Positions 1 through 51,132 of a stretch of 51,132 nucleotides of DNA are shown piece after piece. The DNA comes from Thaumarchaeota archaeon casp-thauma3 (GTDB lineage Archaea > Thermoproteota > Nitrososphaeria > Nitrososphaerales > Nitrosopumilaceae): the NCBI GenBank assembly GCA_001510275.1, contig LFEY01000026.1, positions 1 through 51,132 of the forward strand. Reading direction: 5' to 3'. The notes under the pieces were generated by a model. That model was not told where the DNA came from. It worked only from the letters and a program-made list of their open reading frames with translations, and made no database searches. The position numbers and the translations under genes were made by a program. The stretch's first letter is position 1. Each line of letters opens with the position of its first letter.

Positions 1-15
1 ACCGTACTATACGGT
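1..15. repeat. Perfect inverted repeat abutting the radA start codon
   Basis: ACCGTA-CTA-TACGGT is a perfect 6-bp inverted repeat with a 3-base spacer. It ends one base before the radA ATG. In a leaderless gene this would place it at the transcription start, where an operator could act. It could equally be the end of a hairpin belonging to a gene outside the window. The role is inferred only. Confidence 0.4.
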
Positions 16-1179
16 ATGGTTGAAGATTTAAGATTAGATAGTTTAGAGGGCGTAGGTCCTGTAACTACAAGAAAATTATCCGATGCAGGTATCCACAACG
101 TCATGGATCTCATCGTTAGAGGTCCTGTGGAGATTGCAGAAATAACTGGGATGGAAAAAGACACTGCAGCAAAAATTGTCAATAAAGCCAGACAACATCT
201 AGTTGAAGGAGGATTAATTTACAAAGACTTTGTTAGTGCAAGTGAAATTTACAAACACAGACAAAGTATTGGTAAAATTTCAACTGGTACAAACTGTCTT
301 GATACTCTATTTGATGGTGGTGTTGAAACTCAGGCATTGACAGAAGTTTATGGTGAATTTGGTTGTGGTAAAACACAATTTGCTCATACACTGTCTGTAA
401 TGGTTCAAAAAACCAAAGAAGAAGGTGGTCTTGAAGGCGGTGTTTTGTACATTGATACTGAAAATACTTTCAGACCTGAAAGAATCATATCAATTGCTCA
501 AGCTCATGAAATGGATCCAGAAAAAGTTCTAGATCGTATCATTGTTGCTCGTGCATATAACAGTGCACATCAAACATTGATTCTAGAAGAAGCTGGTCCA
601 GTAATTGAAGAAAATAATGTCAAACTAATTGTTGTAGACTCTGCAGTTGGATTATTCCGTGCTGAATATCTTGGAAGAGGAACATTATCAGTCAGACAAC
701 AAAAACTAAATCATTTTGTTCATCTATTGTCAAGAATTGCAGAAACATACAATTGTGCTGCACTTGCAACCAATCAAGTTATGGCATCTCCTGATGTCTT
801 CTTTGGAGATCCAACACGTCCAGTTGGTGGAAATGTAGTTGCACATACAAGTACCTACAGAATATACTTTAAGAAATCAGGCAAGAAACGAATTGCTAGA
901 ATGGTGGATAGCCCTCATCATCCTGAAGAGGAAGTAATCTTTGCTCTAGGTGAAGCAGGTGTTATAGACCCTGAAGATGCAGATAAAAAAACTAGCAAAA
1001 AAACAACTATCAAAAAAACTAGCAAAAAGGCAACGGAGCCTGAGATAGATATTGTAATGGAAACACCTGAAGTTGAAGAAATCACTGAAACTTCAGAGGT
1101 TGAAACTCTTGCAGAAACACCCGAAGTAGAATCTACAGTAGATGTCAAATCAGATGATTTAGAACCAACAGAAGAGTAA
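16..1179 (+). CDS. radA: DNA repair and recombination protein RadA
   Basis: RadA is the archaeal RecA/Rad51 recombinase, which forms filaments on single-stranded DNA and drives ATP-dependent strand exchange. An N-terminal helix-hairpin-helix region (about residues 5-60) precedes the ATPase core. Walker A reads GEFGCGKT (113-120), with Cys where many homologues have Ser, and Walker B lies in LIVVDSAVG (about 204-212). The core ends near residue 325. About 60 further residues form a low-complexity tail, first Lys/Thr-rich and then Glu/Thr/Val/Pro-rich, which typical RadA proteins of 320-350 residues lack. The ATG directly follows an inverted repeat. The family call is secure; the tail's role is unknown. 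Confidence 0.96.
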   Translation: MVEDLRLDSLEGVGPVTTRKLSDAGIHNVMDLIVRGPVEIAEITGMEKDTAAKIVNKARQHLVEGGLIYKDFVSASEIYKHRQSIGKISTGTNCLDTLFDGGVETQALTEVYGEFGCGKTQFAHTLSVMVQKTKEEGGLEGGVLYIDTENTFRPERIISIAQAHEMDPEKVLDRIIVARAYNSAHQTLILEEAGPVIEENNVKLIVVDSAVGLFRAEYLGRGTLSVRQQKLNHFVHLLSRIAETYNCAALATNQVMASPDVFFGDPTRPVGGNVVAHTSTYRIYFKKSGKKRIARMVDSPHHPEEEVIFALGEAGVIDPEDADKKTSKKTTIKKTSKKATEPEIDIVMETPEVEEITETSEVETLAETPEVESTVDVKSDDLEPTEE

Positions 1180-1204
1180 TCCTTCTCTTTTCTCCTTTTT
1201 GGAA
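1180..1204 (+). terminator. T-rich terminator after radA
   Basis: A pyrimidine-rich run with several T tracts follows the radA stop codon directly. Archaeal RNA polymerase commonly terminates at such oligo-T stretches without a hairpin, and I see no stem-loop here. Confidence 0.45.
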
Positions 1205-1267
1205 TTTATTTTATTCCTAATACTATTGATTAAATTATAAGATAATTTAAGAATCTGTTACAACATC

Positions 1268-2323
1268 ATGACAGATCTTTATCGCTTGCTTCCAGAAGAG
1301 ATGGAACAACTAGTAATTGATATGGGTTATCCTAGATATAGGGCAGATCAAATTTTACTTCCACTCTATTACAAATTTCCCAAAGATCTTTCTGAGATTA
1401 AACAACTTCCAAAAGATATGAGAGAAAAACTGATTGATGCAGGTTACACTATAGGTTCTGCAAAAGAAATTCATCGTGTTGTTAGTGATGATGGAGATAC
1501 GACTAAACTATTACTCAATCTTACTGATGAAACTCCTGTAGAAACTGTTCTAATACAATACCCATCATCAAATATTAATGGTCATCCAAGATCAACAATT
1601 TGTGTTTCAACTCAAATAGGATGTGCAATGGGGTGTGTGTTTTGTGCAACTGGACAAATGGGATTTGAAAAAAATATTAAAGCAGAAGAGATTGTAGCTC
1701 AAGTAATTCATTTTGCAGATATTCTGCAACAACGAGGAGAACATGTAACAAACTTGGTCTTTATGGGCATGGGTGAACCAATGGCAAATTATGATGAAAT
1801 GATTCGTGCTGTGCGAATTTTAACACATGATAGAGGTTTTGGAATTGGCCAACGAAACATTACCATTTCTACTATAGGTGTTATGTCTGGAATAGACAAA
1901 CTGGCTGAAGAAAATCTACAAGTTGGTCTTGCTATATCTCTTCATGCTCCAAATAATGAATTACGAAAAAAACTAGTTCCTACAGCAGGACCTAACTCTG
2001 TTGAAGAAATTGTTGAAGCAAGTAGGAGGTATTACAAAAAAACTGGACGTCGTGTGACCTTTGAGTATGCACTTATGAAAGGAATTAATGATTCACCAGA
2101 AATTGCAGCAGAACTAGCATCCCTTTTACAAGGTAACGGAACCCATGTGAATTTGATTCCTATCAATCCTACTGCTGGTGATTTTATACGCCCAACACAG
2201 GATAGTGTTCTTGAATTTGAACGAATTTTGTCTAGTGCTGGTGTCAATTGTACTGTTCGTGTAGAAAAAGGTACAGAAATTTCAGCTGCATGTGGTCAAC
2301 TTAGAACTGATCTTATTGGCTAA
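1268..2323 (+). CDS. rlmN: RlmN-like 23S rRNA A2503 C2-methyltransferase (radical SAM)
   Basis: RlmN enzymes use radical SAM chemistry to methylate C2 of adenine 2503 in 23S rRNA and of A37 in some tRNAs. The Fe-S motif CX3CX2C is at C119, C123 and C126. The two further cysteines needed by RlmN/Cfr chemistry are present: C112, seven residues before the cluster, and C342 in the C-terminal AACGQL motif. Length (351 residues) fits RlmN. It has its own AT-rich upstream region after the radA terminator and starts at ATG. RlmN is mainly bacterial and is rare in archaea, so transfer from bacteria is plausible. Cfr, which methylates C8, is the main alternative; context and general form favour RlmN. 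Confidence 0.88.
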   Translation: MTDLYRLLPEEMEQLVIDMGYPRYRADQILLPLYYKFPKDLSEIKQLPKDMREKLIDAGYTIGSAKEIHRVVSDDGDTTKLLLNLTDETPVETVLIQYPSSNINGHPRSTICVSTQIGCAMGCVFCATGQMGFEKNIKAEEIVAQVIHFADILQQRGEHVTNLVFMGMGEPMANYDEMIRAVRILTHDRGFGIGQRNITISTIGVMSGIDKLAEENLQVGLAISLHAPNNELRKKLVPTAGPNSVEEIVEASRRYYKKTGRRVTFEYALMKGINDSPEIAAELASLLQGNGTHVNLIPINPTAGDFIRPTQDSVLEFERILSSAGVNCTVRVEKGTEISAACGQLRTDLIG

Positions 2324-2380
2324 ATTTTCTTAAATCCTGTTCTAAGTCTTAAAATAGGGCTTTCAAAGATTTTACACAAT

Positions 2381-2680
2381 ATGGCAACTAAGAAAACTTC
2401 TGGTCGTTCACATGGATTTAAACACAAATCTAGATCTGTTATGACAAAAAGGGCCCCTAGAGGAGTCTCATTTTTGTTACGTGAATACCAGGAAGGTCAA
2501 CAAGCACTTGTCATAATTGATCCTAGACAGCACAAAGGATTACCACACAGACGATATCACGGAAAAGTAGGTGTCGTTACAAATGTTGGTAGACGTGCTA
2601 TTACCCTTGATGTGAAATTAGGTGATAAAACAAAAACCTTAATCACTAGATTGGATCATATCAAACCATTCGGTGTATAA
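2381..2680 (+). CDS. rpl21e: 50S ribosomal protein L21e
   Basis: A basic 99-residue protein of the archaeal/eukaryotic L21e family, a large-subunit protein. The central segment with DPRQHKGLPHRRYHGKVGVV is the family signature. It heads the run L21e, Rpb4, DUF655, KsgA, HemK2, an arrangement widely kept in archaea that links translation, transcription and rRNA modification. The ATG at 2381 gives the expected full length. Confidence 0.96.
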   Translation: MATKKTSGRSHGFKHKSRSVMTKRAPRGVSFLLREYQEGQQALVIIDPRQHKGLPHRRYHGKVGVVTNVGRRAITLDVKLGDKTKTLITRLDHIKPFGV

Positions 2681-2681
2681 T

Positions 2682-3008
2682 ATGGAAGAAGTAAAACAGA
2701 AACAAGCAATTTCTCTTTCAGAAGTTAAAGAAATTTTAGGTAAAGTAGATGTTGAAGAGATGGATCAAATTCAACGTTGGACCTATGATTATGTTTCAAA
2801 GTTTGTATCAATTGATTCGAAAGATGCAAAAGAAATGAAAAAACAACTCATGAAAGAATGTGAATTAACAGAAGATGAAGCTGTTGAAATTATAAACATC
2901 AGACCAACAAGTTTAGCTGAACTACGTTCTTTTACATTTGGCTGGAAAAAACTAATTCTTGCTGAAACTCTAGAAAAAATCCTTAAGATAATTAAGGAAT
3001 ACTCATAA
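2682..3008 (+). CDS. rpoF: DNA-directed RNA polymerase subunit F (Rpb4)
   Basis: Rpb4/RpoF pairs with Rpb7/RpoE to form the RNA polymerase stalk used in initiation and termination. The 108-residue protein has the HRDC-like helical fold of the family, with a C-terminal stretch typical of archaeal RpoF (RPTSLAEL). I choose the ATG at 2682, one base after the L21e stop, over the in-frame GTG at 2673, which lies inside the L21e gene and would add only three residues. Position between L21e and DUF655 supports the call. Confidence 0.93.
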   Translation: MEEVKQKQAISLSEVKEILGKVDVEEMDQIQRWTYDYVSKFVSIDSKDAKEMKKQLMKECELTEDEAVEIINIRPTSLAELRSFTFGWKKLILAETLEKILKIIKEYS

Positions 3009-3013
3009 TTTTT

Positions 3014-3019
3014 CAGGAG
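3014..3019 (+). promoter_or_regulatory. Shine-Dalgarno site for the TTG-started DUF655 gene
   Basis: CAGGAG lies 9 bases upstream of the TTG at 3029. It is one of few clear ribosome-binding sites in the window, fits an internal operon gene, and decides the TTG start because no ATG is available near the N-terminus. Confidence 0.6.
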
Positions 3020-3028
3020 TATTTTATT

Positions 3029-3595
3029 TTGTATAGGGCACAATCCCCTCCTAGAAAATATGAGGAATATGCATACGTTCTAGATTTTATTTCTAGAGGA
3101 AAATCATCTACTGTAAGAGGAAAAGAAGGAGTTATAGTTACAGCTATTGGAGAAGATCGTCTAACTATTTTAGAAGTTCTTGGAGTTCCTGATTCAACAT
3201 TTGATATAGGTGAGAGAATCTATATTGGAAAAGAAGGACGAACTAAAGTTCTATCTGTATTAGGAAAAATGGAATATGATCACATCTCATCATCAGCTCA
3301 AAGTGAATTAGAAACAGTAGTAGAAAATATTGTGACTGTTAATGAATCAAAATTTGTTGAATATCTAAACAATGCAAGACCATTAACTCCAAGAATTCAT
3401 GCACTTGAGTTAATTCCAGGAATTGGAAAAACCTACATGAAAATGATGCTTGAAGAAAGAGAAAAGAAAAAGTTTGAAAACTATCACGATTTACAGGAAA
3501 GAGTTGGATTCAAAGATCCAATAAAACACATTTCAGAACGAATCATGGATGAAATTACTGGTCAAAGCAGAATGAATCTCTTTGTAAAGAAATGA
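3029..3595 (+). CDS. DUF655 family protein, probable nucleic-acid-binding protein
   Basis: A 188-residue member of the archaeal DUF655 family, which is almost always found between rpoF and ksgA. The N-terminal part (about 1-95) looks like a small beta-rich RNA-binding module. The C-terminal part (about 120-188) carries a helix-hairpin-helix pattern (ELIPGIGKTYMKMMLEERE), as seen in DNA- and RNA-binding proteins. Translation begins at TTG behind a GGAG site. The stop overlaps the ksgA start in an ATGA, which suggests translational coupling. Its molecular role is not established; an RNA-related role is inferred from the neighbours. Confidence 0.85.
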   Translation: MYRAQSPPRKYEEYAYVLDFISRGKSSTVRGKEGVIVTAIGEDRLTILEVLGVPDSTFDIGERIYIGKEGRTKVLSVLGKMEYDHISSSAQSELETVVENIVTVNESKFVEYLNNARPLTPRIHALELIPGIGKTYMKMMLEEREKKKFENYHDLQERVGFKDPIKHISERIMDEITGQSRMNLFVKK

Positions 3596-4299
3596 TAAAA
3601 CGAAAACAACTCGGACAACACTTCCTTAACTCAAATTCAATAGCCGAATTAATTGTTTTAGAGGCTAAAATCACAAAAAAAGATATTGTATTTGAGTTGG
3701 GAACGGGATTAGGAATTTTAACTCCATTACTTTGTGAGAAAGCAAACAAAGTGATCTCAGTTGATATAGATGAAAAACTTGTTAGAAACGCAAAATCTAC
3801 ATTCTCTGATATTAACAATCTCATCTTAAAATCTGGTGATGGTTTTAAGAAAAAAGATGTATTTTCTATTTTTGTATCCAATTTGCCATACTCTAAGAGT
3901 AAAGATGCAATAGAATGGCTTGCGCAAACTTCTTTCTCTCATGGTGTGATAATGGTTCAAAAAGAATTTGCTGAAAAACTATTTGCAAAATCTTCAAAGA
4001 AAAGAAAAGCAATAAGCATTACTGCAAATCATGCCTTTGAAATAAAGTGTATCTCCAAAGTAGGAAAAAATAATTTTTCTCCCCCCCCAAAAGTTGATTC
4101 TGTAATTCTGAAAATAATTAAAAAAAATACTATGAAAAAAGAACTTATTCAAACAATCAATAAAATTTTTTCATACAGGCGAAAAACTGTCAAAAATATT
4201 CTAAAACAATTCAATAAAGAAACTGTAATAGACAAACGAATAGATGATCTTTCAGGAGATGAAATAATCAATCTTGCAAATCAAATCCTTGAAAAATGA
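3592..4299 (+). CDS. ksgA: rRNA adenine dimethyltransferase KsgA/Dim1
   Basis: KsgA dimethylates two adjacent adenosines at the 3' end of 16S rRNA during small-subunit maturation. Signature parts in order: LGQHFLNS near the N-terminus, SAM-binding ELGTGLGILTP, acidic VDIDEKL, catalytic NLPYSKS (NLPYN in many homologues), and SPPPKVDSVIL. At 235 residues it is shorter than the usual 260-280, with a reduced C-terminal domain. The start overlaps the DUF655 stop by 4 bases, and the next methyltransferase gene begins inside its 3' end. A run of eight C residues at 4081-4088 encodes the SPPPK segment; the frame is intact. Confidence 0.95.
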   Translation: MIKRKQLGQHFLNSNSIAELIVLEAKITKKDIVFELGTGLGILTPLLCEKANKVISVDIDEKLVRNAKSTFSDINNLILKSGDGFKKKDVFSIFVSNLPYSKSKDAIEWLAQTSFSHGVIMVQKEFAEKLFAKSSKKRKAISITANHAFEIKCISKVGKNNFSPPPKVDSVILKIIKKNTMKKELIQTINKIFSYRRKTVKNILKQFNKETVIDKRIDDLSGDEIINLANQILEK

Positions 4300-4807
4300 T
4301 GAATATCCTCCTTCTGAGGATACTTTTTTCCTAGCAAATACTATTGAAAATGAAAAAGGAGATTTTGCCTTAGATATAGGAAGTGGTTCTGGATATTTAA
4401 CAAAATTACTTTCTGAGAACTTTTCATTTGTAGTTGGAACTGACATTAACTATAACGTACTAACACATCAAACCTACAAAACAAAAAATTTGATTTGTTG
4501 TAACAGCTCTGATGCATTAAGAATAAAATTTGATCTCATAGTTTGTAATCTGCCCTATCTTGCAACTGATGAAATCTTGGATGTTGCAACAGATGGTGGT
4601 GTAGAAGGACTTGAAATACCTTTGAAAATAATAAAATCAGCTATTCCATGCCTAAACACAACAGGGAAATTTCTTTTTGTTACATCTTCGCTTTCAAATT
4701 ATCAAGCATTAATTGATGCAACAAAAAGAGAAGGATTAAGAGCAAAAGTTATTGCAAAAAAGAAATTATTTTTTGAGGAATTGATAATTGTCGAAGCAAA
4801 AAAATAA
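4289..4807 (+). CDS. HemK2/Mtq2-like protein methyltransferase
   Basis: The protein resembles archaeal/eukaryotic HemK2 (Mtq2) enzymes, which methylate the Gln of the GGQ motif in release factor aRF1, usually with Trm112. The N-terminal YPPSEDTF motif and the SAM site DIGSGSGYLT fit this family well. The usual catalytic NPPY motif reads NLPY here, a form more typical of KsgA, so substrate or activity may differ. There is no ATG: TTG at 4289 gives 172 residues, and TTG at 4274 would give 177. Both overlap ksgA, so translation is probably coupled. Substrate is inferred from family only. Confidence 0.8.
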   Translation: MKNDEYPPSEDTFFLANTIENEKGDFALDIGSGSGYLTKLLSENFSFVVGTDINYNVLTHQTYKTKNLICCNSSDALRIKFDLIVCNLPYLATDEILDVATDGGVEGLEIPLKIIKSAIPCLNTTGKFLFVTSSLSNYQALIDATKREGLRAKVIAKKKLFFEELIIVEAKK

Positions 4808-5836
4808 TTATTTTTTTAATAGTTCTGCAGAACGTTTTGCAATTGCATCTGACATTTCACTTGTTTTAGCATTACCCCCAATATCATACGTTACAACTTT
4901 CCCTTCATTAATTATTTCATCTGTAGCTTTGAAAATTGCATCTCTAATTTCAGGTTCACCAAGATATTCCACCATCCATGCTCCAGATAAGATTGCAGCA
5001 GTAGGATTTACTTTATCCATTCCTTTGTATTTTGGTGCACTTCCATGTGCTGGCTCAAACATAGCATAATCATCTCCCATGTTTGCAGAGTATACATTTC
5101 CAATTGAACCTGTATTGCCAGAAGCACACTCTGAAATAATATCCATAAACAGATTTGTGCTTACTAAAACAGAATTATTGAATCTTTCAGGATTTTTTAC
5201 TAGTTGTTGAGTCATGTTGTCAATATAATATTCTTCAATTTCAATTCCTGGATTTTCTTGTGCAGCTCTTTCTATTTCACTCCAAAAAATCCCGTCAGTT
5301 CTTTTTAGAATATTTCTTTTTGTAATTGCTGTTACTTTTTTTAACCCATAGTTTTTTGCCCATTCAAATGCAGAATCTGCTATTCTTTTGCAGCCTTTTC
5401 TTGTTATTTTTCTAATTGCTATAGCTGAATCTTCAGATGTATCAAACTCAATTCCTGCATACAATCCTTCAGTTGCTTCTCTAAAACACACAAAATCTAA
5501 TTTTCTATTTGGTGAAAGTCTATCATATGTCTTAATGGGTCTCACATTAGCATATAGCTGATATTTTTGTCGTGTAGAAACAGCTACGCTTCTTGGAGCA
5601 TCAGGTGATGGTATTGTTGTAGTAGGACCTTTGTAACAGGCATTACTTTCATCCATGATTTTTGATGTGGCATCAGGAATGTATGTGGCACCTCCATTTT
5701 TTTCCCATTGTTCTGAGCCTGCTTCACAACGAATAAGCTCAGTTTGGGTATTACAAGCTTCTAAAACATGAATCATGGCATCAACTAATTCAGGGCCTGT
5801 TCCATCTCCATTAATTACGGCTGCTTTTTTACCCAA
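4808..5836 (-). CDS. Isocitrate/isopropylmalate-dehydrogenase family enzyme, probably isocitrate dehydrogenase
   Basis: A 342-residue beta-decarboxylating dehydrogenase that oxidises a 2-hydroxy acid with NAD(P) and Mg2+. Family motifs are the start VINGDGTGPE, the loop KGPTTTIPSPDAPRS, RPIKTYDRLSPN, REATEGLYAG, and the C-terminal metal/cofactor segment with EPAHGSAPKYKG. The serine-bearing loop and YANVRPIK favour isocitrate over isopropylmalate. Because this organism appears to make lysine through homocitrate, homoisocitrate is an alternative or extra substrate. The start is TTG; an in-frame ATG is absent, and a TATA-like box lies 27-34 bases upstream. It converges with the HemK2 gene. Confidence 0.82.
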   Translation of the reverse strand: MGKKAAVINGDGTGPELVDAMIHVLEACNTQTELIRCEAGSEQWEKNGGATYIPDATSKIMDESNACYKGPTTTIPSPDAPRSVAVSTRQKYQLYANVRPIKTYDRLSPNRKLDFVCFREATEGLYAGIEFDTSEDSAIAIRKITRKGCKRIADSAFEWAKNYGLKKVTAITKRNILKRTDGIFWSEIERAAQENPGIEIEEYYIDNMTQQLVKNPERFNNSVLVSTNLFMDIISECASGNTGSIGNVYSANMGDDYAMFEPAHGSAPKYKGMDKVNPTAAILSGAWMVEYLGEPEIRDAIFKATDEIINEGKVVTYDIGGNAKTSEMSDAIAKRSAELLKK

Positions 5837-5862
5837 CTCAGCGAGATTTGTCGATTGAGCGT

Positions 5863-5870
5863 ATTTAATT
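5863..5870 (-). promoter_or_regulatory. TATA-like box of the dehydrogenase gene
   Basis: On the minus strand ATTAAATA lies 27-34 bases before the TTG start at 5836, the spacing expected for a leaderless archaeal mRNA. This supports the TTG start. Confidence 0.5.
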
Positions 5871-5920
5871 CTACTCTTGTTAAATAATCTGATTTTTTTA
5901 GCTATTTCTCATAGGAGTAA

Positions 5921-5928
5921 TTTATTAA
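5921..5928 (+). promoter_or_regulatory. TATA-like box of the phosphoesterase gene
   Basis: TTTATTAA lies 25-32 bases upstream of the ATG at 5953. With the box on the opposite strand at 5863-5870 it makes a short divergent promoter region. Confidence 0.5.
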
Positions 5929-5952
5929 CATAATTTGATTTCATTGTGATAG

Positions 5953-6699
5953 ATGATCATTGTACAGCTCTCGGATCTTCATGTAGGTTCTCAATTTCTA
6001 CCAGAAGTATTTGAAACAGTAGTCAAAGAGGTAAATGAAATAAATCCTGATGTGATTGTAATTACGGGTGATCTAACAAATGAAGGATTGATGAAAGAAT
6101 ATAAAAAATGTAAATCATTATTGACACAATTCAATACAAAAAAAATTATTACTATTAGTGGAAATCATGATTATAGAAACACTGGTTATTTATTGTTCAA
6201 AAAATTCTTTCCATTTCAAACAGTTAATGAGTTAGATAATGATGTTGTTTTAGTAACAGTGGGAACTGCTAGACCTGACAGAAATAACGGTGAAGTTGGA
6301 TATAGACAAAACTTGTGGTTGGAGAGAACTATGAAAAAATATGACGACAAGGTAAAAATTGTAGCGATGCATCATCACTTAATTCCTATTCCTGATACTG
6401 GTTCTGATCAGCTTACTGTTGTTGATGCTGGTGATGTTCTACGAACAGTTTTGGATACTAAAGTTGATGTAGTTTTGTGTGGACACAAACATAGACCTTG
6501 GGCTTGGAATTTTGGAAAATTGACAGTTGTTAATGCTGGAGCTGCTACATCTGAACGAGTTCGTGGATTATTTGAAAACACCTATAACATTCTTACTATT
6601 TCTAACAAAAAGGTACAAGTCGATCTAAAAATTGTAGGTGGAAAAAGACTACCTATTGATGAAATTGTAAATAATTATAGCCAATTTGGTGACGAGTGA
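5953..6699 (+). CDS. Calcineurin-like metallophosphoesterase
   Basis: A 248-residue two-metal phosphoesterase. All family motifs are visible in order: LSDLHVGS (D8, H10), ITGDLTNEG, SGNHDYR, MHHHLIP and GHKHRPW. The overall layout is close to the CpdA/3',5'-cyclic-nucleotide phosphodiesterase group, which is of interest because a nucleotide cyclase lies at 9772-10752. The substrate cannot be read from sequence; cyclic nucleotides, nucleoside phosphates or phospholipid precursors are all possible. There is no signal peptide, so it should be cytoplasmic. Confidence 0.88.
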   Translation: MIIVQLSDLHVGSQFLPEVFETVVKEVNEINPDVIVITGDLTNEGLMKEYKKCKSLLTQFNTKKIITISGNHDYRNTGYLLFKKFFPFQTVNELDNDVVLVTVGTARPDRNNGEVGYRQNLWLERTMKKYDDKVKIVAMHHHLIPIPDTGSDQLTVVDAGDVLRTVLDTKVDVVLCGHKHRPWAWNFGKLTVVNAGAATSERVRGLFENTYNILTISNKKVQVDLKIVGGKRLPIDEIVNNYSQFGDE

Positions 6700-6700
6700 A

Positions 6701-6708
6701 TTTATTTA
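6701..6708 (+). promoter_or_regulatory. TATA-like box of tRNA-Ser
   Basis: TTTATTTA lies 25-32 bases upstream of the tRNA 5' end, the normal distance for an archaeal tRNA promoter. It begins just after the phosphoesterase stop codon. Confidence 0.55.
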
Positions 6709-6732
6709 CAGACAAATTCTAGGCATCTTTGT

Positions 6733-6819
6733 GCGGGGGTCGCCTAGCCCGGTAGGGCGTGGGATTGCTAATTCCATGTCCGCAAGGACACGGGGGTTCG
6801 AATCCCCCTCCCCGCGCCA
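6733..6819 (+). tRNA. tRNA-Ser (anticodon GCT), CCA encoded
   Basis: The acceptor stem GCGGGGG pairs with TCCCCGC, with one G-T pair. The anticodon stem TGGGA/TTCCA holds the loop TTGCTAA, giving anticodon GCT, which reads AGC and AGT. A long variable arm (TGTCC-GCAA-GGACA) marks a class II tRNA, and the T arm is GGGGG-TTCGAAT-CCCCC. After discriminator G at 6816 the gene itself encodes CCA (6817-6819). I see no intron. Confidence 0.95.
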
Positions 6820-6855
6820 TTAAAACTTAATAGACCGATTCAGAAAGTTTTTTCA

Positions 6856-7017
6856 ATGGGACGAAGAAAAACTCAAAAAATTATTCGGACTGGTCCTAAA
6901 AATGCAACAACTGGAATGTGTCCAGAATGTAGAACTATTGGTAAAATATTCCTTCTTGGTCCACCTGGAAAAGAGAAAGGAAAATGCGAGAAATGTCGCC
7001 AAGAGTTTGAATTATAG
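6856..7017 (+). CDS. Small zinc-ribbon protein
   Basis: A 53-residue basic protein starting MGRRKTQKI. It has two knuckles, CPEC in the middle and CEKC near the C-terminus, which together could bind one zinc ion. Small Zn-ribbon proteins of this kind in archaea often bind RNA, ribosomes or RNA polymerase, but I do not recognise the family. It lies 37 bases after tRNA-Ser and might be co-transcribed with it. The ORF is complete with ATG and TAG. The call as a real gene rests on the four cysteines and basic composition. Confidence 0.7.
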   Translation: MGRRKTQKIIRTGPKNATTGMCPECRTIGKIFLLGPPGKEKGKCEKCRQEFEL

Positions 7018-7090
7018 TTCAAAAAGCTTGCCTACACATCAAAACATTTACCCATAGCTTTTTAAGACAATTTTTTCCTGATAGATAATC

Positions 7091-7261
7091 ATGAGTTCGG
7101 AAGCTGAAACCATTTATGAACGAGTTGCAAAACTTGAAGACGAAATTGCATTACTTAGAAGTGAAGTTGATATTCTCAAAAGAGCATTTAGAAATAAAAT
7201 TGCTCGTCATGAAATATCAATGATTAAGAAAGGACAAGAAATAGATTCAATCATTGATTAA
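7091..7261 (+). CDS. Short coiled-coil protein of unknown function
   Basis: A 56-residue charged protein. Residues about 8-35 show heptad-like spacing of Leu/Ile/Val (VAKLEDEIALLRSEVDILKR), so a dimeric coiled coil is likely. A TATA-like stretch (CTTTTTAAG near 7060) precedes it at about the right distance. Its stop overlaps the end of the convergent SirB1-like gene by 4 bases. No function can be assigned. Confidence 0.6.
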   Translation: MSSEAETIYERVAKLEDEIALLRSEVDILKRAFRNKIARHEISMIKKGQEIDSIID

Positions 7262-8076
7262 TTTTTTGTCTTTATACTTCTTATCATTTCTAAAATAAAA
7301 TCAATATCTTCTGCGTTTGGATTAATTTCTAAATATTTATTCAAATATTTCAATGCAATTTCAGAATTTAGTAATCTTTCTTCTAAAATTCCTTTATCTC
7401 TGACGTCTTCTGGAGATTCAGGGTCCATTGTTAAAACCATGTTAGTACATCGAAGTGCTTTATCATAAACAAATGATTGTACATAGGAATTTTTCAAGTT
7501 ACGAGTCATTCTCACAAGAATTTCTTCTGACTCTATTTCATCAAGAAATTCTGGTTTAAATTCTAATTCTCCACCAAAATTAGTATCTAGAATTTCTTGC
7601 AAGTCATCTACATCTAACAGACGTCCATCATAAAATGGGTCTAAAATCATCTCTTCATTATATTTGACTAGAATGTGACTTGGGAACCCAACAATTTTAA
7701 GATCTAATCCGATAAACTTTGCAAGTTCAACATAAAGAATTGAGATGGTAATGGGAAGGCCCAATTTTTTATCGATAACTTCATTTAGAAAATTATTCTT
7801 TGGATTAAAGTAATCATCATCATCTCCACTAAAACCTAAATTTTCAAAGAGATGTTCATTTAACATTGAAATTAGATATGTTGGATTTTTAACATCACTG
7901 ATTGACTCTTTTAGAGACATTCCTATTTGATTTATCTTTTGGATGTACTTTTCTACATCTAGATCTGGATATTCTAAAATCTGGGCAAACTTTAGACATT
8001 TTTCAACTAGGTTGAAGTTTGGATTTTTAACAAATGCAAGCCATTCTGCAGCAAATGGATCAAACTTTTCTTCCAA
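7258..8076 (-). CDS. SirB1-like transglutaminase-fold/TPR protein
   Basis: A 272-residue protein of the SirB1 family. The central part carries the family signature GLPITISILYVELAKFIGLD followed by GFPSHILVKY, with the conserved Asp/His region (MILDPFYDGR) after it. The C-terminal third is helical and repeat-like (ALKYLNKYLEINPNAED), as in the tetratricopeptide part of this family. Relatives adopt a transglutaminase-like fold, but the usual catalytic Cys is not evident here, so enzymatic activity is doubtful. The start is TTG, three bases after the upstream gene ends, so both are probably one operon. Function unknown. Confidence 0.75.
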   Translation of the reverse strand: MEEKFDPFAAEWLAFVKNPNFNLVEKCLKFAQILEYPDLDVEKYIQKINQIGMSLKESISDVKNPTYLISMLNEHLFENLGFSGDDDDYFNPKNNFLNEVIDKKLGLPITISILYVELAKFIGLDLKIVGFPSHILVKYNEEMILDPFYDGRLLDVDDLQEILDTNFGGELEFKPEFLDEIESEEILVRMTRNLKNSYVQSFVYDKALRCTNMVLTMDPESPEDVRDKGILEERLLNSEIALKYLNKYLEINPNAEDIDFILEMIRSIKTKN

Positions 8077-8079
8077 TTA

Positions 8080-9276
8080 TTACAAACTCATCTTTTTGAG
8101 GTATAATTGGGGATCCTTGAGCTCTTTTGTGTTTGGAGGGATTTCAATCATTTTTTTGAAGGTATCTTTACCTAATTTTTCATATACTATTTTGGTAAAA
8201 TCTTTCCCCATGCTCTTTCTGACCTGATATGATGAGAAATCTGTTCCCATAAATGTGGTAAGATAATTTTGAAAATCTTTATCATCTTTTAGGATATTTT
8301 CAATTGCAAATCCTGCCATTCCCTCCATTGCAGTAAATGCTGCATGATGTTGTTGAATTGGAACAAGCCATCTCTTGTAAATATCTAAAAGTTGTGGAAT
8401 TGACTCTCCTATCTTTGGGTCTATCTCTACATGTGTAAATGTCATGACATCTGGCCCAATTTGCTCAATTAAGAAATGATCTGGATTCAAAAAGAAAAAC
8501 AAATTTGCTTTTTTTGCAAATGGAAAATCATTTGGCACGGCTTGTAATTGACAATATTCTGAAAGCTTGTTGACTGTTTCAGTATCAAGTGACAAAATTA
8601 TATTTGCTAACTCTTCATTGATTTTATTTACTTGCATTGCAGCATTCTTGTTTATTTGTTGTAGATTTTCTTGTGCGGAGTGAATTAATTCTTCTAGTAA
8701 TGTCATTTTTACTGCTCCTTGATATCCTGAATTCACATTTTCAAATCTTGATTCGTATGGTTTCCCCTGTTTATGGAGAATTATTTGTGGGTATTTTGAT
8801 AAAATGAATTTATTTAGATAAATTACAGAATCAAGATAATCTCCATATGTTGTTGTAATTTTTGATATGTATTGAATTGCATATGTTGAATATACTAAAT
8901 ATTTTGCAGTATCTTGTTGCATCAACTCTGCAATTTTTTTAGAGTCTTCTTTTGCAACTGCATTAAATAATTCTGTAACAAACTCCTTTGCCACTTTATC
9001 TGCAAATACTTTGTATCCTTTCATTTTCTTTAAATCTACTAATTCTAGAAATTTTATCTGTAGATTATCAGGAACTTTAATACCCAGAAAGTCTTCTACC
9101 TTTTCTTTGAAAACTGGAAAAATCTCTCTTGCAATATCTTCTAATTCTTTGAATTGCACTTTATCTGCAAGACCATCTTTAGCTTTGATTGCTAACTCTG
9201 TAATCTCTTTTTCTTCGTTAATTTCAACTGATAATTGGCCAAATAGGGCTTCGGCAAATTCTTCAAATTCTCCCAA
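8080..9276 (-). CDS. Uncharacterised 398-residue protein with an EExxH motif
   Basis: I do not recognise this family. The protein is mostly helical and lacks signal peptide or membrane segments. The motif EELIHSAQ (195-202) resembles a zincin HExxH with the first His replaced by Glu, and EGMAGFAIE (318-326) could supply a third ligand as in some gluzincin-like folds. This is suggestive only. It is expressed with the SirB1-like gene 3 bases downstream. The start TTG/ATG choice: the call uses ATG at 9276, giving MGEFEEFAEALF. It may be a degenerate metallopeptidase or a structural protein. Confidence 0.65.
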   Translation of the reverse strand: MGEFEEFAEALFGQLSVEINEEKEITELAIKAKDGLADKVQFKELEDIAREIFPVFKEKVEDFLGIKVPDNLQIKFLELVDLKKMKGYKVFADKVAKEFVTELFNAVAKEDSKKIAELMQQDTAKYLVYSTYAIQYISKITTTYGDYLDSVIYLNKFILSKYPQIILHKQGKPYESRFENVNSGYQGAVKMTLLEELIHSAQENLQQINKNAAMQVNKINEELANIILSLDTETVNKLSEYCQLQAVPNDFPFAKKANLFFFLNPDHFLIEQIGPDVMTFTHVEIDPKIGESIPQLLDIYKRWLVPIQQHHAAFTAMEGMAGFAIENILKDDKDFQNYLTTFMGTDFSSYQVRKSMGKDFTKIVYEKLGKDTFKKMIEIPPNTKELKDPQLYLKKMSL

Positions 9277-9395
9277 TTTGCATAAAATCGAAAAATACTA
9301 CATTTAACATTATCTTGGTTTTTGTATCAAAGAAATTACAGAAGGAATTTTAGAATTCAAATATTTAATTATTAAAATAATAATCACGGAATTGT

Positions 9396-9401
9396 TTTAT
9401 A
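9396..9401 (+). promoter_or_regulatory. TATA-like box of the first P-II gene
   Basis: TTTATA lies 24-29 bases before the ATG at 9425, so the mRNA is probably leaderless. The 148-base gap on which it sits is strongly AT-rich and otherwise shows nothing distinct. Confidence 0.5.
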
Positions 9402-9424
9402 GGCTGTTTTCATGATATAACATC

Positions 9425-9760
9425 ATGAAAAGAGTCGATGCTATGATACCTAGTATAAAACGAGTTAGTGTAGTTGATAGTATTCTAAAAGCTGGTGCAC
9501 AAGGTGTTACAGTATTAGAAGGCAGAGGTAAAGGTGCTGGTGACAGACCCATGGTGAGAGGAGCACGTGGTACTGTAAGATATATTGCTGACTATAATCG
9601 AATTGATACCATAATCACAGTAGTTAATGATTCAAAGTTAGATGCTGTGGTATCTGCAATTATAGACTCAACTCATAGTGGTTCTAAAGGAGATGGCATG
9701 ATATTTGTATCAACCATTGAAGAAGCATACAAAATTGGTACCAAAGAAAAAATTACATAA
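9425..9760 (+). CDS. P-II family signalling protein, paralogue 1
   Basis: A 111-residue P-II trimer subunit. P-II proteins sense ATP/ADP and 2-oxoglutarate and control nitrogen transport or metabolism through the T-loop. The core fold and the B-loop (GSKGDGMIFV) are conserved. The T-loop region (33-55) differs: GRQKG of GlnB/GlnK reads GRGKG, so Gln39 that contacts 2-oxoglutarate is Gly, and Gly aligns near uridylylated Tyr51. There is no ammonium transporter gene beside it. Instead, a membrane nucleotide cyclase starts 11 bases downstream, which suggests a P-II-regulated cyclase. Ligand response must therefore differ from classical GlnK. Confidence 0.9.
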   Translation: MKRVDAMIPSIKRVSVVDSILKAGAQGVTVLEGRGKGAGDRPMVRGARGTVRYIADYNRIDTIITVVNDSKLDAVVSAIIDSTHSGSKGDGMIFVSTIEEAYKIGTKEKIT

Positions 9761-9771
9761 TCAAACACAAT

Positions 9772-10752
9772 ATGGTCAATCCAGTTTTTTTTAGTTTACA
9801 GAGAAAATTGTTAGTCTTAGTTTTATCAGCAACCATACTTACCATACTAATCACTACTATTTTATTTCTAAATTTTGATAATACACCACTTTTTGGATTA
9901 CAAGAAAATATCATAGTGATCGCAGTAGTATTAATGATTGGATTAGGCAGCCTTACATATTTTCTTTCAAAGCGTCTTTCTGAACCAATAATAAAACTCA
10001 GTGATGCTGCAAACAAAATTGCGCAAGGAGATTTTGATGTTAGAACTAACATAAAATCACATGATGAGATAGGACAACTTTCTGCATCTTTTGATTCTAT
10101 GGCAAGAAAGCTTCAAGACTCATTGATTGCAATTAGTAATAGAGATGAAATTATCAAAGAACAAGAAGATTTACTCTTAAAATTCTCCAAAGATATAGGA
10201 GAATGTTGTGTATGTATAGTTGATATCGTTAATTCAACTAAAAAAACTGCAAAATTATCAAATGATGATACAAGTCATTTTTATGAGATTTTTATAAATT
10301 CTATTGCCAATATTGTAGAGAAATTTGATGGAATAGTAGTAAAAAATATTGGAGATTCATTATTGTTTTATTTTCCAATTTCATCACAAACTGAAAAACA
10401 AACAGTACAACAAACCCTTGATTGCTGTTTGGAAGTTACTGCGGCATACAAAGAAATTAGTCAGAAATTAAAGGATAGTAATTTGCCTGAAATTGAATTT
10501 AGAACGAGTGCTACATATGGTACTGTAAATATTGCAAAAATGAAGACATCTTTTACATCTGATATATTTGGAGAAACAGTCAACAGATGTGCCAAAATCA
10601 ATCGTGCTGCGCCACAAAATAGCCTAGTTATTGGAAAAGCACTATACCAAAAGGCAAAATCATTAGAATTCTCATTTAGAGAGATAAAAGAAAATACAAT
10701 ATTTAATGAATCAGAGTATACAGTATATTTGGTAAGAAAACAATCATCCTAG
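9772..10752 (+). CDS. Membrane-bound class III nucleotide cyclase with HAMP domain
   Basis: A 326-residue protein with two membrane segments (about 12-34 and 46-66) and almost no extracellular loop, then a HAMP linker (about 67-119) and a class III cyclase domain (about 143-323). Metal-binding Asp151 (VDIVNST) and Asp195 (NIGDS) are present, as are Lys191 and Asp264, which in adenylate cyclases select adenine. The transition-state pair Asn-x-x-x-Arg reads N271-R-C-A-K275, so Arg is replaced by Lys. It likely makes cAMP at reduced or altered rate, or has become a regulator. It forms an operon with the P-II gene 11 bases upstream. Confidence 0.85.
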   Translation: MVNPVFFSLQRKLLVLVLSATILTILITTILFLNFDNTPLFGLQENIIVIAVVLMIGLGSLTYFLSKRLSEPIIKLSDAANKIAQGDFDVRTNIKSHDEIGQLSASFDSMARKLQDSLIAISNRDEIIKEQEDLLLKFSKDIGECCVCIVDIVNSTKKTAKLSNDDTSHFYEIFINSIANIVEKFDGIVVKNIGDSLLFYFPISSQTEKQTVQQTLDCCLEVTAAYKEISQKLKDSNLPEIEFRTSATYGTVNIAKMKTSFTSDIFGETVNRCAKINRAAPQNSLVIGKALYQKAKSLEFSFREIKENTIFNESEYTVYLVRKQSS

Positions 10753-10827
10753 AGGGTTTTAGAAAATTAGATTGGTACTCTAAAAAACTGCCTAGTTCTG
10801 CATAGTTTTGGTTCAATGTATAATGTG

Positions 10828-10942
10828 TGCCGGGGGTGGGTTTCGAACCCACGACCTCCAGATTATGAGTATTGCCTTAGTTGGAGAACCGCTAGAGTTT
10901 ACCAAGTGAACTGGCACTCTAACCAGGCTGAGCTACCCCGGC
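10828..10942 (-). tRNA. tRNA-Met (CAT), elongator type, with intron
   Basis: Read on the minus strand, GCCGGGG pairs with CCCCGGC, the T arm is GTGGG-TTCGAAA-CCCAC and the discriminator is A at 10828. No CCA is encoded. Removing 40 bases (10871-10910) yields anticodon stem CCAGA/TCTGG and loop CTCATAA, anticodon CAT, for a 75-base tRNA. The anticodon stem lacks the three G-C pairs of an initiator, so it is the elongator; tRNA-Ile2 with CAT is a less likely alternative. Confidence 0.93.
10871..10910 (-). other. 40-base tRNA intron at position 30/31 with bulge-helix-bulge
   Basis: The splice sites form a bulge-helix-bulge. Exon bases TGCC pair with intron bases GGCA as the 4-bp central helix, flanked by 3-base bulges AG|T and AT|A, and exon GAG pairs with exon CTC on the outer side. 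The intron sits between tRNA positions 30 and 31 in the anticodon stem, not at the canonical 37/38 site, so a broad-specificity splicing endonuclease is expected. Confidence 0.85.
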
Positions 10943-10967
10943 ATAGTATATGCATGAAAATTTGGGA

Positions 10968-10975
10968 AATTAAAT
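10968..10975 (-). promoter_or_regulatory. TATA-like box of tRNA-Met
   Basis: On the minus strand ATTTAATT lies 26-33 bases before the tRNA 5' end at 10942, matching the spacing seen for tRNA-Ser in this window. Confidence 0.5.
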
Positions 10976-10997
10976 GATTCTAAAATGTTTCAGAATT

Positions 10998-12668
10998 TTA
11001 CTTTAGATTCTTCCACTCTATATTTTCATTTTTTACCCAAAGGAATTTCTTTTGTAATGCAGATGTGTACAATTTTTCCCATTCTACACCTACCTCATCA
11101 GTCCATGATTTGACAACACGAGGATCTATGTAATTTCTCAAAGATGTTCCAAGATTATAATCTCTAGTTTTTTCAGTTAAATCAATTTGTAATTTTAATT
11201 TCTCTACTCTTTCTTTGTGTTTTTCCTTTTGTTTTTTGATTTGCTCATTTAATGTCTTAATTCTTTTCTCTTTACTCTTCTTTTGAGTTTCAGTCTTTGG
11301 TTCACTTGATTCTACCTTTATGAGAGTCTTTTGGGTTTTCTTTGAAGGGTGATCTTTTTCAGCCTTTTTGAGAGTGTCTCTCTTCTTTTCTAATGCCTGC
11401 TCAAATGTCTTTGGAATAGTTCTCTTGTGATTACACATTTTGGCAGATTCAAGGTTTGCCAATTTTGCATGGTACAATTTCTCATTTACTGTCTTTCCTT
11501 TAATGTTGTCATGTTTTAGAAGATAGTTTTTGACAACTGTTGTTGCAAGGTATGTTCTAAACACCTTGGCAGTTAACCCATTTACAATACTAGAATAATA
11601 TGCATTGACATGTCTTGAGGTGATGTTATCAAAAATTTCGTCTTTTGGTTTTTTCTTTTCAACAAGTTTCTTAAGATTTTCCTGAAATTGTTTGTCATAA
11701 CCTTCGGCAATTACTGTTTCTTGCCACCTTACACTGTCTTTTCCTAGAAAATCAAATTCAATTGCATTATCAGTAATTTTGATGTGTTCTTTTCTTAGAG
11801 TTGTAGCACCTACGGTGTCTGCTTCATCAGGATCTTTTTCATCTCCTACTCTCATTGCAGTTCTGTAAATCAAATAACATGCTGTAGCAATTCTACTAAT
11901 CTTTGCTTCCTTACTTTTCATATCTTTTACAATTCTATCTTTTATTTTGTCAATTTCATTTGCAAGCTTTACTGCTTTTTCGTACTTTTCCTTGTCTCTG
12001 TCTTGTTTTAATCCTGCCGTATCTGCAAGCCATACGTATTTTCTTTTTTGTGTAAGAAAATCCATCCAACTAGCTAACCACATGGAATCTTTGTCATGAA
12101 TAATTTTACTCCATTTTCCTTCAGGTACTTTAGCTTCTTTTCCAAGGTTTAGTGTAACATCTTTTGCAGTAACACGAGGTTTCCATTTTCCTCTAATTGG
12201 GTGTTCTCCTCTTCCAATGAATATTCCAGATGGCTCTGCCATATAATTTCCAACTTCCACTTCCTTTCCATCCATTATTGCAATTCCGTATTTTGTTTTC
12301 AACTTTTCTCGCAATTCTTTTCTTTTTGTAGCTAAGGATTTCTTTTCCTCTTTTGTCATCATCTCCTTGAGATCTTTTTCCTTGTCAACTATTTTGTGAG
12401 CATTTGAAAAATCAATATCTTCATATGAAATTTTTTTAAATTTTGAATCTAGAGTTTTGGCAAAATCTGTTGTAAAGTTTTTTTGAAAAACTTTGTCTTG
12501 AGCATATGGGGTGTCTTTCTTTTTTGCCCACTGGTAAATCATTTCTTCTTGATTTAGATCAAGATTTACACTTTCTCCTTTGATCTTTATCTTGATTCCT
12601 TGAGCCTCATATGCAGGAGGAAATAAGATTCCATTATGTTGTAGAGTTTTCCATTTCATTCTTTTCAC
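10998..12668 (-). CDS. DNA topoisomerase IB, eukaryote type
   Basis: A 556-residue type IB topoisomerase that relaxes supercoils through a 3'-phosphotyrosyl bond. An N-terminal DNA-clamp region (about 1-190) is followed by the catalytic core with YRTAMRVGDEKD, FDFLGKDSVRW and TAKVFRTYLAT, all near-copies of eukaryotic Top1. A charged coiled-coil linker (about 425-490) follows, and the nucleophile Tyr513 is in SLRNYIDPR. Eukaryote-like Top1 with core, linker and C-terminal domain is a recognised hallmark of Thaumarchaeota among archaea. It lacks the long disordered N-terminus of eukaryotic enzymes. The gene stands alone behind tRNA-Met on the same strand. Confidence 0.95.
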   Translation of the reverse strand: MKRMKWKTLQHNGILFPPAYEAQGIKIKIKGESVNLDLNQEEMIYQWAKKKDTPYAQDKVFQKNFTTDFAKTLDSKFKKISYEDIDFSNAHKIVDKEKDLKEMMTKEEKKSLATKRKELREKLKTKYGIAIMDGKEVEVGNYMAEPSGIFIGRGEHPIRGKWKPRVTAKDVTLNLGKEAKVPEGKWSKIIHDKDSMWLASWMDFLTQKRKYVWLADTAGLKQDRDKEKYEKAVKLANEIDKIKDRIVKDMKSKEAKISRIATACYLIYRTAMRVGDEKDPDEADTVGATTLRKEHIKITDNAIEFDFLGKDSVRWQETVIAEGYDKQFQENLKKLVEKKKPKDEIFDNITSRHVNAYYSSIVNGLTAKVFRTYLATTVVKNYLLKHDNIKGKTVNEKLYHAKLANLESAKMCNHKRTIPKTFEQALEKKRDTLKKAEKDHPSKKTQKTLIKVESSEPKTETQKKSKEKRIKTLNEQIKKQKEKHKERVEKLKLQIDLTEKTRDYNLGTSLRNYIDPRVVKSWTDEVGVEWEKLYTSALQKKFLWVKNENIEWKNLK

Positions 12669-12721
12669 TTCAAAATTGCGGACTTTGACAAAAACTAGAT
12701 TCTATGTGTATATCAATTTAA

Positions 12722-12733
12722 CGTACAAGTACG
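12722..12733. repeat. Short palindrome in the topo IB-SDR spacer
   Basis: CGTAC-AA-GTACG is a 5-bp inverted repeat three bases beyond the SDR stop. It is short enough to be chance, but resembles the CGTA-containing palindrome before radA. Role unknown. Confidence 0.25.
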
Positions 12734-12736
12734 ATG

Positions 12737-13567
12737 TCAGTTAGTAAATAGCTCTTTACTCATGTATTTCTCAAATTCTAGGTCTGTTTTCATCTTTTTT
12801 GCTTCCATAAACATGGCAGCATCAGTTCCCACAATATATCGTGGTAAAATCTCATCATCATGAATTGCCTTCATTATGACATCTGCAACTTGAGATGGGG
12901 CAGTTCCCATTTCTACCATCATTTTAAGACCTGCAAGAATGTTATTAGTTAATTCCTTGTATTTAGGATCAGTTTTTGATTCTGGAACTTTCATTGAATT
13001 GAAAAAGTTTGTCTTGACAACTCCAGGTTCAATTAATGTGGTTTTAATTCCAAATTGACCAAGCTCGTATCTAAGACATTCACTTAACCCTTCTAGTGCA
13101 AACTTTGTACTAACGTAAGCTGGAGAACATGGCAGTCCCATTTTGCCAACAACAGAACTAATGTTTACAATAATTCCTGAATTCTGTTTTCTCATAATTG
13201 GGGATACCTCTTGAATGATTCTTACAATGCTAAAGAAATTAGTTTCAAACTGTTTTCTAAAATCATCGACTGAGACATCTTCTGTGCATCCAAATTGTCC
13301 ATATCCTGCGTTATTTACTAAAACATCCAAACTCCCTCCATCTGTAACTACTTTTTTAATTGCAGAAACTATTGATTCTTCTTTATCTACATCTAATTCT
13401 ATCACATTAATTGAAAGATCTTCTTTTTTTGCAGCTTGTTCTAATTCACCTGCTTTTCCAATATCCCTCATACTTGCAAAAGTATGGTAACCATCTCTTG
13501 CAAGTGCCAATACAGTTTCTAATCCAATCCCTGATGAACTACCTGTAACAAGAGCCACTTTTCCCAT
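12737..13567 (-). CDS. Short-chain dehydrogenase/reductase
   Basis: A 276-residue classical SDR. The cofactor motif TGSSSGIG lies at the N-terminus, NNAG in the middle, and the catalytic Ser and YVSTK (Tyr-x3-Lys) follow. The acidic residues after the second strand are absent at the usual place (SMRD), consistent with NADP use, though this is a weak sign. The substrate is unknown; close relatives are annotated only as general oxidoreductases. It is a single gene between topoisomerase IB and the helicase on the same strand, 44 bases after the helicase stop. Confidence 0.9.
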   Translation of the reverse strand: MGKVALVTGSSSGIGLETVLALARDGYHTFASMRDIGKAGELEQAAKKEDLSINVIELDVDKEESIVSAIKKVVTDGGSLDVLVNNAGYGQFGCTEDVSVDDFRKQFETNFFSIVRIIQEVSPIMRKQNSGIIVNISSVVGKMGLPCSPAYVSTKFALEGLSECLRYELGQFGIKTTLIEPGVVKTNFFNSMKVPESKTDPKYKELTNNILAGLKMMVEMGTAPSQVADVIMKAIHDDEILPRYIVGTDAAMFMEAKKMKTDLEFEKYMSKELFTN

Positions 13568-13611
13568 ACTTGTATCCTAGATTTTTGCTATATTTATCCC
13601 ATTTTGATTTG

Positions 13612-16122
13612 TTATACTAATGGTCTATCACCTTCAGTAGGATCAACTAATTCTGTTTTCTCACCATTATTGATTCTCTCCAAAATCTCTAATGCCGAGT
13701 ATTTGTGCAAGTATTCGTTATTGTTTCCACATCTGTACGAGAATGTACATCTAGGGCACCCATCTTCATTTTTGCATGGACACTCCTTTACGATATACAT
13801 ACTTCTCTCAAGTGCTTTTTCAAATCTATCATAGAGGGCTTTGCTTGCACCGCTTCCTCCTATTGCTCCATCATAGATGAAAATCATTCCTGAAGTTCCC
13901 AAAGATATGCCCCCCAAGTCTTGAGAGACTCCTCCAGTAATCATATTGCTTCCCTCTATTACGACATGTTCTGTTGCATGATATCCACTAGCTTCTGTGT
14001 ATTCCTCATCTTCAGATTTCCCAATAATTTTGAGAGGTCTTGGTGCATGGAAAACAATTCCCTTTGTGATGAAATCATATTCTAATGGAGCATCCAGTAG
14101 AACTTTTTCACCTTGGGTCATCTCTTGTCCAAGTTCTATATTGACATAACCATAAACCTTCTTTTGAATATGTAATTTACAAAATGCCACTTCTATACCA
14201 TTTACTTTTCTTCGCTCAAAAACAGTTTCAATTGTTGGCCATTCTTCAGTTAATGATTTTGTATAATATGGATAATCCCTTGGAATTTTTTCTAGTTTTG
14301 CATAATTTTTCTTTGGATAATCAAATTCCTTTACTTTGTAACGAAAGCCAGCAAGAAAATAGATTGCATCTTTGTGCAATTCTTCTAATGCAATTGGTAA
14401 TACTCTGTCTCCTACCTTTCTTTCATTTAGGAAAATATCAATTGATTTTCCAATTCCTCTAATACTATAATCATTTAACATTGAATTGATTTTATCCAAA
14501 TTTGGAATTATTCTATTGTTAACTACTAGAAGATTTTCTTTAATTATATGATGCTCTATCACTTCTTGGTGTTCTTTTAACTCATGTTTAGAAATTGGTC
14601 TATCACATGCCATTGCCAAGACTTGAAATTCTTCTACAAACGGATTCTTTGGGTCAATGTATGTTTTCTCAATATCTTCAAAATAATCATCAGGATGATT
14701 TTTGTAGTATTGAGAAATTGGGTCATTACCAAGTGCCAAAAATGCATATCCTCTTTGCCCTTTTCTTGCTGCCCTTCCAATTCTTTGAATTAACCTGTTT
14801 ACTGGAATGGTAGATGATATGACACAATCAACATTACCTACATCTATGCCTAATTCAAGCGTAGGAGTGCATGAAATTGCCTGTAACCTATCTTCTTTGA
14901 ATTGCTTTTCAACTGCAGTTCTGTAATTTGCCATTAAACCTGCCCTGTGAACTTTAATGTTTACTTTTTGTTTTTGTGCTTGTATTGCCAAAAGCTCAGA
15001 GTTTAGATGCGAGTTGTTAAACACCATTGTCTTGTGATTTTTCTCAGTTAATTTTTTTGTCAGTTCTACCATCAGTGCTCTTTGAGTTCTAAGTGATGGA
15101 AACAACATTACAAAATCTGTTTGACCCTTTTTTCCAGAACCGTGAATGATTTGCATTTTTTCTTCAAATAATTGTTGACAGAATTCTTTTGCATCATCAA
15201 GGGTGGCTGATGCTGCAATAAACTGTAATTTGTTACTACAAATTCTTTTGAGTCGTTTTATGATATAATGAACATTTGATCCAAAAATTCCTGAATACAC
15301 ATGTGCTTCATCTACTACAAGAATCCTTGTTGAAGATAATAACGATGAAAACTTTGTCTGATGCCAAAGATGATAATGTAAAATATCAAAATTTGTAATT
15401 AGAATTTGAGGTGGGTTTTCAATAATCTTTCTTCTGTCTTCTAATTTTGTGTCTCCATCAAAAACTTTGACAGCAACTCCAATTTTTTCTGCAAATTTTT
15501 GAATTTTTGGATATTGATCTTGTGATAAAGCCTTTGTTGGATATACAAAAATTGCAAAGACATTTCCATCTACTGCGTCCTTTTTTATTCTTTGAATTAC
15601 TGGAATCAAAAATGCCTCTGTTTTTCCAGATGCAGTGGGTGCTTCAATTACAACATTTTCTCCAAATGTAATTTCTTGAATTGATTCTTCTTGAAATTTG
15701 TAAAATTGCTCTATCTTTAGTTCCTTTAGATGATCAGAAATGGATTCATCTAGTCCTAAATCTTCAACTTTACAACCCATTTTAGGCTCAGGATTTTTCA
15801 AAACCTCGTATTTTGAAATATAGTCTTTTTTTGAAAATAGAATCTCTTCTGTAATTTTATCTGGCTTATTTTTACCAATCATTTTTTTTATTTCATCTTC
15901 ATCTCTGAGAATTCCTTCATCTTTTAGCCCTTCTGAGAGTCCTTTTTCAGTAACTAATCCTTGATCATATCTTGAAAGAAATTCAAGGAATACCTCATCA
16001 ACATTTTTTGAGAATTCTAACAGATCTTCAATACCACATTTTCCACAAGAGACGTGCATTTTTTTGTTAAATGTTTTTTGAATCTCTATTTTTGACTTAC
16101 ATTTTGGACATGAGAATTTCAA
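13612..16122 (-). CDS. DEAH-box helicase with DUF1998/MrfA-type zinc domain
   Basis: An 836-residue superfamily 2 helicase. An N-terminal zinc ribbon (CPKC, CGKC; residues 5-29) precedes Walker A APTASGKT (161-168), DEAH (271-274) and motif VI QRIGRAARKGQRG. A C-terminal cysteine cluster (C781, C783, C789, C792, C798) lies in a DUF1998-like domain, as in MrfA and Hrq1, 3'-5' helicases linked to repair of crosslinked or alkylated DNA. DUF1998 domains also occur in defence systems such as DISARM. A DNA methyltransferase gene diverges from it across an inverted repeat. A repair role is most likely. Start is TTG, MKFSCPKC. Confidence 0.88.
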   Translation of the reverse strand: MKFSCPKCKSKIEIQKTFNKKMHVSCGKCGIEDLLEFSKNVDEVFLEFLSRYDQGLVTEKGLSEGLKDEGILRDEDEIKKMIGKNKPDKITEEILFSKKDYISKYEVLKNPEPKMGCKVEDLGLDESISDHLKELKIEQFYKFQEESIQEITFGENVVIEAPTASGKTEAFLIPVIQRIKKDAVDGNVFAIFVYPTKALSQDQYPKIQKFAEKIGVAVKVFDGDTKLEDRRKIIENPPQILITNFDILHYHLWHQTKFSSLLSSTRILVVDEAHVYSGIFGSNVHYIIKRLKRICSNKLQFIAASATLDDAKEFCQQLFEEKMQIIHGSGKKGQTDFVMLFPSLRTQRALMVELTKKLTEKNHKTMVFNNSHLNSELLAIQAQKQKVNIKVHRAGLMANYRTAVEKQFKEDRLQAISCTPTLELGIDVGNVDCVISSTIPVNRLIQRIGRAARKGQRGYAFLALGNDPISQYYKNHPDDYFEDIEKTYIDPKNPFVEEFQVLAMACDRPISKHELKEHQEVIEHHIIKENLLVVNNRIIPNLDKINSMLNDYSIRGIGKSIDIFLNERKVGDRVLPIALEELHKDAIYFLAGFRYKVKEFDYPKKNYAKLEKIPRDYPYYTKSLTEEWPTIETVFERRKVNGIEVAFCKLHIQKKVYGYVNIELGQEMTQGEKVLLDAPLEYDFITKGIVFHAPRPLKIIGKSEDEEYTEASGYHATEHVVIEGSNMITGGVSQDLGGISLGTSGMIFIYDGAIGGSGASKALYDRFEKALERSMYIVKECPCKNEDGCPRCTFSYRCGNNNEYLHKYSALEILERINNGEKTELVDPTEGDRPLV

Positions 16123-16144
16123 GATCTATTTGATAAGAAATGAT

Positions 16145-16168
16145 TAGTGATTTATTGTTTAATCACTA
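16145..16168. promoter_or_regulatory. Perfect 8-bp inverted repeat over the helicase promoter
   Basis: TAGTGATT and AATCACTA are perfect inverted copies separated by 8 bases. On the minus strand the AATAAATC stretch, a TATA-like box 28-33 bases before the helicase start, falls within the repeat and its loop. It looks like an operator for a dimeric regulator covering the helicase promoter in the divergent region with the methyltransferase gene. A transcribed hairpin is an alternative. Confidence 0.45.
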
Positions 16169-16184
16169 CTATTGACCCATGACA

Positions 16185-16192
16185 TTATTAAG
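16185..16192 (+). promoter_or_regulatory. TATA-like box of the DNA methyltransferase gene
   Basis: TTATTAAG lies 26-33 bases before the ATG at 16218. It supports that ATG over the in-frame TTG at 16206, which would leave too little room. Confidence 0.5.
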
Positions 16193-16217
16193 TTAGAAAA
16201 TAGTCTTGAATTTAAAA

Positions 16218-16994
16218 ATGAAAAAAATCGAAATCAACAAAATTTACAATTTAAATTGTATTGAAGGAATGAGTTTAATTCCTAAAAATAAAATTGATCT
16301 TGTAATTACTGACCCTCCTTTTGCCATAAACTTTAAAGCGGAAAAAGCAAATTATAATAGAATTTCATCTAGGGTTCTATCTGGGTATAATGAAATCAAA
16401 CCCGAGGATTACTATGATTTCACCTTTACATGGATGAGTGAAGTTTTTCGAATTTTAAAAGACTCTGGAAGCATGTATGTTTTTTCAGGATGGAATAACC
16501 TCAAAGATATTTTACAAGCACTAGACGATGTTGGATTTGTTACTATTAATCATATAATTTGGAAATATCAGTTTGGTGTAGTTACTAAAAAGAAATTTGT
16601 TACTTCTCACTATCATTGTCTTTATGTATGTAAAGATGACAAGAAACGAAAATTCTTCCCATTTTTTAGGTTCAAAAAAGATGATAAAACAAAAGATGGA
16701 CGAAGTCTCCATTACAAAGACAAAGAAGACGTATGGGATATCAAAAGAGAATATTGGACTGGAGATGAAAAAACACCAACTAAACTTCCATCTGAATTAA
16801 TTAGAAAATTATTGGAATATTCTAGTGAAAAGAAAGACATTATCTTTGATCCGTTTCTTGGTTCAGGACAAGTAGCAATTGTCAGCAAATCTCTTAAGAG
16901 AAGATTTCTTGGTTTTGAAATTGTTCCTGACTATTACAAATTTGCTAAAAAACGACTTGATAAAGACATGTACAGAATCAAAAAATCAAAATAA
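16218..16994 (+). CDS. DNA N4-cytosine/N6-adenine methyltransferase, beta class
   Basis: A 258-residue amino-methyltransferase. The catalytic motif DPPF is at 32-35 and the SAM-binding DPFLGSG at 211-217, so the motif order (IV first, I last) is that of the beta class. The middle segment, about 100-190, would hold the target recognition region. Motif DPPF does not fix N6-adenine against N4-cytosine. No restriction endonuclease gene is nearby, so it is probably a solitary methyltransferase, used in gene control, repair marking or self-protection. It diverges from the DUF1998-type helicase. It ends two bases from the convergent tatA stop. Confidence 0.88.
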   Translation: MKKIEINKIYNLNCIEGMSLIPKNKIDLVITDPPFAINFKAEKANYNRISSRVLSGYNEIKPEDYYDFTFTWMSEVFRILKDSGSMYVFSGWNNLKDILQALDDVGFVTINHIIWKYQFGVVTKKKFVTSHYHCLYVCKDDKKRKFFPFFRFKKDDKTKDGRSLHYKDKEDVWDIKREYWTGDEKTPTKLPSELIRKLLEYSSEKKDIIFDPFLGSGQVAIVSKSLKRRFLGFEIVPDYYKFAKKRLDKDMYRIKKSK

Positions 16995-16995
16995 T

Positions 16996-17343
16996 CTATT
17001 CATTTTTCTCTAATTCATCTATTTTTTTCTGACCTATTTTCCCAGAAATAATTTTTTGAAGATCATCATCTGTTTTATCTTCAACTTTGACTCCAACTGA
17101 TTTTGCAATAGCTTCTAATTTTTCTCGTTCTGTTCCAACAGGTCCTGAAATTTTTGGCACTTGCTCTGTTACTTCCTTCATATTTTCTTGAATTTCGTTT
17201 TTTGCTTTATTATATTCATTAACAACTTTTCCAAGTTTTTTTGCAGCCCCTGGTAACTTTCCTGTTCCCAAAATCAAAACTAATGCAACAAAAATAATAA
17301 TCAACCATTCACTTCCAGCTATGTTTAATGAATAATCAAGCAT
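16996..17343 (-). CDS. tatA: Sec-independent translocase TatA-like protein
   Basis: A 115-residue TatA/TatE-type component of the twin-arginine pathway, which exports folded proteins such as cofactor-containing enzymes. A single membrane segment (about 14-28) is followed by a short hinge (GTGKLP, where FG-x-KLP is usual) and an amphipathic helix with KKLGKVVNEYNKAKNEI. The acidic and Lys-rich C-terminal tail is longer than minimal TatA. No tatC gene lies beside it. The gene converges with the methyltransferase gene. Confidence 0.88.
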   Translation of the reverse strand: MLDYSLNIAGSEWLIIIFVALVLILGTGKLPGAAKKLGKVVNEYNKAKNEIQENMKEVTEQVPKISGPVGTEREKLEAIAKSVGVKVEDKTDDDLQKIISGKIGQKKIDELEKNE

Positions 17344-17442
17344 GTTTTGCTGTACTCTAATTTGAAATTAAACGTAATGTTCAAGACTTATGCCTAAACA
17401 ATCGATTTTTACTGAATATCACGAATGAGAAATAGTTATTGA

Positions 17443-17450
17443 TTTAAATA
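17443..17450 (+). promoter_or_regulatory. TATA-like box of the second P-II gene
   Basis: TTTAAATA lies 22-29 bases before the ATG at 17472. A 9-base sequence TTCAAGACT occurs at about 17381 and again at about 17453 in this spacer, which may be chance or a regulator site. Confidence 0.45.
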
Positions 17451-17471
17451 AATTCAAGACTATTTAGTTTT

Positions 17472-17786
17472 ATGAAAAAAATTGAAGCAATCGTTCAATC
17501 TGGAACTAGAGATGCAGTAGTTGCTGCAATCAAAAAAGTTGGTGTTGGTGGTGTAACTATTCATAAAGTTCAAGGTCAGGGAGCAGAAGATCCTCCTTTA
17601 GTTGGAGAGTACTTTAGTAGAGATATGATCATTTGTGTTATAGATGATCCTAAACTAGATGAGATCATAGCTGCAATTACAAGTGTTGCTTGTACTGGAA
17701 CTAAAGGTGATGGCAAAATCTTTGTTACATCAATCGATGATGCATTTGATATATGCACTAAAAAACGTGGAACCACATCTATCTAA
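17472..17786 (+). CDS. P-II family signalling protein, paralogue 2
   Basis: A 104-residue P-II-like protein. The ferredoxin-like core and B-loop (TKGDGKIFVT) are clear. The T-loop region (34-52; GQGAEDPPLVGEYFSR) is shorter than in GlnB and has neither the GRQKG nor the RGAEY elements, so 2-oxoglutarate sensing and Tyr51 modification of the classical type are not expected. It is a stand-alone gene with its own promoter, and its stop overlaps the convergent MFS gene by 4 bases. The partner is unknown. The protein clearly differs from paralogue 1 at 9425. Confidence 0.87.
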   Translation: MKKIEAIVQSGTRDAVVAAIKKVGVGGVTIHKVQGQGAEDPPLVGEYFSRDMIICVIDDPKLDEIIAAITSVACTGTKGDGKIFVTSIDDAFDICTKKRGTTSI

Positions 17787-18937
17787 TTTTGGATTCTTTG
17801 TGGCTCTAGTTTCTTTCTAGACTTTATAGCAAGAAGTGTGACTCCTATTCCTATTACACAAAATACCAAATATGGTGTTTCATCTCCAAATGATTGTGTA
17901 ATTGGACCTCCAATTGTTGGTCCTAATGCCCAACCTATTCCAAAAACTGTTTCATATGCGCCAATTATTTTTCCTGAAATTGTCTTTCGAGTTTTACTCA
18001 AAATTATTTCTAAAGTTAGAGGGAAGAATATGCTAAATCCAAAACCCATTAGAACTAACGCAATTGCAAAAGTAATGATTGAATCTGCAACTACTGATAT
18101 TGCCAATCCCATTGATACTGCAATTGTTGCAGCAATCAAAGTCTGACTTATTTTTCTTGCAAACTTTCCAACTAATGCAAGCGATACAACTCGTGAAATT
18201 CCAAAAACAAAATACAGTAACAAAATATCTGTAGCTGTCATTCCACTGTCATTTAGAAATGCAGGATAAATTGTGAGAATTATCCCAAAAGATGATGTGC
18301 AGAAAATTAATAAAATTATCACTTCTGGAAATCTTTTCATTTCCTTAATTGATGAAAAAGAAAATCGGTCGTAATGAATTCTAACCCTTTTTCTTGAGAC
18401 TAGAAGTGCAGTAATTATTGCCGCAGCCAGAATAAACGCTGTAATCTGGAATAAAATTCTGTAGGTGATATCAAGCCCCTCAAGGAATACTGTGCCAAGT
18501 AATGGGCCCACCATAAATCCAATAACAAAAAACATTGTAAACCAAGAGATGTTTTTGACTCTGTTTTTCTCCGTACTTTCATTGGCAATAATTGACTGGC
18601 ATGGTGGCCAAAAAAATGCATGAGCCACTCCTGTCATTATTCTGAATCCCATTATTTCTGGAACTGATTGTGCAATTGATAGAAGATAAATTGATGCAGA
18701 ATTGATAGCAGCTCCTAATGCAAGTATATACCCACTGTTAAATCTGTCAAGAAGAATTCCTACAAAAAGTGGAATGAACATGTAGGGAATGAAATTGCTT
18801 AATCCAATTAATCCAAGTTCTGAATAATTAGCACCAATGATATTCTTTGCAAAAATTGGTAGGATTGGTCCATGTAGTCCATATGAAATTCCGATGATTA
18901 AACCAGTAATATTGACTAGTATCAGAACTCTATTCAT
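17783..18937 (-). CDS. MFS transporter
   Basis: A 384-residue polytopic membrane protein with about 12 hydrophobic helices. The loop after helix 2 (GILLDRFNSGYIL) is a weak form of the MFS motif A, and helix 4 has GVAHAFFWPP. Drug/sugar-efflux type members look similar; the substrate is unknown. Its ATG overlaps the stop of the upstream methyltransferase gene in an ATGA, so the two are co-translated, which hints that it exports or imports a methylated or related small molecule. Confidence 0.87.
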   Translation of the reverse strand: MNRVLILVNITGLIIGISYGLHGPILPIFAKNIIGANYSELGLIGLSNFIPYMFIPLFVGILLDRFNSGYILALGAAINSASIYLLSIAQSVPEIMGFRIMTGVAHAFFWPPCQSIIANESTEKNRVKNISWFTMFFVIGFMVGPLLGTVFLEGLDITYRILFQITAFILAAAIITALLVSRKRVRIHYDRFSFSSIKEMKRFPEVIILLIFCTSSFGIILTIYPAFLNDSGMTATDILLLYFVFGISRVVSLALVGKFARKISQTLIAATIAVSMGLAISVVADSIITFAIALVLMGFGFSIFFPLTLEIILSKTRKTISGKIIGAYETVFGIGWALGPTIGGPITQSFGDETPYLVFCVIGIGVTLLAIKSRKKLEPQRIQN

Positions 18938-19623
18938 TTGTATGCGGCAACCATTATTGCCCCGCCCATAAGATCTTTCTCAAATTCCACCCTTGAGAAT
19001 TTCTCTAACAATAATCCCTCAAGCTTTTTGTTTTGAGGCCATCTTTTGTATGTCCCATATAACGTTCCAAACTTTAATCCTAATCTTCCTCCTGCAATAA
19101 ATGCAAGAATAGGAAGAATACATCTTAGATAAAATGAAACTCCTGCTCTGATGAATACCTCATCTGGTTTTCCCAAATCAACAATAACACATCTACCATC
19201 TTTTTTCAATACTCTATGAATTTCAGAGATTGCAATTCTCAAATTGATTGCATCCCTTAACGAATATCCGCATAAAACTGCATCAAACTCTTCATCTCTA
19301 AATGGAATATGCTCAAAAACCCCATTTGCCATATCTGGTGATTTTTCAAAATGCATACTTGTATTTTTGAGCATGGGAATAAGAGGATCATAAAGTGTAA
19401 CTGAAATTTTTCCATCAGTTTGTTTTAGTGCAGTCTTTGACATGTTGCCAAAACCAGAACCTGCGTCTAGAATTTTATTACCTGGGAGTACTCTTTGTGA
19501 AATTCCACGATTCCTGTGCTCGTCATCTTTGCCCAGTGAAATGATAGAATTCACTTTATCATAAACAGGAATAATCTCTTGAAGTACTTCCATTACTTCG
19601 CCCCAATAACTTCCTAAACCCAT
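18934..19623 (-). CDS. UbiE/COQ5-like SAM methyltransferase
   Basis: A 229-residue class I methyltransferase. The N-terminal IPVYDKVNSIISLGKD resembles UbiE/MenG, which methylate quinones. The SAM motif I is LDAGSGFGNMS, and the RDAINL and LKKDGRCVIVDLGKPD segments are also UbiE-like. Nitrosopumilales use menaquinones, so quinone methylation is a fair guess, but relatives methylate many lipids. The segment around 155-185 (FYLRCILPILAFIAGG) is hydrophobic and may sit on the membrane. The gene leads the two-gene operon with the MFS transporter. Confidence 0.8.
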   Translation of the reverse strand: MGLGSYWGEVMEVLQEIIPVYDKVNSIISLGKDDEHRNRGISQRVLPGNKILDAGSGFGNMSKTALKQTDGKISVTLYDPLIPMLKNTSMHFEKSPDMANGVFEHIPFRDEEFDAVLCGYSLRDAINLRIAISEIHRVLKKDGRCVIVDLGKPDEVFIRAGVSFYLRCILPILAFIAGGRLGLKFGTLYGTYKRWPQNKKLEGLLLEKFSRVEFEKDLMGGAIMVAAYK

Positions 19624-19673
19624 AATCTATCGTCTCAGCATACTTGTTTGAATAGTTTTCAAATCTAAAATTT

Positions 19674-20399
19674 CTATTCTAAAGCAAACTTTGATGCGTT
19701 TTGAGAATAATTTTTTAAATCAGATTCAGAAACTTTCTCGAAAAGTTTTGTTTCAGTTGTAATCTTTGCCATTTTAATGCCGCTGGTTTCATTTTTTTGT
19801 TCTGCTTTTAGATTAATTGCAGCAATAGCTAAAGATGCTGCATCATCTATACTCATATCTGGATTGTAATGTTTTTCCAAAAATGTATTTACATCATCAG
19901 AACCTGCTCCAATTGCAACTGCTGCATATTGTACATAAGTTCCACTAGGATCAGTCACATAGATTGATTCTCCTTTTTGGTCAATACCTGCAATTATCAA
20001 GGAAACTCCGTTTGGACGTACTCCTGAATATTGTGTAAATTGATGAGATTGATCTGCTAAGTGTTTGGCAACTGTTGCAATTTCAACAGATTCATCATAT
20101 GTCATTCTACTTCCTTGTGAAAAGAATCTTGCATTATCTACTTGAATACGTGCATCTGGGATATATCCTGCAGCGGCAACTCCAATATGATAGTCAACTT
20201 GAAAAATTTTTTGTGTTACATTTGTAGTTTGTAATGTTCTAGGTTTTTCTTCTACTGCCATAATGACTCCTTCTTTACTGCAAACACCAATAGCTAAAGT
20301 TCCTCTTTTTACTGTCTCCATGGCATATTCTACTTGGTATATTCTACCATCTGGAGAATACATGGTAGGAGTCATATCGTAACCGCGTGATGCCATCAT
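19674..20399 (-). CDS. psmA: Proteasome subunit alpha
   Basis: A 241-residue alpha subunit of the archaeal 20S proteasome, which forms the outer rings and gates entry to the chamber. The N-terminal gate and helix H0 are typical (GYDMTPTMYSPDGRIYQVEYA). There is no processed Thr nucleophile, as expected for alpha. The Lys used by HbYX-motif activators is present near KPRTLQ region. The start MMASRGYD has two successive ATGs; either is possible. Its TATA-like box lies in the spacer shared with the divergent winged-helix gene. Confidence 0.96.
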   Translation of the reverse strand: MMASRGYDMTPTMYSPDGRIYQVEYAMETVKRGTLAIGVCSKEGVIMAVEEKPRTLQTTNVTQKIFQVDYHIGVAAAGYIPDARIQVDNARFFSQGSRMTYDESVEIATVAKHLADQSHQFTQYSGVRPNGVSLIIAGIDQKGESIYVTDPSGTYVQYAAVAIGAGSDDVNTFLEKHYNPDMSIDDAASLAIAAINLKAEQKNETSGIKMAKITTETKLFEKVSESDLKNYSQNASKFALE

Positions 20400-20423
20400 G
20401 TTATCACGAGTCTATTCTCAGTC

Positions 20424-20430
20424 AATTTAA
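20424..20430 (-). promoter_or_regulatory. TATA-like box of psmA
   Basis: On the minus strand TTAAATT lies 25-31 bases before the ATG at 20399, fitting a leaderless or nearly leaderless mRNA. Confidence 0.45.
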
Positions 20431-20514
20431 GGGTAATTGTCTTGATATTGATAATATGGAAAAGATCTGGAAATAAAGTTTTAAGCAAAATAGGCTTAAT
20501 TTCATTTAATTAAC

Positions 20515-20898
20515 ATGACTAGTCAACTCCTAGAATTCAAAGAAATTATTAAAGCAAGACAAGTTTCTGCACAGAGAAAACCTGACAAGCAGACTAGAAA
20601 GCTGTTACTTTATTTATTTACAAGTACTAGAGGTGGATTTACTAGATTGCGTATTATTATGCACTTGATTAATCAACCATACAATACTCACCAACTAGCA
20701 AAGGAACTTGATCTTGATTACAAAGCAGTTCAACACCACATGAAAGTACTAGAGAAAAATAATATGGTCTCAAAAATTGGTGAAAAATACGGAGCAATTT
20801 TTCACTTGTCCAATTTCCTTGAAATTAATATCAATACTCTAGATGAAGCAATTGATAAACTAGATCGAAAGATGAACCAAAAAAAGGTCTACATTTAA
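20515..20898 (+). CDS. Winged-helix transcriptional regulator, ArsR-like
   Basis: A 127-residue protein. Residues about 38-100 form a winged helix with the recognition helix in HQLAKELDLDYKAVQHHMKVLEKNNMVSKIG, the style of archaeal ArsR/HTH_5 regulators. There is no evident metal site or ligand domain, only a short C-terminal helix that may dimerise. It diverges from psmA and precedes glutamate dehydrogenase by 79 bases. It may regulate either neighbour, but nothing in the sequence shows this. Confidence 0.82.
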   Translation: MTSQLLEFKEIIKARQVSAQRKPDKQTRKLLLYLFTSTRGGFTRLRIIMHLINQPYNTHQLAKELDLDYKAVQHHMKVLEKNNMVSKIGEKYGAIFHLSNFLEININTLDEAIDKLDRKMNQKKVYI

Positions 20899-20937
20899 TC
20901 AAATCGTTAATACCCGATCTGATTTTTGAACCAAACT

Positions 20938-20946
20938 TAAATATAA
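20938..20946 (+). promoter_or_regulatory. TATA-like box of glutamate dehydrogenase
   Basis: TTAAATATA lies 32-40 bases before the ATG at 20978, so a short leader of several bases is likely. The gene therefore has its own promoter. Confidence 0.5.
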
Positions 20947-20977
20947 TCTGCATTTCTTGAGATCATTCATCTTGGTA

Positions 20978-22246
20978 ATGATCGATCCGTTTGCAAATGC
21001 AACAAAACAAGTTAACGATGCATGTGATGTACTTGGAATTAATGATAAAGGATTGCGTGAATATTTGGCAATGCCAAACAAAGTTTTGAGAGTTAAAATT
21101 CCAGTTAAAATGGATAATGGAAAAATTAGAATTTTTACAGGTTTTAGAAGTCAGCATAATAACGATAGAGGTCCATACAAAGGAGGTATTCGTTACTTTA
21201 ATCCTGAAGGTGGGGTAGAATACATGGAACGAGAAGTCATGGCATTATCTTCATGGATGACATGGAAATGTGCAATTGTTGATATTCCATTAGGAGGCGG
21301 TAAAGGCGGAATCTATGTTAATCCTAAAACAGAAAAGATTAGTGATGATGAATTAGAGAGACTCACTAGAGGATTTGCATTTAAAATTAATGAAATTATC
21401 GGTCCTGGAAAAGATATTCCTGCTCCTGATGTTTACACCACAGGAAAAGAAATGACACAAATCATGGATACCTTTAACAAACTAAACGGTAACATATCAA
21501 CTCCGGGTGTAATTACCGGAAAGCCAATTTCAATGGGAGGATCACTTGCAAGAAATGTTGCAACTGGATTAGGTGCTGCATATTGTGTAAGAGAGGCTGC
21601 AAAGGCTTTGAAAATTAGTCTAAAAGGTGCTAAAGTTGTTTTACAAGGATTTGGAAATGCATCAACATTTGCTGGTGAGTATCTTGAGAAAATGGGTGCT
21701 AAAGTAGTTGGTGTTAGTGATTCCAAAGGCTCGATATTGATTCCTAATGGTGCTAAAGTAAGTAAAATTTTAGAACACAAACAAAAGAAAGGGTCAGTTG
21801 TTGGTTTTCCTGGAAGTAAGAAAGTATCTACTGAAGAACTACTAACTGCTAAATGTGATATACTTGTTCCAGGTGCATTAGAGAATCAAATAAATGCAAA
21901 AATTGCAAAGAATCTAAAATGTAAAATTATTGCTGAAGCTGCTAACGGTCCTACATTACCTGAAGCAGATCCTATAATTTACAACAAGAAAATTTTACTT
22001 ATTCCTGATATATTGGCTAATTCTGGTGGTGTCTGTATTTCATATTTAGAATGGGTTCAAAACAATATGGGCTACTATTGGTCATTTGATGAAGTTGCAA
22101 ATAAGATGGAAGGTAATATTACAAAAGGATTCAAGGATGCCTATGCTCTAGCCAAAAAACATAACATTGACATGAGAAGAGCCACAATGGCTTTGGCAGT
22201 AGAAAGAGTAGTTGAGGCATTTAATCAAAAAGGCATTTGGCCTTAG
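20978..22246 (+). CDS. gdhA: Glutamate dehydrogenase
   Basis: A 422-residue Glu/Leu/Phe/Val dehydrogenase family enzyme, which reversibly aminates 2-oxoglutarate. This is the main ammonium-assimilation route alongside glutamine synthetase in many archaea. The substrate-binding region has GPYKGGIRY, the active site GGGKGGI (with catalytic Lys) and DIPAPDVYT, and the Rossmann part has VLQGFGNASTFA. I choose ATG at 20978 over a start at 20957 because the latter overlaps the promoter. The length fits the 410-430-residue hexameric class. Glutamate rather than other amino acids is the likely substrate, by general family form. Confidence 0.9.
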   Translation: MIDPFANATKQVNDACDVLGINDKGLREYLAMPNKVLRVKIPVKMDNGKIRIFTGFRSQHNNDRGPYKGGIRYFNPEGGVEYMEREVMALSSWMTWKCAIVDIPLGGGKGGIYVNPKTEKISDDELERLTRGFAFKINEIIGPGKDIPAPDVYTTGKEMTQIMDTFNKLNGNISTPGVITGKPISMGGSLARNVATGLGAAYCVREAAKALKISLKGAKVVLQGFGNASTFAGEYLEKMGAKVVGVSDSKGSILIPNGAKVSKILEHKQKKGSVVGFPGSKKVSTEELLTAKCDILVPGALENQINAKIAKNLKCKIIAEAANGPTLPEADPIIYNKKILLIPDILANSGGVCISYLEWVQNNMGYYWSFDEVANKMEGNITKGFKDAYALAKKHNIDMRRATMALAVERVVEAFNQKGIWP

Positions 22247-22620
22247 AACAGATAAGATTCGTAACAAACTAACTGTTCAGTAAACATAATTTTTCCTTTA
22301 GTAATAATTCTGAGTTTTCTTTTGAAAGAAAGATCAATTTTTGTTCGTCGCTGTAACAACTGAATTGCTTTTCCAGTAAGATGCCTTCCTTTTTTATCTC
22401 TATCAAAAAGAATTATCAATTTTTTATATTTTGCTACAGAATCTGCAAAATTTACCATTCCACCAAATTTATGAAATTCTAATACTTTTCCAGAAAACCC
22501 AAGTTTGCGTAGTGCTATTGTGTCTCTTTGTCCTTCAACTACTACAATACCTTCTTGAATAGAGTTTAACTGGTGGATGAAATCTCTTATTTCTTCAATC
22601 TCTTGCTCTGTTACTTGCAT
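22243..22620 (-). CDS. Small stand-alone toprim domain protein
   Basis: A 125-residue protein consisting of little more than a toprim domain. The metal-binding Glu29 is in IVVVEGQRD and the DxD pair in LFDRDKKG (Asp73, Asp75). Toprim domains in DnaG, topoisomerases and RNase M5 handle phosphodiester chemistry. Single-domain archaeal toprim proteins are usually annotated as small-primase-like and have no known substrate. It converges with glutamate dehydrogenase with a 4-base overlap. RNA processing like RNase M5 is one possibility. Confidence 0.78.
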   Translation of the reverse strand: MQVTEQEIEEIRDFIHQLNSIQEGIVVVEGQRDTIALRKLGFSGKVLEFHKFGGMVNFADSVAKYKKLIILFDRDKKGRHLTGKAIQLLQRRTKIDLSFKRKLRIITKGKIMFTEQLVCYESYLF

Positions 22621-22671
22621 AATGTAATATTCACTTTAACATATTAAGCACTTTTGCTAAAAAATTTTTTA

Positions 22672-23355
22672 ATGTCTAAAGTTTTACTCGTACAAAATAC
22701 TAGAATTGAAGGTTTAGGATATTTAGGTAGCCTTCTAAAAGATGATGGGTTTACAATTCACTCAGTTAATGCAAAACATGAAAAACTTCCTGAAGAAAAT
22801 TATTCATTAGTTGTTATTTTAGGTGCACCAGAAAATGCTAATGATGATTTACCTTATTTGAAATTAGAACAACAACTTATCAAAAAACATGTACAAAATA
22901 ACATTCCTGTTTTGGGGATTTGTTTGGGCTCTCAATTAATTGCAAAAACTTTTGGAGCAAATATCTATCGTGGACCAAAAAAAGAAATTGGGTTTTACAA
23001 TGACTTGAAAATTGATAATAATTCCAAACTATTTTCTGGATTCAAAAACCCGTTTACTGTTTTTCATTGGCATGGTGATACTTTTGATTTACCTAAAGGT
23101 GCTACACGCCTAGCCCATTCTAAGTATTACCCAAATCAGGCATTTCAAATTCATAGTGCTGTTGGTCTTCAATTTCATCTTGAAGTCAATGAGGAAATGG
23201 TACATCTTTGGCTTGATAAAACTGCAGAAAAATTAGAGCAAATCTCATACATTGATCCTGAAAAAATTCGCTCAGATATCAATGAAAATATTTCAACTGT
23301 AAAATCAAATATGAAGAATTTTTACAACAACTTCAAACTATCATTCAATCTTTGA
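22672..23355 (+). CDS. Class I glutamine amidotransferase-like protein
   Basis: A 227-residue protein from ATG at 22672; an upstream TTG at 22654 would add six residues with no support. The nucleophile elbow GICLGSQ holds Cys84, and the His-Glu pair occurs in LQFHLEV, so the catalytic triad is complete. Such stand-alone domains resemble the GMP-synthase glutaminase part, but the partner synthetase is not visible here; alternatives include gamma-glutamyl hydrolases. It is a single gene with its own start region. Confidence 0.82.
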   Translation: MSKVLLVQNTRIEGLGYLGSLLKDDGFTIHSVNAKHEKLPEENYSLVVILGAPENANDDLPYLKLEQQLIKKHVQNNIPVLGICLGSQLIAKTFGANIYRGPKKEIGFYNDLKIDNNSKLFSGFKNPFTVFHWHGDTFDLPKGATRLAHSKYYPNQAFQIHSAVGLQFHLEVNEEMVHLWLDKTAEKLEQISYIDPEKIRSDINENISTVKSNMKNFYNNFKLSFNL

Positions 23356-23361
23356 CCAAAG

Positions 23362-23369
23362 TTTAATAT
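23362..23369 (+). promoter_or_regulatory. TATA-like box of the acyl-CoA synthetase gene
   Basis: TTTAATAT lies 29-36 bases before the ATG at 23398. The spacing is slightly longer than for a strictly leaderless mRNA. Confidence 0.5.
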
Positions 23370-23397
23370 ACTTAGTTTTGATTTTATCGATCGAACT

Positions 23398-25515
23398 ATG
23401 TCTGCAGTGAAGAAAATTTTTGATGAAATTATACAAACTGATCACAAAGTCATCACTGAAGAATCATCAAAATCTATTCTCAAAACTTATGGTGTTAAAG
23501 TTCCACCTTTTGCATTAGTTACATCTGCTGAAGATGTAGCTAAACAAGCAAAGAAGATTGGCTTTCCACTTGTAATGAAAGTTGTTTCACCACAAATCTT
23601 ACACAAAACTGATGTTGGTGGAGTTAAAGTTGGATTAGATAATGTCAATGATGTAAAGAAAACATTCAATGATATGCATGGTCGTCTTTCTAAAAAGAAA
23701 GGAGTTGAAGTTAAAGGAATTCTTCTTGAAAAAATGGTTCCAAAAGGCATTGAGCTAATTGTAGGAATTCAAAATGATTCTCAATTTGGTCCTATAATGA
23801 TGGTAGGACTAGGTGGTATTATGACAGAAGTAATGAAAGATGTTGCATTTAGGATGCTTCCAATTACAACTTCTGATGCTAAATCCATGATTAATGAACT
23901 CAAAGGTTCAAAACTTCTCAAAGGATTCAGAGGAAGTGCACCAATTGATCTCAATATGGTTGCAAAAATGTTGGTACAAATTGGAAAACTAGGCGTTGAT
24001 AATGCTGATTATGTTAACAGTATTGACTTTAACCCTGTCATCGTATATCCAAAATCATATTATGTTGTAGACGCAAAAATTATTCTAAATAAACAAATAA
24101 AGAAAAATTCTATCTCCAAAGCAAAACCAAACATTACATCAATGGAGTCATTCTTTACTCCAAAGTCTGTTGCACTAGTTGGTGCATCTGCAACACCCGG
24201 AAAGATTGGTAATTCTGTATTAGATGCACTTGGAAAACAAGATTACAAAGGTAAAGTGTATCCAATTAATCCTAAACAAAAATCAATTCTTGGAATCAAA
24301 TGTTATCCATCATTAGATGCAATAACAGCAAAGGTTGATCTGGTTGTTGTCTGTATTGATCTTGCAGAATGTGGACCTATTATGAAAACATGTGCTAAGA
24401 AAGGAATTCATAATGTTGTAATAGTTTCTGGTGGCGGTAAAGAGCTTGGTGGTAACAGAGCTGCAATGGAAGCTGAAGTAAAAGAATTATCCATAAAACA
24501 CAAAATCCGTGTAGTTGGTCCTAATTGTATTGGAATGTTTAATGCAGCAAATAGACTTGATTGCGCATTCCAAGGACAAGAAAGAATGATACGTTCAAAA
24601 TTAGGAAATGTTGCATTTTTCTCACAAAGTGGGACCATGGGAATTAGTATGTTAGAAAGTGCTGATTTGTTTGGTTTATCAAAAATGATCAGTTATGGTA
24701 ATCGCTCTGATGTTGATGAAGCAGACATGATATGGTATGCTGCAAGTGATCCTCAAACTAAAGTAATTGGATTATATGTTGAAGGCTTTGGAGATGGAAG
24801 AAAATTCATCAATACTGCTAAAAAAGTAATGAAAGAGAAGAATAAACCAATCGTTATTTGGAAGAGTGGAAGAACTGCTGCAGGTGCAAAACAAGCTGCA
24901 TCACATACAGGTTCTCTTGGGGGTTCTAATGCTATTATCATGGGTGCATTCAAACAAGCAGGAATTATCTCAGTTGATAGTTATCAAGAACTAGTTGGGG
25001 TCTTAAAGGCACTAGCATGGCAACCTCCTGCAAAGGGTAATCGTGTTGCTATGACTAGTAATGGTGCTGGTCCAATGATTGGTGGAATTGATCATTTAGA
25101 AAGATTAGGTCTTACAATAGGAAAGTTGTCGCCACAACTTCTCAAAAAAATGAAGGCTCGTTTTCCACCAACTGTTCCTATTCATAATGGTAATCCCGCA
25201 GATGTAGGTGGTGGTGCAACTGCCGATGATTATAGATTTGTTATTCAACAATTTTATGATGAAAAGAATATTGATATTGCTATGCCATGGTTTGTCTTCC
25301 AAGATGATCCACTTGAAGAAATAATTGTTGGTTATCTAGATGATTTCTCAAAGAAAAAGAAGAAACCACTTGTAGTTGGCTGTAATGGTGGTCCATATAC
25401 TGAAAAAATGATAAAATTAGTTGAGAAACACAATATTCCAGTTTACCAAGATCTTCGAACTTGGGTTGCAGCTGCATCTGCATTAGCTCAATGGGGCAAT
25501 GTACGCGGAAAATAG
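23398..25515 (+). CDS. ADP-forming acyl-CoA synthetase, probably 3-hydroxypropionyl-CoA synthetase
   Basis: A 705-residue NDP-forming acyl-CoA synthetase that makes an acyl-CoA from acid, CoA and ATP, releasing ADP. Order: ATP-grasp part (about 10-230), CoA-binding Rossmann part (about 245-370, [12 protein letters not shown]), then ligase-CoA domain with SQSGTMG and the SHTGSLGG region. In Nitrosopumilus maritimus such an enzyme (Nmar_1309, from memory) activates 3-hydroxypropionate in the energy-saving version of the 3HP/4HB cycle, and lies next to a crotonase, as here. 4-Hydroxybutyrate is the other possible substrate. A short spacer of 36 bases separates it from the crotonase. Confidence 0.87.
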
Positions 25516-26313
<798 letters not shown>

Positions 26314-26371
26314 CTATTTCTAATTTCCTTCTTATTTTATTGAATTTAAAAAAAGAGTAAGTTTTCTGTTA

Positions 26372-26893
26372 CTACTTTACTGTAACTAATCCAACTCTCC
26401 ATGGATGCCATGAACAATGATAGCTGTACGTGCCAGATTCTTCAAACGTAAATTCAAATCTATCACCTGTATCTAATGGTGGACTATTGAAAATATCAGT
26501 TACCTTCCCTGCCTCATCTTGGCTTTGAATATTATGTGCTACTAAATCTTCATTTGCCCATGTAACTGTTGCACCTACGGGAACTTCTAGATTTAATGGC
26601 AAGTAAAATGCTGTATTTGAAGACAAAGCGTTTCCATTAGGAATTAGAATTTCTGCATTCAAATTTTCTGATGAGATAACACCACTTTCTAATACTATGA
26701 CCCCCTCTTCGATCAGGAATTTTATGGCATTTAGAAACTCTGCTTCTGATATGATCCCTTGACCATACCATAATGCATTATTTTTTACCCAATCTGGAAC
26801 AGATTCTGCATTTACAAAATTTACTGAAAATGAAACTATTAAGACTGAAAATACTATAGCTGGAATTAATATTTTTAATTGCATATGCTTCAT
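26372..26893 (-). CDS. Secreted plastocyanin-like cupredoxin
   Basis: A 173-residue exported protein with a signal peptide (about 1-29, cut after VNA). A segment with VPDWVKNNALWYGQG (32-66) is a recurring module in thaumarchaeal secreted proteins. The cupredoxin domain (about 80-173) has His120 (AHN), Cys160 and His163 (CSWHPW). The usual axial Met, expected after HPW, is Arg166, so the type 1 copper site lacks Met. Copper proteins of this kind carry electrons in ammonia oxidisers, but this one may have a different potential or another metal role. ATG at 26893 or 26884; TATA-like box just upstream. Confidence 0.87.
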   Translation of the reverse strand: MKHMQLKILIPAIVFSVLIVSFSVNFVNAESVPDWVKNNALWYGQGIISEAEFLNAIKFLIEEGVIVLESGVISSENLNAEILIPNGNALSSNTAFYLPLNLEVPVGATVTWANEDLVAHNIQSQDEAGKVTDIFNSPPLDTGDRFEFTFEESGTYSYHCSWHPWRVGLVTVK

Positions 26894-26912
26894 ACTACTA
26901 CGTATTTGAGGA

Positions 26913-26922
26913 ATTTATTAAA
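26913..26922 (-). promoter_or_regulatory. TATA-like box of the cupredoxin gene
   Basis: On the minus strand TTTAATAAAT lies 20-29 bases before the ATG at 26893 (29-38 before the second ATG at 26884). Confidence 0.45.
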
Positions 26923-26955
26923 CATGTATACATTGTCTTGCAGTGCAAACTGATT

Positions 26956-26964
26956 TTTTATATA
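26956..26964 (+). promoter_or_regulatory. TATA-like box of the HTH regulator gene
   Basis: TTTTATATA lies 24-32 bases before the ATG at 26988. It is divergent from the cupredoxin promoter. Confidence 0.5.
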
Positions 26965-26987
26965 TCTAATTTCATTTTTATTTAATC

Positions 26988-27329
26988 ATGCAAGAATTAA
27001 TTCAAACCCAAAAAATAATTGATGATGAAAAAAAACAAGTTATTTTAGAAATACTAGCTGATAAATACTGCAAACAAATTCTTCACAATACACTAGAAAA
27101 GCCCAAATCTGCAATTGAGATATCTTATGAAAAAAAGATCCCAATTAGTACAGTATATAGAAGATTACAAACTCTCTATGATGCAAAATTACTTGCAATT
27201 TCTGGGTCTATTAGTGATGATGGAAAAAAGTATTTTTTGTACAAGAGTAGAGTAAAATCCATTTCTCTCAAATGTGATTTGGAAGTTACAACAATTGAAA
27301 TTGTGCCAAACTCTCTACGCACAAGTTGA
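26988..27329 (+). CDS. Winged-helix transcriptional regulator
   Basis: A 113-residue HTH protein. Residues about 20-80 form a winged helix with the recognition part in SAIEISYEKKIPISTVYRRLQTLYDAKLLAISG, as in ArsR/TrmB-like archaeal regulators. The C-terminal portion (DLEVTTIEIVPNSLRTS) is a short beta segment of a type repeated among thaumarchaeal regulators. It is divergent from the cupredoxin gene and may control it. A second regulator-like gene follows after 30 bases. Confidence 0.8.
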   Translation: MQELIQTQKIIDDEKKQVILEILADKYCKQILHNTLEKPKSAIEISYEKKIPISTVYRRLQTLYDAKLLAISGSISDDGKKYFLYKSRVKSISLKCDLEVTTIEIVPNSLRTS

Positions 27330-27332
27330 TTA

Positions 27333-27350
27333 CCAACTTATATTTGTTGG
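27333..27350 (+). other. Short hairpin between regulator genes
   Basis: CCAAC-TTATATTT-GTTGG forms a 5-bp stem with an 8-base loop just after the HTH stop and 9 bases before the next start. It could hold back translation or mark a processing site; it is short and may be chance. Confidence 0.3.
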
Positions 27351-27359
27351 AACTAAAAA

Positions 27360-27962
27360 ATGATGAACAAAAACTTGGCTTCATCAAAAAGGCAGATTCA
27401 CACCCAAAAAAAGGACCCCACTAGAAGTATCACATACAGACTACCAGAAAAACTAGTCAATGAATTGGAAACTGAGGCAACAATGAAAAGTATATCTCAG
27501 AATGTTCTAGTCAAACAGATTCTAGAAAAGTATGTTCAGTGGGATAGATTCTCTAATAAAATTGGAATGATACCTGTTCCAAAAGGAATCTTAGAATCAT
27601 TAGGTGGGGAGTTAGACGGTAAAGACATTGATGAAATAATTAATTTAATATTTCCTATGATTAAGGATACTGTCTTGTTTATCAAAGGAGGTTATGATTT
27701 AAAACGATGCATTGAAACATTAGAAGATTACATGCGAGCATCTGGTATGAATTCTGATCATAGAGTTGAAGGGGATACACATATCTTTTTAATTCAGCAT
27801 GATTTGGGAATGAAATGGTCTGTTTTTACTGAACAACTATTATCTCAAGTTTTTCGTAGCTTCTTGCCTGATAAGGAACTAAAATTTCAAACGACTGACA
27901 CTACTGTAATTTTGTCTGTACCATTAGGTTCTGACTTTAACGAACATGATTATCATACCTGA
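27360..27962 (+). CDS. Ribbon-helix-helix N-terminal protein with an unknown C-terminal domain
   Basis: A 200-residue protein. After a basic leader, residues about 20-58 (SITYRLPEKLVNELETEA) look like a ribbon-helix-helix DNA-binding unit, though longer than MetJ/Arc types. The remainder (about 65-195) has no family I recognise. It has alternating helices and strands and a C-terminal DTTVILSVPLG strand, as in archaeal sensory or regulatory domains. ATG at 27360 and 27363 are both possible. It sits between an HTH regulator and a CBS-pair protein, on the same strand, suggesting a regulatory cluster. Confidence 0.6.
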   Translation: MMNKNLASSKRQIHTQKKDPTRSITYRLPEKLVNELETEATMKSISQNVLVKQILEKYVQWDRFSNKIGMIPVPKGILESLGGELDGKDIDEIINLIFPMIKDTVLFIKGGYDLKRCIETLEDYMRASGMNSDHRVEGDTHIFLIQHDLGMKWSVFTEQLLSQVFRSFLPDKELKFQTTDTTVILSVPLGSDFNEHDYHT

Positions 27963-28007
27963 AATTCAGTTGATCCTTTGAAATATTACTTTTCATAATA
28001 CATATCA

Positions 28008-28409
28008 ATGAATTCCTCTGAACCAACTCAAAAAAAAATTAGTGTAAAACAAATTATGAGTCACTCTGTGGTATCTGTTGATTCATCTGTAACTGCTACT
28101 GATGCTGCAAAGATGATGGAGGATACCGGAGTTGGTTCTATTGTTATTTTAGAAAATGCTGTACCTATTGGAATTATTACTGATAGGGACTTTGCAATAA
28201 AAATTACTGCTCATTCTTATCCAATTGATACTCCTGTTAAACGAATAATGTCTTATCCTCTTATTTCCATTGACCCCAATTCTGATTTATTGATAGCATC
28301 GGATTTGATGTTAACAAGAAATGTCAAAAAATTACCAGTAATTGATGATGATAAAGTTATTGGGATAATCACTTCTAGTGATCTAGTCAAACATATTGCA
28401 GATCACTAG
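28008..28409 (+). CDS. CBS domain pair protein
   Basis: A 133-residue protein made of two CBS motifs (about 10-65 and 75-130), a Bateman module that binds AMP, ATP, SAM or similar adenosyl ligands. Repeats are visible in IMSHSVVSVDSS and IMSYPLISIDPN, and in IGIITDRDF and IGIITSSDL. There is no attached enzyme domain, so it should act by binding a partner protein. The C-terminal DLVKHIADH is typical. It has no clear TATA-like box of its own and could follow the regulator gene 45 bases upstream. Confidence 0.9.
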   Translation: MNSSEPTQKKISVKQIMSHSVVSVDSSVTATDAAKMMEDTGVGSIVILENAVPIGIITDRDFAIKITAHSYPIDTPVKRIMSYPLISIDPNSDLLIASDLMLTRNVKKLPVIDDDKVIGIITSSDLVKHIADH

Positions 28410-28466
28410 TAACTAAGGCAAAAATACGCTAATTTTCTGAATTACTACTGTGTTGGGTGGGAAAAG

Positions 28467-28476
28467 CTTATTATAA
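28467..28476 (+). promoter_or_regulatory. TATA-like box of the A-type Fe-S carrier gene
   Basis: CTTATTATAA lies 25-34 bases before the ATG at 28501, so a leaderless mRNA from 28501 is likely. Confidence 0.55.
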
Positions 28477-28500
28477 TTTGAAACAACTTTTTTGTTTATA

Positions 28501-28851
28501 ATGGCAACTGAACAAACACAAAAAATGATCACAATCACTGCAAAAGCAGCTGAGAAAATTAGAGAATTCATGAAAGAAGAAGCAGAAGCCCCTGAATACC
28601 TTAGAGTATATGTACAAGGTGGCGGTTGTTCTGGTCTATCTTATGGAATGGGCTTTGAAAAAGCACCAGAAGAAGATGACATCGTCATGGAAGAAAATGG
28701 AGTAAAATTCCTAGTTGACAGCTACAGCGTTGACCATCTTAAAGGTGCAAACGTAGACTATATTGAGAGTCTTATGGGATCTGGATTTAAAATCAACAAT
28801 CCAAATGTTACAAAATCCTGTTCATGTGGTAGCTCATTTAGCACTGAATAA
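28501..28851 (+). CDS. A-type Fe-S cluster carrier (IscA/ErpA/HesB family)
   Basis: A 116-residue protein that carries Fe-S clusters to target enzymes. The three family cysteines are seen as GGGCSGLSY near residue 42 and the CSCG pair near the C-terminus. An in-frame start nine bases upstream (28492) would add three residues, but the promoter spacing favours ATG at 28501. The organism needs clusters for radical SAM enzymes and others such as the RlmN-like protein in this window. It stands alone with its own promoter. Confidence 0.92.
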   Translation: MATEQTQKMITITAKAAEKIREFMKEEAEAPEYLRVYVQGGGCSGLSYGMGFEKAPEEDDIVMEENGVKFLVDSYSVDHLKGANVDYIESLMGSGFKINNPNVTKSCSCGSSFSTE

Positions 28852-28986
28852 ACAACTATTTTTTCATTTTTAGGTTTCTCTAGCGGTTGCTGTGCAAGTA
28901 GATTTCTTGAAAAATTTCATATCTTGAGTGCAAATTTTTGCGATACCCTCATATATTGAATGTAGAACACCCAAATTATGAAAATA

Positions 28987-28992
28987 AAGGAG
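28987..28992 (+). promoter_or_regulatory. Shine-Dalgarno site of dnaG
   Basis: AAGGAG lies 11 bases before the ATG at 29004. A TATA-like CATATATT near 28950 would give a leader of roughly 25-30 bases, so dnaG is one of few leadered genes here. The 152-base spacer holds a T-rich stretch at 28857-28873 that could end the previous gene. Confidence 0.5.
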
Positions 28993-29003
28993 TTGAATAG
29001 TTT

Positions 29004-30146
29004 ATGCCTCAATCAGGAATTGTCAAATATCACGTTAAACTTTCCTATGAAGTCGATGGACTCGTTGAAAGAGCAGATATAATCGGAGCTATCTTTGGTC
29101 AGACAGAAGGACTGTTAGGCCCAGAGATGAATCTGAATGAACTGCAACGAGTTTCTAAAGTAGGTCGTATTGAAGTTAATACAAAATCAACATCCAATAC
29201 TACATCTGGTGATGCTTTAATCCCAATGAGTACTGATATTGACACTTGTGCATTAATTGCTGCAGGAATTGAAAGCATTGACAAAGTTGGTCCGTTTGAT
29301 TGCAAATTCAAATTAGAGACAATTGATGATGTACGAGCTGCAAAGAAAGAAGATATTGTAAGACGTGCAAAAGAAATCAAGCAAAAATGGGCAACAAAAA
29401 CTGTTAGTGAAGGAGAAACAATGTTAAATGATGTTCACCGAGGTGATGCTGGAAAACTATCGACATATGGACCCTCAAAACTTACATGCAGTTCTGGTCT
29501 TACTAATTCTAAATGGGTAATTCTAGTTGAAGGAAGAGCAGATGTAATCAACCTTCTAAGAGCTGGATATGATAATGCTCTTGCAATTGAAGGTGCAAAA
29601 ATTGATGAATCTATCAAAGAATTATGTAGTACTAAAGATACTGTAGTTGCATTCCTTGATGGAGATAGAGCAGGTGGATTTATCCTAAAAGAACTTCAAT
29701 CTGTTGTTAAATTAGACTATGAACTTAGGGCAGATAATGATGTTGAAGTTGAAGAATTAACCCCTCAAAGAATAGATGAAATTCTAAGACCTGTTGCTGA
29801 TGAAATTGAAGGTGGAAAACCAGCAGTATCACCTACAAGTGAAGATGATAAATCAATGGCAGATGTTGCATCAAAGATTTTCCCAAATCTCAATGAAACA
29901 CTTGAAGCAGTTGCATTAGACGAAGATCAAAACGAAATTTTCAAAGTTCCAATCAGTGAGGTTGTTAGCAAACTGTCAGCACAATCAGGAATTAAGTATC
30001 TTCTATTAGATGGAATTATCACTCAACGACTAGTAGAATCTGCCAAAAATGCAGGTATTGAATATGTTATTGGTCATAGAGTTGCTAAACTATCAGACTC
30101 TGATGGAATGACACTTAAAACATTTAGTGATCTAGGCGTATCATAG
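29004..30146 (+). CDS. dnaG: Archaeal DnaG-type primase/exosome subunit
   Basis: A 380-residue archaeal DnaG. Archaeal DnaG is a component of the RNA exosome that binds poly(A), and also has primase-like activity in some species. The toprim core holds Glu176 (ILVEGRAD) and Asp219 and Asp221 (FLDGDRAGG). It lacks the bacterial zinc-binding and helicase-binding domains, as usual. An acidic/Ser-rich stretch (about 270-290) precedes a C-terminal domain. A Shine-Dalgarno site supports ATG at 29004. It is followed after 9 bases by riboflavin kinase, so both are probably one transcript. Confidence 0.94.
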   Translation: MPQSGIVKYHVKLSYEVDGLVERADIIGAIFGQTEGLLGPEMNLNELQRVSKVGRIEVNTKSTSNTTSGDALIPMSTDIDTCALIAAGIESIDKVGPFDCKFKLETIDDVRAAKKEDIVRRAKEIKQKWATKTVSEGETMLNDVHRGDAGKLSTYGPSKLTCSSGLTNSKWVILVEGRADVINLLRAGYDNALAIEGAKIDESIKELCSTKDTVVAFLDGDRAGGFILKELQSVVKLDYELRADNDVEVEELTPQRIDEILRPVADEIEGGKPAVSPTSEDDKSMADVASKIFPNLNETLEAVALDEDQNEIFKVPISEVVSKLSAQSGIKYLLLDGIITQRLVESAKNAGIEYVIGHRVAKLSDSDGMTLKTFSDLGVS

Positions 30147-30155
30147 GATTTCTAG

Positions 30156-30839
30156 ATGACTGAACTAAAGATTCAGCACCTCTTAACTCTCTCTTATCTA
30201 TTATCTAAAGGAGCAAAACACAACTATGTTACTATCACTACGTCATCCCTTGGAAAAAATATAAAAAAATCACAACAAGCTGCATCAAAACATCTACTTG
30301 AATTAGAACAAAATCAATTCATTGAAAGAATAGTCAGTAGAAGAAATATTTCAGTAAAAATTACTTCAAAAGGTTTCTCTGAAATGGTAAAACTCTCAAC
30401 CATTTTACAAAAAAGTCTGGATTCTTCTCCTTCTTATGTTGAACTGAAAGGAACTTTGGTTTCTGGAATGGGTGAAGGTGCATACTATATGGGATTAAAA
30501 GGATATACAAAACAGTTCAAACCAAAAATTGGATACATTCCATTTCCAGGAACCCTTAATGTTAAATTAGATAAAAAAATTCATCTAGAAGCAATTAAAC
30601 AATTTGAAATTTTGGAAGGTATCAAAATTAAGAGCTTTTCAGATGGTAAGAGAACATATGGGTGGGTAAAATGTTTTCCAGCCAAACTTAACAATTCGAT
30701 TAATTGTGAATTAATTATACTTGAGCGAACTCATCATGATGATTCTATAATTGAGTTAATATCAAAAGTCTGTATAAGAAAAACTGGAAAACTAAAAGAT
30801 GGCTCAAAAGTTTCAATCAAGATTCCAATGAATTCCTAA
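30156..30839 (+). CDS. ribK: CTP-dependent riboflavin kinase with N-terminal HTH
   Basis: A 227-residue protein. The C-terminal domain (about 95-225), with GMGEGAYYMGLKGYT and PFPGTLNVKL, is the archaeal riboflavin kinase, which uses CTP to make FMN. An N-terminal winged helix (about 8-85) precedes it, with KSQQAASKHLLELEQNQFIERI as the recognition part. This RibR-like fusion can make a kinase that also regulates riboflavin genes. Its stop overlaps the end of the convergent FAD-synthetase-like gene by 4 bases, so both halves of FMN to FAD conversion meet here. Confidence 0.93.
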   Translation: MTELKIQHLLTLSYLLSKGAKHNYVTITTSSLGKNIKKSQQAASKHLLELEQNQFIERIVSRRNISVKITSKGFSEMVKLSTILQKSLDSSPSYVELKGTLVSGMGEGAYYMGLKGYTKQFKPKIGYIPFPGTLNVKLDKKIHLEAIKQFEILEGIKIKSFSDGKRTYGWVKCFPAKLNNSINCELIILERTHHDDSIIELISKVCIRKTGKLKDGSKVSIKIPMNS

Positions 30840-31453
30840 ATTCCATGAATAGATTTTCCATACTCTTTTTCTATTTTAGAACTAGAGCTTTCAGGAATTG
30901 GGGATTGTAATCTTGCAACTTTTGCTTCAAGATTAATCTTCTTACATCCGTCTATAATGAATTTTTCTTGATGAATTTGATCATATCCTAACGCAATAAT
31001 TTGTGGCCTTACATGATTAACTGTCTTAAAAATATCTTCTTCTTGCCCAACTAGACAAAGATCTACCATTACAAGTGAATTAACTAATTCTTGTCTTTGT
31101 TCTTGAGTATGTAGTGGTTTTCTCTTCTTCATCTTTTCAGATGTGTTATCAGTTGCTACTACTACTACTAAAACATCTCCTAATGCTTTTGCCGCATTAA
31201 GTGTGTGAATGTGGCCAGGATGAATAATATCAAAAACTCCTCCAGATAATACTATGTGCAATGAGTTTCGCCCAATTTCAGTAAGCGTGGTTCTATCATC
31301 GTTTACAAGTTGGTTTTTTATCAATTCATCAATCTTTGCGTTAATTGTATCTGCTGAAAGCATGCTTTTTTTCCTAATTTGCTCAAATGCTGATTTTCCA
31401 TTAATTTGGCATACATACATGGCAGAAAGAATTGCCTTTTCACTTAATTCCAA
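30836..31453 (-). CDS. ribL: FAD synthetase-like cytidylyltransferase (RibL)
   Basis: A 205-residue protein with an N-terminal HTH-like segment (about 1-62) and a nucleotidyltransferase domain. The motif HPGH (78-81) in FDIIHPGHIHTL and the C-terminal ISE-like IPESSSSKI are those of the glycerol-3-phosphate cytidylyltransferase/RibL group. RibL makes FAD from FMN in archaea, and the neighbouring riboflavin kinase supports that. The start is uncertain: TTG at 31453 is used since no ATG exists upstream in frame. It is the last gene of the long minus-strand run, 44 bases after diphthine synthase. Confidence 0.84.
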   Translation of the reverse strand: MELSEKAILSAMYVCQINGKSAFEQIRKKSMLSADTINAKIDELIKNQLVNDDRTTLTEIGRNSLHIVLSGGVFDIIHPGHIHTLNAAKALGDVLVVVVATDNTSEKMKKRKPLHTQEQRQELVNSLVMVDLCLVGQEEDIFKTVNHVRPQIIALGYDQIHQEKFIIDGCKKINLEAKVARLQSPIPESSSSKIEKEYGKSIHGI

Positions 31454-31497
31454 TATTTTTTCTATTCCTAGACCCTTCTTTAATTCATCGCTAAAGA

Positions 31498-32535
31498 TTA
31501 CATCTTTGGATCAAGGCCTTTTGCCAACCTTAATGCATCTACAAGACCATCTGCATATCCGATACTCAAAATAGCTACCTCATCTTGACCCTCTGCTAGG
31601 AATCTTTCTGTATCTTGAATGTACAATTCTGCATTTTCTAAAATAACTTGAAATTCTTTTTGATCATTATAGTATGGTCCAACTTCTTCGAGTGCCTCTC
31701 TGACCATTGGAACATATTTTTCTATCATCTGAATTGAAATCTTTTTTGTTTTTTCAGAATTATCAAATGGCTCATCCATACACTTCCCTAATCTCTTTAA
31801 TGCGTCTGATTCAGTAAAGTGTAATCTACCTGGAATAATTATTGTATGTGGTGGCTTTCCAAAATCTTTTTTCTTCAAGCTAGATATTTTGCCTGAAATA
31901 ATTAATTGATCTTTGAATCCAATTCTTGATGCAACTATGGCATAAGTAGATGAACTAATGACATTTCTTCTTTGTCCTTTTTCTGTTTCTAATAATCCAT
32001 TTAACGCATCTTTAGGATTCAAGAAAAAATCTTTGTTTTGATTGTACTCTAAAAGAAGTATGGTGTGATTTCCTTCAATAATATTTTTATAAATTATATA
32101 ATATGGTGTTGTAAGTGATTTTATTTCACTCATTATTGTTGCGATTCTTCCAACTTTGTAAAAATGTAAACCGCATTCCCCTATCATAGAAGTAAGTGAT
32201 GATGAGGCATGAATAGAATATGTCTTTATTTTTTCTTCAATTGCTCTTGTTCTTAATTCAATATGTGTTGTTGCAATGTATGGATCTCCATATGAGAGCA
32301 AAACTACTTTTTTCTTCTTTGCGTTTTGTAAAATCTCATTTCCATCTTCTACTAGCCATCTCTTTGCATGTTTGAATTCTCCTTTTGTTGCGTTTTTGAT
32401 TTTAACCAAATCTGATTTTCCAATTGGACTGGTAAACTGTTCAAGGTACACAATATCTGCCTTGGATAAAATATCTAATGCTTCATTAGGAATTGATTTG
32501 AATCCAGAAATTCCTAAACCTACAAACCAAAGCAT
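31498..32535 (-). CDS. dph5: Diphthine synthase fused to a DUF357 domain
   Basis: The N-terminal part (about 1-255) is diphthine synthase (DphB/Dph5), a SAM methylase for the diphthamide precursor on elongation factor 2. Signs are FVGLGISGFKSI, SYGDPYIATTH (81-91), and IIIPGRLHFTE. The C-terminal part (about 268-338) has the helical DUF357 signature (LENAELYIQDTERFLAEGQ...YADGLVDAL). Ordinary Dph5 is about 265 residues, so this is a fusion. DUF357 proteins are often encoded near nucleotidyltransferase genes in other archaea, and ribL follows here. ATG overlaps the lysK stop by one base. Confidence 0.9.
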   Translation of the reverse strand: MLWFVGLGISGFKSIPNEALDILSKADIVYLEQFTSPIGKSDLVKIKNATKGEFKHAKRWLVEDGNEILQNAKKKKVVLLSYGDPYIATTHIELRTRAIEEKIKTYSIHASSSLTSMIGECGLHFYKVGRIATIMSEIKSLTTPYYIIYKNIIEGNHTILLLEYNQNKDFFLNPKDALNGLLETEKGQRRNVISSSTYAIVASRIGFKDQLIISGKISSLKKKDFGKPPHTIIIPGRLHFTESDALKRLGKCMDEPFDNSEKTKKISIQMIEKYVPMVREALEEVGPYYNDQKEFQVILENAELYIQDTERFLAEGQDEVAILSIGYADGLVDALRLAKGLDPKM

Positions 32536-33662
32536 TACTGCATCTTTCTATCATGAAGTCTTTTTAAGTGCTGAAGCGTTTTCTTGAGAATTTCTATTCC
32601 TCTTAGATACTCATCAATTGAAACCTTCTCGTCAATTGTATGTGCCTCATGTGGGTCTCCTGGACCATATGTGACCACAGGAATATTCCATTGATTTCCA
32701 AGAACGTTCATGTCCCCTGTACCTGTTTTCCTGATTAGAGTTGGTCTTGAATGTTCTACCTCCATAATTCCAAGAGTAAATGCTCTAACTAATGGTGAAT
32801 TATGTGCTGCTTCAAATGGTTCTGTTTCATCAAGAATTGAATAAAACACTTCCACTTTTCTCTTCGTTGCAATTTCTTTGATCAATGTCGAGATTTTTTG
32901 TTCAATCGATTTACAGTTCATATCTACAGGAATTCTAATATCAAAAGTGGTTTCACATTCTTTTGGAGTTACATTGTGACTAATTCCTCCTTTAATTTCA
33001 GTTACAGTTGCAGTCAATAACATTCCTTTAGTTCTGTCATCTTGACCTGCTTCTAATCCTTCTTTTAGTTCTTTTGCAAAAATCATTGATTCTTGAATTG
33101 CATTTTTTGAAAGCCATGGAGCACTTGCATGAGAACTATCCTCTACGTTTACTTTAAGATTAATTGCTAATCTTCCTTTGTATGCAATTGTGATTTGTTT
33201 AATTCCACTTGGTTCTCCAAAAACTGCATAATCCACATTCATTTCATTTTTTACAAGACTTTTTATTCCTGTGGCACTTCCTTCCTCATCTACAGTTGCT
33301 ACAAAAATTATAGTTCCATTGTTATTTTGAATTGATGCTGCAGCAAATAACATCGCAATTAATGGCGCTTTTGCATCTGATGCTCCACGTCCATAAAGTG
33401 AATCACCCTCTTTTCTAACTTTAATTTTTCCTGGGACAACATCCATGTGTCCACATAACATAATTTTTGGTGAACCTGATCCTTTCTTTGCAATTAGATT
33501 TCCTACTTCATCAATTTGAATATCTTCAAATCCTAAATCATCACATTTATCTGCTAAAAAATCTGCCATTGGTTTTTCACTGAGAGATGGTGTGTAAAGT
33601 CTAAGTGCTTTCTCAAGTGTCTTTACTTCAAATCTTGGCGTTACTGTAAAATGAGTATTCAA
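32535..33662 (-). CDS. lysK: LysW-amino acid carboxypeptidase LysK/ArgE type (M20)
   Basis: A 375-residue M20 metallopeptidase that frees lysine or ornithine from the LysW carrier as the last step. Zinc ligands and catalysts: His72 and Asp74 (GHMDVVPG), Asp96 (GRGASDAK), Glu126-Glu127 (DEEGSATG), and His in PHEAHT. Single copy in the window, so it must serve both lysine and arginine branches as in Sulfolobales. Start is TTG at 33662, 4 bases after the lysX stop; no ATG is near. It is in the lysine transcription unit, next to lysX and diphthine synthase. Confidence 0.9.
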   Translation of the reverse strand: MNTHFTVTPRFEVKTLEKALRLYTPSLSEKPMADFLADKCDDLGFEDIQIDEVGNLIAKKGSGSPKIMLCGHMDVVPGKIKVRKEGDSLYGRGASDAKAPLIAMLFAAASIQNNNGTIIFVATVDEEGSATGIKSLVKNEMNVDYAVFGEPSGIKQITIAYKGRLAINLKVNVEDSSHASAPWLSKNAIQESMIFAKELKEGLEAGQDDRTKGMLLTATVTEIKGGISHNVTPKECETTFDIRIPVDMNCKSIEQKISTLIKEIATKRKVEVFYSILDETEPFEAAHNSPLVRAFTLGIMEVEHSRPTLIRKTGTGDMNVLGNQWNIPVVTYGPGDPHEAHTIDEKVSIDEYLRGIEILKKTLQHLKRLHDRKMQ

Positions 33663-33665
33663 TTT

Positions 33666-34514
33666 TTATTTGTCCATCTTTACTGCATAATCCAACATTA
33701 AGGAAGGAATATCAATTTCACATACTCTAACTGTGTTCTTGTATTCTGTTGTATTGTTAACTTCGTGTACGACTAATCCTTTTTCATCACTTTCCATCAA
33801 ATCTACACCTACAATATCTCCCTGAACTGCATTTTTTGCCTTAATACACATTTCTTCCATTTCTGGTGTAACCTTGCATGGCTCTGCTACTCCTCCAAGT
33901 GCCATATTTGTTTTCCAATTTCCATTACCTGAAGTCCTATAAATTGCTGCAACTATTTTATCCCCTACCATTATAGCTCTAATGTCTCTTGGTGGTCTTT
34001 TTACAAATTCTTCTAAATAATGAATATGATAAATTGGATACATATTTTCTCTACTTTCTAAAATTCCTTCAGCTGAATCTTTATCATTTAATTTTGAAAT
34101 TAATCTGCCCCAACTACCTACTGTTGGTTTAATTACTTTGGGAAATCCTTGTGTTTCTAATGCTTGCAAAGCTGCTTCTTTTGAAAAAGCAACTGTTGCA
34201 TCTGGTGTTGGTACACCAAATTTCTTTAGTAACATATGTGTAAATAATTTGTTTCCTGCAAAAATACCTGTATTAAGACAATTAATTACTTTGACTCCAA
34301 GTCCTTCTAGAGCTGCAGTTGAATGCAAGTTTCTATAGTAACTTACACATCTTTGGATGACTATGCCATAATCTTCAGGCTTTTTTTCTAAATCTAATGC
34401 TATTTTCTTACAATCTACCATCTGAATGTTAATGTTATTTTTTTTACCTGCTTCTAGTAGAGCTTTTTCTTCCCAACGGATGGTATCGTAAAGAATAGTA
34501 ACGTCAGGACTCAC
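33666..34514 (-). CDS. lysX: LysX-type ligase: LysW-2-aminoadipate ligase
   Basis: A 282-residue ATP-grasp (RimK-type) ligase that joins an amino acid to the C-terminal residue of LysW. Family features include KVIKPTVGSWGR and the C-terminal VHEVNNTTEYKN. I choose the GTG at 34514, which overlaps the lysW1 stop as GTGA and aligns with the start of the paralogue at 40303, over the TTG at 34523. It shares a transcription unit with homocitrate synthase, so aminoadipate (lysine route) is the likely substrate; the paralogue beside argG ends VEFKG at the same place. Assignment by context. Confidence 0.86.
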   Translation of the reverse strand: MSPDVTILYDTIRWEEKALLEAGKKNNINIQMVDCKKIALDLEKKPEDYGIVIQRCVSYYRNLHSTAALEGLGVKVINCLNTGIFAGNKLFTHMLLKKFGVPTPDATVAFSKEAALQALETQGFPKVIKPTVGSWGRLISKLNDKDSAEGILESRENMYPIYHIHYLEEFVKRPPRDIRAIMVGDKIVAAIYRTSGNGNWKTNMALGGVAEPCKVTPEMEEMCIKAKNAVQGDIVGVDLMESDEKGLVVHEVNNTTEYKNTVRVCEIDIPSLMLDYAVKMDK

Positions 34515-34678
34515 TGCCCCCAATCCTCGCCAACCGTTTGGGCAGGCTTTAGATCGAAACCATCTGAACCTTTTGCTAATTCAAAACTTGCTCCACATTC
34601 TGGACATGTTACAATTTCTCCTTCAAGTGCATCACTTGGTATGGAAATATCTGCATCACATTCTTCACATTTTGACAT
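34511..34678 (-). CDS. lysW: LysW amino-group carrier, paralogue 1, C-terminus Gln
   Basis: A 55-residue zinc-ribbon carrier (CEEC and CPEC knuckles) that holds the amino group during lysine synthesis. The family ends in EDWGE, and the gamma-carboxyl of the final Glu bonds the substrate. This copy ends EDWGQ: the codon is CAG, then TGA. The neighbour copy at 40303 ends EDWGE. As read, LysW1 would need deamidation, or another attachment, or has lost carrier function. I choose ATG at 34678; the longer reading from 34711 reaches into the upstream gene. It overlaps the lysX GTG. Confidence 0.9.
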   Translation of the reverse strand: MSKCEECDADISIPSDALEGEIVTCPECGASFELAKGSDGFDLKPAQTVGEDWGQ

Positions 34679-34700
34679 ATTTTTTCTTATATCCCTCTCT

Positions 34701-35867
34701 CTATTTATCACTAATTATCTTTTTTTCAAGTCTATCTTCAAGTGGAATTTCAATAAGATCTCCCATTCTAAGACCCTTCAATCCAGCTGCAACTGCTTTT
34801 GCACCTTCATCATCTTTTTCAAGACCTAATAACGACATCAGATAGGCAGCTCCTGTCTTTCCTGCCAATTCTCCAAAGACAATTCTTCTTCTATTTCCAA
34901 CTGCTCTTGGTGGTATGGGTTCATAGGCAGCAGGGTTTCTGAGTATTGCTGCTAGATGTGTTCCTGCTTTATGTTTGTATGCAGACGTTCCTACAATTGG
35001 TTTTGAGTCATATGGTTTGATTGATGTGTATTCTTCAATTAATCTAGAAAGATCCAGTAACATATCTAATCTGAAATCATTTGGTGATTTGTATAGATAC
35101 GTAAGTGTCACTGCAACTTCTGCAAGAGGCGGAATTCCTGTTCTTTCTCCAATACCGTCAATAGTAGTATGAATCTGATCAACTCCTGCATCACATGCTG
35201 AAAATGCATTTGCTAGTGCAAATCCAATATCATTGTGAACGTGAGCATCTAATGGTACATCTACTACTTCTCTTACTTTCTTGACAAAATTATACATTCC
35301 AATTGGACGTAAAATTCCAACTGTATCTGGAAGACTAATTCTATCTACTCCTGCTTCTTCGATTGCCTCGCAAACTTTGAGTAAAAATTCAGGCTCTGCT
35401 CTACTTCCATCTTCTACTGTGAATCTAATTTTAAGGCCATGAGATTTTGCATACTCTACAGTTTCTACAGCTCTGTTAAGTGCTTCTTCTCTTGAAATAC
35501 GTAGTTTATCTTTTAGATGAATGTCTGAAATTCCTAAATATGCAGCACACCATGTTGCATCACAATCTAATGAAATATCTATGTCTTCTTTGAGAGCACG
35601 TCCGTGAGAAACAATGTCTGCCTTTAATCCTTGTTTGATAATTGTCTTAGTTGCTTCTTTGTGATCCTTTGATACAATTGGTGAAATTTCAATTTGATCT
35701 ACTCCAAAATAATCTAACATCCATGCAATCTGAATTCTTTGTTTGTTTGTAAATGAAACACCTGGGTGCTGTTCTCCTTCTCTTAAGGTACTGTCTAAAA
35801 CTCTAATCTTCTTTGGATTTTTGTCATATGCGTTGTAGATGTTTGCATAGTGATTCGGATCTTTCAT
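34701..35867 (-). CDS. lysS: Homocitrate synthase (LysS/NifV-like)
   Basis: A 388-residue alpha-isopropylmalate-synthase superfamily enzyme, condensing acetyl-CoA with a 2-oxo acid. Features: DSTLREGEQHPGVSF (25-39), VDQIEIS, LPDTVGILRP and the metal motif DAHVHNDIG. Next to lysW1 and lysX it is most likely homocitrate synthase, the first enzyme of the aminoadipate lysine route. Isopropylmalate or citramalate synthase is an alternative. It lacks the regulatory C-terminal domain of LeuA, which supports homocitrate. A TATA-like box starts this second transcription unit of the run. lysT/lysU are not in the window. Confidence 0.86.
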   Translation of the reverse strand: MKDPNHYANIYNAYDKNPKKIRVLDSTLREGEQHPGVSFTNKQRIQIAWMLDYFGVDQIEISPIVSKDHKEATKTIIKQGLKADIVSHGRALKEDIDISLDCDATWCAAYLGISDIHLKDKLRISREEALNRAVETVEYAKSHGLKIRFTVEDGSRAEPEFLLKVCEAIEEAGVDRISLPDTVGILRPIGMYNFVKKVREVVDVPLDAHVHNDIGFALANAFSACDAGVDQIHTTIDGIGERTGIPPLAEVAVTLTYLYKSPNDFRLDMLLDLSRLIEEYTSIKPYDSKPIVGTSAYKHKAGTHLAAILRNPAAYEPIPPRAVGNRRRIVFGELAGKTGAAYLMSLLGLEKDDEGAKAVAAGLKGLRMGDLIEIPLEDRLEKKIISDK

Positions 35868-35892
35868 TACTGAAATCGTTGGTCCAAATTGA

Positions 35893-35902
35893 GAATATAA
35901 AC
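35893..35902 (-). promoter_or_regulatory. TATA-like box for the lysine transcription unit
   Basis: On the minus strand GTTTATATTC lies 26-35 bases before the ATG of homocitrate synthase, so the lysine block has its own promoter, 90 bases from the end of the Lrp gene. Confidence 0.5.
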
Positions 35903-35969
35903 ATATTCGTACTAGGTTCGTTGAAAATAACTAATTGTGATCCTAATTTAGTTCTGAATTGAAATTATG

Positions 35970-35984
35970 AAACGAAAGTCGTTT
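35970..35984 (-). terminator. Hairpin directly after the Lrp stop codon
   Basis: AAACGA-CTT-TCGTTT (minus strand) is a perfect 6-bp inverted repeat with a 3-base loop, placed immediately after the Lrp TAA. It could end or weaken transcription of the arginine block or act as a binding site. T-tracts after it on the minus strand are short, so termination is uncertain. Confidence 0.4.
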
Positions 35985-36404
35985 TTAGATTACTTTTTTC
36001 AAAATAATTACAGTATTTGTATCAACTACCCCTGGAATTTTTCGCAATGCATCAATACTACTATTAATTTCAGTAATGGTTGCTGCGCTGATAATTGTTG
36101 TAATGTCGTATTGACCTGTAATTTCATAAACTGTTTTTACTCCTTCTAATTTAGTAAGTTTTATAGAAACTTTAGATGTGTCTGTTGCAGAATCTACTGA
36201 AACTAAAACAATTGCACTAGTGGCGTTTTCTTCACCAAGTTCTAAAGTAAATTTTTTAATAGTTTGACTATCTACTAGATTTTTTACACGTCTTCTCACT
36301 GCTGATTCAGAAAGCTTTAGTTTTTTACCAATATCTACAAATGATTCTCTAGAGTTTTCTTTTAGATAATCGATAATTTTTTCATCTACTTTATCCTTAT
36401 ACAT
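35985..36404 (-). CDS. Lrp/AsnC family transcriptional regulator
   Basis: A 139-residue regulator with an N-terminal winged helix (about 5-60; LKLSESAVRRRVKNLVDSQTIKKF) and a C-terminal RAM ligand domain (about 65-138; GQYDITTIISAATITEINSSIDALRKIPGV). Such proteins sense amino acids. It is the last gene of the arginine block, overlapping the lysJ stop by 8 bases, and lies upstream of the homocitrate synthase promoter. Homologues in lysine-producing archaea (LysM of Sulfolobus) control LysW-route genes in response to lysine; that role is inferred here. Confidence 0.89.
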   Translation of the reverse strand: MYKDKVDEKIIDYLKENSRESFVDIGKKLKLSESAVRRRVKNLVDSQTIKKFTLELGEENATSAIVLVSVDSATDTSKVSIKLTKLEGVKTVYEITGQYDITTIISAATITEINSSIDALRKIPGVVDTNTVIILKKVI

Positions 36405-37572
36405 TATGTTTTTTCTCCTCTTCAGTTAGTACAGAATCAAGAGCATGTAAAACTTTTGTTATGTCTTCCTCAGATATTACTAGAGGTGGAAGAATTCTTA
36501 GTATATTTCTTCCAGAGTATAACATTAGAACACCTTCTTTTATCAATCCCATCAGAATATCTTTGATTTCAAATTTCATCTCTATTCCTATCATGAGTCC
36601 TTTTCCACGAATCTCTCTAATCATAGTGTGTTTTTCTTTTAGTTTCTCTAACCCTTCTCTGAAAACTTTTCCCATCTTTTCAGAATTTTCAATTAACCCA
36701 TCTTCTGTTAATGCTTTGAGAGCTGCAATTCCTGCTGCACAAGATAATGGGTTTCCTCCAAATGTTGAAGAATGTTCTCCCCTACTCATTGAATCTAGAA
36801 TGTCCGGTCTTACAAGTGTTGCACCCATTGGTACTCCTCCTGCTATTCCTTTTGCTAGACACAAAATATCTGGTATAGTATTCCAATGATCACAAGCCCA
36901 TAATCGTCCGGTTCTACCTAAACCAGCTTGTATTTCGTCAAAAATTAACAGAATTCCTTTTTCATCACAAAGTTTCCTTACTTCTTGCAAAAATCCTTCA
37001 GGTGCAACAATAATTCCACTTTCACCCTGAATTGGTTCTAAAATTACAAAAGACGTGTCCTCATCAATTGTTGAACGAAGTGATTCAATATCTCCAAAAG
37101 ATGCAAAAGAAACTTTCTCAACAAGTGGTTCAAATGCCTTTTTGTATTTTGGACTAAATGTTAATGACAGGGCACCAAAAGATTTTCCGTGGTAGGAGCC
37201 TTTCATTGCAATCATTCCTTTTTTACCTGTAAACTTTCTTGCAAACTTTATTGCAGCTTCAATTGCTTCTGCTCCGCTATTGTTTAGATGAACTTGTGTG
37301 AGTCCTTTTGGGGCTAGTCCGATTAGTATTTTCAAAAACTCTTCTCTTGTTTTGTTGTATAATGAACTATGAACTGTGATAATTTTATCAAGTTGTTCTT
37401 TTATCGCATTGTTGACTCTTTGATTTTGGTGACCTACTAATGCGACACCATATCCTCCCATACAGTCGATGTATTCTTTTCCATCTATATCCCATACATG
37501 AGATCCAATTCCTTTTTCAATTGTAACTGGAAACCTCTGATAGAGATTTCCCATAAATTGGTCTTCACTCAT
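36397..37572 (-). CDS. lysJ: LysW-aminoadipate/glutamate semialdehyde transaminase
   Basis: A 391-residue class III PLP transaminase (ArgD/LysJ). The Schiff-base Lys241 is in LAKGIAGGVPMG, with IFDEIQAGLGRTG before it and the cofactor phosphate site SGAEAIEAA. It turns the LysW-bound semialdehyde into LysW-bound lysine or ornithine. Single copy, so it should serve both branches. The annotated TTG at 37578 is less likely than ATG at 37572, which overlaps the lysZ stop by 8 bases. Ornithine/acetylornithine transaminases are close relatives, and the cluster decides the call. Confidence 0.9.
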   Translation of the reverse strand: MSEDQFMGNLYQRFPVTIEKGIGSHVWDIDGKEYIDCMGGYGVALVGHQNQRVNNAIKEQLDKIITVHSSLYNKTREEFLKILIGLAPKGLTQVHLNNSGAEAIEAAIKFARKFTGKKGMIAMKGSYHGKSFGALSLTFSPKYKKAFEPLVEKVSFASFGDIESLRSTIDEDTSFVILEPIQGESGIIVAPEGFLQEVRKLCDEKGILLIFDEIQAGLGRTGRLWACDHWNTIPDILCLAKGIAGGVPMGATLVRPDILDSMSRGEHSSTFGGNPLSCAAGIAALKALTEDGLIENSEKMGKVFREGLEKLKEKHTMIREIRGKGLMIGIEMKFEIKDILMGLIKEGVLMLYSGRNILRILPPLVISEEDITKVLHALDSVLTEEEKKHNV

Positions 37573-38368
37573 GTTCAATCACCGTACAATTATCATGTGC
37601 AATTGCAGAAGATATTGGATTTTCTTTTTGACCATTTGCAATCAATGCTTCTTTGACACCCATATCTAATGCTTCAGTAGATGCCAAAATCTTTTTCTCC
37701 ATCCCAGGTCCTATTTTTGGTATTATCTCTTTTGCTTCTGCTAGTGTTAATTTAGGAACAAGTTTGTCATCCATTAAGAGTCCATCCACATCTGTAATGA
37801 ATAATACTTTATCACTGCCTACTTTTCCAGCTACATATGCTGCAGCTCGGTCTCCATCCACATTAAGAAATTCTGACTCTTCACTAATTGCTATGGGTGA
37901 AATTACTGGTGTAAGTCCTTGTTCTAAGAGTAATTTGATTAATTCAGAGTTAATTTCTCTAATTTTTCCAGTATATCCGCCATCAATTGCTTGTTTTCTA
38001 CCTTTTTCGTTAACTATGATAAGTTTCTTTTTTCTGTCAGCTTGTATAATTTTTGCATCAACTCCTGAAAGGCCAATTGCATTAATTCCATTTTTCTGAA
38101 GCATCTGAACAATTCTCTTGTTAATTCTACCAGACATTACCATTGTAAAAATCTCTACAGTTTCTTTGTCTGTATATCTACTTTTGATTCCACTAGGTGA
38201 TGTTACAAATTTTGGTTCTTTTCCAAGTTGTTTACAAACTTTTGTAACTTCTTTTCCTCCTCCATGAACTAAAATCACTCCTTCTGATTCTACAACTCTT
38301 TTAATATCTGCAATTATGGATGGGTGTAAATTATCTACAACACTTCCCCCAATTTTGATTGTGATCAT
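37565..38368 (-). CDS. lysZ: LysW-aminoadipate/glutamate kinase
   Basis: A 267-residue amino-acid kinase family enzyme (ArgB/LysZ) that phosphorylates the side-chain carboxyl of LysW-bound aminoadipate or glutamate. Glycine-rich TIKIGGSVVDN, VHGGGKEV and the C-terminal FITDVDGLL are conserved. The LysW-binding basic surface cannot be judged here. It is the only such kinase in the window. It starts at ATG two bases after the lysY stop and its stop overlaps the lysJ start. Confidence 0.91.
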   Translation of the reverse strand: MITIKIGGSVVDNLHPSIIADIKRVVESEGVILVHGGGKEVTKVCKQLGKEPKFVTSPSGIKSRYTDKETVEIFTMVMSGRINKRIVQMLQKNGINAIGLSGVDAKIIQADRKKKLIIVNEKGRKQAIDGGYTGKIREINSELIKLLLEQGLTPVISPIAISEESEFLNVDGDRAAAYVAGKVGSDKVLFITDVDGLLMDDKLVPKLTLAEAKEIIPKIGPGMEKKILASTEALDMGVKEALIANGQKENPISSAIAHDNCTVIEHE

Positions 38369-38370
38369 TT

Positions 38371-39417
38371 CTAAACAGGAGTTAGCGGAGTATATCTTAG
38401 TCCGTCCATTTCATCAAAACCGCACATTATATTCATGTTTTGAATGGCAGAACCTGCTGCACCTTTCATTAAATTATCTGATGCAGATAATGCGATTAAT
38501 CTATGATTATCTTCATCTATATCAAATCCAATATCGCAAAAGTTTGAACCAACCAAGAATTTTGGATCTGGGAATTTGTATAATCCCTTTTTGTCTCGAA
38601 TAAGTCTGATGAATTTTTCATCACCATAAGCTTGACGATACAATTTCCATAATTCTTTTTCTTCAACATCTTTTTTCATGAATGTATGGTTTGTACATAA
38701 AATTCCACGAACCACATCAACTGCATGTGGGCTCATCGAAACATGAATCTTCTTTCCCGCAATTTCACTAAGCTCTTGTTCAATCTCACCTGTGTGTCTG
38801 TGCTTTGCTGGTTTGTATGGTCTGATTACTCCTGCTCTCATTGCATGTGCAGTACCAGAACCAGAACCTGCACCGGATGACCCAATCTTTGAATCTACAA
38901 TTATGTGCTCTGTATCAATAATATTATTTCGAATTAATGGTGCAAGTGCTAGTATTGATGTAACTGCCATACAGCCTGGGCAAGAAACAAGTTGTGATTT
39001 TTTGATTTCTTCTCTGTGTAATTCGGGAATTCCAAAAACTGATTTTGGTAAATAATCTGGATGTGGATGTTCCCATCCATACCATTTATCATAATCTTCT
39101 TTATTATGTAATCGATAATCTGCACTCAAATCAATTATTTTGATGCCTCTATCATAGAGCGCCTTTACAATTTCAGTTGCAGTACCATGTGGAACTGCTG
39201 TGAATATTATATCACATTTGTCAGTTAATTTATCATAATCTAATTCTGAGAAAGTAAGATCGGTAAATCCCTTCAAACTTGGTTGTATCCTGTGAAGATA
39301 TTCTCCAACATGTTGTCTTGATGTGACCATGGAGATTTCAACATCTGGATGGTTAACGAGAAGACGAAGTGTCTCTCCTCCAACATAACCTGATGCTCCT
39401 ACAACACCTACTTTCAT
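38371..39417 (-). CDS. lysY: LysW-aminoadipyl/glutamyl-phosphate reductase
   Basis: A 348-residue ArgC/LysY reductase that uses NADPH to turn the acyl phosphate on LysW into a semialdehyde. The dinucleotide motif VVGASGYVGGE is at 5-15, the catalytic Cys149 is in SCPGCMAVTS and HAVDVVRG lies near the substrate site. A strong GAGGAGG ribosome-binding site lies 5-6 bases before the ATG on the minus strand (about 39423-39429), suggesting independent translation initiation within the operon. Single copy, serving both branches. Confidence 0.92.
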   Translation of the reverse strand: MKVGVVGASGYVGGETLRLLVNHPDVEISMVTSRQHVGEYLHRIQPSLKGFTDLTFSELDYDKLTDKCDIIFTAVPHGTATEIVKALYDRGIKIIDLSADYRLHNKEDYDKWYGWEHPHPDYLPKSVFGIPELHREEIKKSQLVSCPGCMAVTSILALAPLIRNNIIDTEHIIVDSKIGSSGAGSGSGTAHAMRAGVIRPYKPAKHRHTGEIEQELSEIAGKKIHVSMSPHAVDVVRGILCTNHTFMKKDVEEKELWKLYRQAYGDEKFIRLIRDKKGLYKFPDPKFLVGSNFCDIGFDIDEDNHRLIALSASDNLMKGAAGSAIQNMNIMCGFDEMDGLRYTPLTPV

Positions 39418-39422
39418 GATAA

Positions 39423-39429
39423 ACCTCCT
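39423..39429 (-). promoter_or_regulatory. Strong Shine-Dalgarno site of lysY
   Basis: On the minus strand GAGGAGG lies a few bases before the lysY ATG. It is the best ribosome-binding site in the run and stands in a 28-base gap after argX, where neighbouring genes overlap instead. Confidence 0.55.
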
Positions 39430-39445
39430 CGTAAAGAAGTATAAT

Positions 39446-40303
39446 TTATTTCCTAATATGGTTTAGAGCAAATTCTACCATTTCTTTTGGAATGTTTCGT
39501 TGTGTAACTCTTGCCAATCCTTTGAATTCTACAGTATTGTTGACTTCATGTACTACTAGGCCTCTTTTGTCGTCTTCCATCATATCTATTCCTAAAATTC
39601 CCCCGCCCATGGCTTTTGATGCTTTTGCTGCCATATCTTCTATCTCTTTTGTGATCTCACAAAGTTCTGGATCTGCCCCAAGTGCTATGTTTGTCTTAAA
39701 ACCACCTGATGATTTTCTGTACATGGCTGCAATAGGATCATCTCCTATAGTGATTACTCTAATGTCTCTTGGTGGTCTTTTGATTAATTCCTGCAGATAG
39801 TAAATCCTATCATGTGGACTATCTGTAATATTTCTTATCTCACAAATTGCATCCATTGCATCTTTATCTTTAATTGGCATTACTCCTCTTCCCCAACTTC
39901 CTATTACTGGTTTGATTACTAGAGGATACCCAACTTTTTCTAAATTTTCTGCTGCACTTTCACTTGAAAATGAAAAGTATGTTTTTGGTGTTGGAATATT
40001 ATTTTTTTTCAAAAGTAAAGTCATAAACATCTTATTTCCACAAATATGTGCAACCTCGAATTTGTTTAGAACTGGAATGTCCATAAATTCCAGACTAGCA
40101 GTAAAGTGAAGTCCTCTAAAATAACTAACACATCTTTCTAAAACAATATCCCCAAAGTCATAGTCGTCTTTTTTACTATCTGTGTTAACTTGAGTAATTT
40201 TTGCATCTATCATAATTGCATCGTGTCCGAGTTCTGATGCCTCTTTTTGAAGCATCTTTTCTTCCGTCCTTAAACGGTCAAACACAATACATATTTTTGA
40301 CAT
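39446..40303 (-). CDS. argX: ArgX-type ligase: LysW-glutamate ligase
   Basis: A 285-residue ATP-grasp ligase, paralogous to the one at 33666. It joins an amino acid to LysW, and its place beside argG and lysW2 points to glutamate and the arginine route. KPVIGSWGRG binds nucleotide and the C-terminal VHEVNNTVEFKG shapes the substrate pocket; the paralogue has TTEYKN there. The ATG overlaps the lysW2 TAA as TAATG, so ligase and carrier are translated together. The Glu versus aminoadipate specificity is inferred from context. Confidence 0.87.
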   Translation of the reverse strand: MSKICIVFDRLRTEEKMLQKEASELGHDAIMIDAKITQVNTDSKKDDYDFGDIVLERCVSYFRGLHFTASLEFMDIPVLNKFEVAHICGNKMFMTLLLKKNNIPTPKTYFSFSSESAAENLEKVGYPLVIKPVIGSWGRGVMPIKDKDAMDAICEIRNITDSPHDRIYYLQELIKRPPRDIRVITIGDDPIAAMYRKSSGGFKTNIALGADPELCEITKEIEDMAAKASKAMGGGILGIDMMEDDKRGLVVHEVNNTVEFKGLARVTQRNIPKEMVEFALNHIRK

Positions 40304-40470
40304 TACTCCCCCCAGTCTTCGCCTACACTTTCTGCTTGTTTAAGCTCGACATTTGATCCTTCTTTTTTTGCAATTTCAAAGTCAGCACCACAATCAGGAC
40401 AGGAGACTATTTCTCCAACTGAGGCATCGTCTGGGATGTTTAATGCTGCATCACATTCTGGGCAGTTCAT
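40303..40470 (-). CDS. lysW: LysW amino-group carrier, paralogue 2, C-terminus Glu
   Basis: A 55-residue carrier protein, too short for a 60-residue cutoff. It has CPEC and CPDC knuckles, an acidic surface, and ends in the canonical EDWGE, whose final Glu carries the substrate. Its ATG overlaps the argG stop (ATGA) and its stop overlaps the argX ATG (TAATG). It should be the active carrier for LysW-glutamate in arginine synthesis. It could also supply the lysine branch if LysW1, ending in Gln, is not charged. Confidence 0.92.
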   Translation of the reverse strand: MNCPECDAALNIPDDASVGEIVSCPDCGADFEIAKKEGSNVELKQAESVGEDWGE

Positions 40471-41666
40471 GTTTTTGTTGACCTTTTCTTTTGTAATTTA
40501 TTAGCTTCTGTTGATTGCATTCCCCATAATTCTACAAATCCTTTGGCTAATCTTTGATCAAATGTTGAATCTGATCCATAAGTTGCAATATCGTGACTAT
40601 ACAATGAGTTCTTAGATTTTCTTCCAACAACTCTTAGGCTTCCTTTGTACAGCTTGAGTTTCACAGTTCCTGATACTGGTTTTTGTGATGCCTCGATAAA
40701 TCCATCTAGGTCTGTTTTTAGTGGATCCTGCCAAAGTCCTGAATATACCAAGTATGCCCATTCATCATCTATTTGAGACTTGAATTTGGTTTCATGTTTG
40801 GTATGAACCATCTTTTCTAAATCTGCATGTGCTTCAATTAGACAAGTTGCTGCAGGAGTTTCATACACTTCACGGGATTTAATTCCAATAACTCTATCTT
40901 CAATATGATCAACTATCCCAACACCTGCTGCACCTGCTTTTTTATTGACGTATTCAATTAGTTTTTGAGACTCCATTACTTTTCCATCAACTCCAACTGG
41001 AATTCCTTTTTCAAATTTAATTTCCAAGTATGTTGGTTTGTCTGGTAAGTTTTTTGTTTTAACCCAAATGAATGCATCATTTGGTGGTTCTTTGTATGGG
41101 TCTTCTAATACTCCCCCTTCAATTGCACGTCCCCACAAGTTTTGATCAATACTAAATTTTTTTGCTACTGAATCAATCTCAATTCCATGTTTTTTTGCAA
41201 ATTTTAGTTCAGTATCCCTATCCAAGTTTTTATCTCGAATTGGTGCTATAATTGGAAGATCAGATCCTGCACGGAATGTAATATCAAATCGTACTTGATC
41301 ATTTCCTTTACCTGAACACCCATGTGCAAGTGATGTTACTTTTTCTTTTTTTGCAATCTCTAAAACTTTTTCTGCAATTAGTGGTCTTGCAAGTGCTGTT
41401 GCAAGACAATATTTTTTCTGATAAAGTGCATTGGCTTTAATTGATGGAAAAATATAATCTTTAACAAACTCTTTTCGTGCATCAATGTTGTAGTGTTTTT
41501 TTACTCCTAATTTTTTTGCCTTTGCTGCAATTTTTTTATTATCATCTCCTTGTCCAACATCTACTGTTACTGTAATGACATCCATGTCATATTCTTCTTG
41601 TAGATATTTCACAACAACTGAAGTATCTAGTCCTCCAGAAAATGCAAGAATCCCCTTTTGAGTCAT
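40467..41666 (-). CDS. argG: Argininosuccinate synthase
   Basis: A 399-residue enzyme that joins citrulline and aspartate with ATP. The P-loop FSGGLDTSV is at 9-17, and the family motifs SLAHGCSGKGNDQVRF and CLATALARP are intact. It heads the run and its stop overlaps lysW2 by 3-4 bases, tying the end of arginine synthesis to the LysW steps. argH is not in the window. The ATG has a TATA-like box 27-36 bases before it, so transcription of the arginine block starts here. Confidence 0.96.
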   Translation of the reverse strand: MTQKGILAFSGGLDTSVVVKYLQEEYDMDVITVTVDVGQGDDNKKIAAKAKKLGVKKHYNIDARKEFVKDYIFPSIKANALYQKKYCLATALARPLIAEKVLEIAKKEKVTSLAHGCSGKGNDQVRFDITFRAGSDLPIIAPIRDKNLDRDTELKFAKKHGIEIDSVAKKFSIDQNLWGRAIEGGVLEDPYKEPPNDAFIWVKTKNLPDKPTYLEIKFEKGIPVGVDGKVMESQKLIEYVNKKAGAAGVGIVDHIEDRVIGIKSREVYETPAATCLIEAHADLEKMVHTKHETKFKSQIDDEWAYLVYSGLWQDPLKTDLDGFIEASQKPVSGTVKLKLYKGSLRVVGRKSKNSLYSHDIATYGSDSTFDQRLAKGFVELWGMQSTEANKLQKKRSTKT

Positions 41667-41692
41667 AAAACATCTTTTCCGTCGTATTTTGG

Positions 41693-41702
41693 AATTTATC
41701 TT
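41693..41702 (-). promoter_or_regulatory. TATA-like box of the arginine block
   Basis: On the minus strand AAGATAAATT lies 27-36 bases before the argG ATG at 41666. Confidence 0.5.
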
Positions 41703-41770
41703 TTGTGTTAGGCTGAAATCAATTGTTTTTCCAAAAAATTTCTGCCTAGCTTGAGCTAAAATTCGATGAT

Positions 41771-41779
41771 TATTTAACC
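41771..41779 (+). promoter_or_regulatory. TATA-like box of the ABC transporter operon
   Basis: TATTTAACC lies 21-29 bases before the ATG at 41800, divergent from the argG promoter in a 133-base spacer. Confidence 0.5.
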
Positions 41780-41799
41780 GCCGAATATAACGCTGTTTT

Positions 41800-42825
41800 A
41801 TGAAAACTAGATCAGCAGTTTTTGCAGGTATTGCAGGAATTGTATTACTATCTGTATTGGGAATTACTCTTAGTTCTAGTGATACTGCACATGATTCTAA
41901 ACTTCGTATTGCATATTTTCCAAATATTGGTCATGCTATTCCAATAGTAGGAATAGAAAAAGGATTTTTTCAAAATAGTGTTGGAGATCAGATAAAAATT
42001 GAAACCAGAGTTTTTGATAGTGGACCACAGGCAATAGAATCTCTGTTTTCAAATTCTATTGATATTGCATATGTTGGACCAGGTCCTGCAATTATCGGAT
42101 TTTTGAATTCAGAGAATCATAACATAAAGATTCTTGGAGGGGCTGCAAGCGGTGGTGCAAGCTTTATTGTTCATCCAAATTCTGAAATAAATTCAGCTTC
42201 TGACTTTGCAGGAAAAAAAATTGCTGCTCCTCAAATTGGTAACACACAAGATGTATCACTTCGTCATTATCTTTCTGAAAATGGATTAAAGACAGCTGAA
42301 AAAGGTGGATCTGTAATTGTTTATAATATTTCAAATCCTGATATCTACACATTATTTGTAAAAGGAGATATTGATGGTGCATGGGTTGCAGAGCCTTGGG
42401 CTACAATTTTAGAAATTGAACTTGGTGGAAAACGATTATTCCATGAAGAAGAACTATGGCCAAATAAAGAATTTGCATCTGTTCTTTTAATCGGAAATGC
42501 AGATTATGTCGAAAAAAATAAAGAATTTTTTATTCCTTTTTTGAATTCGCATCATTCTACTGCAGCTTGGATTAATTCAAATCCTACTGAAACCAGAATT
42601 ATTTTTAATGACTTTCTAAATTCTCATTTTGGACAATCTTTATCTGATGATGTTGTAGATATTGCATTATCTAATCTAGTAATTACCCCAGATCCTAAAC
42701 CTAATTCTGTTTTTTCCTTTGCTGAAAGAGCTGATGCGCTAGGATATCTGGGAAGAAATGGATATGATTTGTCTGGAATTTTTCTCTATTTTGATATAAA
42801 TTCCATTCCAGAGGAAGATACGTAG
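41800..42825 (+). CDS. ABC transporter substrate-binding protein, NitT/TauT type
   Basis: A 341-residue exported binding protein. The N-terminus has a hydrophobic segment (about 7-25) acting as signal or anchor. The mature part resembles SsuA/TauA/NrtA proteins (RIAYFPNIGHAIPIVGIEKGFF, AYVGPGPAI, GAWVAEPWATIL). Substrates in this class include nitrate, sulfonates, taurine and thiamine precursors; nothing here decides which. It leads a three-gene operon with ATPase and permease, divergent from argG. There is no lipobox Cys, so it is probably membrane-tethered by the N-terminal helix. Confidence 0.87.
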   Translation: MKTRSAVFAGIAGIVLLSVLGITLSSSDTAHDSKLRIAYFPNIGHAIPIVGIEKGFFQNSVGDQIKIETRVFDSGPQAIESLFSNSIDIAYVGPGPAIIGFLNSENHNIKILGGAASGGASFIVHPNSEINSASDFAGKKIAAPQIGNTQDVSLRHYLSENGLKTAEKGGSVIVYNISNPDIYTLFVKGDIDGAWVAEPWATILEIELGGKRLFHEEELWPNKEFASVLLIGNADYVEKNKEFFIPFLNSHHSTAAWINSNPTETRIIFNDFLNSHFGQSLSDDVVDIALSNLVITPDPKPNSVFSFAERADALGYLGRNGYDLSGIFLYFDINSIPEEDT

Positions 42826-43590
42826 ATGACTAAACTAGAGGCAAAAAATATTGTAAAATATTTTAATCATGGCTCTCACAAACTCAAGGCATTAGGTGGA
42901 ATTGACCTCAAAGTTGAGGCTGGTGATTTTGTATGTTTGGTGGGTCCCTCAGGCTGTGGTAAATCCACGTTTTTGCGTATAATTGCAGGATTGGAGAAAC
43001 CTGACGAGGGAGAAATTTTGTTTGACGGTCGTCCTGTTACTGAAACTGGTCCTGAAAGAATTATGGTATTTCAAGAGGGTGCATTATTTCCATGGCTCAA
43101 GGTTCAAGATAATGTAGAATTTGGATTAAAGATGGCAGGTATCCCAAAAGAGGAACGAGCAAAGATATCAAATCGATATCTGGATATGATGCAGCTTACA
43201 AAATTTGCAGATTCCTATACTTACCAACTTTCAACTGGAATGAAACAACGTGTAGCTATTGCTAGAGCACTTGTAATGGATCCTGATGTATTGCTGATGG
43301 ATGAACCATTTGCAGCACTTGATGCACAGACTCGTGATTTATTGTTAGTTGAGATGCAGCTAATTTGGGAAAAGACAAAGAAGACAATTTTGTTTGTAAC
43401 TCACAATGTTGCAGAAGCTACAGTTCTTGGAACCAAAGTAGCTGTTTTCAGTAATCGCCCTTCAATTATCAAAAAAGAAGTTGAAAATAATTCTCCTCGA
43501 CCTAGAGTTACTGAAGATGAATCATTACTTAAATTACAACAAGATATTTTGGCAGAACTTAGACCTGAGGTAAAGAAAAGCAAAGCGTGA
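42826..43590 (+). CDS. ABC transporter ATP-binding protein, NitT/TauT type
   Basis: A 254-residue importer ATPase. Walker A is GPSGCGKST, signature is LSTGMKQRVA (Thr in place of the first Gly of the usual LSGG), Walker B is LLMDEPFAALD and the switch His is in VTHNVAEA. The ATG follows the binding-protein stop directly, without gap. It matches SsuB/TauB/NrtD relatives. The last residues overlap the permease start as GTGA. Confidence 0.93.
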   Translation: MTKLEAKNIVKYFNHGSHKLKALGGIDLKVEAGDFVCLVGPSGCGKSTFLRIIAGLEKPDEGEILFDGRPVTETGPERIMVFQEGALFPWLKVQDNVEFGLKMAGIPKEERAKISNRYLDMMQLTKFADSYTYQLSTGMKQRVAIARALVMDPDVLLMDEPFAALDAQTRDLLLVEMQLIWEKTKKTILFVTHNVAEATVLGTKVAVFSNRPSIIKKEVENNSPRPRVTEDESLLKLQQDILAELRPEVKKSKA

Positions 43591-44354
43591 TCATGTTGGC
43601 AAAAAATTTTATACCTCATAGAATTATATTTTACGTTGGAATCGTTGTAGTTTGGCAAATCATTTCAATGGCGGGAGTTTGGCCTGATAATATTTTCCCA
43701 TCTCCATATGAAGTAACTGAAGACTTGGTATATGGTGCGTCAGATGGTAGTTTGTTTTATGGAATTGCAACTAGCATGTGGCGATTATCTATTGGATTGA
43801 CAATTGCAATTACTGGTGGGGTTGTCTTGGGAATTTTCATGGCAAGAGTTGAGGCTATCAACCAAACTGTTGGTTCTTTAGTGTTAGGATTGCAATCAAT
43901 TCCTTCAATTGCCTGGGTTCCACTTGCAATTCTTTGGTTTGGATTAACAGATGGTGGAATAATTTTTGTTACTGCAATTGGGGCAATTTTTGCAGTTACA
44001 ATAAACACCTACACTGGAGTCAAAAACATTGATCCTCACTTTATTGAGGCTGCAAGAAACATGGGTGCAAAGGGCAGTCAACTAATTACTGCCGTCTTAA
44101 TTCCGGCAGCATTTCCATACATGATTTCTGGCTTCAAACAGGGATGGGCATTTGCATGGAGAGGTGTAATTGGTGCTGAACTGTTATTTTCTTTCCTAGG
44201 ACTAGGATTCCTACTTAATGCAGGACGTTCCCTTAATGATGTCTCTCAAGTCATTGCAATAATGCTTGTAATTATGGCAACAGGACTTGTAATTGATAGT
44301 GTTGTCTTCAAAAGACTAGAAAACAAAGTAATGTCTAGATGGGGATTACGATAG
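43587..44354 (+). CDS. ABC transporter permease, NitT/TauT type
   Basis: A 255-residue membrane protein with about six helices. The cytoplasmic EAA loop is present (EAARNMGAKGSQLITAVLIPAAFPYM), as in SsuC/TauC. The start may be the GTG at 43587, overlapping the ATPase stop, or ATG at 43593. It completes the importer with the binding protein and ATPase. Substrate unknown. Confidence 0.92.
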   Translation: MIMLAKNFIPHRIIFYVGIVVVWQIISMAGVWPDNIFPSPYEVTEDLVYGASDGSLFYGIATSMWRLSIGLTIAITGGVVLGIFMARVEAINQTVGSLVLGLQSIPSIAWVPLAILWFGLTDGGIIFVTAIGAIFAVTINTYTGVKNIDPHFIEAARNMGAKGSQLITAVLIPAAFPYMISGFKQGWAFAWRGVIGAELLFSFLGLGFLLNAGRSLNDVSQVIAIMLVIMATGLVIDSVVFKRLENKVMSRWGLR

Positions 44355-44375
44355 GTTTATCCTAATTGTATTATT

Positions 44376-45476
44376 TTATTTTCTAACTTTTAGTGATACT
44401 ATAAACGCACATACAATTATGGCAATTGCAAAATACATTACTGAAACATAGTCAAATACAAATGCAATACTTCCTGCAATTACAGGTCCAATTACTGTTG
44501 CAATTGATAATGTAGAGCTAAAGATTCCAGTTGATGTAGACCGTGGATTGTTATCCATTAGGTGAAAGTTTCCTCCAATGAATAAAAATGCCCAAGTTGC
44601 TCCAACTAGTGCCATAAATGGCATTGCCATCCACCAATCTGTAATTAGTGATAATCCTATAAAGACAAATACGGTACAACCAATTCCAATTTTGAATTTA
44701 GTTATATTTGAGATATTAATTCTACTTGCCATCAAGTTCATCAAGACAAATGCAGTAACTGTATTTGCAACATATATAATTGATATTTGATAAAGTTCAG
44801 CACCTAATTTTTCCATTAACATTATTGGAAGAATAGTCCATACAGCTGCTGCTCCAATATGTCTTAATAATAATGACAAGAACAGAAACTTGTTTTTTGA
44901 AATAATTTTTTTGATAGTTCTAGGTTCTAGCTGTTTTTCTTGTGATGGATTTGGTAATTTGATTGTAAACATTAATCCAATAATGAATGAGGCTGCACTA
45001 ATCACGAAAATAATCTTTAGATCATTTGCAAATCCAGCTGCTGCAATTCCTGCAAGCCATCCTAATGCATGAAATGAAATTACAGCTGCTGCTCTTTTTC
45101 TTTCAATATTTATTTCATATGTATAAGCAATCATTGCAGGAATCATAATTCCACTTGCAATTCCTGCTCCTATTCTTGCCAGAAATAACAAAGTAATGTC
45201 ATCTGCAAAGTAATGCATTCCAAAGGCTGCAGCACATCCTATGAAGCCAATTCTGATGAATTTGAGCCTAGTTCCCTTCTTGTCTGAATGTCTGCCAAAA
45301 TAGATTTCAGATAAAATTTGAGCAAAACTAAATGAGGCTACAATTAGCCCAATCTCAAAGATAGAATCTGTAACACCTTTTGCAATAATGGGCATAAATA
45401 CAAAGACAATTGAGGTTCCAGCATGCTGAAAAAAAGTTGCACTACGAACTAAATTATTTACTTGTAATTTTTGCAT
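44376..45476 (-). CDS. MFS transporter
   Basis: A 366-residue polytopic protein with about 11-12 hydrophobic helices and an MFS motif A (YFGRHSDKKGTRLKFI) after helix 2. It has no close similarity that I can see to the MFS protein at 17783 beyond fold. Substrate unknown. It converges with the permease gene (21-base gap) and diverges from the methionine synthase genes. Confidence 0.86.
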   Translation of the reverse strand: MQKLQVNNLVRSATFFQHAGTSIVFVFMPIIAKGVTDSIFEIGLIVASFSFAQILSEIYFGRHSDKKGTRLKFIRIGFIGCAAAFGMHYFADDITLLFLARIGAGIASGIMIPAMIAYTYEINIERKRAAAVISFHALGWLAGIAAAGFANDLKIIFVISAASFIIGLMFTIKLPNPSQEKQLEPRTIKKIISKNKFLFLSLLLRHIGAAAVWTILPIMLMEKLGAELYQISIIYVANTVTAFVLMNLMASRINISNITKFKIGIGCTVFVFIGLSLITDWWMAMPFMALVGATWAFLFIGGNFHLMDNNPRSTSTGIFSSTLSIATVIGPVIAGSIAFVFDYVSVMYFAIAIIVCAFIVSLKVRK

Positions 45477-45589
45477 AAATGTACATGCAATTATTCTTCA
45501 ACCTAATTTCAACATACGTATCAATGATCTTAATACCTGTGGATTTTTCTGAAAAGAGTTAAACTGTGTCATGTTATTTTGAAATCATA

Positions 45590-46552
45590 TTGACAGAAAA
45601 AGAACTATTTTTGGATGCAATACAAAATAGAATTTTGCTTTTTGATGGTGCAATGGGAACTGAAATTCAAAAGTATGATCCAAAACCAGCAGACTTTCCA
45701 AATAATCAAGATGGTTTTAATGATGGGTTGGTATTGACACATCCTGAATGGATTAAACAAATTCACAGAAATTATTTAGATGCAGGAGCTGATTGTATTG
45801 AAACAAATTCTTTTGGTTCAAACAAAATAAAATTAGATGAATATGGTTTTGGTGATCAAACAGTTGATTTTAACAAAAAAATTGCACAATTAGCATCTGA
45901 AGTCTGTGAAGAATATTTAGATAAACCCAGATATGTGATTGGTTCTATGGGTCCATCAGGTTTTCTTCCTAGTTCAACTGACTCTGATTTGGGGCAAAAA
46001 CCTCTTGATGAAATCCAAGAAGCATTTGAGCTACAAGCTGAAGGCTTAATTCTTGGTGGTGTTGATGCATTACTTATTGAAACAAGTCAAGATATCTTAG
46101 AAGTAAAATTGGTAATTGAGGCATGTCATAATGCTATACAAAAGACTGGCAAGAAAATTCCAATCATTTCAAATACTACTTTGGATCAATATGGAAAGAT
46201 GTTACTTGGAACAAATATTCAAGCTGCATACACAACTGTTTCTGATATGGGGATTGATGTGTTTGGATTGAATTGCTCAACTGGCCCAATTGAGATGACC
46301 CCAAGTGTAAGATGGCTTGATGAACAAAATGAACATAATCTATTGGTGGTTCCAAATGCAGGTATGCCTGAAAATCAAGGAGGAAAAGCAGTCTACAAGA
46401 TGACTCCTGATAAGATGGGTGATGCACTAGGTGATTTTCTTAACCAATTCAAAAAAGTTCGAATTATTGGTGGATGTTGTGGAACAGGTCCTGAACACAT
46501 CAAAGTATTAAGAAAAGTAATTGACGAAAAAGCTAACTCTCCCAAGGGTTAA
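45590..46552 (+). CDS. Methionine synthase part 1: homocysteine-binding domain
   Basis: A 320-residue homocysteine S-methyltransferase domain equal to the first module of cobalamin-dependent methionine synthase (MetH). The zinc-binding cysteines occur in GLNCSTGP and in GGCCGTGPEH, and LFDGAMGTEIQ is the N-terminal signature. The TTG at 45590 places 18 residues before the signature, as in MetH; GTG at 45566 would add eight. It is followed by the rest of MetH as a separate gene 32 bases on, so the enzyme is split. Alone it could also use other methyl donors. Confidence 0.88.
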   Translation: MTEKELFLDAIQNRILLFDGAMGTEIQKYDPKPADFPNNQDGFNDGLVLTHPEWIKQIHRNYLDAGADCIETNSFGSNKIKLDEYGFGDQTVDFNKKIAQLASEVCEEYLDKPRYVIGSMGPSGFLPSSTDSDLGQKPLDEIQEAFELQAEGLILGGVDALLIETSQDILEVKLVIEACHNAIQKTGKKIPIISNTTLDQYGKMLLGTNIQAAYTTVSDMGIDVFGLNCSTGPIEMTPSVRWLDEQNEHNLLVVPNAGMPENQGGKAVYKMTPDKMGDALGDFLNQFKKVRIIGGCCGTGPEHIKVLRKVIDEKANSPKG

Positions 46553-46584
46553 GTATTTAGAAAAACTGAGATGATTTTATACTA

Positions 46585-49083
46585 TTGACTATTCCTAGGG
46601 TAAGTTCTGCACTCAAAGCAGTTGATCTAAAACAACTTCCAGCGCCTCTGATCATTGGAGAGAGAATTAACACACAAGGTTCTCGTAAAGCAAAACAGCT
46701 AGTTCTTGCCAATGACTATGATGGTCTAATTGATTTGGCAAGAGCTCAAGTTGAAAATGGTGCTCATTGTCTTGATGTTTGTGTTGCAACCACTGAGCGT
46801 TCTGACGAACTGGAGTTTATGTTGAATCTTGTAAAAAGATTAAGCTTAGAAATTGATGCACCTCTTGTAATTGATTCAACTGATCCTGAAGTTATTGAAG
46901 CATCGATAAAACAAATTCCAGGCAGGCCCATAATTAATTCAATTAATCTTGAAGGCGATGGCAGTAGATTTGAAAAATTAGCGCCACTGATGGCAAAGTA
47001 TGGGGTGCCTTCTATTGCATTATGCATTGGTCCAAATGGAATGGCAAAAACCCCCCAGCAAAAGGTAGATACTGCTGAACTTCTTTATGAAACAGGAAAA
47101 AAATATGGATTAAAAATAGAACAATTTATTTTTGATGTTCTTACATTTACTTTAGCTACGGGAGAAGAAGAATTTCTTGATGCAGGAAAAAATACTCTAG
47201 AAGGAATTCGTCTTGTTAAAGCAAAATTTCCAAACTCATTTACTACGTTAGGTCTTAGTAACATTAGCTTTGGTTTGGCTCCATATGCAAGAAAAATCAT
47301 CAACTCAGTATTTTTACACCATGCTATAAAGTCTGGACTTGACACAGTTATTGTAAATGCTAAAGAGATTATTCCTTATGGTGAAATTGATGATGAAGAG
47401 AGAAAACTTACAGAGGATTTAATTTTTAACACTCATCCAAATGCATTATCTGAATTAATTATCTATTTTGAAAAGATAGATTCCAAAAGTAGTGGTTCTA
47501 CCAAAAAAGTTGATGTTGATCCTTCCTGGCCTCCTGGAAAGCGTGCTAACTTTAGAATTATGAATAGACTAAAAAATGGAATTCAGAATGATGTTGTATC
47601 TGCAATTGCAGAAAAGTTAGGAAAAAATGAATTAATTAAAGACAATGATGGAGTTTTGTCTTTGGATGCTACTCCAGAAATTACACATGATGGTGCAATT
47701 AGAACTCTTAATGAAGACTTGCTTCCTGCAATGAAAGAGGTTGGCGATAAATTTGGTGCAGGTGAGTTGATCTTACCATTTGTTCTCAAATCAGCTGAAT
47801 GTATGAAAGCAGCAGTTGATGAACTTGAAAAATATTTGTTAAAAAAGGAGGGGGCAAGTAAAGGTAAACTTGTTTTGGGAACAGTTTATGGTGATGTGCA
47901 TGATATTGGGAAGAATCTGGTAAAGACAATCTTTCAAAATAACGGTTACACAGTATATGATTTAGGAAAACAAGTTCCATTACAAAAATTCTTAGAAAAA
48001 ATAGATGAAGTTAATCCTGATGCTATAGGTTTATCTGCATTGTTGGTTTCCACTTCAAAGCAGATGCAGTTTTTTGTAGAACATGCAAGAAAAAATAAAA
48101 TGACTATCCCAATTCTATGTGGTGGTGCTGCAATTAATACTAACTACATTAACAGAATTGCAAAAGAAGATGGAATCTACGAACCTGGTGTATTTTATTG
48201 CAATACCATGTTTGAAGGACTCAAAACAATGGACGTTTTGGTTTCAGATGAAAAACCAAAACTTTTAGCTACATGGAAAGAAAAGATGGAAAATTGGAAA
48301 GAAAAATCTGTGGTTTCAATAGATTCTACTAACATTTCTAAGAGTGAGATTAAACCTGTGAAGGCCCCAACTCCTAAAAGTATTGGAGAACCTATACGTC
48401 TAAAGATAGATCAAATCAAGATGGATGAAGTTTGGCAGATGATTGACAAAAAATCATTATTCAAGTTATCTTGGGGCCTTAGAGGGAAAGCAGGCTCTGA
48501 ATCAGAGGAAGTACATGAAGATTTGTTAAACCAATGGAAGATTCGAATTATAAGAGAAAAACTCTTTGAGCCTGAGATTGTCTATGGATATTTTAGATGT
48601 CACAATAAACATGGGAAATTACTTGTTGAAAATCCTATAGGTGATAATGTAGAATTTGATTTCCCACGTTCTACAAAACCCGAACATCTCTGTTTAACTG
48701 ATTATTTTGGTGAAGAAGACATTGTTGCATTCCAATCCGTAACTGTGGGAGACAAAGTAGTAGAAATAATAGAACAATGGAATAAAGAAGACAAGTATAC
48801 TGATGCTTACTATCTACATGGATTAGCAGTTGAAATAGCAGAAGCCTTAGCAGAATGGATCAATCAAAAAATAAAATCTGAATTGGACTTGGAGCAAGGT
48901 GGACTAAGATACAGCTGGGGCTTTCCTAGCTGTCCTGATGTATCACAACATCATTTAGTTTGGAAACTTTTGCAACCAGAAAAATCTGGAATGACATTAA
49001 CTGAATCTGGTCAGATTGTTCCTGAACAATCAACTGCCGCCATTGTTGTTCATCATCCAAAAGCAAAATACTTTGTACTTTAA
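46585..49083 (+). CDS. Methionine synthase part 2: pterin, B12 and activation domains
   Basis: An 832-residue protein with the remaining MetH modules. The pterin-binding domain (about 18-290; IIGERINTQGSRKAK, DVCVATTERSDE) is followed by the B12 cap and B12-binding domain with D437-x-H439-x-x-G442 (DVHDIG). The C-terminal SAM-dependent reactivation domain (about 590-832) has VYGYFRCHNKHG and YSWGFPSCPDV. With the upstream Hcy protein it should make methionine from homocysteine and 5-methyl-tetrahydropterin. The start is TTG, with stop codons in the spacer showing a true split. Cobalamin is made by these archaea. Confidence 0.92.
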   Translation: MTIPRVSSALKAVDLKQLPAPLIIGERINTQGSRKAKQLVLANDYDGLIDLARAQVENGAHCLDVCVATTERSDELEFMLNLVKRLSLEIDAPLVIDSTDPEVIEASIKQIPGRPIINSINLEGDGSRFEKLAPLMAKYGVPSIALCIGPNGMAKTPQQKVDTAELLYETGKKYGLKIEQFIFDVLTFTLATGEEEFLDAGKNTLEGIRLVKAKFPNSFTTLGLSNISFGLAPYARKIINSVFLHHAIKSGLDTVIVNAKEIIPYGEIDDEERKLTEDLIFNTHPNALSELIIYFEKIDSKSSGSTKKVDVDPSWPPGKRANFRIMNRLKNGIQNDVVSAIAEKLGKNELIKDNDGVLSLDATPEITHDGAIRTLNEDLLPAMKEVGDKFGAGELILPFVLKSAECMKAAVDELEKYLLKKEGASKGKLVLGTVYGDVHDIGKNLVKTIFQNNGYTVYDLGKQVPLQKFLEKIDEVNPDAIGLSALLVSTSKQMQFFVEHARKNKMTIPILCGGAAINTNYINRIAKEDGIYEPGVFYCNTMFEGLKTMDVLVSDEKPKLLATWKEKMENWKEKSVVSIDSTNISKSEIKPVKAPTPKSIGEPIRLKIDQIKMDEVWQMIDKKSLFKLSWGLRGKAGSESEEVHEDLLNQWKIRIIREKLFEPEIVYGYFRCHNKHGKLLVENPIGDNVEFDFPRSTKPEHLCLTDYFGEEDIVAFQSVTVGDKVVEIIEQWNKEDKYTDAYYLHGLAVEIAEALAEWINQKIKSELDLEQGGLRYSWGFPSCPDVSQHHLVWKLLQPEKSGMTLTESGQIVPEQSTAAIVVHHPKAKYFVL

Positions 49084-49817
49084 CTAAATGATTTTTCTAA
49101 AAATTCATTCAAGCCATTAAAATCGTTGGGTGATGTAATCAATACATCTCCTGTAATTTTATGTACCTTTTTTACAAATTCCTCAAACTCTTGACCGTAT
49201 GATGAAAACTCTAAATTCAAAAATTTGGCAGATTTTTGATTTTTTTCCGAAGGAAATAAAATGATTGGAATTACTGAAAATCCTTTTAGATTATCGGAGA
49301 GATTTTGTACTTGTTCTAGATTTTGAATCACCTGTGTCATGAATCCTTTGGGGGCTGCTTCTAATTTTTTTCTGATTTTAGAAAAATTGGGTTTATTTGA
49401 AATTGAAAGATACAAATCAATTTTTGAATCAATACCTTGCTCTCTTAGTTTCTTTACAGTTGCGCTTGGGATCTGACCAGAATCTGGGTTTCCATTTTGT
49501 GATGGATCACCCATGAGTACCAAAATTCCTGAAAAACCTATAGAGATACAATTCTCTACAAACTCTGAAATCTCTTTTTCACTCTTATCTCTAACTCTTA
49601 GACTAACTGTAATTGGAATATCTGGAATTTCTTTTCTAATAATATTCCCAACTTCAATTGGTGAAACTCTTTGGTATCCTAACACATTTTCAGTAAGATG
49701 TATTGCATCACATTTTTTTGAAATAATTTTTATTTTTTTGATAAATTTTAGAATTGATTCATTTGTATCTACATTGGGCAAAATCTTTGGTGGATTAGCT
49801 TCATACCTAATTGTCAT
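49080..49817 (-). CDS. MTHFR-like methylenetetrahydrofolate reductase family protein
   Basis: A 245-residue protein of the methylenetetrahydrofolate reductase superfamily. The N-terminal TIRYEANPPK, the DAIHLTENVLG and ILVLMGDPSQNGN segments match MTHFR barrels, although it is shorter than the usual 290 residues. It would supply the methyl group used by the adjacent MetH. Convergent overlap by 4 bases with part 2 supports the link. I choose ATG at 49817 (MTIRYEANPP) over the upstream extension, which crosses toward the Nudix promoter. The exact pterin and reductant are unknown. Confidence 0.8.
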   Translation of the reverse strand: MTIRYEANPPKILPNVDTNESILKFIKKIKIISKKCDAIHLTENVLGYQRVSPIEVGNIIRKEIPDIPITVSLRVRDKSEKEISEFVENCISIGFSGILVLMGDPSQNGNPDSGQIPSATVKKLREQGIDSKIDLYLSISNKPNFSKIRKKLEAAPKGFMTQVIQNLEQVQNLSDNLKGFSVIPIILFPSEKNQKSAKFLNLEFSSYGQEFEEFVKKVHKITGDVLITSPNDFNGLNEFLEKSFS

Positions 49818-49890
49818 ATTGTCATTTTTTCTATCCTTGGTTAAAACCTTTGAATACCAAAACCCAGTGGAATAGTAGGAAAGAAACAAG

Positions 49891-50439
49891 ATGTTTTTAG
49901 ATGATTTAAAATCAATATTTTCAAGTCCAATTAACCCTGTGATGAAATTTGATGGGGATTACAAATTAGCATCAGTACTTGTAGTAATCTATGGTAAAGA
50001 ACCAATTGTTGTGATGACTGAAAAACCTGAACATATGAAATTCCATGCAGGTGAAATTTCATTTCCTGGTGGAAAATTAGATACTGTTGATTCAGATCTT
50101 TTGCAAACAGCATTACGTGAAACTAGTGAAGAATTAGGACTTGTAATTACTAGAGAACAGGTAATTGGTCAACTGGAACCTGTTGTGACTTTGAATTCTG
50201 GTTTTTTGATTTTACCCTTTATTTCCATTATTGATGAGATTCCAACACTTGCAGCAAATTCTGAAGTTGAAAAAATTTTTCATATTCCACTTGAATCATT
50301 TTTAAAAACTATGGCACATGATCCAAATCCATCTCACAATGTTATTCAAGAAATGTATACTTTTGAATATCAAAATCAAATAGTATGGGGGGCTTCAGCT
50401 AGAATTCTAAAACAAATACAAACTCTCCTTAAATCCTGA
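49891..50439 (+). CDS. Nudix hydrolase, CoA pyrophosphatase type
   Basis: A 182-residue Nudix enzyme. The sequence GEISFPGGKLD precedes and joins the Nudix box (REx2EE in RETSEELGL), the combined pattern of NudL/CoA diphosphatases, which cleave CoA and acyl-CoA. The organism depends on CoA thioesters for carbon fixation, so CoA turnover is a sensible role. Other nucleotide diphosphates remain possible. It diverges from the MTHFR-like gene across 73 bases. Confidence 0.86.
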   Translation: MFLDDLKSIFSSPINPVMKFDGDYKLASVLVVIYGKEPIVVMTEKPEHMKFHAGEISFPGGKLDTVDSDLLQTALRETSEELGLVITREQVIGQLEPVVTLNSGFLILPFISIIDEIPTLAANSEVEKIFHIPLESFLKTMAHDPNPSHNVIQEMYTFEYQNQIVWGASARILKQIQTLLKS

Positions 50440-50476
50440 GATTCATTTAAAAAGAGCTCTCCGTGCCTGAAAATCT

Positions 50477-50635
50477 ATGGCTGCACGCAAGTCCTCTCCA
50501 AGAAAGATTCGTCTACTAAAAAAGACAAAGCAGACATCTGCAGTACCAGCTTGGATTATTCTTAAAACAAAGAGATCTGTTAGAACAAATCCAAAACGTA
50601 GAGCTTGGAGATCAACTGATGTGGAGGTCGGATAG
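50477..50635 (+). CDS. rpl39e: 50S ribosomal protein L39e
   Basis: A 52-residue very basic protein with the L39e pattern (KKTKQTSAVPAWIILKTKR and NPKRRAWRST). L39e lines the peptide exit tunnel in archaeal and eukaryotic ribosomes. ATG follows a TATA-like TTTAAAAA region (50446-50453) at leaderless distance. Its TAG is directly followed by the L31e ATG at 50636, a pairing widely conserved in archaea. Confidence 0.96.
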   Translation: MAARKSSPRKIRLLKKTKQTSAVPAWIILKTKRSVRTNPKRRAWRSTDVEVG

Positions 50636-51132
50636 ATGTCTCAAGAATTAGAAAGAGTTTATACAATTAATCTAGGTAAAGCATTACTTTCACAATCTCA
50701 ACATAGGGCTGTTAGAGCAATTAACATGATTAGAGAATTTGCTCGACATCACATGAAAGTTGAGGAAATTAAAATTGAAGAAGAACTATCTCATCAAATT
50801 TGGGCAAAGGGAGTTCGAAGTCCTCCAAGAAAAATTAGAGTTAGAATGAGCAAAACTGATGAAGGTTATGTACTTGTTTCTCGTTATGATGAAAAAGTAG
50901 AATCTAAAGTAACTCCTGATAAAGAAACCAAAAAAGTTGAAGATAAAGTAGAACCCGTTCTTGAAGAGACAAAAGTCGAAGATCTAGTAGTTGAACCTGT
51001 TATTGAAACCAAGAAAGTCGGAGACACGGTAGAAAAACCAGCTAAAGAAGCACCAAAGAAAGAAGCACCAAAGAAAGAAGCACCAAAGAAAGAAGCACCA
51101 AAGAAAGAAGCACCAAAGAAAGAAGCACCAAA
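50636..51132 (+). CDS. rpl31e: 50S ribosomal protein L31e with long tail, cut by the window
   Basis: The ORF is open at the window end. The first ~83 residues are the L31e domain (ERVYTINLGKALLSQSQHRA, MIREFARHHMKVEEIKIE). After that comes a Lys/Glu/Val/Pro-rich tail of at least 80 residues, ending in a KEAPK tandem repeat. Typical archaeal L31e is about 85-100 residues, so the tail is an extension. It starts one base after L39e. The 3' end, stop codon and tail length are not visible. Confidence 0.93.
   Translation, partial: MSQELERVYTINLGKALLSQSQHRAVRAINMIREFARHHMKVEEIKIEEELSHQIWAKGVRSPPRKIRVRMSKTDEGYVLVSRYDEKVESKVTPDKETKKVEDKVEPVLEETKVEDLVVEPVIETKKVGDTVEKPAKEAPKKEAPKKEAPKKEAPKKEAPKKEAP
51044..51132 (+). 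repeat. 15-base tandem repeat in the L31e tail
   Basis: The unit AAAGAAGCACCAAAG occurs five full times plus 14 bases, with no visible mismatch, up to the window edge. It keeps frame and encodes Lys-Glu-Ala-Pro-Lys repeats. Such perfect repeats can change copy number by slippage, in steps that preserve the reading frame. Confidence 0.95.

Follow-up and report, generated by a model that had tools for sequence, protein, structure and literature searches.

The lysine and arginine genes analysed here raise the question of how an amino-group carrier can work when the residue that should hold its cargo is encoded in a blocked form. In described systems the last Glu of LysW is the essential attachment residue, and LysX couples aminoadipate, by its alpha-amine, to the gamma-carboxyl of this Glu (PMC10433800). 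The window, by which we mean the whole 51,132-nucleotide stretch of archaeal DNA that was analysed, encodes two such carriers on its minus strand. An earlier note on this DNA had read the tail of LysW1 as EDWGQ (codon CAG) and that of LysW2 as EDWGE, and re-reading of both genes confirmed this: lysW1 (34678–34511) runs ATG...GGC GAG GAT TGG GGG CAG TGA and encodes 55 residues with the tail VGEDWGQ, whereas LysW2 (40470–40303) ends in VGEDWGE. The accompanying claim, that the encoded Gln leaves such a carrier blocked for gamma-linkage, is likewise upheld.

A LysW family carrier ending in Gln

The cluster that holds both carriers lies on the minus strand in the order argG, lysW2, argX, lysY/argC, lysZ/argB, lysJ/argD, Lrp-type regulator, homocitrate-synthase-like gene, lysW1, lysX and lysK. 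By ascending coordinate its features are:

32535–33662, minus: lysK, M20 hydrolase that releases lysine or ornithine from LysW, candidate deamidase; best solved relative 5xoy, a [LysW]-lysine hydrolase
33666–34514, minus: lysX, ATP-grasp ligase with a GTG start and GSWGR motif; TIGR02144, 325 bits
34511–34678, minus: lysW1, 55-residue amino-group carrier with two CxxC zinc motifs and the tail EDWGQ; NF041070, 89.2 bits
34514–34516, minus: last codon of lysW1, CAG (Gln), where described LysW proteins have Glu
34701–35867, minus: homocitrate-synthase-like gene, lying upstream of lysW1; matches LysS/LeuA-type profiles, none of them reaching its curated cut-off
35985–36404, minus: Lrp/AsnC-type regulator, LysM-like by position; named from its translation and kept in the cluster of relatives
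36397–37578, minus: lysJ/argD aminotransferase, common to both routes; profile match
37565–38368, minus: lysZ/argB, [LysW]-aminoadipate/glutamate kinase, common to both routes; NF010662, 308 bits against a cut-off of 194
38371–39417, minus: lysY/argC reductase, common to both routes; TIGR01850
39446–40303, minus: argX, second ATP-grasp ligase with the GSWGR motif and Gly-Phe specificity residues (GGFKTN)
40303–40470, minus: lysW2 (argW), 55-residue carrier with the tail EDWGE; NF041070, 91.7 bits
40467–41666, minus: argG, argininosuccinate synthase, named from its translation; a neighbour kept in relatives

Profile matches assign a single kinase, a single reductase and a single aminotransferase to the cluster, and the Gly-Phe type, to which GGFKTN belongs, is described for glutamate-specific ArgX (PMC10433800). 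The product of 34701–35867 matched models for homocitrate, isopropylmalate and citramalate synthases but reached the curated cut-off of none of them. The GTG start of lysX (34514–34512) overlaps the TGA stop of lysW1 (34513–34511) as GTGA.

Both carriers exceed the curated cut-off of 75 bits for NF041070, the NCBIfam profile of the archaeal carrier LysW/ArgW. LysW1 also matches solved LysW chains, retains the CEEC and CPEC zinc-binding motifs and the EDWG tail, and is encoded beside the lysX ligase and the common LysZ/Y/J/K set, which is the gene context of the family. The encoded C-terminal Glu of LysW proteins is replaced in LysW1 by a conserved CAG. By sequence and gene context, LysW1 is a variant of the LysW family in which the classical reactive residue is absent as encoded. 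The LysW and ArgW proteins of Thermus, Sulfolobus, Thermococcus and Natrinema belong to the same family, with CxxC zinc motifs and the EDWG tail, and their systems share the ligase GSWGR motif and the clustered LysZ/Y/J/K enzymes; those carriers are Glu-ended, with the gamma-carboxyl as attachment site (PMC10433800), whereas the window's LysW1 encodes Gln. We regard the Gln-ended protein as a modified form of an established carrier and not as a new kind of system. A search of the open-access literature found no report of a Gln-ended LysW and no biochemistry on one.

Conservation and spread of the Gln residue

A LysW carrier is present in 58 of 60 genomes from the window's genus, and across that genus 29 of 30 lysW1 genes read (the window's included) end in Gln; the Gly codon before it varies between GGA, GGG and GGC while CAG is unchanged. 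Of 300 genomes sampled from the order, 286 gave an EDWG(E/Q)-stop match and 200 a Gln-type match. Sequencing error, one of the alternatives raised earlier, is excluded, as is chance, by this conservation over some 200 sampled genomes and by a CAG that stays constant beside a drifting Gly codon. The Gln is real and conserved, as the earlier note had supposed: GAG in all close relatives was not seen, and the genus has Glu only in a single small subclade (G032, G046 and G322). In this subclade (loci L031, L071 and L111) the start of lysX is altered and one residue shorter, that of L031 beginning MTDVTIL in place of the usual M(S/N)PDVTIL, which suggests that the junction was rewritten together with the Gln/Glu change. 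Overlap with the lysX start was rejected as a general cause of Gln, since carriers in family f2 and genus g27 end in CAGTAA or CAATAA with no overlap, and GAGTGA too would preserve the GTG start.

Within the window's family (f1), the distinct LysW1 sequences comprise 55 ending in Gln and 3 ending in Glu. This ratio bears on the idea that a minor Glu-ended pool, arising by mistranslation through incompletely amidated Glu-tRNA(Gln) or by spontaneous deamidation, would suffice for a carrier that acts catalytically. Archaea do make Gln-tRNA by transamidation, and LysW is recycled, so that a small active pool could serve. Such a leak would nevertheless not hold Gln at fixation in most of f1, and in cold-water organisms Gln deamidates only slowly by itself; we consider this explanation highly improbable.

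At the level of the order, Gln occurs in nearly all of f1, in genus g21 of f2 and in f8, and no Gln-ended LysW was found among the sampled genomes of families f3–f7 and f9–f17. Among the matches listed, amoA was confined to f1, f2, f3 and f8, so that by these amoA rows Gln within the order belongs to ammonia-oxidising families only; f3 and genus g48 of f2 bear amoA but have Glu in both carriers. Holders of a Gln-ended LysW include Nitrosopumilus salaria BD31, Nitrosotenuis chungbukensis MY2, Nitrosotalea, Nitrosopelagicus, Nitrosarchaeum, Cenarchaeum, Nitrososphaera, Nitrosocosmicus and Nitrosocaldus tengchongensis. The residue is not a trait of ammonia oxidisers alone, a reading refuted by Gln-ended LysW in other Thermoproteota, in Jordarchaeia and in Undinarchaeales. 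Outside the order it lies inside lysW-lysX-argB/C/D-lysK sets in Thermoproteota families f25, f30 and f51 and in Jordarchaeia, f51 having in addition a second, Glu-ended LysW elsewhere, and it lies next to lysX both in f48 and in archaeon UBA55; the LysW of UBA55 is very similar to that of an Undinarchaeales contig. Matches to the GEDWGQ pattern in bacteria were, among those listed, only other proteins or non-coding, and a match in the Thermoproteota genome G353 was likewise rejected as non-coding, the LysW of that genome being Glu-ended.

Near relatives can differ in the last residue. G443 has Gln and G408 has Glu, both being single-contig genomes with one LysW; G435 has Gln and G460 has Glu although their LysX proteins are 87% identical; and in f30 genera g78 and g128 have Gln while g103 has Glu. 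On the ligase tree we counted at least 14 Glu/Gln state changes, 8 of them forced by well-supported branches, an approximate count since the tree (132 rows) was made by a quick method and contains several long branches.

Carrier combinations, the last site and the pathway enzymes

Every combination of Gln and Glu in the lysine and arginine carriers was seen. The lysine carrier has Gln and the arginine carrier Glu in most of f1, in f2 g21 and in G091; the reverse holds in G128 and G169; both have Gln in f8 genera g49, g39, g60, g61 and g63, and two Gln-ended carriers are likewise found in f1 g7; both have Glu in f3, in f2 g48 and in the G032/G046/G322 subclade; and in f8 g27 the sole carrier is Gln-ended. 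The earlier framing of the feature as a matter of lysine synthesis therefore holds in part: the lysine carrier is affected, but arginine synthesis is equally concerned, because in f8 the arginine carrier is often Gln-ended too, or instead. The feature is limited neither to the lysine carrier nor to Nitrosopumilales.

Profile searches of complete single-contig genomes found exactly one LysW, ending in Gln, in G066, G100 and G108, and exactly two, both ending in Gln, in G115, G141 and G144; G340 and G443 each have one LysW, also Gln-ended. These genomes keep a ligase beside the carrier, from which it follows that the Gln carrier must work, and their intact clusters lead us to infer that they make their own lysine and arginine. 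The proposal of a non-functional or regulatory LysW1, with both routes supplied by the Glu-ended LysW2, is thereby refuted for genomes whose LysW are all Gln-ended (such as G066, G115 and G443), and the preserved tail and zinc motifs of LysW1 also speak against it. A single LysW does serve both ligases in Sulfolobus (PMC10433800), and in G283 (locus L126, G283:C1:1772000-1791000), a large genome of 3.17 Mb whose genus group, g11, also includes a Cenarchaeum-sized one, lysX persists with the Glu-ended LysW2 as the only LysW left, lysW1 having gone from between the homocitrate-synthase gene and lysX. Overall this proposal is scarcely credible. The retention of lysX in G283 further implies that, in a Gln lineage, LysX has to work with a Glu carrier.

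The range of residues tolerated at the last site provides a second view of its function. Among 164 distinct LysW sequences recovered with a profile that ignores the last residue, that residue is Glu in 86, Gln in 78 and never anything else; the clean test is the subset of 54 fetched by homology (39 Gln and 15 Glu), the remaining loci having been picked partly by the E/Q pattern. Glu and Gln codons are one base apart, and Lys, His, Arg, Leu and Pro lie equally one base from CAG, as Lys, Asp, Ala, Gly and Val do from GAG, so that the restriction is selective. Glu and Gln are residues with a gamma-carbonyl, and the restriction is what would be expected if that carbonyl were the attachment point. 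It speaks against decay and against attachment of the amino acid to the alpha-carboxyl of the terminal Gln. In the protein as encoded, the last residue has no free carboxyl other than the alpha-carboxyl; were this the attachment point, however, the side chain could drift, and the same LysK serves the Glu carrier in the window's genome, with one kinase, one reductase and one aminotransferase in the cluster. The gamma-linkage is moreover established for Glu-ended LysW (PMC10433800), and alpha-attachment is in our judgement very unlikely. Decay of LysW1 is excluded, in agreement with the earlier argument from its zinc motifs, length and lysX overlap; conservation and the Gln-only genomes indicate a functional carrier.

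If the ligases had adapted to Gln, residues in them should track the state of the carrier. The GSWGR motif of the ligase reads the EDWG tail of the carrier (PMC10433800), and it is invariant in the LysX/ArgX rows shown. In the LysX alignment no site other than the overlapping codon follows the Gln/Glu state among ammonia oxidisers, and the ArgX sites that separate Gln from Glu follow lineage, Gln in that carrier being almost confined to f8; ligase adaptation was accordingly rejected. These data leave room for a reading in which LysX and ArgX load Gln carriers directly, exchanging the gamma-amide for the amino acid via an acyl-phosphate. With ADP and phosphate bound, the ligase would form the acyl-phosphate from the Gln amide, ammonia would leave, and the acyl group would pass to aminoadipate or glutamate, much as in the gamma-glutamyl-transferase activity of glutamine synthetase; the first round would proceed with no free Glu form, one ligase would accept both carriers alike, and no deamidase or other extra gene would be needed. 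In favour of this reading, recognition of the EDWG tail is known for the ligase, none of its sites follows the Gln/Glu state, the exclusivity of Glu and Gln fits, and Dop applies ADP/phosphate chemistry to such a Gln (PMC8599861). Against it, LysX must have retained its ordinary reaction, as G283 implies. We also know of no precedent among ATP-grasp ligases for loading from a Gln amide, and direct loading seems unlikely.

LysK gave a similar picture. The residues invariant across 46 LysK sequences include H73, D75, D97, E127 and E128, which, going by the known family layout, bind the metal or act in catalysis. None of the active-site positions follows the Gln/Glu state within the ammonia oxidisers. 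Positions S96, A131 and L298, which differ between ammonia oxidisers and others, were rejected as a cause, being shared by Glu-only ammonia oxidisers while Gln occurs outside the group. One M20 protein, LysK, was found in the window's genome (96.6% complete), which encodes two LysW, one Gln-ended and one Glu-ended, and LysK must therefore discharge both.

A search for homologues of PafA/Dop (Pup_ligase, PF03136) found none in 8 genomes, while the Corynebacterium control was found. With unrelated lineages carrying the same gene set, no Dop and a single M20 protein, the earlier suggestion of a missing deamidase as an unknown lysine-synthesis gene is unsupported. A separate, widespread archaeal amidase or glutaminase could deamidate LysW, and any broad amidase would suit the scattered distribution; the negative search weighs lightly here, as it covers Dop and PafA only, and we rate such an enzyme as rather unlikely. 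That Gln recurs across unrelated lineages sharing this gene set hints at a capability of the pathway itself, and an enzyme already in the pathway is favoured as the putative unblocking agent.

A possible Gln pro-carrier

On the comparative evidence, cells probably unblock Gln-ended LysW after synthesis. Deamidation is the step that we infer, with less certainty that LysK is its agent; we give an even chance to the full model, in which LysW1 is a pro-carrier whose Gln gamma-amide would be opened once per molecule by LysK before normal charging by LysX. LysW1 would be made as the inactive Gln pro-form of a working amino-group carrier, and the gamma-amide of its last residue would be hydrolysed to Glu once in each molecule's life. 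LysX would next charge the matured protein via the gamma-carboxyl, and it would then cycle like any LysW. LysK would be the likeliest deamidase, since in every round it cuts the amide that joins this gamma-carbonyl to the alpha-amine of lysine or ornithine; the amide of Gln is in effect its usual bond with ammonia as the leaving group. A weak side activity would suffice, given that each carrier would need a single slow event in its lifetime, as against many rounds of charging. The state changes on the ligase tree, the lack of a tracking site in ligase or LysK among ammonia oxidisers and the invariant GSWGR motif would fit a common Glu intermediate. That the last side chain matters is indicated by the arginine auxotrophy of the E54A mutant of Natrinema ArgW (PMC10433800), and in Dop one enzyme performs both isopeptide cleavage and Gln deamidation (PMC8599861).

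Several points weigh against the LysK model. LysK shows no change linked to the Gln state. Recognition by M20 enzymes usually involves the carboxylate of the amino acid that leaves; ammonia has none, so LysK may be a poor deamidase. In f1, moreover, LysW1 is near-constantly Gln and LysW2 near-constantly Glu, which suggests that the carriers are not freely interchangeable, a pattern for which the model does not account.

The parallel with Pup drawn in the earlier note is apt in the alternation of Gln and Glu and in the gamma-linkage, as a PupQ/Dop-like working rather than as homology. Like LysW, Pup is a small protein whose encoded last residue is Gln or Glu, depending on the species; it is attached via the gamma-carboxyl of its last residue, and Dop both deamidates it and cuts the isopeptide bond (PMC8599861). 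LysW1 is a zinc-motif LysW and not a member of the Pup family, the likeness being limited to the Gln/Glu alternation at the last residue. Pup is a degradation tag whereas LysW is a metabolite carrier, and while PafA/Dop homologues were absent from the 8 genomes, the proposed LysW deamidase is an M20 metal hydrolase.

Ammonia-oxidising archaea are among the most abundant archaea, and nearly all of those sampled encode Gln at a position described as an essential Glu; some of them lack a Glu copy entirely. Either the synthesis of lysine and arginine would include a maturation of the carrier that has gone unrecognised, or ligase chemistry would be broader than thought, with consequences for metabolic models and for heterologous expression of these pathways. 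A maturation step would be a second Glu/Gln pro-form switch, unrelated to Pup and posing the same puzzle of why Gln is kept.

The arrangement of the genes also varies between lineages. In Candidatus Jordarchaeia (L142, L190) the sole, Gln-ended LysW leads a compact lysW-lysX-argC-argB-argD-lysK cluster with one ligase. In the Nitrosocaldus-like genus g21 of f2 (L032, L034, L036), lysW1-lysX-lysK stands separate from an argG-lysW2-argX-argC-B-D cluster, and the two cluster halves are likewise separated in f8 g49. In G234 (2.05 Mb, g11; L125, G234:C1:1459000-1478000) the Glu-ended lysW2 is kept, while argX, argB/C/D and argG were not detected nearby, as if the arginine route had moved or been lost with the carrier retained.
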